Below, one piece after another: positions 1-64,000 of a stretch of 64,000 nucleotides of DNA. Source of the stretch: Antedon mediterranea. Its lineage: Eukaryota; Echinodermata; Crinoidea; Comatulida; Antedonidae. Position 1 is the stretch's first letter; each line of letters opens with the position of its first letter. The translations under genes and the position numbers were made by a program. Location of the stretch: NCBI RefSeq assembly GCF_964355755.1, contig NC_092678.1, positions 2,503,922-2,567,921 of the forward strand, given 5' to 3'. The notes under the pieces are model-generated. The model was given only the letters and a program-made list of their open reading frames with translations. It did not search any database and was not told the DNA's origin.

Positions 1-1249
1 GAATTGTGGTTGAATTTTTATGATAGTGTTTCAAGAGGGAAACTATGTAAAAAAACCATGTCATATCTGGTGTAATAATAGTGTTCTCAATGCCCAAGTA
101 GTATAAAGTACAAAATTACGTCAGTAGGGCAAACATCTGACCAATCTTGTAACTCCCTGGCACAAAGCTACTCCACAGTAGTTAAATACAATAAGTAGAT
201 GCTGTGTTTGAATTGAATTTGTAATAACAACATAATACAGTAATCGTAGTGTATTATTGTTTCCCTTTATGAAACCAGCCTGCTTACATACAATAAGTAT
301 TGAATAGAGAGACCTCAACCTGTTCTTTTATTCTCCATTCAAAATGTATCAATAACTAGTGCTAGTTGCTATTCTTGTAATGCACAGTGAATAGCAGTTC
401 TGAAAATAATATACAGTACTTAGTATTAAAGTTCTTATTATATTATGGCATTGTGGCGAGAAGAAAGGTTTATTTAGGGTTTAGTTCAGTCAAAAATTGC
501 TATCTATTTCATTCTGATATGTTACAAGCACAAGAAACAAACAAAATATTATCTTGACATTTGTATAAATAATAATAATACAAATTATATCGTTATTCCA
601 AAATACTAAAAGACAAACAAAATTGTTTGTTGTATGAAACAATGTTCCAACTGCTACCTGTACTTACAAGCATGGAGGTATATATATTTATACCTCCATG
701 TTACAAGGAAAGAACATTGCATGCCATTTAATATGTAACATTACTACAGTATGTATAGGCTTTCTGTAATGTGTCTAACAAAGTATTACGATCGCTTTTT
801 TACAAACTTGTTTTTCCAAACACCATTGTAATACGGATGTTGTTCGACAATGTGAATTTTCATTAAGGTTTTAATATTTCAAAATGCATTTAAATAAAAT
901 GAAATAAGTTGTTTTTTTCACGCATACATGATGTCGTGAATTACTTAGGTTTTTACGTGACTGAAATGTATAAAAGGTGTTAAATTGATGCGCACATAAA
1001 AATGTGTCTATCTTTAGTAAAATGTCGCGTCAATGTCTTATGTAATAGGTGAAAAGCATTTTACACTCTAGTACAAAAATGAAATAAATATTACTGTTCC
1101 ATGGTTGTCACAGGTAGTCATAAATATTTTCTGATACACATATATGTAAACAATTCCTAATGGTTGTTTTTTTCATATATTTATTAATTTGCTTTTTACA
1201 AAATTTTTTGAAATTACAATTTTTTTATAGTGTTATAATAAAACAAATA

Positions 1250-1534
1250 TTATTCCAGCTGTGATTTTATAATTTTTTTTCATAATATTTATAAATCAAA
1301 TCAATTTATATGTGTTGTTGTGTTAGGCTAATGCTATACAATAACATTATATTTCCTAATAGATTTTTTTCATTTGATTTTTCCCAATATAAAATGACTA
1401 ATTTGCTATAAAAAAATTTAATAATTTAATTTATACAGTTTTTTATATTATTATTATTCCTGCAGTGAGAGTGATTTTATATTATATTTTGTCATAATAT
1501 TCATAAATCAATTCATATGTGTTGTTGTGTTAGG
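1250..1534. repeat. Pair of about 80-bp direct repeats
   Basis: 1250-1327 and 1454-1534 share GTGATTTTATA, TCATAATATT and ATATGTGTTGTTGTGTTAGG, with small indels. Confidence 0.6.
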
Positions 1535-2045
1535 CCATATGAAATGTGTGGATAATCATATCAGAACAATTTTCTATTGACGTCAAAGAATAAAACAACT
1601 GATGAGGTGGCCTTGACTTGTTCAATCCTCCATCACGTCATCCTCTCAATAACTAATTAAAGATTCTGCTAATTAAACATTTATATTGATTTGGATTTTT
1701 TTTATTCTATAGAATATAAATTTGTTGAATAATTTTTAAATAAATTATATCCATATTCTGCCAGTAGAATACAGTAGGATCAATTAATGTCAACATAATG
1801 CTTACAAACAATCAATTATATACAAACATGTTTTCACGGGCACTTCTTTTCCATCCCACTTCTAACATATTATTTTTATTTATGTTAATTGATAACAAGC
1901 GTAGGATGGCTTTGCTTGGCATGTGACAAATTTTAACAAAAACTGAAATTAATTAATAAAAATAACTTGCATACTATAAGTATTTTAAGTATGAATATTG
2001 ATTTGGTTTCTCTTAAGTACATTCAGAATGTGAACATACCTGAGA

Positions 2046-2107
2046 ACCTGGTGGTCTAATGATAGAGTGTCTGATGTATTAAGCAGAAGAGTTTGAATCT
2101 TGGTTTT
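2046..2107 (+). mobile_element. Short tRNA-like SINE family 4, relic
   Basis: TGGTGGTCTAATGATAGAGT and GAGTTTGAATCTTGG resemble worn A and B boxes; the same layout recurs at 4059, 47098, 47253 and 48540. Confidence 0.4.
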
Positions 2108-3249
2108 TTTAAACTTGCATATTATCATTTGCAGATTGCATGTTTCATATACAATAAAGCTGATTAAAACTAGGGAACATATCAAAAGTATTTTACTGCA
2201 ATTACTGCAGTAACTATACTATATTTGGTTTACTCTTTAACCGGTATTTGCAATTATCTTAGCTATCTTTTTTGGTAATTATCAATTATTGCAATGACTG
2301 CCTCATAAACTTTTACATCAAAATAACTTAAATCATACATTAAATTGCAGTAAAAAATGTAGTTTCTGCAATAATGTCAGATAACTTAGCTGATATAAAT
2401 TATTAAATATTGTTTGTATCCTTCAATGATATTAATTTTGAACTGCTATGACCTAGCGCATCAATAGCAATGTGAAGGAGAGCATACAACAAAAGAATGA
2501 ACTAGAATTTAATTCTAACTTATTATGAGAGCTGGTTAAATGTAGAAATGAATTCATATAAAAATTAATGAATTAAAACATTAGACCTGCTAATGTAAAA
2601 AGTGTATGAGTGCGCTACCGAGTTAATACTGCCATACAACCGCAGTAAGCCATGATTGTGATGATTGACGCACATCACATGACCATGTACGCCTGATATA
2701 CGCCTGCCGTGTGGCAATAGACAAACGACACTAAGCTACTTATCTTCTACGTTGTGTCTTGTACTAAGCCGTGCATGGCTTCAGTGACGTACATCCAGGC
2801 AAGGAGATTTGTGATGTTGCTAGAATATAATGCATAAACTATATACACCTGTTGGGATATAGCTGTGTTATTTGCTATATCACTCAGCAGGCAATAGCAG
2901 ATATGATAGAATAGGAGAATCAAAGCATCCTGTATGCTGTATCTTAATATGCATATAATACTTTATAAATTTAAAAAAACCAACATGGGTTAATGCCCTA
3001 ACCTGATCTGAGTACCGTAATGTCATAAATTGTCATAGATTATAGGAATTAGTGTTTCCAACAAAATGCTATATCTTAATACAGAATTTTTTTAATGAAC
3101 ATCCATCAAAATGTAATTTAGATAATGGATAATGGTTGGTTGTCATACTATCTTACGGTAAATTGATTTATAAATACTATATATATAACTTACACATTTT
3201 TATTACAATCATTATACTGTATCTGGCAGTGATTTGAGCTGTTATGTAA

Positions 3250-3885
3250 TTAAAGACCCCTTCCCTGCAATTTTGGACGTTTTTTTGGAAAATAATACAT
3301 ATATATCACTTTAAAAACATTAAACCATGTCATTCCTTGTCTTAAATGTACGTTTTATGGTAAATTATGATAAAAAGTGAGAAACAATGCACTACCTAAG
3401 TAGCTTGCGGCAATCGACCTCTTGTGGACGGTCTTAGGCCTAGCCTAGCTAGGCTTAGTTTTGTAGGCCTAGCTGGTAAACATCGATAACGTACGAACAT
3501 CGTACGCTAGCTATATACCTAGCCTGACGTTGTATAGTTGCTGCATTAATTGTCTTTCTATTTTTGCCAGATTTCATTGATACAAATTGGGGAAAACCCG
3601 GTATTTTCGCTGAAAAGTTAGGAGTCTTCCATTTGTTTTGGCTTCACGATCGATCGAAAAGTGGGCGAATTACAGGTGAAAAACAAAAATATCAATCCGC
3701 GCGCAATGCATTTGGGATTTATATAGCGGGCCGCTATAATTATTAGAATCAATTTATTTTTCACATTTTTAACCGTTTAAAGACGAAAAAAGTTATCGCA
3801 ATAGGACCATATATTATTATTTTTACATTAAATATAGTTTGTGATCTTAAATTAGATCTAAAAAACGTAGGGAATGGGGCTTTAA
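3250..3885. mobile_element. TTAA-flanked non-autonomous DNA element
   Basis: TTAA at 3250-3253 and 3882-3885 bound inverted ends AGACCCCTTCCCTGC and AGCCCCATTCCCTAC (read inward). TTAA duplication points to piggyBac or Kolobok type. The interior carries a 60-codon plus-strand ORF (3564-3746) without recognised homology and a GC-rich patch. Confidence 0.6.
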
Positions 3886-4058
3886 GCAATTAGACAATGG
3901 TCATCATTTGTATACCACCTTTTTAATATTTATGAATTATATAACTTAATATATTAAATAGCATAATATGATTTAAATCTTTTATAACATTCATTAGGCA
4001 TATATGTACTGTATAGTATCTAATAATGATTTTACTAGCTATCAAATTTTTAAAATCT

Positions 4059-4107
4059 TTGTGGTCTAGTGATTAAAAGTGTTCTATATAAAGCAAGAGT
4101 TTGAATT
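4059..4107 (+). mobile_element. Short tRNA-like SINE family 4, relic
   Basis: TTGTGGTCTAGTGATTAAAA then CAAGAGTTTGAATTTA, parallel to the copy at 2046. Confidence 0.35.
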
Positions 4108-4362
4108 TATCCAATAGAGTATACATATAAATAATAAATGTAATAAGATCTTTTTCATACAATGTGTATATAGCAACATATAAAATGTTGAGTCAACTGT
4201 GATTAAAATGTGACTACTGTTTTGCAGTGTAGACTGAACTATTGGACTTGGAACATAGCATGAAAGCCACGATGCTGTTATAGTAGCATTTCACAGTATA
4301 TCAAGTCAAATCAGGTCAAATCATTACAGATACAAACATATTTTATCATGAATTATATAAGA

Positions 4363-4399
4363 CTAGATGGTACGCTCGCTTCGCTCGCGTACCATCTAG
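4363..4399. other. Hairpin, 13-bp perfect stem
   Basis: CTAGATGGTACGC at 4363-4375 pairs with GCGTACCATCTAG at 4387-4399; the 11-base loop is TCGCTTCGCTC. Function unknown; it could be the end of a mobile element. Confidence 0.5.
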
Positions 4400-4588
4400 G
4401 TCGTGCCCACAGATGGTTCTCGAATACACAGTAATTTCAGCGTAAAAAAATTCTTTTTTTTAATGTACGTACTGCAGGATGATAATAGTTATTATTGTTT
4501 ACAGAAACGAATAAATAGACACGATGATTTATGTATTGAACTGAAATTAGCACACTGGAAATTACTTCCGAAAGAGAAACTTGTCACA

Positions 4589-4621
4589 AAATGAGTCCAA
4601 ATTTGTTATTTGGACTCATTT
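4589..4621. other. Hairpin, 14-bp perfect stem
   Basis: AAATGAGTCCAAAT pairs with ATTTGGACTCATTT across a TTGTT loop, about 190 bases after the hairpin at 4363-4399. The two may bound one small element. Confidence 0.5.
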
Positions 4622-4758
4622 AAACAAACCCAATTTGTGTTTTGTGTGTAATATTAGGGTTGAGGGATGGGGAAGAGGATATGGGTACAAAGAAGAACAA
4701 TGTTTTAATATATTCTTTATCTACTCAGTAACGAAATATGTTTTTCATGTTTGATAGG

Positions 4759-5119
4759 CCTATAAATAATATACCACTTGATACAGTAACACATTTGCGA
4801 TTTAATACTTTGTTAAAACTGTCACTGTTATAGTCCATTGAAATAGCATGTACATGTAACGATACACGTACCACTACAACGTTTATATTCTTTGTAATTA
4901 TTAATTAATACAAACATTGAGAAGCAACTGTCAGTAGTACAGTTTATTTGTATATTGTACGTTTTGTATAACAGTAGGGCCTACTCACAGGCCTATAAAT
5001 AATATACCACTTGATACAGTAACACATTTGCGACTTAATACTTTATTGTTAAAACTGTCACTGTCATAGTCGATTGAAATAGAATACGGTAGTACATGTA
5101 ACGATACACGTACCACTAC
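4759..5119. repeat. Pair of about 120-bp direct repeats
   Basis: 4759-4876 and 4991-5119 share TATAAATAATATACCACTTG through ACGATACACGTACCACTAC with few changes. The second copy runs straight into the SINE at 5117. Confidence 0.8.
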
Positions 5120-5407
5120 CGATCGTCAGACCTAGGTTCGAATCCAACTCTCGCCGCATTGCTTGTATCCGTAGGCAAGATACTTTACTTACGTTGCCTC
5201 TCTCCACCCAGGTGTATAAATGGGTACCCAGTTAGATCTACACACAACTTTGCGCTGGTTACCGGCTGCATTATGGGAGTATGTTTCCATACGTGTTTGA
5301 TCCCAAAAAAAATACTGGGGTAATAATGCTTGTAAAGCGCCTTTGAGCATGATTACTCATGAAAAGGGCGCTATATAAATGTGGTATTATTATTATTATT
5401 ATTATTA
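5117..5407 (+). mobile_element. tRNA-derived SINE with TTA-repeat tail
   Basis: Pol III B-box-like GGTTCGAATCC at 5135-5145, then a body with GTATAAATGGGTACCCAG and AAAGGGCGCTATATAAATG, ending in a (TTA)n tail. The A-box part looks truncated. Its 5' edge joins one copy of the 120-bp direct repeat at 4990-5119. Confidence 0.75.
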
Positions 5408-6417
5408 CTTGTGTTAAAGCAAAGAGTTATTATTGGAATGTTCCATTCATCGGAAATCAATACATTTGTATAAATGTATATTAAATCTATCAAAATAGTA
5501 TGTTTTTAAGAAAATAGGTCTGTCTTCAACATTATGATGCTGTACTCGAGCTGTTCAACCGGTTTTCATCCATTAAAAACAATTATCATAGGAGGAGATA
5601 GGAAAATGCGAAGCATCCTCGTATTATTGTATGCGGGTATTTTTCAAGATAGACATGCATTGGACAGTGTATACCACGATCGGAAAACACCCCTATTTGG
5701 GGCAAATCTAAATTCGTTTTAATCGTCAATAACTAATTATCGAACTCCATTTAATTAGTAAACAGGGTTACATCAGGTGGTTAAAATCAGTATCGAAAGT
5801 ACGAACCAACTTTATATACCATCGAGTAAACATTCTAGAAGTAAGGCGCGATTTACCGAATTTTGCCCTTACGTAAATTTATATATAGATGACCACAAGA
5901 ACTTCTCGGAATAGTGTAAATTACCATTTCTACATGAAAAGCAAACCTTTGGGCGTATTTTTATAAAATATGAAGTTTAAATCATCACTATCTTTGCGAT
6001 AGATATTGAGATTATAAACAACTTAATATTGCCTTAAATATCATAATTATATTGTCAATAAAAAGGTAATTAAAGGTATATCAAAATTGCCTGCAGCTGA
6101 ATTTTGTTTTTTTTTCTAAACTGGTTTTATAACAAGAATACAGTAAATCTCTAGTTTCCTATGCTTTTTTTTTTGGAAATATCAACACTATTTCATTTCT
6201 ATAATGTACCCCAGCAACAAATGATCTCACATTTTGCATTGTTTGAAAACATATTAGAAATTTTATGTTATAATATTCACCTGTTTCCCTTACTTTTTTC
6301 ATTTAAAGTTTGCTCATACTTTGCCTCAATTTCATAATTATTGCTTTATCATTTCCTTTGCATTCTGTCTTGTTTTTATGATTTCATATATAAAAAGTAG
6401 AAGTATATCTTGTGCCG

Positions 6418-6538
6418 AGCTTACCTGGATAAACCAATTGAGGCCATAGTTCATGGACTATACTATTTGTAGAAAGGGAATTCAATGAAAACTCCTCTTT
6501 TTGAGGAGAAATGCTATTGTTGGTTTATCCAGGTAAGC
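6418..6538. mobile_element. Small inverted-repeat MITE family D
   Basis: GCTTACCTGGATAAACCAA (6419-6437) is perfectly inverted at 6520-6538. An inner hairpin (CTCCTCTTTTTGAGGAG) lies near 6492. One end of the same family recurs at 15335-15354 (GCTTACCTAGATAAACCAAT). Confidence 0.6.
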
Positions 6539-7679
6539 AGCATTCATAAACTACCAACACCACTGTTGGTTTGATTTGCATAATTTACACATTAATTTTA
6601 CATAATTTACAACAAAATTAATTTTTTATATGTATTGTATGTGTTAACACCCAGTAATAAGGAAATTTAGGATATATATTTCAATCAGTTTAAAAATAGG
6701 AAGACAAAAAAGTGTGTCAGATGAGACTTGAACATAGTAGCTTTAGATCACAAGTCTAGCATTCATACCTGTAGCATTTAATGTTTAATGTTACATTTGA
6801 AACCAAAGTAAATAAACGTGTAAAATATTAGGGCAATTCTGTTTTAAGACACTTGATGAAGAAGAATAATTAAACAGTAAAAAGTGTATTCTGTTTCCTT
6901 TGTCTGTCATCCCGAAACGAAAGCTTGCAAATTTTGTACATCTGAACACACCTTAAGATTCTATACCATCAATCAAACCGACATTGTTTCCATATCTTCT
7001 GTCTGAAAGCAACTTAAGACTCACTCTCCTTTGGTCATTGCTCTGTTTAATACTGCTAACTCTTTCTAATGCTACCAGTAAGCCGTATAAACCACTTTCT
7101 TGATCGTAATTTTTGTTTCTATCTTTTTGATCTCTGGAGAGTTTAACACATCAAGTTTACATTATCATTATCTCATACAGATTTTAAGTATTAATTACTT
7201 TTCAAATAGTTAGTCTACCAGTTTTGTTATAAAAAGAAAATATACTATTTATATAATATTTAAAAAATTGACTATTGCTCTTCTGAATTAAAGCATGGTT
7301 TTATGCACATGTGTATTCATATTTCCATCTACTTTTGTGATGTAAAAATAATGCGCAACCAATCAGAGCTCAGAAACATTTGATTCATTTAAATATTGAA
7401 TGTAGGATAAATAATACAACATAAATATTTTAAATATATTTTATAAAATAAATTTTGTTGATATTATTTTCATATATTCTGTATGATTGTCTAGATATAT
7501 ATTTTATCAGCGGAAATTAAATCTAATTATGACAACTATTAAAAATTGATATGACAATTTAGACAAACACCTGATATTTTATTGATTTATTTTTGTGCAG
7601 AAGTTAGTCGTTTGACGACGTTACAGTTAACTAGACTGTAATTTTGTAAGTGAAGTATGTAGGCAGGTTGTCCAAATAG

Positions 7680-8232
7680 GGTTGTGTGGTTCACGCTAGA
7701 TTGTTGATATCCTGATTACATGGTTCACACTATATTGTTGATATCCTGATAACATGGTTCTCGCTAGATTGTTATTGTTTAGATCCGGATAACATGGTTC
7801 ACACTATATTGTTTAGATCCTGATAACATGGTTCTTGCTAGATTGTTTATATTTACATCCTGATAACATGGTTCATGCTAGATCGTTATTATTTAGATTC
7901 TGATAACATGGTTCACGCTAGATTGTTATTATTTAGATTCTGATCACATGGTTCACGCTAGATTGTTTATATTTAGATCCTGATCACATGGTCCTCGCTA
8001 GATTATTTATATTTATCCTGATCACATGGTTCTCGCTAGATTGTTATTATTTAGATTATGATCACATGGTTCACGCTAGATTGTTTATATTTAGATCCTG
8101 ATCACATGGTTCTCGCTAGATTGTTTATATTTATCCTGATCACATGGTTCTTGCTAGATTGTTTATATTTAGATCCTGATCACATGGTTCTCGCTAGATC
8201 GTTTATATTTAGATCCTGATCACATAAGGTTT
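7680..8232. repeat. Minisatellite, about 38-41 bp unit, 14 copies
   Basis: The unit contains ACATGGTTCACGCTAGATTG followed by TTTATATTTAGATCCTGATC. Fourteen copies of the GGTTC..GCTAGAT core were counted, with variants TTCAC, TTCTC and TTCTTG. Later copies are more uniform. Confidence 0.85.
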
Positions 8233-9160
8233 TATTCTGAAGATGCTAGGCTAACGTTCAATATGGATTTGAGATGGTTCACTTCGAACAATGAATAGTG
8301 TTGATGAATAATGTCCAGTATTATTAGATGGTTCACAAGACCTTTTCTCCAGATCATGGACTAATAAGAGTTTTATTGATTAATCCATTTTTTTCCATTG
8401 ATGGGACAGAAAATGTTTTTTCATTGGATACATAGAAAATATTGCTTAGGCAGCTCTGACTTTCTTTCCTGTTGACCACCACTCCTTCATTGAAGACCTC
8501 ACCACACAACAGATGAATGAGTTCTGAATTAAAATCTAAAGCAATCAGAGTGATTCTTGTTAATAATACTGTAACAATGTTACAGTAGTTACGTCTTTAA
8601 ATTATAAATGTTAGGTTGATTGTCATCCATCTTTGTTTCACATTTGTATCCGCAAAGTACTTAAACTATGATCAAACACAAAACATTCAATGTTTTTGTC
8701 GGCTCTTGAGATATATAAATTGCTTTCACACTGTAAAAAAAAGTGGATAGTGGTTGGTTTCCATGGGAATACTTGCGTTACTGAATACACTGTTTGTGTA
8801 TGGATTTCCGAGAGGCTTATTATGTGGATTACATCAAATTGACCTGAATTTAATATATGTAAGTAGTATATGTTAGCTTTGATTAAACATTTAACATGTG
8901 GATTTTTAATAATAAATCATATAAAATAATTTTCGCAAATAGACACAATAATGTTAATAATTAATTGAAAGCTTTACAAAAATACGTCTGTTAATTTATT
9001 TTATAATATTATTTATTATATTATCAATTTTATTTCTTTTTTTCAATAGAATTATTATATCATTGTTTTGTATACATAATATCTAATATTAGTGATAATT
9101 AATATTGGTGAAAGCATTTTAATTTTTGTAATTTATTTCATCTATACAGTATGTTTAAAT

Positions 9161-9200
9161 AATGATTGCCCATCCAGCCGAAGCTGATCATTTGGAAGTA
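9161..9200 (-). mobile_element. Relic of SINE family 2
   Basis: CCATCCAGCCGAAGCTGATC matches the tail region of the SINE at 47735-47957 (CCATCCAGCTATTGCTGATC). A short diverged fragment. Confidence 0.35.
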
Positions 9201-11084
9201 TGGAGTTTAAGAGTTGTCAGTATTGTTATTTGTGTTGTTCGTTGTCTTATCATTTGAAAGGGATGTTAAGCTGTAGGTTCATACATACAAAAGTCATGTT
9301 ATCTACGAAAAAGGATATTAATCAAAAAGTGTAGGGGTCGTCTACTGGTTTAATGATTGTCGTGGGCGCAATTCCCAGTGACTACAAATAGCCTGTGAAC
9401 GTTTATGATCAACTGCAGTATTGGTACATAAATTATATATTGAACTATTAATATCAAATATAATGTGTCCCGTTATTAAATCCTTATTGCATGTCATATA
9501 ATATGACATTTTTATATAGATTTTTTAAACCTTTTTATTTTTTTTACTGTACAGGTTAAATTTAGCAATACACAGTTTGTTTAAGCTATACAAGTAATTT
9601 AATGATAGAAATGATGAATATCACATTACTATGACATCTCTTAGTGTCAAAATTGTCAGATCTGATGACATGAGTGGACTAAGTTTTAGAATCAATGGCA
9701 ATTTATAGTATTAAATAGGTATTACTCGTCTATGGCATAGTCAATAATAGGCTACACTGTTCCAACCCAATCACAGGGTTCTATAGTCAAATGTTTCAAA
9801 AGGGTATATAGTCAATAAATTAATTATTTATAGCGGGGAAACACTGGGGATTCAATAATGGACTGCTTTGGCTAGGTTTAATGGCAGATAATTTAGGATA
9901 AATGCAATCTTGATGGCTATAAATAAAGTTCTACAATATGCTTTGGGAAATAGTTGTCATTTGCTTAAGATTTACATAAATATGCTCATGTTAAGTAATG
10001 TTTAAGTAGTGTAGTACGCCATGTAATTCCTAGAAGGAAGTAAATATTGAGAATGTCCTGATGAGTTTAAATTCAACTGGAACATAAATATGTTATCAAG
10101 TTATCTTTTTAAGAGTTAGCATACATGTGTCCCGAAAGATTTTTAGTTCAAATTTTTCTTTATTGTCTCTAAGGCCATGTGAACAATCTTGGTAGATTAA
10201 AATTGAGACAAGTAACATTTCATCGGTTGAATCATACCGCCATTCATATTTAGATTTCATACACCCTACATTTAAAACAAAATGTTGTTCATAGTCTAAT
10301 GATCTAATGATCATTTTAATTGATGTAACGTTTTTTGCAAGTGTGTGAGATGTCTTTGTAATGTCCGACAAATCGGATTCATGTAAATTAAAACAAATAG
10401 ATTGCAACATACTGTAGCTCGTGCCTAATTAAAAGCCTAAATATAAGGACTACATATTGTTATCACATTAATGTCTTCATAGTACATGCCCAGAGAAAAG
10501 AACAATGAACAATGTATATTGATGTTTGATTAACAATTAACAGCTGCAGCTAAGACCACTAAAGGCCTGTTGTTTTTTAATAATTAAATTGGAAATTATT
10601 TTTCTCTATTTCGTTCTCTGAAGAAATATCCGTTATTTTATGTTATACTGTATTCCAGTATATTTGATTGTAACACTGTGCATTTTATTATTATCGCTCA
10701 GTGTCATTAATTTAAAACAGAAATAGAACAAATTAAAATGTAGCTGGCATGTATGTTAACCGAAAATGTCACTACTTTAATGACACACAATAAAAAATGA
10801 GTACGCTATTGTCGTCTAGAAAATCAAGCTCTAGTCACTTATCGCTATCGAAAATACAGACAATTTATTTTAATGCTTTTCGAAGATTACTTTAAAAAAA
10901 CTTTTTCCTATAACAGATACGATACTGTAGATAACTGATTTATTTTGATGTACATATTATAAGATGTTTATAGTTAAATATTTATGTTTACAGAAATAGA
11001 AACTGTATAGCACCCTGTCACATTGTCATATTATCTAGCTAAGTTGCTATGAGTTTTTTTCTATGGTTAGGGTAGTAGAAAGCT

Positions 11085-11235
11085 ATAGCTTGGTGGTTAA
11101 TGTGCTTGCCTTTCAATCCCAATGTCCGGGGTTCAATCCTGAGCTAGTGCCAAGGTTGTAACTCATGACACTTTCAACTCCACTCCCTAAGCCTCAAATG
11201 AGACTTGGTTTATAGGCACGATAAATTATTAAATA
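11085..11235 (+). mobile_element. tRNA-derived SINE, diverged relative of family 2
   Basis: AGCTTGGTGGTTAATGTGCT and GGGGTTCAATCCTGAG resemble A and B boxes; the body (CACTTTCAACTCCACTCCCT) is distinct from the other copies. Confidence 0.6.
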
Positions 11236-12740
11236 GTTTATCCATCCTGTAATTGGCAAGTTACTCGCTTTTGGATGTGTGTGAAATTTAAAAAAAGTAA
11301 ATAAAAAAGTACCGTAGAACAAACGCTTTATACTAACCATTTGTATTCATTTTATTTCTTCTGTTCACTTGGGATATGTTTCGTATACAATATTTAATTA
11401 GCTTAAGTTTTGATTGATGTTCACAGCAGCTGTTGGTTATTTTAAAGCTAGATAGCTAATTGTGAATTACAAGACTATAAGTGATAATAAATATTCCAAG
11501 TTTCATTTATATGGTAAGGTGTAAGTGTAGTACAAAAACTGGCAGATTTTGTAATTAGTGCAGGTTGGAATCGCAGGCATTGTTCTGTTGGTTACTCAAC
11601 CCACAGTGTTTAAACGATTCTTGTGTCTCATATACACTAAACCAAAGAATATATTTGGTAAATAGTAGGTAGGGTACTGTCTGTGTCTGTAACAAGCCCA
11701 ACCCCACTTGCAAAACCTGCCTTTAATATCATCTTGGAAGGGAAATTTTGTTAGTGTTTTTAAACCTTTTTTGTTAAAGTAAAGCCATTGAAATAGAATG
11801 TTGCAGCTAAAAGCCAATTGTAGTTTAAATTCTGTACAGGTTTAATTGATTATAATTAAATATAGCATAGTGAGAGTTACAAAGTGAGTGAGAGAAAATT
11901 ACAGAGTGATTGAGTGAAAACTGGCAAGTAATTGAGGCGATTGATGAGTGAATTAAGTAGTTAAATATGTAATAATGATGTTAGATGGTGACTCTAATTT
12001 GAACTAGTGAATATTTCTTGCCCATCATGGGTGAAAAACTAGGCATTTTTATTGTATTACTACAATTCCTTCAGTATCATGACAAATTATATGATACAGC
12101 ATCACATGTGTATCACGTATGATATATCTAGGTACGGTACACCTTCCATAATAGTCAAATTCTATGATACAGTATCACATGTGTATCTAGGTATATAACC
12201 TTTCATGATACAGAATTATCATGCAATGCTTTATCACTGGACAAATAATGACATAAATTATAGAGAGGAATAAATGTAAAAAGATGTTTATAGCCAACAT
12301 ACAAATGTCGGTCTATAGTAATTTAATTTGACTAATTTTATGTATATGAATTGTTGATTTAGCGATTTGTCTTATTCTCACAGGTTTTCTGATCATGTGT
12401 ATACCGTTTCACAATAATATTTTATTTCAGTGTTGTCAGAAATAGCTAAGATAGATTTTCGGTGTCATGTTGTTTTAGATGTAATTTATCCTAGATGGAC
12501 TGTATTTACATAGCATTTATCTACTTGACAGAGAAAAGTTATAAGAAATTGCCCTAGTGCTAGGATACAGGGAATCCCATTGGACAATATTAATGTTTCT
12601 GTTGGTTAAATGTGAAGGATTTAACCTTAATCCCATTGGTCAACGTCAACATGCTACGAAGAGGTTCTAAAGATATGGGTGCCATTGAATATGTTGATAT
12701 ATCAGTCGCCTACAAATAATGTGATGTGAAGTTTTACAAT

Positions 12741-13025
12741 ATGGGTAATCCCATTAGCTGATGTTGACATTACAGCTGTCTAGTAGTATTTCAAATACTT
12801 CTCTGAAGTTCTATGATATATATAATTCCATTGAATAATATTGATATTCCAGTCCAAGCATTTTATAATAGGGGTAATCCCATTGGCCGATATTGACATT
12901 ATTGTCTGGTAGTTTTTTAAATGTTTATCCGAAGTGCTATGGTATGGATAATCCCATTGGATATTGACATTCCAGTCCAAGCATTTTATAATAGGGGTAA
13001 TCCCATTGGCCAATATTGACATTAC
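12741..13025. repeat. Tandem duplication of a roughly 125-bp unit
   Basis: CAAGCATTTTATAATAGGGG and TAATCCCATTGGCC recur in both halves. Related single words TAATCCCATT extend from 12570 to 13080. The minus-strand ORF here simply repeats MSI-ANGITPIIKCLDWN. Confidence 0.7.
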
Positions 13026-14376
13026 TGTTTGCGATAATTAATAAGTTTATCCATAGTGTTATGATATGAGTAATCCCATTAGTAACATTACTATCTATAT
13101 TGATATGCTGCTAAAATAATGTTTTTATTAGTTGGCTTGTATGTCCATAGATTGGATAACATTACTGTAGACCATTAGACTGGTAGATTCTTCTATTGCA
13201 ACAAATGCTAATGGAGTTGTACAAAGTGATATTATACAGTCACGTGTAATAAATATGATATAATCCCAGGAGGCCAGCTGGGATTATACTTGGATATTTC
13301 TTATGTAAAAATTGATATTTTAGTTCAGGACTACGATTATGCTGATGTACTCAAGCATGGTCTCTGAAATTGTTGAGGTGGAATTAAATTTTGCACTGTT
13401 TAACTATGAATATTTTGTTATCATTAGAACACTGTACAGTATATTTCAGTGTATTGAACAACTTAAAAATAAATGCTATGGTAACCATGTCTAAATTAGG
13501 AGATGCGCGGGATTCAATATTTGAGCATATGTTGTTTTGCGTATTTGTCTATTTTCAAATGAAATCCATTCAAAAAATTGTTAGATTTGTCAATAGGTAG
13601 GTGTTCTAAACAGTGTAAGAATATCCCTTTAAATGGGAGTTATCCTGCAGTTAGGAATGCTATCATATACCATATTACATATCATGTGTCAAATTGCATT
13701 TCTTCTCATATTATTATTTTTTGATAGGTTGATTTTGTAATTAAGCCTTGACGATTTATCATATTCTGCTTTAGTATTCATTGACAGAGATTGTCCTCAA
13801 AACACTATTGATCTGTATATATTAATTATGAATATAAGTCTACCTTGAATTAATACATTGTAAGTGCATTGTCCTTCGCAGGGATGAATCTAGCATTTTT
13901 TTACATATAATAGTAATAATCTAAAATAGATACCAATATGTTAATAATTTCATTTTTAGCTGTCAAAAGAAGAGCGTATGCAAGGGCTACCTCTGGATCT
14001 GCCCCAGATTCTCCCATATATTTAAAGTAGAGAGTATATCTGGAAGTTTGAAAATAAGTATTTGTTGATTAGAAAAACTCTTTAAAACAGGTGGGAGGAG
14101 CAGACAGAGGTGCCCTACGGTTTACTTTGTCTCATGTCATCTCCATCCATCAATACATTTTATTTTGTTGAAGTTTTTACTGTGGTTTCTATTTTAATTT
14201 TGTATTTAAAGATAGAGATAAACTTTATATGAACAGTTTTATTCAACCAAAAACGATTAGGATGCCAAGGTCTGTTTATTTAAAACACCTATATTTCCTC
14301 TTTTATACATATTTAAATCGTTTATAATAATAACAATTTCCTTTAATATATTTTAATAACACTGTGAATTTGTCGG

Positions 14377-14654
14377 TTAAGCCCAGTGATATGCTAACTA
14401 GCCTAGAGTTTTCTGATAATGATCAGTCAGTAGAAAGCTCTGTCTACACTATCAAACTAGTTTGACGAGATAAGTATGATATGCCCAAATATGGTAGTGA
14501 TATGCCCAAATATGGTAGTGATATGCCCATATATTGTAGTGATATGACATCATCATGTTTTTTGTCACATAAAGTTTGATAGTGTAGACAGAGCTTTCTA
14601 CTGACTGATCATTATCTGAAAACTCTAGGCTAGTTAGCATATCACTGGGCTTAA
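14377..14654. mobile_element. Harbinger-like MITE family A, copy 1, with inverted arms extended to 82 bp
   Basis: Core ends are AGCTCTGTCTACACTATC (14436 on) and its inverse (to 14595). Here the inverted arms continue 59 bp past the usual MITE ends, giving 14377-14458 and 14573-14654 as 82-bp arms with only one mismatch seen. The interior has a tandem GATATGCCCAAATATGGTAGT. Confidence 0.85.
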
Positions 14655-15334
14655 GAAAGCCTGGGTAATATTTAATCAAGTAATTGATTGAACCTAAGAC
14701 TGAAAAAAAGATGTTTGATCCCAGAAAGAAAATATTAATTATTTTTCTGATCCACTGTTTTGCAATCAAACAAATAGGTAGATATGTAGATCAAACGGTT
14801 TACAAGAAAATATGACCTTTAAAAAATCATTTCTGCATACTAATGGGTCGTTATGCATGCCTTAAAACTAACATTACAAATATTAAACATGAACATTTCA
14901 TAACTAATACAGTACTTACTTCTTAAATGCATACATATCATGATATAATAAACAACATTAAATTTAAAATTAAATAGTTATATATTTATTTTTATTTGAC
15001 TAATACATATACTGTATATTTCCATATTTAATTTCATATTACATTCTGGACTTGTATATTTAGTCCTTGCATTACCAAACTAGACACAACTTTTTCTAAT
15101 CTAGTCAGTTGATGTCACAAAAACCAAATGCAACCAACTAACAATTTACCATTTTGCCTGAAAGTGGCATGATTTACATACAGGTGTCCTCAGTTTTCAG
15201 AAATTTCAGAAATATTTCCCTTCCCTAGTTTCAATAATTTAACCTCATTTTAAAATATCAAGGGTAGCACAAAAGGAACATAAAATATTGGATAACTTTA
15301 TGATTAATGTTAAAGAATGTCTATTTTATGCCTA

Positions 15335-15354
15335 GCTTACCTAGATAAACCAAT
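15335..15354. mobile_element. Solo end of MITE family D
   Basis: GCTTACCTAGATAAACCAAT, one mismatch from the end of the copy at 6418-6538. No partner end was seen nearby. It lies just upstream of the first CaMK1 exon in the window. Confidence 0.45.
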
Positions 15355-15535
15355 AATAGCCATTCTCATTGAAGAGTGAAATATAACTCGAAAAGTAGAA
15401 AATTTTGTATACTATTAAGATTATTAGGGCATTGTTAATGTTAATATTGTAAATGTTATTCTATTCTTTTATACTATAATTTGATCTATAAGTTCAATTT
15501 CAAAATGTTGTTTACGTTAACTGCTCATTATGTAA

Positions 15536-27981
<12,446 letters not shown>

Positions 27982-28523
27982 TCACCTCCATCAGCTGGAT
28001 TGCTGTGTTATTGTCAAGTACTAGTTTTTTTTGGACGAAAATGAGAATATTGATGAGTTGTTACATCAGCTCATGATTTAAGCTACATTTACACTTGTTT
28101 CATTTCACAGAACAAAATACTGCTTTGTTAAGGTCATTCACACAGACGAGCGATAACAGTAATAATAATATAGAATCTAGGTTATTCCTTATGACCATTT
28201 ACATACAACATGGATAGATGATTTCTGCTCAGGATAGATACAGATTCTACGTGGGACAATCTAGGTGGTTTCCCACTTACCGTTACTGCTCGTCTGTGTA
28301 AATTGGCCTTTAAGCCTTTTTATTCTTTTCCTTACGAATGGATAATCATATAAAGAATTTACCAGCATCGTTAGCTGAAACGAGACAAGTGTGAATGTAC
28401 GTATAATCGAGTCGTCTATGGGTTGGTGTTGTTGGGAGGGGGATCGATGTTTTTTAAAATGCATTTTACAATTTTAATTATATTATTAATTGTATAAAGA
28501 AACCGCAATATACTTCTAGTCTC

Positions 28524-28556
28524 AATAAACTGGACACTTTGATTCCATTGAATAAA
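28524..28556 (+). terminator. Two candidate polyadenylation signals of CaMK1
   Basis: AATAAA occurs at 28524-28529 and again at about 28551-28556, some 545-575 bases after the kinase stop codon. The second is followed by an A-run. Later AATAAA words exist, so the true 3' end is uncertain. Confidence 0.4.
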
Positions 28557-28736
28557 AAAAACAGTTAAACATTCCGAGTTGACGATATCAAGAATTTAAA
28601 TGCCTACAAAACTAGAAACAATACCAATGGAAATAATGTAGTGGTCGATACCAACACGATCTCATGCAATTAGAATTTCAGCGAGTCATAATTCTTCTTA
28701 TTTCTTGATGAGTTTGTGTCAAGCGTAACACAGTTA

Positions 28737-28812
28737 AGCTCTCTACACTATCACACTAGTTTGACAAAAAAAGTGTGATATACCCAAATATGGTAGTGAT
28801 ATGACATCATAC
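28737..28812. mobile_element. MITE family A, copy 3 (truncated)
   Basis: Left half only: AGCTCTCTACACTATCACAC followed by AGTTTGACAAAAA and CAAATATGGTAGTGATATGA. It lies in the presumed CaMK1 3'UTR or downstream. Confidence 0.65.
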
Positions 28813-29949
28813 GTAAACACAGTTAGTCTTAATAGGGTTTTTGTATCATAAAGGTGAATGGGCTACTAATACTGTATTGATGTTTACAACTAAGCTACTT
28901 TTAATTTAAACAATCCCTATGTTTATGTAAAATGATTCATGGGGTATAGGCCGACTTTTACATTTGAAAGTAAGGGTTGGTGGGGAAGGGTGAAGAGTTT
29001 AGTGCTGTCATTAAATTAAGTACAAAATATTAAATATCCATATTTTTCTTGGTATTGTTTTCTTTATAGCTACTGTATTGTGGTTTGAGCACGTAGTAAA
29101 GTCTATCAACACTTTTTCATTCTTAAGTGACACAAAATCTGTAAAAATACAAATTTCACACGGTCATCAGAATTCTTGAGGATGTACATTTATAGTTTCC
29201 CCAAAAATAAAATATATTTACTTGTTTATTTTGAGGCCTTCTTTGTTATTGTAATTACTGCAATAATGCCTTTTACTTCTTTATTCACTAAAAAAAGGCG
29301 AACTTAATAATTGAAAACTTTGCACTGCACAATAAAAATAAACATTAATTTCTTTGCTCTATGAACTTGATTTCTAGTAATAATAATAAATATTTTTTGA
29401 ATAGAGAATGAACCAATTAAGGTTAAAATAATTAAAGAATTAAGTATTTATATATTGTTATTAATTTATTTTTCAGCAATAATAAATAAAATTGTATTAT
29501 GGTAGTAAAATAATGCTATACATTAGATTGCTTAAACTTGCCTGGAGTGAAATTGATGTTTCTATTATGGCAGTAGGTCTATACTTATACCATGAATAAG
29601 GATAGGTTATCTAAACAAACAATACATTGCATTTACATGATACTTGATGGTCTAGGATTTTAGGTCAAATGTATGATAATTACAATACACATTCATAAAG
29701 CTACTATTAATTCATATTTTATAAATACTTAATTCCTTTAAATGAATAAATAATTGTTAAATTTTAATGAAATTTTATTGTAGGTCACTCATTCTATTAC
29801 AAATTTTAAAATATTTTATACTTTTAATGTAGTTTTATGAATACGATTTTAAATGAGAATAAAAATATTTATTCTTAATATTTTAATAATTCAAATTAAT
29901 ATGGTTGATGTTTGGTATGTAACACAATTGTTAATTTTATAAAATAATA

Positions 29950-29974
29950 ATTGTAGTAGTAGTAGTAGTAGTAT
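29950..29974. repeat. GTA trinucleotide microsatellite
   Basis: About seven GTA units in a row between CaMK1 and NDUFB11. Confidence 0.8.
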
Positions 29975-30150
29975 GATATACAGTAGCTTTAGAATGAATT
30001 GATAACACTATTTTTTGTTTAATAGGATAGTAGCATAACTATATTTTTTGCAATGTTATTGTTGATTTTATGATATTAATGTTTAAATCCCACCATTGTT
30101 AGGTTTGATTACACACTCAGTATTAACCCACCATCTGTAGTGATTGTAGG

Positions 30151-30342
30151 CAGTGGTGTAACGGCTATGAGGGCCTTACTGGCCAAACCCTGGGGCCTTG
30201 AAGCTTATGGAGGACATGAGCAGCGCCTGGAAAAAAAAGGCATTAAAAAAGGCATTAAAACAGGCTAACAACGCCCAAGGACTCCAGCGTTACAGGGCCA
30301 CTTAGCATCCCTACACCAGGGGCCTCATTCCTCTTGCCACTG
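30151..30342. mobile_element. hAT-type MITE (192 bp)
   Basis: Begins CAGTGG and ends CCACTG, the usual hAT-style terminus, and is flanked by a perfect 8-bp duplication ATTGTAGG (30143-30150 and 30343-30350). The ends stay related further in (ATGAGGGCC against ATGAGGCCC). It lies between CaMK1 and NDUFB11. Confidence 0.85.
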
Positions 30343-30999
30343 ATTGTAGGATGCATTTTTTATTGTGGTATTGTCATTCATGCATCTTGCTTAAGTGAGG
30401 TACTACATACTGCAGGTCATCTACAGTTTTTATTAGCAGCAAGACCTTATAAAAAATCAAATATTTACCTCAGTTCACTATGACTAACTGGTTGAAATCG
30501 TTAAGGTTCTAAGAAAATATATTTCATATATTAAGGTTGATTTGGTAATGTTCAAAGATGGTGTGTGGAATTTAGAAGACATTCCTGTCGTCCCTATGAC
30601 GACTATGCAGTACCTTAGATGTTAATTTTGATACATTCATCAAACAGCTGGTGTAATGCATGCATAGCTAGTAACCTCTTCTGAAGGGAACAACAATTTA
30701 ATTATATTTATATATGTTCTTTAATAGTTTAAATTCTACATGACACTTTAGGCCAAGTTTAAAAGCATACATTAACGGCTTTCTGTATAAAACGTGGTGG
30801 TAACGTACAGTAACTGTCAACCTTAAGAAACAAGAATAACAGCGTAGCTATAGAGGGAGTATTTGTACAAATGTATTGAATGTAGATTTAAAGCAATTTT
30901 GTCATACAAATTTACTGGATAAAATCATGATTTCATTCAAAACACATTTTGTATAAATTTTAGACAGCAAATATTTGTGGACATAAAAATGTATTGTCC

Positions 31000-32837
31000 A
31001 GTCTTACAACTGACAGGTATGCATATTAGTCAAGTAGTTTATTATTAAGGAGATAATATAAAAATACAACAGTAAACATAGATGCTAATACCATAGCAAC
31101 AGTAAACAAAAATTTCTTTCATGGCAACAGTTACCATAACGCTACTTTTAAAGGTTATTGGATTAAAACATAGACTTTGTATTAATTTATTGATGTTTTT
31201 TTTTTCGTGATATATCTATTTGCAATATGGTGGTGTTTTTTTTTATTGCAGTGATGTAACAAAAGAGTGGTATGTTTTTGTATGATATAATTAAGAGAAC
31301 ATTTATAACTTAGTTGAGCTTGTATATGGTGTCCCATATTTGGGCATAGTGTAAATAGATTTGTAAAAAAAAGGTAATTTTGGGTTTTTTTTTCCTATTT
31401 TTTTTTAAACAATTTTTTGAAGTGATTGTATTCCTGTTTGAATTTAGAATTGTGGATGCATTATTACCAGTAAGGTTTTTTTTTTGTTTGCTTTTAAAAG
31501 TTAGTGCAATTAATTAATCAATCAAGTTAACTGAAAATTATGAAAGTGTAACCATTATAAATATGCCTTATCAAAGTAGCAATTTATTATATTTATTTGT
31601 ATCTGTATTGAGATCTAGCCACTGATACCCACAGCATTGTCATTTTTTCAGTAATTTGCTTTTGAATTTATTTTTTAAGCAATACTTGATAAGGGGAACC
31701 ATCTCCAGAAATGTAGTCGCAGGTGAAACTTTGCCCATAATAAAGTTAGGAGAGAGTGCGAAAGGCTATGAGTAACTTGGCCATACTATGGTTGAGCTGA
31801 AATAAGATAAGGCAATAGGTCCTACAGGACATGGGTCCTTATTAAAAACATGTTTTATCTTCTCCCTGAAAAAAATATGATGTGCCCATATATGGACATA
31901 TCACTACCATATTTGGGTATATCACTACCATATGCTCTAGCCTGTCTTTAAATGCTGCACAAGTATTTTTTGCATTAGATACTCTCATTATATTGTTTAG
32001 TGAAATTGTATTATTTATTTGTAGTCTTTATTCCCTCATATTGCAATTATATAGTATTCATCATAAAAAACTTTTGATTTTGCCATGACTTATGTAAATG
32101 AGGTAAAACCTAATTTACATACAATTCCATGTGGATCTAGGCCTTTTATTTTGTTTGTAACCAACATAGCTTGTTGGTACTTTTAAGATATGCACAAACA
32201 TGAATTTCTTGATTGTATTTTCCATCGTGTTGCAAAATCAAAAACTACTTAATTACAAATAGCCTTTCTCATGTGTCTGTAACAGAACAAAGTATATATA
32301 AAATGAAATATATGAAAATAGAGAAAGTGATATATTGCTGGTTAAATACACACTGTAAAGCGTGAATTATTATTAATAAAAATGGTTATTATTCCTATGG
32401 ACTTGTATGTTTCATTGAATTTTGTATTTCTGTGAGTAAAACATCAGTGACCCCCACCCCACACACACCTCTCCTCCAGCCCAACATACACCTCTCTCTC
32501 CATATTGGGAAGCTTACAATTTACGATGGCCTAGGACCTACGTCACCTATAATTAGAATCCGCTAAAACCGTGTCAAGAAATCGAGTGTGGAAGAACAAA
32601 GAACAGTGTCTCTGCATACACATGCATTGCAAATTGATAAAAGTATACTTCTTAAGGGGTCGCAAATTGAAAGCTGAACGGCAAAGAACTACTGTACAGT
32701 ATGTCCACTTTTTAATTTAAGCTAAAGACAATTACTATACACAATTAAAAAAATACAAACAGCAGTTAATATTTGTCATTTATTTAAACACTTTACATCA
32801 TCACAATGTAAACATTTTTACTGGCAAATTCAATCTT
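31000..32837. other. Intergenic stretch between CaMK1 and NDUFB11
   Basis: AT-rich with T-runs (31197, 31385, 31470), a MITE fragment at 31868 and a C/A-rich patch at 32450-32500. No gene is seen. Confidence 0.4.
31868..31935. mobile_element. MITE family A, internal fragment
   Basis: TGATGTGCCCATATATGGAC and ATCACTACCATATTTGGG are family A internal words; both terminal repeats are absent. Confidence 0.5.
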
Positions 32838-32986
32838 AGCTCTGTCTACACTATCAAACTAGTTATGACAAAAAAGTGTGATGTGCCCAAATATGGTACT
32901 GATATGACATCATTGTCGTGTCCAATCCATATATCGGCACATCACATTTTTCTTGTCACATAAAGTTTGATAGTGTAGACAGAGCT
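32838..32986. mobile_element. MITE family A, copy 5 (complete)
   Basis: Intact inverted ends AGCTCTGTCTACACTATC and inverse, with AGTGTGATGTGCCCAAATAT inside. Located 0.4 kb past the 3' end of NDUFB11. Confidence 0.85.
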
Positions 32987-33414
32987 GAAGTCATGTCAGG
33001 GGTAGCCAGATTATTCGGACATTAAAATATTTCTGACCTCCTTTCCCACCGTGCGTACTAACATAAGATTTAACTTGTTGTAACACAGCAAATATTTCTA
33101 TATACTTAAACACTAAACTCAGAAAATTCCAAAATGGAATATTCTAAAGCAATTCCCATGTTATTCATTCAGTTGAATGAATTATTAATTTCACTACTGG
33201 AAATGACATGTCTGATTCCGCAAGTCCAATCTTACAAATCAGTTTTGTTTGCAACCAATATATTGAAAATACAGCTGATATTCTTGCTGAATAATTTGAT
33301 AAACATCATTCGTGAGTTTGTTCCATTTTTTTAAAAGTTTCATTATAACTTTATAGCAGGTAGTCTAAAAATCTGTACTGTTTATAATTTGTTGCTCCAT
33401 CATTTACAATGTCT

Positions 33415-34544
33415 TTAAATTCGGCCATGTTCCTCAATCCATTCGTCTGATGGCACAAATACTTTTTCTGGGGGGCAAAAGTTTGGATCAATTAGGAGTG
33501 CACCTTGTTCACGACGCTCTTGTAATACAACTTTAGCTTCTCTTTGAGCCCATTGTCTTCCTTTCCTGTAAAAAAAAACAATATAAATTTATGATTTATG
33601 TTAAAATTTCTCAATTTTAAATGTTCCACAATATCTGTAGCATCCTTTGCTGGTGTTTAGTTAGCTAAATCAATAAAAGTATGCAATCTTTGAGGAATAC
33701 TTACGGATCTGGTGTGTAGTATACCAACACACTTCCCAGGACAATTGATAATGATATCATTCCAAAAAACACAAGTCTTGATTGAATTCTATCATAGTAA
33801 GGATCATCATGAAAGCCAAGTTTTACATAGTCCTGAAAGAAAAGAAAATTATTATTCAAACCAGTTTGTACCATTTACTTTTTAAAATATGAACTGATTA
33901 TTTTTCAGAGTAATGACATACCCTACATACAATATTAATTAGCTTAGGCCTATAGCTAGCTAGGGCATTGCCAGTAAGATGTGAAACAAACAAATTTCAA
34001 TAAATTGGATGCACTAGTAGTAGGCCTACCACCACTACTACTAGGCCTATAGCCTATACCAGCAGCCTGCTTATTTCATCAACTTTTCCCGCAAACAATT
34101 TACAACCCGCAAACAATTTACAAAATTTGCCCAAAATTCAGGCAGGGGTTTAAATGCTAGGCTTAGACAAGGTAGGAGTATTTTCTATCTATATTTTGAG
34201 ACTTATTACTAAATTGGACCACTATAAATGAATTATCAATGAAATATATTTAGGCCTAAATGCTAGGCCTCGGCTGGCAAACATACGGGGTGGTTAATGT
34301 CGTCCAGGTCCTCTTTTCCCCGTCTGATCACTTCATCAATTTCCTCTTGCGTGACTTCGGTTCCTTTTCCAACAACAAATTCTGAACTGATAGCAGCTTG
34401 ATCGTTTTTACTTGTTGAACTGGACAAAGCATGTTGTAGTGTAGGCAGCGATGTTTTTAAAATTGTATTTGAAGACTGAAAATGATGAAAATGACGAACA
34501 TTTTTACACAAAATTATTCTCGACAACCGGCACAGAGCAGCCAT
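33415..34544 (-). CDS. NDUFB11: NADH dehydrogenase 1 beta subcomplex subunit 11 (NDUFB11/ESSS), mitochondrial
   Basis: Three exons on the minus strand: 34287-34544 (ATG 34542-34544), 33705-33832, 33415-33565 (stop 33415-33417). They give 178 aa with consistent phases and GT-AG introns. NDUFB11 is a single-pass accessory subunit of the membrane arm of respiratory complex I in the inner mitochondrial membrane. The N-terminus (MAALCRLSRIILCKNVRHF) is rich in Arg/Lys and free of acidic residues for about 40 residues, as expected of a mitochondrial presequence. One transmembrane helix covers about residues 106-125 (LVFFGMISLSIVLGSVLVYY). The family-type C-terminal part follows, with WAQREAK, then LLIDPNFCPPEKV and SDEWIEEHG. 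It is somewhat longer than the human precursor, mostly in the presequence and linker. The gene is head to head with ATRIP, and a foldback transposon starts 44 bp upstream of its ATG. No canonical AATAAA was seen just downstream. Confidence 0.9.
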
Positions 34545-37500
34545 TTTGATACTTTTGTTGACCTGACCTTTGGAGATATCTTTTCTAGTGGGTGTGTCGA
34601 AAGCGAAGACCTCGAAAGCGAAGATCGAAGACCGAAGACCTCGAACGCGAAGACCCTACGAAATGGCAGTGTGCACAAAATCCGACCAAAATCATACAAA
34701 ATCGTGATAACACCTTGAATTTACAGATCCTGAAAAAATATTTCAATTTTAATCGTTATATTATAAAAAATCATGACTTTATCTATGAACAAGCTCACGT
34801 GTTTTCGCCAATGGAGTTAATATGTGATATAGTTTTACGAACAAACACATCGCGCTATTTGCAAGGCGACGGACGCACAAGAAGGACCTCGCACATTAAA
34901 TGTCACTTGTTCCGATAACAATTTAAAATCATAGCCAATTGTTTATAAGTATAGAAATAAACTACAGTAAGTAAATTGTAAGAAGTAAAGGATGGCGGTA
35001 GGCCCGGTATTTAGGTTTATTTTAGAGCCTATAGGCCTATAAAAAGTGTCCGTATCATAGATTTTACACTTGCTTTTAAATGTTAGGTACAGAGATCTTT
35101 TTTGCATTTAAATATGTTGCTATGTGTTTTTTATCTATAATATTTGCCTATTGTTTATTATCTAAATGTATGAATAAATACAATAAGATATTCATTTTCC
35201 TGTATTGTATTTAAACTTTTCCATTTTCCCATTGTAACTATTGCTATTTTACTTAATCGCCAGTTTCAAAATGTTTTCTAATGTATTCATAATAGACAAA
35301 TAATAGGGCCTATATCAGTATCAGAATATTTAGTGTGGTTGGAGAAGCGACCGATGATGTAAAGAAAAATGTAAATTTTTTTTGGTTAATGAAATATTTA
35401 TTTTCCTTTTAAGGAAAATAAATATTTCATTAACCAACGTATGAACCACTAAACAAAACAAATTCTGCCGCAACGTATCATTGGCGCGCGCAACAGAAAA
35501 TCTATCTATCTATCTTCTATCTATTTTGCATCCCCTCTTAAGATCGAGAATCATGATGAACGTAATAAAGCAGAAACGGTGTTGAACACATCGGTTCCCA
35601 CTTGTGATGACACGTCACGCAACGTTATTTTCTTACGGCGCACTTTGCGTCGATCTGAAAACCAATTTCAGCTCTTAAAATATTTCCCGGGCCAATGACA
35701 GTTCGTCCCAACAGCTTACCGTGAACTAACGGAACTTTATTTTATATCTTTGTATTGTCAAAGTAAAAAATAATACTGTATTCAAATTATGATTTGACGA
35801 AAGGCTAATACTGTAGAACGAACGATAGACATCACACTCTGAACATTTTTCTTGATCGTTAACCCGTTATAATAGTATAATTCTGTTAGATTTGTTTGTA
35901 TTAGTGTCAATTCTATATTTAAATGGTCAACAACCGGTAACCTGTTCCTTAATTAAAATGTTATGTTTTCTTTTGTTAATGGACACTCATGGCAGGGATG
36001 CAAACATTTAGAAGCGGGACGTCGACAATCTGTTGAAAATCGGGAGACTGTTGAATAGTCGTCTCAACCACAAGCCTGTGAGATAGAAGGTTGGGGGTTA
36101 GAGTGGTTAAGCCCGATAAACATTCACCATCACTTAATAAAGATTTATAGAGAGTATCTCTTTTTGTATTCACCACGGGCAATGCTTGAAAACAAAAGTC
36201 AGTTTTTTATTTGATGATGAGGAAAATTGTGGTTGGCGGAACTGGAACTTCATTAAACTAATCTTTTGACAGTGTCGGTAAACGTAATACCGATATGAAT
36301 AAACACCCGTTTTAATATTGAAAAATAAATTAAACGTGAACACACTATCGTCACTAATCATATTGTAACAAAATCGGCAACTTGTAATTTTGGAGGGAAT
36401 ATTTTTTATTTCAATCTTTGTTTTGAATGGCTTTTGTCTTTGTGAACGTTCACATAATGGCATAATTATTCGGAATTATGGAAGCCGTGAAACAGATGAT
36501 ATGTCGCAGGAAACGACCGATTTATAACCAAAATTTGCAGAACGCTGATGCCTATATCGTTCGTTCTTTTTACTTCTTGTCAAATCATAATTTGAATATA
36601 TTCTGCCAATTTTGACCCGGGAAATATTTTAAGAGCTGGAATTAGTATCCAGATCGACGCAAAGTGCGCCTTAAGAACAAATTTGCGTGTCATCACAAGT
36701 GGGAACCGACGTGTTCAACGCCGACTGCTTTACGTTCTTCATGATTCTCGATCGTAAGAGGGGATGCAAAAATAGATAGAAGAGTATTTTCTTATGTTGC
36801 GCGCGCGTTCAATACAATACGTTGCGGCAGGATGTTTTCGTTTAGTAGTTCATACGTTGGTTAATGAAATATTTATTTTACATTTTTCTTCTTTACATAG
36901 TACTGTCGCTTCACCAACCACACTAACCGATACTGATAATATTATTTGTCCATTATGAATACATTAGAAAAACATTTTTAAACTGGCGAATAATTAAATC
37001 AGTAATACTGTAGTATTGGCTACAATGGGGAAAATGTACAAGTTTAAAATACTATACAGAATAACTCCAGGAAAATAAATATCTTATTGTATTTATTCAT
37101 ACAAATAGGCAAATATTATAGATAATAAACATACATCAACATAATAATATTTAAATGCAAAAAAAAGGATCTCTTAGTTGTATTCACGCGTACGTATAAC
37201 ATTTTTAAAAACAAGTGTAAAATCTATGATACGGACACTTTTTATATAGGCTCTAAAATTAGGCTAAATGCCTATCGCCATCCTTTACTTCTTACAATTT
37301 ACTTACTTTAATTTATTTACTTTACTGTGTAGTTTATTTCTATACTTTTCTATACAGTTGGCTATGGTTTTAAATTGTAGGCGACGTGTGCTACAATACA
37401 AAGTTATCGGAAAAAGTGACATTTAATATTGCATTCAATTCGAGGTCCTTCTTGTGTGTCCGTCGCCTTGCAAATAGCGCGATGTGTTTGTTCGTAAAAC

Positions 37501-38650
37501 TATATCACATATTAACTCCATTGGCGAAAACACGTGAGCTTGTTCATAGATAAAGTCATGTTTTTTGATAACATAACGATTAAAATCGAAATATTTTTTT
37601 AGAATCTGTAAATTCAAGGTGTTATCATCGATTTTGGTCGGATTTTGTGCACACTACCATTTCGTAGGGTCTTCGCTTTCGAGGTCTTCGGTCTTCGATC
37701 TTCGCTTTCGAGGTCTTCGCTTTCGACACACCCCTTTTCTAGTAAACAGCAGCCGGTACACAATCGTTTAGAATAACTAAAATCACGATTATCCTTGCCT
37801 ATTTTAATATGTTTCCATTGCTTTTTTCTGATAATTAAATAAGGTAGTTTTGTTATACTTCACATATAAAATATTATTATATAATAACATTTAAATAAAT
37901 TAGGTTTGAATTTATTTTCATTGATTTTCATTTTTTTCCACCAAAAATATTATGAACACGCGCATGGGGCCGGGGTACTGTTTTGCTCGTAGGCTGCTTT
38001 GTAGGCCTAGCTTTTATAAGCTATGTATTCGTTTAATTAATTAATAACATTATAATTTAGAATATTCTGGTAAGGGTTTTGAATTTGATATGAATGATCG
38101 TTTGCGTAATGTGTAGTTTCCTTAAATTAATGTAGTTTTTGTAGGCCCTCGCTTGTTTGCCATATTAATTATTATTATCGTCTGCCATGCCAATTCAATT
38201 GCTCTTCTACTACTAGCCTAGGCCTAGACCTAGGCCGTAGGCCTAGGCTAGACTCTGGTAGACTGGGTCTGAACTGGCAAAGGCAGTGCGGCTAGGCTAG
38301 GGCCTATATGCCTATCTAGACGACACAACCACACACAGAGCCTGGATGTAATATATAGGTATTTATTCATAAAAAAAACACATAAATAGTACAAACAGAA
38401 GGCAGCCAACGGCTAAATAATTCTGCAAACAACGTACAAAGTAAAAATTCAAAAGAATCTAACAACAATATAATATATACAAGTACACAGTAAATCAAAT
38501 CATTAAAAATCCGTTAACATTCTTTAAAATGTTATGCGCAATTACTATTAATACTAATAAATTATTTTTTCAGGGGTACAATATAATGTTGGCTACTCCT
38601 AATCTAGGCTAGTCAAAATCATATAAAAGATATATATTTTTTCATTTCAG
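34545..38650. promoter_or_regulatory. Head-to-head NDUFB11/ATRIP promoter interval, split by the foldback element
   Basis: NDUFB11 (minus) and ATRIP (plus) diverge from this interval. Without the foldback element only about 950 bases would separate the NDUFB11 ATG from the ATRIP 5'UTR acceptor at 38650, which is typical of a shared divergent promoter. Sequence outside the element: 34545-34580 is the remaining NDUFB11 leader; 37743-38650 is AT-rich with a GGCCTA-rich patch at 38214-38310 and the end of the presumed ATRIP 5'UTR intron. No further exon can be assigned. Confidence 0.5.
34589..37734. mobile_element. Foldback DNA transposon with about 1.2-kb inverted arms and 8-bp target duplication
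   Basis: The element starts TGGGTGTGTCGAAAGCGAAG and ends with the inverse of GGGGTGTGTCGAAAGCGAAG. It is flanked by a perfect 8-bp direct repeat TTTTCTAG (34581-34588 and 37735-37742). The left arm (34589 to about 35838) is repeated inverted in the right arm (about 36548 to 37734). The outermost 90 bp are almost identical and made of GAAGACC/GAAAGC-type subrepeats; inner parts have diverged and carry indels. The unique core (about 35840-36545) holds two short minus-strand ORFs (36170-36463 and 35976-36182) with no recognisable transposase, so the copy is non-autonomous. Long inverted arms with outer short repeats and an 8-bp duplication resemble, by architecture, the TU foldback family described in sea urchins; sequence relationship was not tested. 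Confidence 0.9.
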
Positions 38651-38658
38651 TATTCAAA

Positions 38659-41600
38659 ATGTCTGCGAACTCAAGTACATGGAACAATTATCGTCATGAT
38701 AGAAATATACAGACAAACATAAATCATGGATCGGCACCATTCCCAAAGCGCCAAAGGTTAATGACCGGAGATGGTACGGATGAAATTGACGAGTTCACAG
38801 AAGACGATGACGATTTTACATCTGAAGATTTCCTCGCTATGGATGAACTGGCCTCGCAAGCGCTAACTCAAAATACAAATAGTTCCAAAAGCAAACTCCA
38901 GAATGAAAAAACTCCACTTAAAAAATGCAATTCCAATCGGGAAAATGCACCCTCTCCATATAATTCAAAGGTGTACTATCATCAACATTACCCACGTTCT
39001 GTCTCTTCTAAATCAATTCCATTTGAAGGGAAATCACAAAAGGTGTATCCGGTTCAAACTAATATACCGTTTGGAATTTCTGGTAAACATTCCAAAACGC
39101 AAAAAGGTGCACCAGTGAGTAAGACCAACATGGCAAGAGGTACAACAGCTAGTCTTACGCCCCCTGCAGACCAATCTACAAACAACGGTTTATCTGAAGT
39201 ATCTGTGGAATCGCACTCTGTTAGCTTTCAGGAATTTGAAAATATCAAGAGAGAATTAGAGAAAACAAAAAGTGAGGTAAATTTGGAAAAGTATGAACAA
39301 AAGGGATTAGGTCAAAATTATTTTTATATACAGTACATTTATATTTACAATAACGTATTCATGATTTATTTTTTTTCAATATAGTTTACTGTATGAGACA
39401 CAGTCACTGCAAACGCAGCGTGTGTGTGATTAGTTTACTGTATGAGACACAGTCACTGCAAACACAGCGTGTGTGTGATTAGTTTACTGTATGAGACACA
39501 GTCACTGCAAACACAGCGTGTGTGTGATTAGTTTACTGTAGAGACACAGTCACTGCAAACACAGCGTGTGTGTGATTAGTTTACTGTATGAGACACAGTC
39601 ACTGCAAACACAGCGTGTGTGTAATTACCCAAACAAACATTTGCTAAATAATTGCATAAACAGATTAAAAAGTAAACAAAAAGTAGTTACTGCATTATCT
39701 GCAGTAAAAAGTAACATTCTTTTTATATTAATAAAGCCCATTCCCATTTGAACACCAGCATTGCCATCACATCTGCAGTAATAGAGAAACCTAAACATAG
39801 CTTAAACTGTAAACTATTGGTATAAAAATGATTTATTTTTATACAGATGAAAACTTTGCAAAGTGAGAGGTTTGGTAAAGATGGAGAAATTAAAGTTCTA
39901 CGACAAAACCAGACCAAGTTAAATACTGAATTGAATAGAATACACCTTGAAAGAATTGAAAAAGAACAGGTAGCCAAGATGCAGAGAACAGAAAGAGAAA
40001 AAGAACTACAAACTCAGGTAGCATATCTTATGACCTACTGTATGACCATCCACTCGATCACATATTTAAAATTGGTGTTACATTTTTCCTGTATGTTTTT
40101 TTTTTAGCTCGAGAAGCTAAAAACAGAGATGCATTTTAAAAATCAAGAACTACTCGAGACACAGAGTTTGTACAAATTATCAGAGATGAAACAACAAAAG
40201 GCTAATGGGTTACTGATGTCGCCAACATCTCCAAGACGAAGTCAGCGGCGGGTGAAAGTCAAGTCGCCTGGCACACCTAAAGGATTTCCGACTTGTCGAT
40301 CCTTTATGGCTAAGGACGGTGATGCCGATACTACGGAGAAAATGAGTACAAACGACACAGGTAAAAATTATAGGAAGCTTGTAGCTACTAAAACCCTTTT
40401 TGTTTATCTAGGTTTAACACTAACTTTGGCATTTTCAAGATTCCAGATAATTGTTATTAAAGAAGAAATAACAAATTTTTATTTAAAAATTGAAACAAAT
40501 TGAATTGAAATACTGTATGTATTAATTTAATATGTATAAATGGGGAACATTAAAAACATTTTCTGTTTACAGTTGAAAAGGATGAAGAGAAAACAAAAGG
40601 GCCGACATTACCTTTGTCTTACAGAGCATGCTCATCGGACAAAATGTTCACAGGTAAGATAAATTGAAAAAGCTGTAAATCACTCAACACTCTATTTCCT
40701 TGTCACCATTATCTTAAATGTTTAAATTTATTAGTTTTGAAGAAGAGAAACTTCAATTTAATCTAATCCATTAGGAGAAGTCTTTTAATTTAATGTTTAA
40801 ATGTGTTGTTAATAGCAAATTGACACCTTACATCCATGGTGTGAACTTAAAGTTAAATGTTTAAATTGGTTGTTAAGGGTGATAAAAAGCAATAAATCTG
40901 TCGTCACTCTCTGACTTTGATTCTAATGGGGGAAACGATAGCAAATCTGACCACTTAAAATATTTAAAGGTGATTTAGATAAGTGTGTTAGACCTACAAT
41001 CCTGTTGTTTAACTTGCGTGTTTAGAGTTACATGGAATTAACAGATATAACACTGGTTGTTTATCAATTAATTACAGCCCAAATTATAAATTTTGGGACC
41101 AGAATTATTGGAATGCCCTGCCCAGTTAGGTATAATATAATAGACACTAACCATAATCAAAAAATAAGTATAAAGCTCTGTCTACACTTTATGTGACAAA
41201 ACAATTTGATGTGCAAATATATGGACAGAAAGATGTCATCACTACCATATTATTTGGGAAAATCTATTTTTTGATACTGTAGACAGCTTAAGTGTTTCTG
41301 AATGGAGCTCAAATGTGTTGGCTGCAGAAAATTCAAATTCTAGAGAGATCTTTCTAGATTGTTTATATTTTATATTCTTATTTACATTTTATTTTGGATG
41401 TTGATTATTTTTGTACTTGATATTTAATTTTTTTTACATTTATTTCTATATTTTGAAATTTTTTTCACCAGGCAACTATTGTGGGGCCAGACTGCTGAAA
41501 ACTGTTCTAGAAAGACCAGCATCTTCAGCATACACAGATAACAATAATTTCAATACTGGGTTAGTTACGTTACTAAATCCTACGACGACTCGTTTAGACC

Positions 41601-44600
41601 AGTGTTCAATGAAGAAGGACAATGTTTCCTCTACAGGGAGGCAAGTATAAAGATACAATTTACCGTTACATAATAAGTAATGAGGGTCAATGTGAAAGAA
41701 TGCCTCTATATCTGAAATTTGTTTTGTTTTTATATATTCAAGATTACCATACAGTAATCAAATTAATTCACTATCCTTAACAGGACAAACATATACACAA
41801 GATGCATAATGATTTTTTAAATGTTTTTGTTGAATATGCCATGTTAATGTCACATACAGTAGTTATTCACTTTGACCATAGAGATATTATAGTGTTAATG
41901 CTTTGACCAATAATTGGATCGGAAAAAAATATATTTACCGGAAAAATGTAATATAATTTAAAGCAAAAAATAGTCAAATTGGCTGGAAGTAAATAGTTTT
42001 TTAGTTTAATTTAACCATTGATTTTGTCTTTTTATAAGTAAAAACTTTTTTTTTTAAATTTTTTTTTTGGGGGGGACAATACATCTTTAATACAATGTTG
42101 ATTATATTTTGTTGTTTTCTGTTTTAATAGGTTGACTTCCTTGAGAGAAGACACAGTCAAGAAGTTTGAATCTTCATTATCTGTTTACTCAGAAAATGTT
42201 GACTTAGCTTTAAGGACAGTTATAGATCTTTTGAACAGTACTACTACATCTACTGATGACAATTTGAATACCTCAGAGAAAAACACTGCCATCCAACTAT
42301 TGCCATCTCTTGAACACCATTTGACACTCTATGTCGATCATCTGGACAAACCATTTGACATCCCGACATCCTCCACCACGCTGACATCCACCAGTAGTCT
42401 CAATACCAGATCGTTGGATATGTATCAAAGCTCTTCTATGACTTCTAAGGATTTCTCTTTGACCTGTTTGGAAGATAATGTCTTGAGTGCCTTAGTGGTG
42501 CTGCAGAAGTTGGTCGGATGTTGTGATGCTGTTGCTAATAAGATTCTTGCACAAGATCTGTTGGAGGTTCCATTGTCAATTTCTACAATAGATTTTGATG
42601 TATCCGCACCTCTTATTGTTAGTATTACTTTTCACTTATTTTCTAAATAATGTAACAGCGGTATAAGTGTGAATGACCTCCACTTGACCTGCTCTTTCCT
42701 ACCCTTCCATTTAAAAAAAAGCAAAAATACTTTGGTCAACACTGATGAATGTGTACACATATGGCATGTGTGCACTTTAAAGAACCCAGTGCATCTTTCA
42801 GAAGAGTAGGTTACTCTGGTGTACCTGTACTCAGCCCAGTTAGGCTTCGAAACACAGGTCACTCCCAACAAATGTACTGTTTAAATTTAGAATATATGAC
42901 ATAATGTTTCTTTATTTTGTAGAGTCAATCTGGTACATGCAAGTCTACCATTTCAGTCCACGACAGTTCTTCTGGTTTGAATTTTGTGAGGTCACACATT
43001 TTTAAAAAGCTTGTTAGACTTATTTGCATCCAGCAGAAAGCTTGCCAGCATAGTAAAATCATGGAAGAGGCCTTGAAACTGTTGGTTATCCTCACAAGAA
43101 GATGTGAAAAATCTATGCTGATAAGGTAACTTTGTCAAGTAAATTTTCAAACTAATCATTGATAACATTTAAAAATCAGAATGATTTAAAATAATTTATT
43201 TTAAACAAAATCACACCCTACTGTGGAAAATCTTACAGAATTTAAACAATTATTTATTCATTCGGCTCGGGAGTTTCAAAATCAAGAACACACTGTCGTC
43301 TGAATGACATGCGACTCCCTAGATAAATGGATGTGTGTGGCTGTGTGTGTGTACTAGTACACCAGGGTAATCCCCTACTTGTCTGAAAAGATGTACTAGG
43401 TTCTTTAAAATTCACACGAGCCAGATGTGTACACTAGACCTACGGTTTATATTCCTTATTATCAGAAACCATGGAGGGAGTGAACCTCGGACCCTTGCCG
43501 ATGTTATGGCTATGGATTGTGGTTCCACTGTCTAAACCATTCATCCTCACTCTCACTTTTAACTGCTTGGCTACTCACTTGCACCATGCAGATTAACTAA
43601 GTAACTTAAAAACATTTAAAACTATATGAAAATATCTATAATGAAATCTCTTATAATACATATAAATTTAAAATCCTAGTAGTACAAGTTATGAAACCAT
43701 GTTTTAGTCATACATTCAGGAAACCATGTGAAACCAAGTTTGTACTAAAGGACAATACTTAGTTGAATACCATTAGTGTTCTGTGCCTTATTTTTTAAAC
43801 CATATTTGTTTCAGATTTAAAGTACTTCTTATTGAAGAACCCTTTCCGAATCTGCTTGATCTTGACATCACTTTTGAACAGGTTCACCTTGTTCTTGATT
43901 TACTTGTGAACTTAGCTGCAAACTTTGACCTAGCTAAAACATTCTGCAATCAAAAAGGTGATTAAGTAAATTAAATTTTCTTTGATATTTGTTTTTGATA
44001 GCCTATCCTGAATGATCTATACACTTAATATTTGACAAAATGTTTTCTTTATTTCGTTATATATACTTTATATTATCAATTTATTTTGTCTATTTCTATC
44101 TATTTTTATTTCACTGTATTTCCTGTATCTTATAATTTACTTTTATAATTTCAGATTCATGTCTGCTGCTAAAACTATATGAATATGCTGTATATGGTCT
44201 GCAAGATTTTTCTCTCTGTCAAATAACATTGATAAGGTCAAAGGTTAGTTTTCAATATTTAATATTACTATAATCAACTGTCAATCATTCAATGCTAGCA
44301 CAACTTGTCTAATGAATTAATTTGATACCTTGAATTATTGTTTTGAGTTTTTTATAAAGTTTTGTTCTGTTTTTAAAACTCTTCTTCTCACAGATTTATA
44401 AATCATAGCATTGTATGATCTGCTATCACAAACACTTTACTGATGTTTAAAATCCATCCTACATCTTTCACATATAATGGTTTTTTCATACAGGTGTTTA
44501 AGTTGTTATCAAGTGTTATATTTGGACACTCCTTGGGTTTGAAGCTGCTCTCAGAAGCTAATTGCAGATGCAGCCTGCAGCTCGTTAAAACGGTAATCTT

Positions 44601-45823
44601 GACTTTAGATAAAGAGTACAGAGAATTATCAACTACAGAAGACTACCTTATTAGGTGAGTTATATTTTCAAAATATCTCACAACTCTTATGACAGGCAGT
44701 TCTCTTAAGCTCTGTCTACACTATCAAACTTTATTTGACAAAAAAATGGGATGTGCCTATATATGATGATGTCATATCACTACCATATTTGGGCACATCA
44801 CACTTTTTTTGTCAAACTAGTTTGATAGTGTAGACTGAGCTTTATGCATAGCTTACCTTTGTGCCTAGTCCATTTCACTTGATGTCCTATCTGAAGGAAA
44901 AGGAAATGAAAGTTGCACAGCTGATCCTTTCCGACACACCATTCTGGTAATGGTGCTGATCGCAATCTCTCTCATATTGTTTTTTGATTTTAAAAACTCC
45001 ACACTGGGTGTTTAAAACAACGTGGACATATCTATCTAATTTATTTTTTTTATATTTTATTAGACTTGCATTTCTAAGACAGGGTATTGTGTTACTTCAC
45101 ACGCTGTCATTTAACGATCAACTGTTTCATGAACACCGTATAGATGTGGAACATTACTATGTGCATCTTATAACAGGATTATCAAAACTGTTTAAACAAT
45201 CTGATGTGATTCCAGACCAAGAAGGTAAGACAGACTTCCCTAATAAAGTGTGGCTCCCACTAGCCATGCAACGCAACATAACCTACGCAACATAAGGAAA
45301 TGCTATTCCAATAATTTTGTTTGCCCCGCCTGCGTGAAATCAAACCTGCTTAGTTGCTCGTCAACATTAGTTGCTGTAGACTTGACCTGGTACACCCAGC
45401 ATACTTTCGAGTACGCGCTGTACTATATTTTCCTGTGTTCTTACGTTTGTTGCGTGAAACCAAACTGAATTGATTTCCCATAGCGATTTTGCAGCACTGT
45501 TGAGTCGTCTGTTCCCACTTGTGATTACGCAATACAGCACTTTGTGTCATTGCGTTGCATCCTAGTGGGTACCATGCTTTACAGACACTGTAACTAGAGA
45601 TCCCCCCATTTAAGGACCCTTTAATTACCCACCCCTCTTATCATAGGCAATCTCTATTTTTTGGCCCCCCTATTCAAAGACCCTTTTAAGGAATCCTCCA
45701 ATAGATAATTTTTGTTTTACAGTTTATATTGTAGAGGAATTGTGGGATTTTGACCAGTCTGACGATAATGAGTGGGAACAGGAGGGCGATTATGAAGCGC
45801 AGACAGATATGGACGTGTCATAA
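38659..45823 (+). CDS. ATRIP: ATR-interacting protein (ATRIP)
   Basis: Twelve coding exons: 38659-39276, 39847-40017, 40108-40360, 40573-40653, 41472-41640, 42131-42617, 42923-43125, 43815-43957, 44155-44243, 44494-44654, 45064-45224, 45723-45823. They give 878 aa. ATRIP is the obligate nuclear partner of the checkpoint kinase ATR and brings it to RPA-coated single-stranded DNA. Residues 42-71 form an acidic stretch ending in MDELASQAL, matching the RPA-binding motif region of vertebrate ATRIP. About 190-290 is coiled coil (GEIKVLR is conserved). Residues 302-320 are basic with SP/TP sites. About 430-845 is the α-helical region, with CLLLKLYEY and NCRCSLQLVKTV matching the human protein. The C-terminus has EELWDFDQ (850-857) in place of the ATR-recruitment motif EExxxDDL. 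An acceptor (TTTCATTTCAG, ending 38650) eight bases before the ATG implies a 5'UTR intron. All introns are GT-AG except intron 5, which is GC-AG. Human ATRIP is 791 aa. Confidence 0.93.
39382..39624. repeat. 49-bp tandem repeat, 5 copies (ATRIP intron 1)
   Basis: Units start TAGTTTACTGTATGAGACAC and end GCGTGTGTGTGAT. Copies are nearly identical; one lacks two bases. The array starts about 105 bases after the exon 1 donor. Confidence 0.9.
41174..41288. mobile_element. MITE family A, copy 6 (ATRIP intron 4)
   Basis: AGCTCTGTCTACAC start and TGTAGACAGCT end, flanked by TAA on both sides, the 3-bp duplication expected of PIF/Harbinger elements. Confidence 0.75.
41778..41805 (-). mobile_element. 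Fragment of SINE family 2 (ATRIP intron 5)
   Basis: ACAAACATATACACAAGATG is shared exactly with the SINE at 47735-47957; nothing else of the element is left. Confidence 0.4.
42745..42865 (+). mobile_element. SINE family 3, body fragment (ATRIP intron 6)
   Basis: CTTTAAAGAACCCAGTGCAT and TAGGTTACTCTGGTGTAC match the inverse of 43340-43440. The tRNA-like head is missing. Confidence 0.5.
43315..43560 (-). mobile_element. tRNA-derived SINE family 3 (ATRIP intron 7)
   Basis: Minus strand: tRNA-like head with GAGGTTCACTCC (B box) near 43470, then a body with TTTAAAGAACCTAGTACATC shared with 42745-42850, and a CA/GT-rich end. Confidence 0.6.
44708..44841. mobile_element. MITE family A, copy 7 (ATRIP intron 10)
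   Basis: Inverted ends AGCTCTGTCTACACTATC and AGTTTGATAGTGTAGACT, flanked by TTA on both sides. It lies 54 bases after the donor at 44655. Confidence 0.85.
45245..45581. mobile_element. Harbinger-like MITE family B, copy 1 (ATRIP intron 11)
   Basis: Inverted ends GTGTGGCTCCCACTAG and CTAGTGGGTACCATGCT, with CAACGCAAC-type words inside each. It starts about 20 bases after the splice donor of exon 11. Confidence 0.65.
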
Positions 45824-46009
45824 ATACTTTTGATATAGCTTGCATATATCAAATTCATATACAATAGAGTAATAGATGCAGCCATTAGGCGATCTAACTA
45901 AGTTTTTCAACTTATGATTACATGTAGTAAGTTTTAAGGTGATAATGAATTATAGTACCATTATTATAGCCATATTATAACTATAATAATAAGTATTACC
46001 TCAAAACCT

Positions 46010-46390
46010 ACTACACTAAGGGCCAGGCCAGCAAAGGTTGTGATCTTCTAGCTAGCTAGTTAAGCCAGGCCAGCAAAGGTTGTGATCATCTCGCTAGCTT
46101 GTTAAGCAAAGCCAACAAAGATCACAATCGTCTGGCTATAGAGTTATGCCAGACCAGCAAAGATCGCGATCGTCTAGCTACTGTACGTAGTTAACCCAGT
46201 TTGTGATCACCTAGCTACATAGTTAAGCAAAGCCAGCAAAGGTTCTGATCGTCTAGCTACGTAGTTAAGCAAAGCCAGCAAAGGTTCTGATCGTCTAGCT
46301 ACGTAGTTAAGCAAAGCCAGCAAAGGTTATGATCGTTTGGCTTTGTAGAAAAGCAAGGCCACCAAAAATCGTGATCATTTAGCGAGCTCA
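46010..46390. repeat. Minisatellite, about 43-46 bp unit
   Basis: Units contain AAGCAAAGCCAGCAAAGGTT and GATCGTCTAGCTACGTAGTT; eight or nine copies, the middle ones most alike. It lies just downstream of ATRIP. Confidence 0.8.
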
Positions 46391-46729
46391 TTTAAAACTA
46401 AATTCTTTTCTGATGTACGTACTTAATGAATTCTTAAAATCATAATCCTCAAGCAGCTGAAAACAATTATACAGTATTTCTATAATTCGCTGTTCTTAAA
46501 GATAGAAGTTATCACTTTTTTTTAAAGAAAGCAAAATTTACCTAAATCTGCATTTTAGGATTCAAACGAAATAAGGCACTTATAGAAACTATTATTGGTA
46601 GGTTTCAAACTTTTATATGTGTAGAAATCGTGCATATGTTTCTATATTCTCTTTGTAAAACTTCTTTTATCTGCTCACTCAGGAGTATAAATGGGTACAA
46701 CCAGACATTTCCAGATTTTAATAAAAAGT

Positions 46730-46735
46730 TGCATT
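46730..46735 (+). terminator. Candidate polyadenylation signal of ATRIP
   Basis: First AATAAA noticed after the ATRIP stop, about 900 bases downstream. If used, the 3'UTR would include the minisatellite at 46010-46390. Confidence 0.25.
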
Positions 46736-47097
46736 CCATAATCATAATTGATTAACTTTTTGTTACAATTATAGATTAACTTTTTGTAGCGTTTTTTTAG
46801 AAAATATTTAAAACAAAAAATGTACATTAACATAAAACTATATTGGACATTGTATGTTTCCTTTCTGTTTTATTTTGAACTTTCAACGTTTATATGAGTT
46901 TTTTGTTGAAAGTTTTAAGATTCAGCTGTTACAGTAAGTGTTTTTTCATTTGAGGTGTTCATTCAACCATAACAAATGTCCGTGTATGTTTGAATCCAGT
47001 GGCGGATGCTTTATGTTGTGGATGTAGAACTGTTTGGTTGATGGTCATGATTATCGCTCTCAAGTTTGTATTTTAAGCTGTAATTTGATGTGTATAA

Positions 47098-47330
47098 CAC
47101 TGGTCTTTGATCAAGATGCTCGCCCTGTAAGTGAAGAGGTACTGGTGCGAATCTTCCCAGATATCTTAATGTATTGAATTTGTCCAATAATGTTCTATGG
47201 TTATACTGTCTATGTATTTACCTTCATCTTCAGCTATGATTCAATCAACCATCTGTGGTCTTCTGATTAAGCACCTGTATTATAAGTGAGACGTCACAGG
47301 TTCGAATCTTACTGGAAGATATGTATTATG
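47098..47330 (+). mobile_element. Two short tRNA-like SINE family 4 units
   Basis: Unit 1 (47098-47160): CTGGTCTTTGATCAAGATGC and GGTGCGAATCTTCC. Unit 2 (47253-47318): TGTGGTCTTCTGATTAAGCA and CAGGTTCGAATCTTACTGG. Both have A- and B-box-like words 30-40 bases apart. Confidence 0.45.
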
Positions 47331-47344
47331 TATTTTTATGTATT

Positions 47345-48288
47345 ATTTCCAAGTCCATTCTTCTAATTCTCTTTTTACTATCTTCTAATCTCCCTTCTAA
47401 GTTCCTTCTTCTAACTCTCTTCCTTCTTCTAACTCTCTTCCTTCTTCTAACTCTCCACTTCAAACCGCCTTCGTCCACCTCCTTACTCCCTGTATTCTAA
47501 ATTATTTCTTTTAACCATCTTCTTCCAACTTCCTTTTTTAACTGCCTTTCTTCCAACTTCCTTGTTTTATTCCTTTTTTTTATCTCCTTTCTTTCTTTTA
47601 ACTCCTTTCTTTTAACTTCATTGTATCTCACTTCTGGCAACTCCCTTCTTCCAACTTCCTTGTTTTAACTGCCTTTCCTCCAACTCCCTTCTTTTATTCT
47701 TTTCCTTTATCCCCCCCTTTTTTTTAACCCATATTTAATGAGGGTGATCCATCCAGCTATTGCTGATCATTAGGGACCCTCAGAGGTTCACAAGACAAAC
47801 ATATACACAAGATGCTCTACATAAACAAAGTCTTATTACAAGTCTTTGGGAGTGGAGTAATTTGGTCCTTAGAAAAAATCCTGACATGTGACGGGACTTG
47901 AACCCAGGACCCTTGGAGTGGTAGCCAAGCATCATAACCACCAAGCCACAACTCCACTATAATGAGTCCCTTCTTTTAACCATCTTCTTCCAATTCCCTT
48001 CTTTTAACCACCTTTGTCCAATCCCTTCTGCTAACTCCCTTCTTCCAACCTCCTTCTTTTAACCACCTTCGTCCAACTCCGTTCTTCCAACTTCCTGCTT
48101 TTAACCACCTATCAACTTTTTTCTGCCAACTCCCTTCTTCCAACTCCCTTCTTCCAATTCCCTTCTTTTATCTCCCTTCTTTCTTTAGACTCATTTCTTC
48201 GAACTCCCTTCCCACTCCTTCTTTTTTCCCTTCATTTATTCCCCTTCTTTCTTTTAACTCCTTTCTTCTAACTCCCTTCTTCAAAGGT
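47345..48288. repeat. CT-rich tandem repeat (CTTCTAACTCC/CTTCCAACTCC), split by a SINE
   Basis: Irregular 11-25 bp pyrimidine-rich units such as CTTCTTCCAACTCC and TTTTAACCACC run from 47345 to about 47716 and again from 47966 to 48288. The SINE at 47735-47957 separates the halves. Confidence 0.8.
47735..47957 (-). mobile_element. tRNA-derived SINE family 2, copy inserted in CT-rich repeat
   Basis: Minus-strand copy closely matching 59203-59440 over its whole length, including CTAAGGACCAAATTACT and GGTTCAAGTCCCGTCACATG. CT-rich tandem repeat continues on both sides, so the SINE landed in the array. Confidence 0.8.
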
Positions 48289-48534
48289 CATCATGTTGAA
48301 AGCGTCACGTTGCCACGGCTCCAAATGGAACAGCATAATTATTGTTAATTAACGATAACTTTGTTGTTACATTGTCGCAAAGAGCGGCACCGGTAACGAC
48401 TAATTACCGGTTATTTATTATATAAATTAGCTCAAATTAAATCCGTTTTATAAAAGTTGATTGTAGATCATTTAATTGAATGCTTATTCAATTTTCGCCT
48501 TGCGTGAGGTATAGTATTTACAGCAGTATCTTAT

Positions 48535-48625
48535 CTGTGGTTCGACACGCTAAATCCAGGTCACTGGTCTTTAAGACACTTGCACTGTAAAGAAGATCAC
48601 GGGTTCGAATCTGACAACTATATTT
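48535..48625 (+). mobile_element. Short tRNA-like SINE family 4 unit
   Basis: CACTGGTCTTTAAGACACTT then CACGGGTTCGAATCTGAC. The B box is intact; the acceptor stem does not pair convincingly, so it is not a functional tRNA gene. Confidence 0.4.
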
Positions 48626-48761
48626 TTCTTTTTGTGAAAATGTTCCATACCGTATGATACAAATATCCGTTACAGTTAATACAAAGTGAAATGATACGAA
48701 TAGAATTACATAGGTGATATTCCAAATGTTTACACTAATTATTAATATGGAGATCATACTT

Positions 48762-48944
48762 AAGCTTGGTTCCCACTAGAACGTAACGCAAGGACGTAAA
48801 CGCAACGCAAGCGTTTTAACCAATGACAAGCGAAGTTATAGACAGTTAGCAATCACAAGCGAATACGACATCGCCTGTGATTGGTCAATTCACTTGCGTT
48901 GCGTTACGTCCTTGCGTTGCGTCGCTAGTGGGAACCACGCTTTA
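48762..48944. mobile_element. MITE family B, copy 2 (complete, about 70-bp inverted ends)
   Basis: AGCTTGGTTCCCACTAG at the left and CTAGTGGGAACCACGCT at the right, each followed inward by GCAACGCAAG words, flanked by TTA on both sides. The centre holds AATCACAAGCGAAT. Confidence 0.8.
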
Positions 48945-49246
48945 GAAGACAATCGCCATAACCACGTCGGCAATCGTTATCTTTTCATTTTATTTACCTT
49001 TCTCAACATCATTGTTTGTTAACCTCATTTTTGCCAGTTATAACGCATTTTCTTATAGTCTATGTTTACCTCAATAATGTTCGAAATGTTCCGTTTACAA
49101 ACTATGACTGATTGAAATGAATCTTTTTTGCTGTTTTCATTCGTCGTTTGTGATTGGTGACATTTACCACTTTCTCCTCATTCATCTATAAGCCTGTAAC
49201 CTCCATCTTAAGCAGTATTCTAATTCGTCAATTCCTCTCATCTATT

Positions 49247-49254
49247 TATAAATA
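49247..49254 (+). promoter_or_regulatory. TATA-box-like element upstream of the split signal-peptide start
   Basis: TATAAATA on the plus strand, about 110 bp before the ATG at 49362. In AT-rich DNA such words are common, so this only supports the candidate gene weakly. Confidence 0.2.
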
Positions 49255-49361
49255 TTCATGTACACCGTTACCGTCCCCGTAATTAGTAGCATGATCTTAA
49301 TCATCTTACATAGATCGCTGGTGTTTATTTGAGCAACAGAACCTCGCATCGAATCTTGACA

Positions 49362-51758
49362 ATGATTTTGTTCTTGTTGGTAAGTTTTTCTTTATATCTT
49401 TAATATTTAATTACTTGACGCATTAAGGTGTCGTACGTTAAGATAAATTTAAGAAAAATTATTATATCATACATCTTAATCTATGGAATGGCGGGATTAA
49501 TCTCTGAACGAATGGTGCGTCTGTTCCAATTAAGATAAAGTAAATGATAAAAAGAAAATTAGTTACATTTATTATACATTCGAATGATTCAATCAATTGA
49601 ATACTAATGCTTGGTTCCCACTAGCAACGCAGCACGTACATCGACGTAATCGCAACGTCTTTCTGCCAACTCTCTTCTTCCAACTTCCTGCTTTTAACCA
49701 CCTTCCAACTCCCTTCTGCCAACTCCGACGACGTAATCACAACGTAAGGGATTTGACCAATCGCAAGCGATGTATTATTCAAACTGTCGCTTGCGGGTGC
49801 CTACGTCATTGCGTTGCGTCCTAGTGGAAACCAAGCTTTAGTGGAAACCAAACTTTAGTGGAAACCAAGCTTCAGAGATATGTGTACAAAATATATATTC
49901 TTAGATGAAACAAAATAGACAAATAATATCCATACATAGTTACACATTTACATTAAAAGATAACAGTCAAATATTAGAACGCCAACATAATATGGAAATA
50001 TTTAGTTATTCCTTGTTTATGTCTCTAATATTTGACTGGTAGTAGGCCTACGAAGATAAGACTTTTCATCAACACTTATCATCAGAAAAATTATTAATCT
50101 GGGAACTAATGGTTGTTAATAAATATAAGTTCAGCCTTAGCTTGGTTCCCATTAGAAACGCAACGTAAGGACGTAGACGCAACGAAAGTGAGTTGACCTA
50201 TCACAAGCGTCTATTCGAATAATCCATCCATCATCCAAGCTTTATATAGCATATATGTTTATTAATTGATGGTATATAATATAAAATATGATAATTATCG
50301 ATTAGCGATTGTTTAACTGTTTATATTACTCTCTTCTCAAACAAACAGGGAATCAAATAAAATTGAATACAATACTTTATTATCCCTAGGAATTATATTG
50401 GCTCAGTCATAATCAAGACACTATAAAACAACATTATATATCAAGATTATGATTTCTGTAGACGCATGCGTTTAAAGTTTTGGTTTGTTGTACAGTGGCT
50501 ATCTAGCATCAATTGATACTTTACGTTTGTCTTAGACAGTGTATCTATATATAATTCATAATGATTAAATTTATAAAACAAAGTGACACGGAGAACAAAA
50601 TAAACGTATAGGCAAAGAACTGAACAAGAATATTACAATGTTGATATACAAACGTTGATTCACGAGATATACAACCCTGTCCTATTAGTATGCAAGTACT
50701 CTAGGCGTTTATTTCAGTTCGGATGATGATGAGAATAGTTTCTCGAAACATGTCAAGACATTATAAGGCAGTTTGCCTGTTTATCAAATGCCTCACAATC
50801 GTTATTTTAACTCGAAAGATAGGCATATTAAATGAGGGGGCCTAACTGAGAGCTATTGGGTTTGGCATAATATCTATATTAAAACAAAATGTATTTGTTT
50901 ACAGTAGACCGTGGCTGCTGCTAAAAATTGTATCCAAATATTCTATCGTATTTCATGTGTTACTATTATACTTAGAAGCCCTCTGTGAAACGAAGGAGAC
51001 ACTTGCTCTAACCCTATGATCAACTCCCTTCGGTGGTGACATTACGGAAAGCAAAAAAGGGGAATAAACTATGGTTCGTTTTCAGTGTTAACTTCCCGAT
51101 AGCCGGAAAGATAGTCATAATATAAAACAGCTTAGGCCTTCATTCTTAAATTACTGTACTATAAAATAAAATAATGTATTTTAAAGAAATCAATCAATAT
51201 ACCGGTTGAGCTGTAGGCCTAGTTTTAAAATAAGACAGGCTAACAATAGTAAAGAAATAACGATACAATCGTAGGTAGGCCTGCCATAGAATTAGATTAT
51301 AATTAATATTAACAGGATATTAGTCGTATAGTGCTTTTTAGTGGTAGAAAAAGTAACTAGATGAAAATTAATCGTTTGAACGAATCTTGCGGGAAGTAAC
51401 AGATTAACAAATTGGAAGTTTAAATTGGATGAAGATAGATTGATTCTAAACGCTTTATTCTGATAATCGTGGAAGACGGAGCTATTATAGGCTACATTGA
51501 GTATGCTACTTTTAAAAGTATAGATTATAACAAATCTGACGCTGAAAATAATTGGAAGATTAAAATGAGAAAAAGATGGATTGATCGTATAGCCGGCATT
51601 TAAACGGAAATTTTTTTCACATAGTGATTCTTTTAGCGTCTTGGCCTTCATTTCTTTCTGCACCCAAGAAGAATAACGGGACCATCACACTAATGTATAT
51701 ATTTTTTTCTTTTTTTAGGTTTTAACGTTTGTAACGAATTCAGTGGTTTGCCTCCAGG
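49362..51758 (+). CDS. Candidate 5' end of an unidentified secreted-protein gene (signal peptide split by an intron)
   Basis: Two exons are proposed. 49362-49379 is ATG plus five codons, then GTAAGT. 51719-51758 follows a strong acceptor (T-rich tract ending TTTTTTTAG) and ends before GTAAGA. Joined they read MILFLLVLTFVTNSVVCLQ, a good signal peptide: hydrophobic core, then a small/polar cleavage region. A TATA-like TATAAATA lies at 49247-49254, about 110 bp before the ATG. The next exon should enter in phase 1, but no convincing one was found before CEP83 begins on the other strand. Short possible continuations near 51949 and 51991 run into stops within 5-16 codons. It could be a small secreted peptide, a gene whose other exons are missed, or a chance arrangement. 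No homology is recognised. Confidence 0.35.
49609..49872. mobile_element. MITE family B, copy 3, with CT-rich filler and a triplicated right end
   Basis: GCTTGGTTCCCACTAG starts the copy. 49660-49729 is a CT-rich block resembling the tandem repeat at about 48045-48150 (CTTCCAACTTCCTGCTTTTA is shared exactly). The right terminus GTGGAAACCAAGCTTTA occurs three times in a row (49824-49872). Confidence 0.75.
50141..50230. mobile_element. MITE family B, solo left end
   Basis: AGCTTGGTTCCCATTAG followed by GCAACGTAAGGACGTAGACG and a CTATCACAAGCG word; no right end was found. Confidence 0.6.
50231..51718. other. Stretch with no firm feature (intron of the candidate secreted gene)
   Basis: AT-rich. 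A 123-codon minus-strand ORF at 51292-51663 has no recognised motif and no splice context. Confidence 0.4.
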
Positions 51759-53460
51759 GTAAGATATAAACACTTTGATATTTGAATCATTTAAAGGCAC
51801 TATCCTATTTTATGAATCCAAACAGGATGACGTTTACTTATTGCATTTGTTTGATATACTTTCGGTCGTGTGTCTTCTGTGCCTATACTTACGTCTCACG
51901 TGAACATGGTTTTTTTCGCGTAATATTAAAAACAAACCGTTTAATAGGCCTACACTTCTGTCGATAAATTTTATTTTACGGCAACATTAATAGAGAATCT
52001 TCGGAAGACGTTTGATAATCATTTAGTTGAAAATCAATAATGACAATATTAATGAAAGGTAAAAAACTGCTTAAGAAATCCTACTTCAAAATTGAATTAT
52101 TGAGTACGGTTTACGCTTATGATGTGCACACGAAACAACTTTATAATGACATTATGCATTAATCACTTTTATATTGTACGAGATGAACATTAGTCACCCC
52201 GTGGCGAATATTAGACTACACGTACTGATACTGATCGTTATTGTTTTAAACTGAAATTAGAAATAGCGCACGAGTCACTCATTGTAGATTATGATATTGA
52301 ACACGTTTTCATAAAGGTTAACAAAGGTTAACTAGAACTAGAGGGGACGCGCGAATTACATAACTAGAAATAGAGTGTACGTGCTTATTACGTCAACTAG
52401 AACTAGAGTTTACGCGCAAATTACGTCAACTAGAGCTAGAGGATACGCGCGAATTACGTCAAAACTAGAGGGTACGCGCGAATTACGTAAACTTAAACTA
52501 GAGGGTACGCGCGAATTACGTCAACTAGAACCAGAGGACGCGCGAATTGCGTCAAGTAGAACTAGAGGCTACGCGCGAATTACGTCAACTAGAGCTAGAG
52601 GATACGCGCAAATGAATACGTCAACTAGAGAGTACGCGCGAATTACGTCAACTAGAACGTACGCGCGAATTACGTCAACTAGAACTAGAGGGTACGCGTG
52701 AGTTACGTCAACTAAAACTAGAGGGTACGTGCAGATTACTTCAATATCGTTAAGCATCCTAGATCCGCACCCTTACCTCTATCTTTAAAGCGGACATGGT
52801 AATCATTTAGAAAGTACGCATATCCACTAAACGTCAAATTATTATGAACAATATCATTCAAGTGACTAGAAGTTATTTTATGCATAAACAATTGACACAA
52901 AAATAATCATAACCCATGGACAAACAAATATATCCTATTAATTGAATTTAAATGACTAATTATCCTACAAACTAAACAGTGTGCCTCAAATATGTAATTA
53001 CAATCAGCAAGGACATACTGTATTTACAATTAAAATGAAATAATTGGTCAAATTAGATTACAACAAAACGAATCTCCCACAGAGGGATCTGGTTTATTTA
53101 ATATTTCATATTTTATTGTATTGTTGAAAAAAATTCAATAAACAATAAATTTGGAATAGAATGTAGAGTAGTGTGGGATGAGGATTTATAATCAATTTGT
53201 AGTCAATAATAGTGCATATTTGTAGAATGTATACGTCTTGAATTGAAATACATACAAAAAACTATTATAACTCGTAAGCAATACACACTTGTTATGAACA
53301 TTTTTATTTCCAAAATGAAAAGTCGATATCAAAGATATAAATTCAGTATAAAAATGACAATAGAAAATAATGTACAAATTATTAGTACAATATTTAACAT
53401 AAAAATGAAAAGTATATTACAACTTATTTTGAAAATTAACATAACTATTGAAATTTAATT
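51759..53460. other. Region between the signal-peptide exon and CEP83
   Basis: Contains the CpG-rich minisatellite at 52330-52745. No convincing further exon in either direction. Confidence 0.4.
52330..52745. repeat. CpG-rich minisatellite, about 33-bp unit
   Basis: Units contain AACTAGAGGGTACGCGCGAA then TTACGTCAACTAG; about twelve copies with small indels. It stands out as CpG-dense in otherwise AT-rich DNA. The 33-bp length keeps an 11-codon frame open (ITSTRTRGYAR), which is not taken as a gene. Confidence 0.85.
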
Positions 53461-53462
53461 TC

Positions 53463-53468
53463 TTTATT
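53463..53468 (-). terminator. Polyadenylation signal of CEP83
   Basis: AATAAA on the minus strand (TTTATT on plus), 63 bases past the CEP83 stop codon. It is the first canonical signal after the stop and implies a very short 3'UTR. Confidence 0.6.
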
Positions 53469-53531
53469 CTCATCTAAAATATAAAACATTGATTATACAT
53501 TAAGAAGCATGAAAGAATATTTTTATAATCT

Positions 53532-56500
53532 TTATTCCGAAATATCATCCAGTACTATATTATTTTCTTTATCGGCGTCCGATTTGATAGATATATTATC
53601 GGATCTCGCACTTTGTGGTGGATCACCTAGTAAAATATCTAGCTGCTGCTTCTGGTTGTCACCGAGCTCCTCAAGGCGTCGTTTAATCATCGATACATCG
53701 CGTTGGTGCTGGTCCTAAAAGATAATGAATTAATCAAATTATTATATTAAGGAGGGCCCGCCCCTCTGTTTGAAAATCAGCAATGAAAAAAATATTGTGT
53801 CAAGTACAGTAAAATAAGAAATTATTAAGCATATTAATGAAATAAAGATAATTATTTTATCATTAAATAAGTGAGCTAAACTGAATAAATAGCACAAATG
53901 GTAACGACAGGGCATTTCCTCAGGAAATTTATGAGAAAATATAACACAAAGACAAAATATATATATTAACAGCTGCTGTAGAATATATAGCCACATGTTT
54001 TATACAGTGGACCATTTTAAATCACAAGGTTTGCATGGTACATACAATTGAATAGCCACTCATTTCAGCAGCCAGAATGCGGACCATAGAACAGCATTGC
54101 ATGCATGCTTAACAGAGGTCGAGTCGTTTGACCTCTGTTAAGATACCACTACTTTATAAAATATATAAAGAGAAAAAGACTCCAAAATGCCCAGCAATGA
54201 TGTGCAGAATATGCAGGTTTTTTTTATACCAAACTCAACTCCCAAAGTTATATTAGGCATATCACCAAGCACTATTTGGTTGAGGGGGAGTTTTTGTGGA
54301 AGTTTAAAGCCTATACTGGGCCACATAATTTGTGTACAAAATGTTGTTTAGCATTGCCCACTATGCAACCAATGGTAGCTGGTAATTCATTCATTGGTGT
54401 CTGTCCCAACCAATCCAACATTGTATATTAGTAATCATATATAGTGTGGAAAAACATTTTGAACAGTAAGAAAATGGTGATAACTAAAATTATTATTTGC
54501 CCCACCATCCTCTGTTAGGTAGAAAAGTACCACATATACACTTACTGTCCAGTATTACGCCTCTGTGTATGATCATACAACTGTAAAAATGTTAATAATT
54601 TTATACCAATTTGTACTGATAATATGGGGATGTATCTAAATTGAGAACATCATAAAAACTGAGTCCACATTAGTGTAACAGATACTCTTCTTTAAAGCCT
54701 GTTTTCCTGTCGACGTTATTCGACGCTATCGTCGTTGATCGTTAACAGTTCAACGACAATCGTTTGAAAACGATCAAGTTGAAATGATGACAATAGCGAG
54801 TACCTTTTCCTGTAAATCGTTACCATTTCAATGTTTACGTAGAAGATCGCCGATTATTGTTAACGATAGCGTCGACGTTACAGGAAAACAGGCTTTACAA
54901 TGAATTTCTTAGTTTGAATACAGTAGTTTTTTCATAGTGTTGTAACTTTTTTCTAACGAGTTCAATTTATACTTAGTCCTAACAACATGGACCATAAATG
55001 ATCTCTTGTCCGTAACTATTACACTCTAACAAAGTTGTCCCTTGATTTTAAAGTCTACAGTCTGATCAGACTGTAGACTGACCTCAACCCATATAATAAC
55101 CTACCTGGTCTAAATAGCTTTTATGATGGTATGGTGTTGAACTACTCGTAGGCAATACTCCCGTTATTGACAAGTTTGCGATTGGTCCTAGGCTCATATC
55201 TGCTCCGGCAAGTAAACTTTTAAATTCACTTTGTTTTCTCTGCAGTTCACGTAACTTGCGAACAGCTTTTGAGTAAGTTTCTTTCGGAATCTGCTTCCTG
55301 TAAGATTAATTCATGCTAATTTATTCGGAAGTTATGGCAATTTTAGTATCTTAGGAATAACGTTTTCAAGAGTAGGAAATGTTGAAGCCCTAAAGCTCTG
55401 TCTACAGTATCAATGTGATGTGCCCATATATGATGATGTCATATCACTACCATATTTGGGCTTATCACTACCGTGTTTAGGCACATCACACTCTTTTTGT
55501 CAAAGTAGTTTGATAGTGTAGACAAAGCTTAAGACTGTCTTACAATTGAGTACCTTAGTGTTTGATTCTCAAGCTCCAGTTGTTCTTGTTTTGCTTCCAG
55601 TATTTGAATCTTATCTTTCAACCGGTCTACAACTGTTTGATACTTCTTCTTTTTCTACAAAATTAGAAGCAAACAAAATTTAAAATGTCAATCTCTGTCA
55701 TGCATGTCAGATCAGAGCCTACTACGATCATGAAATAAACCTTTTATACCTTTTTATGAACTTTTTCTTGCATTTCCAAGTTTTTATTCATCTTTTTTAT
55801 TTGATCTTCTAGTTCATCTAGCCTCTTCTGCAGCTGTTGCTTTTCATCTAGACTTGCTAGTCTTTGTTGCTCCAGTCGTTGCTGGGCAACATCTTTAACT
55901 TGTTCTAAATCATTGCGAGTTAATCGTAGTTCATCGTTTAACATATCTATGGAGTTTTTAAATTTGTCATTTTCGGTGTTCAGTTCTTGTTCAATTGTTT
56001 GCAGGCTTAACAGTTCTGTTTGATTGGAATGTAGTTTTTCTCGCAATTCTGCATTTCGTTGTCTTTCTTGGTCCAGTTCTTGGCTTGTATTATTATGTTG
56101 ATCAAATTTTGCTCTGAATAATTAAAAATATAATAAATAATAATATAATTATCATTTATTACAAATATTATTACACAAAGTAATCTCATTTGAGATCGCA
56201 AACATAATAAGGATGGAAAAATAATAGAAAAAATTTAGAAATTATGCAAAATTTGAAAATGGTACATCTGAAAAGGAAAATCAATATTCGCTAATTGCAA
56301 CATTTCAAACTAAAAGATAAATCTTAATCATTTCTAATAGACAGAATAGTAACTAGTACTTACATGAGCTACTTGTGTGGCAAACATAATTGAAGCTTTT
56401 GCTTGTAGCAGACAATGACGTACTTAACACAACATAAGTACTTTTAAGTTTTATTATTATAAATAACTCGCTAATTTACTCAATTTGAAACCGTACTGTT

Positions 56501-59500
56501 GTGAAATGTGTGGTAAATGGACAGTTTAATGTTACCGGATCTTTTTACAACAGTTAATTGCATATAATAAAAATTCATGGAAATTAGTACATATATTAAC
56601 ATAATAATTGAAACCTTGAAGTTATTCATTAAGTACTGTTTAGTTGTTCACATGTATTGACAAATCCTTCACGTAATCATTGGAGATGGCAATGTTCTTC
56701 ATTAGAATATTTACTTTCTAATTATTGTTATTAACTCATTAAGTTAGTCATGGAAAGATTGTGCCATTATTATATCCTAAATGTGTAATTGAGGTAGATT
56801 TTGTTCAAGGTTTTGCATATATAAATTAACATAAAATTAAATGGAAAGAATACTGAAAGAATACTGAAAGAATACTGTAAGTTGAATAGAGTTACTATCC
56901 AATCAGAATTGAATATACCATAAAAGCCCTATTGGTTTAATGGATGGGTATCATTGGCATGAGGCAGAAGACTTTTGTGTCCAATAAATAAAATGTTTTT
57001 CTTTTTAAATAAAAATTATTTTATTAACAATCATAATTAAAGAATAAACAACACTGTTTTATATTTGATATATTTTTAAAAAGAATAAAATGGTTGTGTC
57101 CACTACAACCTCTTATCACACTATGTTTTTATGATTATGATTGCCTACCGTAGAACAAGGAGGTCTTTCTCCACTTGATCCCGCCTTCCTTCCGCCACTT
57201 TAATTTGTTCTTCCCACCGTTCTTTTTCGGCATGAATTTGTGTTTCTTGTTCGATTTGTAACTTTTCCCTTTCCTGTAACTTTGCTTCTAATTCCAATCT
57301 ACAAATTCATTAATGCCAGAGGTACACATTTGTTTATTAGTTATTGGGTAACACATTTCTGTTCGTTATCTATTCTATACTAATATTATCTTTATTTTTA
57401 CTTACAAGCCAATACCTCTTATTCACAAGGTACTATAGTAAATCATTTTCACATTACATTTGTAGTTGTCAACAAAGTTTCTTCTCATTCATTTTATTTA
57501 TTGATTTTTTGTACAACTATACCACAAACATATACTATTAATTGAAATAACATTAATCATTAAGGTTAACAGATTTCCTGTATTCTGTACAGATTAATCT
57601 ACAAAGTAATAAGTTAACATAACTAGCAGTATATTGTATGTGATTACAAATTTATTGCTACAAATGTTCCTCAAGATTGAATCCTTGTTTTGAAAGCACA
57701 GCAATTTATAAAATAAAACCTTCAAGCAATCATGTTCTGAAACTATTTCAAAAATAGAATTTTCTGATAAATTAGCTGAAAAAATACCGATAGTAGGATA
57801 ATTAATCTTAGAAATCTATCAACAGGGTTGTTTGATTTGATTAATATACAAAGGTGATTTGTAATTGAAGGAGTTGAAAACACGGTAGCACCAAGCAGTT
57901 AGCAACATTGTCACCTGCCTTAAGTTAGATTCACACAAGACAGTGCTCTTTGTTATATTATGAAAAAAAATTATATAAAGAATTGAATGGTGCTGTGTGA
58001 ATGTGGCTTTACTGCTATGAAATAAAAAAGATTTCTTTTATTCACATTTAATGTTATATACCGTTGAAATTGTAAACAGACAAGCGTCCAACGTAGAATA
58101 TGTATCTATCAAGTGTTAACGGTAAGCGGAAAACCGGTTCGCTTGTCCAATGTAGAATATGTATCTATCCTGACCGAAAACTGCCCATCCACTATGCATT
58201 GTATGTAAATGGTCATAGCATTTTTATTACCTTACCTAACCTAACCTAAAGAAAGTATTATAACTAAGAAATAGACTTACTTTTCAGTTTCTAATGTGTT
58301 GTTTTTTTGCCACTCTTCTTCCCGTGCAGCTTGAACTTTTCGAACCATTTCTCTCGCTTTGTCCGCCAAGCTGTTGCTCTGTGAATCTACCGACCGTTGT
58401 AATACCTCAATTTTTGTTATATAACCTAAAAGAAGTTTAAATTATCCATTAAAATCTTTTATTTAAATAAAATACAACTTGTATAAGCTAATGGTGGATG
58501 TGCTTAAATGTTGCAATATAGCACAGACTAATTTAAAGCTACTGTATTCATATCTGCATCTCCTAAACTTTAGTAAGTGGCAGTGTTTATTATGCTTGGC
58601 TATCTATTGCAGGGCTCAAATTTTCCCTCACAATTCCACTCAAAAGACTTTTTTATGTAAAGTACTGATCTGTCAGGTCATTGATTAAATTATTCCCTTA
58701 TGGCAATTGTTGACAATATAACCTGAAAAAATTCAATTACGCTTACCCTCAATTTGATTGGCTAATGCGTCTCTCTCGCGTTCTAGCTCACCCTTCACTT
58801 TTAACAGCTCCATTTTCATGTTTGTTATCTCTATCTTACTGTTGTGTGTGCTCTCATCCACCTGGCCAGACAACGACATATTCTCCTTCTCCAAGTCATG
58901 TACTTTGGAATTTAGAAGTCGTTGGGCATCTAATGATGACTGTAGTTCTTTTTGTAAATGATTGGCCTGACTTTTAAATGATTCAATTTCTGCCTATAAA
59001 AACAAATTGTATGATTCAATTATGTATTTGTTTAGATTTTTAAATTAAATTATTTGACATTTAAGTTCTTATAACAATGATTTTTAATAGCCATCAACTA
59101 TTTAATAAATAGCTCTACAAAAACAGAAAACCAATTGATATGTAGTCATTCAAATGGGAATAGCAGAAACATGGGTCTTATCCAGAAGTATTACACAAAG
59201 TGGAGTTGTGGCTTGGTGGTTATGATGCTTGGCTACCACACTCCAAGGGTCCTGGGTTCAAGTCCCGTCACATGTCAGGATTTTTTCTAAGGACCAAATT
59301 ACTTCACTCCCAAAGACTTTTAATAAGACTTTGTTTATGTAGAGCATCTTGTGTATATGTTTGTCGTGTGAACCTCTGAGGGTCCCTAATGATCAGCAAT
59401 ACCTGGATGGATCACCCTCATTAAATATGGTGTTCAAAAAAAAAAAAATAAAAAAAAAAATAAAAAAAAAAGTTGTTATGACATGGCCTGATATTATGAA

Positions 59501-62181
59501 CGTTCTTTACACTCGCTTGTCTCATATTTAATACTGTGTGTTTTATGGGATATAATGTAGTAATACTATCGTACTTACTTCTAGCCCTTTTATATTAGCG
59601 ACATGTTCGGACATTTGCCGCGCTTGCAGTCTTGTAACGTGATCCGACTGTAAACCGACTTGTTCACGTTGAGCTCGTAATTCTTCAAGCTCTGTCAAGA
59701 GACCTTTGACCTTTAGATTTAGCTGTGCATTCTCTCTATGAAGATTGCAAACACGCTGCGTGTCATGGCTCCCTTCGGTTGTGTACTTGGCTACTATTGC
59801 TTCTCGGTCCTTTCGCAAATTTTCAATCTTAAAAGAAACAAATTCGAGCTTCTATAAAATTTATTTGTTAGTTAGTACTTAAATAATAAATGCCGCATTT
59901 TTAAATATAGATTTAAATTAAAAGAACATGAAAAAGGCTCAAAGAACCCAATAACTAAGTAATTTAAAGTAATAAGCCCTAACCAATATTAGGGGGTGAA
60001 ATTATATCGGAGTTTGACAAAAAAAAGTGTAATGTGCCTATTAGGATAGTGATATGCCCAAATATGGTAGTGATATGACATCACACTTTTTTTGTTGAAT
60101 AAATTGTTAGTATAGATAGAACTTAAGACTTCCCTTTTCTTACAGTTGTTTACCTCTGTTTACTCAATATTTAGAGGGCTAGAATTAAATACTAGAAAAT
60201 GTTTTCTCTATAGAATAATTTTACCTCTGTTTCATATTGTAGTGTAGTTTCCTCCAATATTCTTTTGCTCTCCACTTGTGCATGTTCAAACTCAGATTTT
60301 AAAAACGAGTGTTCGTATCGTAGTTTATTATAGTCGCTACGATAATGATCCATTTCTTCATTCAGTTGACCGACACGTTCTCGGAATGGTTGTTCCAACT
60401 CAGCGGCCACTTGTGATTTGATTACTTCTATTTTATCAGGTGTGATGATCTTAAGAAAGAAAAAAATAGTATTTAGCACACATGTGACAGGCCTTGTCAT
60501 TTTAAAATTGTAGGTGGGCTACAAATTGCACTCCTCAATACATTCAGGGATGCTGTAGGTGTGCCATATTTTGGTGTGTAGAAGTTTACCAGATTTAAGT
60601 GTGTTGTAAATCAAACTCCTCAAGGGCAGTTTAGAGTGTTTTAGGTGATCAAAAGAAAAGGCTGATATTAGAGCAAACATACATTACATTTAAATTACCC
60701 CGTATATTTCGGTGTATAAGTCGCACTTTTGACACGCAAATTTGACCTCTAAATTAAGGGTGCGTCTTATACACCGAACATAAATGCCTCACCACACAGA
60801 TTGTACATATAGGCCTACTAGGCAGGCTAGGCTATCGTCACCTCGTTTGCTACTGCTAGGCCTAGCTACAGTAACTAACTAACGTAACGGCAACCTGCTT
60901 CTGCCTAGTTTTCAAGGCATTTTAGCATGATGTTATACTAAATATGATGAAAAGATTTGTTCATTATGGCGCTCCGATAAAATTTCATACAGTATTTATA
61001 GGCACGATCGCCGTACCCCCAGCGCAAGCCCTTTCTTGGCGGCCACATGGTGTATTTATAGTTATACGCACGACCGCCTTACCCCTAGCCTAGCGCAAGC
61101 CCTTCTTGGCGGCCACATGGTGTACGGTATTCGACTAGTATATTCTCCAGTTGATTATAGCATGGACCTAGCGTATACACTTCTTGGATACATAGATACT
61201 ATTATCGAATACGATTGTCCGTGAAAACGTGCGCCCTCTCGAAATGATCGAGCGAGGCTAGCCCACACACGTACGTGTTACACACACGGTCATGCACTCG
61301 ATGTTGCGGCGAAACTCATGAATAACAAGTTAGAAAGAACTTGTTGAGGCTGGGCGCGGCCGAGCCTAGGTATGAAAAAACCTAAATAAAGGACTGCGTT
61401 GTAGATATAACAAAATATATTATTACAATAATATTGATTACAATTTAAAAAAACATTGTTTTGATGAAAAATAAGGTGCGTCTTATACATCGACGATATA
61501 AAAAATGCCGATATTTTACTCTCAGTTAGGGGGTGCATCTTATACACAGGTGCGACTTATACACCGAAATATACGGTAGTTTGACACCCAAAATAATTTT
61601 ACCAAGTTGGTGGAAATTTGTTGCAAAACTTTGACATTTGTTTAACTGTATATTTATATCATTCTGTGTAAAGTGACCTCATTAATATAATAGGATCAAA
61701 TTAGTACTAACACAGAATTTTTGATAAATATACTGTAGTATTTAAACCATGCCCCTGAGACAAACCTTTCTTTTTAGTTCTTCAACCTGTTGAATCTTTT
61801 CTGATAATTCTTGTGATGTTTTGGAGATTAGTAACTGTAATCTCTGTTCCATAGAGGCTTTTTCTTCTTTTAACTCCTCAATATTCATTGTTAAACGCCT
61901 ATTTTCATCTTGTACCCTGAAACAAAAAACATGATATAACTTTAAATTTAATAATTTAAAATATGTGCATTAATTCGTTCTAATTGTATATTATAGTTTT
62001 ACCTTGTATGTTCAGCTTTTAATGTTTGATAGTTTGTTTTGTGTTGTTCAGATCTTATCTTTTCGTCTGTCAGCATCTTTTGCAGTTCACTTTCCTGGGT
62101 TAGCTTTGGAAGAGACTGCCCTAATGAAGAAGGGTTCGTCATTGCTAGGCCGGCGGTACCTCCAATGAAGCTTGACGTCAT
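53532..62181 (-). CDS. CEP83: Centrosomal protein of 83 kDa (CEP83/CCDC41), distal-appendage coiled-coil protein
   Basis: Eleven coding exons on the minus strand: 62003-62181 (ATG 62179-62181), 61766-61916, 60225-60449, 59579-59827, 58747-58993, 58281-58425, 57149-57298, 55750-56113, 55554-55654, 55105-55297, 53532-53714 (stop 53532-53534). They give 728 aa (human 701), with all phases consistent and GT-AG introns. CEP83 sits at the base of the mother-centriole distal appendages and is needed for docking to membrane at the start of cilium formation. Recognition rests on [11 protein letters not shown] near the N-terminus, [17 protein letters not shown] in exon 3, RKVQAAREE in exon 6, and [20 protein letters not shown] followed by [20 protein letters not shown] at the end. 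Nearly the whole length from about residue 30 to 630 is predicted coiled coil, rich in E, K, Q and L. The extreme C-terminus is acidic ([13 protein letters not shown]). A possible acceptor (TGCATGCAG) just upstream of the ATG suggests a 5'UTR intron. Introns carry several MITEs and a SINE. Confidence 0.95.
54108..54142. other. Hairpin, 13-bp perfect stem (CEP83 last intron)
   Basis: CTTAACAGAGGTC and GACCTCTGTTAAG flank a 9-base loop. Not part of a repeat family seen here. Confidence 0.5.
54697..54897. mobile_element. Inverted-repeat MITE family C (CEP83 intron 10)
   Basis: Starts AAAGCCTGTTTTCCTGTCGA and ends with ACAGGAAAACAGGCTTT; the next inner words (GACGCTATCGTC, AACGATAGCGTC) also pair. 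Single copy in the window. Confidence 0.65.
55052..55079. other. Perfect 28-bp palindrome without loop (CEP83 intron 10)
   Basis: AGTCTACAGTCTGA followed directly by its inverse complement, 26 bases from the CEP83 exon at 55105. Confidence 0.7.
55394..55529. mobile_element. MITE family A, copy 8 (CEP83 intron 9)
   Basis: AGCTCTGTCTACAG start and TTTGATAGTGTAGACAAAGC end, flanked by TAA on both sides. The right end is 25 bases from the CEP83 exon 55554-55654. Confidence 0.8.
59203..59475 (+). mobile_element. tRNA-derived SINE family 2, full copy (CEP83 intron 4)
   Basis: tRNA-like head with TGGCTTGGTGGTTATGATGC (A-box region) and GGGTTCAAGTCCCG (B box), a body containing GAACCTCTGAGGGTCCCTAA, and an A-rich tail. 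Orientation is opposite to CEP83. Confidence 0.8.
60002..60126. mobile_element. MITE family A, copy 9 (degenerate, CEP83 intron 3)
   Basis: Contains AGTTTGACAAAAAAAAGTG, CCCAAATATGGTAGTGATAT and a worn right end TTGTTAGTATAGATAGAACT followed by TAA. Confidence 0.6.
60698..61576. mobile_element. Non-autonomous Tc1/mariner-like element with TA duplication, in a CEP83 intron
   Basis: Ends are inverted: CGTATATTTCGGTGTATAAG reads inward from both sides, flanked by TA (60696-60697 and 61577-61578). Further copies of the GTGCGTCTTATACACCGA-type word lie just inside both ends. The interior includes a tandem duplication (about 60990-61125) of a unit ending TTCTTGGCGGCCACATGGTG. No transposase ORF. 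Position is CEP83 intron 2. Confidence 0.7.
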
Positions 62182-62222
62182 TATATTTAATATGTGCCTG
62201 CTGCATGCAAAAAATGTATATA

Positions 62223-62889
62223 AAAATGCAACATGTTTACATCATTTTTAACTAAAAACGATCATTTTCAGTGATGTTTTAGGCCTTATATTTTGGAATC
62301 TACAAGTCAGATTTTCATAATTATTTCTTTAATTGTAATATTTAATAATATATACTAACAACCTTGATATTTAAACTTTTGAATATAGATAGGCTACATC
62401 GTTATTCCTAATAATATAAATAACTTCTATTAAATCAAATCAAAAAATCAAATCAGTATTCGTTCCATATACATAGAAAATGTACATGGAAAATTGTTTT
62501 CCTCGACAGAAAAATATGGTAAAACATTCACAATTACATCATATATAGAACAAATTTATAATTTAAAAACATTAATTAAAACATCCATCAACTGTAAAAC
62601 TTTAAAATATATATTGCATATGTGCTATTATGATCTAACAATCTTTGAGTTAAAAATATGAGTTGAATTTGGTACAAAAGACAGTCGGTTTCTTGACGTA
62701 TCAGCTCTAGGAGCCCGTAGCCGGCCTGACTTGTTCTTATAAAATCTCATATCATATGTAATGGATGTTTCTTATCTTCTAAAATTTTACTTAATTTACT
62801 TAAAATTTAAAGAAACGAGCACCAGCAAAAGTTAGCATTTCATAGAAAATAACGTTTTTCTGGCGGAGCCTCAACTTGACCTAATCCGG
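62223..62889. mobile_element. Second, interrupted copy of the same transposon upstream of CEP83
   Basis: 62223-62432 matches 63463-63668 closely (shared words such as TTTTGGAATCTACAAGTCAG). 62810-62889 continues the match (GAAACGAGCACC, then AAATAACGTTTTTCTGGCGG). Between them, 62433-62809 is an unrelated insert of about 377 bases that splits the copy at a TATTAAAT site. The left part of the element is missing. Confidence 0.7.
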
Positions 62890-63055
62890 GCTAGATACTA
62901 AGCCTAGCAGGTTGCTGAATTGATGGACCATAAATAAAAACAAAAATGGATGCTGCCATCATCAATCAATATTGACAATATATTAATTTAATTATAATAT
63001 AATAGTAGCCAGCTAGGACTAGGTTACTAGGTTGTATAATGTATGTTCTTTGTAG

Positions 63056-63766
63056 GGGATATGACCGGTTGGGCCGCCGACAAGTTGAGCCGCCGGTAAT
63101 TTCTATGAAACGCCCGCAATTTTGTCGGTTTGAACCGCCATAACAACACAGCAAAGGAAAGTAGTCATATTTAATAATTTAATTGTTTTTAATCTTTCAA
63201 GGTAAAAATGCAGTGCACTCCATAATATTTTTCTCGCGTAAAATCACGTTGTCTCTCAGGACTAATAGAGTATTGATACTCTTCGAATGAGGTTAAATAA
63301 TTATTGTTTTTTATCTACTATCTTTTAATAATAATATCATATTTTATTGAATTTTACAATGTTAATACACAAAATATTTTACAAAAAAACGGTGATTTTA
63401 TGCAATTATTTTACCGAAAAATGGAGTAGGCCTAGTTCATACAACTGCCGCCTAAGGGGGCAACATGTTTATGTCATTTTTGGCTAAAAACGATCATTTT
63501 CGGTCATGTTTTAGGCCTTATATTTTGGAATCTACAAGTCAGATATTCATAATTATTTCTCTTTAATTATAATATTTAATAATATATACTAAAAACCGTG
63601 ATATATAAACTTTGGAATATACATCGTTATATCTAATAATTAATATAAATAGAACTTCTATTAAATAGAAACGAGCACCGGCGAAAGTAAGCATTTGGCG
63701 TTTCATAGAAAATAACGTTTTTCTGGCGGCGGCTCAACTTGTCGGCGGCTCAACTTGGCCTAATCC
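63056..63766. mobile_element. Non-autonomous DNA transposon with 8-bp target duplication
   Basis: Flanked by the perfect 8-bp repeat CTTTGTAG (63048-63055 and 63767-63774). The ends are inverted and built from the word GCCGCCGACAAGTTGAGCCG and shorter copies; one end begins GGGATATGACC, the other is the inverse of GGATTAGGCC. The interior is AT-rich with no ORF of note. Family is unresolved (8-bp duplications occur in hAT, P and Merlin groups). Confidence 0.75.
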
Positions 63767-63774
63767 CTTTGTAG

Positions 63775-64000
63775 ATAGGCCTAACCAACCCACTCAAACA
63801 GCCTGAATTTAGCCGGGTACTGTATTCCCTAGCTAGGCCGACGGTATAGTAAGCCTAGCGCCGCCGCGGGAAGGCCTGCCCTTCTTCTTGTGAGTGTCTA
63901 GGCCTAGTCACTAGGGACTAGCCTAGAGGCCTACTAGGGCCTAGGCCTAGGCCTATAGCTAGTGGTGGTGGTAGGCTAGCAGTAGGCCTAGAGGCCTAGC
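63775..64000. repeat. GGCCTA-rich tract at the window end
   Basis: Repeated CTAGGCCTAGG words and a short GGT run; similar patches occur at 34000-34070 and 38214-38310. Typical background of this genome and possibly CpG-poor promoter DNA of the next gene. Confidence 0.5.

Follow-up and report, generated by a model that had tools for sequence, protein, structure and literature searches.

A foldback-type transposon family in Antedon mediterranea and its insertion beside a predicted NDUFB11 start codon

The NDUFB11–ATRIP locus

The window analysed here is a 64,000-nucleotide stretch of the Antedon mediterranea genome (contig NC_092678.1, positions 2,503,922 to 2,567,921 of the forward strand), in which two predicted genes are arranged head to head around a long inverted repeat (Table 1). 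Three chained minus-strand exons match the Pfam family ESSS (E=1.4e-17), pointing to NDUFB11; the opposing gene is assigned with less certainty to ATRIP, from a match of chained plus-strand frames to the PDB entry for ATR-interacting protein (E=3.5e-5), with zero matches in Pfam, and zero ATRIP matches in PDB when the query was a 142-aa piece or just the first exon. A pyrimidine-rich run ending in CAG at window positions 38637–38650, 8 bp before the ATRIP ATG, resembles a splice acceptor, from which an upstream non-coding first exon of ATRIP may be proposed.

The two start codons now lie 4,115 bp apart; subtracting the element and one copy of its target-site duplication leaves 961 bp, in agreement with the separation of about 1 kb given in an earlier note on this DNA. 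The left end of the element is 46 bp from the NDUFB11 ATG, and 915 bp of native DNA lie on the ATRIP side of the insertion. The same note placed a perfect 8-bp duplication, TTTTCTAG, 37 to 44 bp from the NDUFB11 ATG; these distances are confirmed (34581 and 34588) and a perfect duplication is present, but its length is revised, the 8 bp lying inside the 10-bp CTTTTCTAGT.

Table 1. Features of the insertion locus (window coordinates) and of the related families
Feature	Position	Strand	Remarks
NDUFB11 first coding exon	34287–34544	−	ATG at 34544; splice donor GTATGT placed by eye
Native DNA, NDUFB11 ATG to duplication	34545–34579	−	35 bp
Left target-site duplication	34580–34589		10 bp, CTTTTCTAGT, perfect
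Foldback-type element	34590–37733	unassigned	3,144 bp; provisional subfamily A
Left terminal 22 bp	34590–34611	+	GGGTGTGTCGAAAGCGAAGACC; conserved family end
Left inverted arm	34590–35695	+	element positions 1–1106
Direct sub-repeats, left end	34597–34655	+	short, 15/29-bp period
Hairpin, left arm	35382–35437		27 bp, perfect
Central spacer	35696–36611		916 bp; no frame >101 aa between stops
Right inverted arm	36612–37733	−	element positions 2023–3144
Direct sub-repeats, right end	37668–37726	−	short
Right terminal 22 bp	37712–37733	−	inverted match to left end
Right target-site duplication	37734–37743		10 bp, CTTTTCTAGT, perfect
ATRIP first coding exon	38659–39300	+	ATG at 38659; end approximate, placed by eye
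Family end pattern			GGGTGTGT.GAAAGCGA.GACC
Sister-family longer copies (L044–L047)	C2:13845082, C3:16363342, C1:325543, C5:11733083		

Boundaries and internal layout of the element

Both boundaries of the element are set to the single base by perfect inverted termini of 22 bp, which match twice within the window vs 0 times in 100 shuffles. The two arms are 76% identical in a gapped alignment, and a perfect inverted pair of 20 bp at 35779/36579 extends them beyond their aligned lengths of 1,106 bp (left) and 1,122 bp (right) to about 1.2 kb, the figure proposed previously. Complementarity reaches 98% in the outer 104 bp and 96% in the block 34705–34891, with shorter inner blocks at 83–100%; the blocks at 96–98% make up the outer ~300 bp of the arms. 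Near-identical outer ends and diverged inner arms, as first described, are thus both recovered, and the cause suggested for them is partly supported (see below). The direct sub-repeats are confined to the outer ~60 bp of each 1.1-kb arm, and the left-arm hairpin, sought at ≤6 edits, recurs in 12/12 further copies of subfamily A, while 0/4 of the remaining copies checked have it.

Little coding content is evident: the longest stop-to-stop frame wholly within the element is 109 aa, and a Pfam scan of the five longer element frames at E up to 1 returned zero matches. Long inverted arms, internal direct repeats and scarce coding content together characterise a foldback element, and the overall layout first reported (inverted arms, duplication and distances) needed small corrections only. 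The element is a real DNA transposon, apparently non-autonomous.

A dispersed family and its sister

A genome search with the end sequence, as proposed in the earlier note, defines a multi-copy family together with a sister family. The 354-Mb assembly contains, at ≤2 mismatches, 154 forward and 156 reverse occurrences of the terminal 22 bp, and the reversed control returned 0; among the 100 end matches listed, 87 are free of mismatches, 12 differ at one position and a single one differs at two, and on account of this distribution the other 210 are taken to carry two mismatches. The sister family has the ends GGGTGTGTAGAAAGCGACGACC, exactly two mismatches from those of the family, and is represented by 114 + 117 ends at ≤1 mismatch, so that most of the two-mismatch end matches probably belong to it. 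Its copies often show ~1.7 kb between listed ends; three of the four longer copies fetched are flanked by a 10-bp duplication free of mismatches, and a simple inverted repeat, about 320 bp long, is present in L045 and L047.

Within the family proper, at least 13 copies, the window copy included, span all 3,144 positions at 94–100% identity on five contigs, and further groups of copies stand at about 79–85% identity to the window element; the whole-element search scored 40 of 213 candidates, so these copy counts are lower bounds. The two closest relatives, C3:25340382 and C3:25591512, lie on a contig other than that of the window, in target sequences that differ from the window's, and are 99.94% (2 differing sites) and 99.78% (7 differing alignment columns) identical to it.

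Target-site duplications and a nested copy

Duplications were tabulated for 34 loci, the window and 33 fetched, with three cut sequences (L003, L006, L007) and one locus sharing its site with another (L037) excluded from the count. Among the 30 unique two-ended loci that result, 28 have a 9–11-bp duplication with ≤1 mismatch; L001 and L004 are two-ended, yet a matching duplication is absent. With these two left out, the duplication is a perfect 10 bp at 20 of the 28 sites and 10 bp with ≤1 mismatch at 22, and the remaining six sites carry duplications of 9 or 11 bp, one with a mismatch; 10 bp is the modal length. As a control, left and right flanks paired across different loci gave 0/756 10-bp matches. 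Base counts over 22 sites showed, by inspection, no clear target motif. The loci L025 and L037 (C9:13532609 and C9:13549363), 16.75 kb apart, share the same target duplication, and this pair is probably a segmental duplication that followed insertion.

At C9:7288757–7295067 (L015) a full copy sits within another copy of the family, and the split outer copy comprises family positions 1–248 and 239–3144, so that positions 239–248 are doubled. This nested copy is a natural empty-site test, returning exactly 10 bp, and because exactly ten positions are doubled the element ends are fixed independently of the window. That the inverted arms might instead stem from misassembly, or from an inverted duplication that arose locally with no transposon involved, is suggested by nothing but the inverted layout itself; the spread of full-length copies over five contigs, with differing targets, and the nested insertion with its exact 10-bp doubling, leave this explanation a vanishingly small probability, and an assembly artefact is in practice excluded by the full-length copies in targets of their own. 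The proposal of a foldback-type transposon between NDUFB11 and ATRIP is upheld by its many copies with target duplications of their own.

Divergence of the arms

The arms of 25 copies, sorted provisionally into groups A (the window type, 13 copies), B (9) and C (3), were aligned, and 14 of the 25 copies were taken into trees, in which L034, provisionally in group C, falls with B. Three zones behave differently. Across the outer 105 bp, with gapped columns ignored, left and right ends within an element are 90–100% identical by bin and ends of different groups 89–100%; such conservation across the aligned copies fits constraint, as expected of transposase binding sites. From 106 to 450 bp the data reject neither a clade of all left arms (p=0.42) nor one that unites the two arms of group A (p=0.13), and exchange between arms by conversion is possible there. 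From 451 to 1000 bp, the 14 left arms and the 14 right arms form separate sets at 100/100 support, and a clade uniting the two A arms is rejected (p about 1e-87), which rules out, for this stretch, homogenisation between the arms of subfamily A.

On these trees the inner left and right arms are resolved as two lineages older than the subfamilies. The inner-arm divergence of the window copy is therefore old, is copied whole at each transposition, and does not date the window insertion. The earlier attribution of the near-identical ends to selection or conversion can now be divided: selection fits the outermost 105 bp, and homogenisation of the arms is rejected for subfamily A at 451–1000 bp, with conversion possible at 106–450 bp.

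Superfamily affiliation and the search for a transposase

Foldback arms arose several times, and few animal superfamilies besides MULEs are known to make 9–11-bp duplications. Assignment of the family to the Mutator-like class, from its 9–11-bp duplications and long arms, is probable. MULEs are characterised, in PMC6446971, by 8–11-bp duplications and often by long inverted repeats; duplications within this range are found at 28/30 unique two-ended loci, and the arms of 1,106 and 1,122 bp are in keeping with inverted repeats that commonly run to hundreds of base pairs.

A coding partner was sought in the copies and elsewhere in the assembly, which holds 36 MULE-domain and 10 FLYWCH matches, nine loci of which were fetched (L038–L043, L048–L050). 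Searched in both orientations for both end types at up to 5 edits, these nine loci lack family ends, apart from L049, in which related ends at 5 edits form a small inverted pair (about 6024–6419, ~400 bp apart). A transposase between family ends was found neither among the copies examined nor at the nine MULE/FLYWCH loci fetched. The L049 pair, which reads GGGTGTTTCGAAACTA(G)AGACC with ends like GGGTGTTTCGAAACTAGAGACC and lies beside a MULE-domain region, perhaps represents a third related family.

Several candidates were examined and set aside. The long copy L004 contains a FLYWCH-like frame, recognised by eye with no Pfam match, and a PHD-like frame, whose match to Pfam PHD (E=0.0049) falls short of the cut-off; its coding block recurs in L021, L022 and L024 without family ends and is therefore assigned to a different, nested element, to which L004 owes much of its length. 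This separate element (L004 about 4391–8178, L021–L024) is 91–99% alike over the longer aligned pieces, with 99.98% identity between L004 and L023. A frame in the sister copy L045 (EADTR-type by eye, no Pfam match) matches 150 scored places; its close matches on C1–C5, L045 apart, are by eye not near sister-family ends among those listed, and the frame is taken as nested and not as the family transposase. A foldback-type MULE at C2:22951500–22969500 has no definable ends or duplication, and so was not counted as support.

Other MULE-associated structures were encountered alongside. Inverted arrays of 15–17-bp repeats flank the MULE-domain region at C2:22951500–22969500 (L049, L051, L052), beside which lies a 2-kb foldback-like stretch with 445-bp arms at 98%. 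At L039 (754–7006) a 637-aa MULE-domain frame lies between 89-bp inverted repeats that are 98% alike, and the whole resembles a complete, recent element from a different family.

That the family is a foldback transposon of some superfamily other than Mutator would accord with the lack of a transposase found with family ends, and with the differing transposase classes that foldback-like elements carry, according to PMC3169594; against the 9–11-bp duplications of modal length 10, which fit MULEs, such an origin is judged unlikely.

Comparison with known systems

The foldback/Mutator type is already known from Tm1 of root-knot nematodes, and the present family is probably another member of it. 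As described in PMC3169594, Tm1 has, as here, inverted repeats of composite build that enclose short direct repeats, no clear target consensus and some copies without transposase, and 8–10-bp duplications in 45 of 53 complete copies resemble those of the family; the commonest Tm1 duplication is 9 bp vs 10 bp here, the end motifs differ, its repeats are mostly variable-number units of 13–15 bp, whereas here sub-repeats occupy ~60 bp of a 1.1-kb arm, and Tm1 has a Phantom-like transposase copy, with none found for the present family.

Animal MULEs of the Phantom and Rehavkus groups likewise have 8–11-bp duplications and inverted repeats of hundreds of base pairs in PMC6446971; their MULE and FLYWCH domains are present in this genome, but unlinked to family ends in the loci fetched. 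The same paper gives Rehavkus a 9-bp duplication, inverted repeats of 26–400 bp and a PHD finger, against a modal 10 bp here; Rehavkus also has a minisatellite, and in the present family no transposase was found. Phantom carries FLYWCH and MULE transposase between its ends; here the FLYWCH-like frame (L004) is in a nested element. Maize Mu, in PMC2774946, shares with the family highly similar ends common to differing elements, with 9-bp duplications vs 9–11 bp here, and is reported to prefer the 5′ ends of genes, a preference not evident here from the two youngest sister copies considered below. In the literature covered on foldback/Mutator elements in echinoderms, crinoids and sea urchins, which lay mostly outside subscription journals, the family is absent.

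Age, mechanism and site of insertion

The window insertion is judged recent from three near-identical copies, the window copy among them, and a high CpG observed/expected ratio, 1.45 in the element vs 0.70 in the window; the latter fits a young insertion if CpG is methylated. By prediction, the insertion probably still segregates among individuals of the species. A query of the 42 joined flanking bases at ≤3 mismatches gave 0 matches in the single assembly searched, a count that bears on this assembly and not on other individuals.

The sequence of events proposed is that a non-autonomous, Mutator-type foldback transposon recently entered the NDUFB11/ATRIP gap by cut-and-paste in trans. A transposase encoded elsewhere would bind the conserved outer ends and mobilise the element, and a staggered cut at insertion would yield the 10-bp duplication. 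The NDUFB11 start would be kept in the residual 35 bp, with a short leader and a TISU-like ATG, so that the insertion would be tolerated; upstream elements, if any, would mainly have been displaced by 3.15 kb. Taken as a whole, this account of a recent, trans-mobilised insertion with the native NDUFB11 start retained is considered probable.

The two insertions available (n=2), whose flanks are unannotated, lend no support to a preference for gene starts. Over ~2.8 kb to the left and to the right of the two youngest sister copies no gene was recognised (10/66 frames scanned); nine of the 10 flank frames gave no match, and one was reverse-transcriptase-like (E=4.5e-4, below cut-off). Because these two sisters are without a recognised gene, the position near NDUFB11 is no evidence of targeting.

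Possible consequences for NDUFB11

The claim that the element must have displaced a shared promoter, or now supplies one for NDUFB11, is too strong, as 35 native bp on the NDUFB11 side and those on the ATRIP side remain. The residual NDUFB11 upstream DNA contains, at window positions 34559–34570 on the minus strand, AAGGTCAGGTCA, which we take to resemble a nuclear-receptor half-site pair.

The NDUFB11 ATG lies in the context CAAAATGGCTGC, which agrees at 10/12 positions with the TISU consensus; under assumed base frequencies a random ATG context reaches such agreement with a probability of about 0.0017, and the resemblance is partly forced because of the Met-Ala-Ala codons. According to PMC2518114, TISU is found no more than 30 bp downstream of the transcription start; where translation begins in TISU the median leader is 12 nt, and mitochondrial functions are over-represented among genes with TISU. 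A native NDUFB11 start could accordingly lie within the residual 35 bp, a reading given a larger share than an element promoter.

Exaptation of the left end of the element as a new NDUFB11 promoter or first exon would draw on the closeness of that end to the ATG, on its CpG observed/expected ratio of 1.59 in the first 105 bp, and on a reading frame of NDUFB11 that is open upstream into the element (34263–34655). That upstream frame is, however, short and unremarkable, the element is very young, and the 35 native bp with their short-leader-like start persist, so exaptation appears distinctly doubtful. The native start in the residual DNA is the preferred reading. A wider and rather improbable proposal is that a segregating insertion trims a bidirectional promoter to 35 bp with NDUFB11 still active, or else that the element end is the NDUFB11 promoter; if true, carriers and non-carriers would form a natural test of the minimal DNA needed by a short-leader (TISU-like) promoter.

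The NDUFB11 site offers a testable case of how little distance may separate a tolerated 3-kb insertion from a start codon. For the family itself, two ideas that tend to be conflated for foldback arms are separated, that of inner arms as two lasting lineages through successive transpositions and that of near-invariant outer ends, and the foldback family documented in this animal genome, together with its sister family, has been active recently and is apparently non-autonomous.
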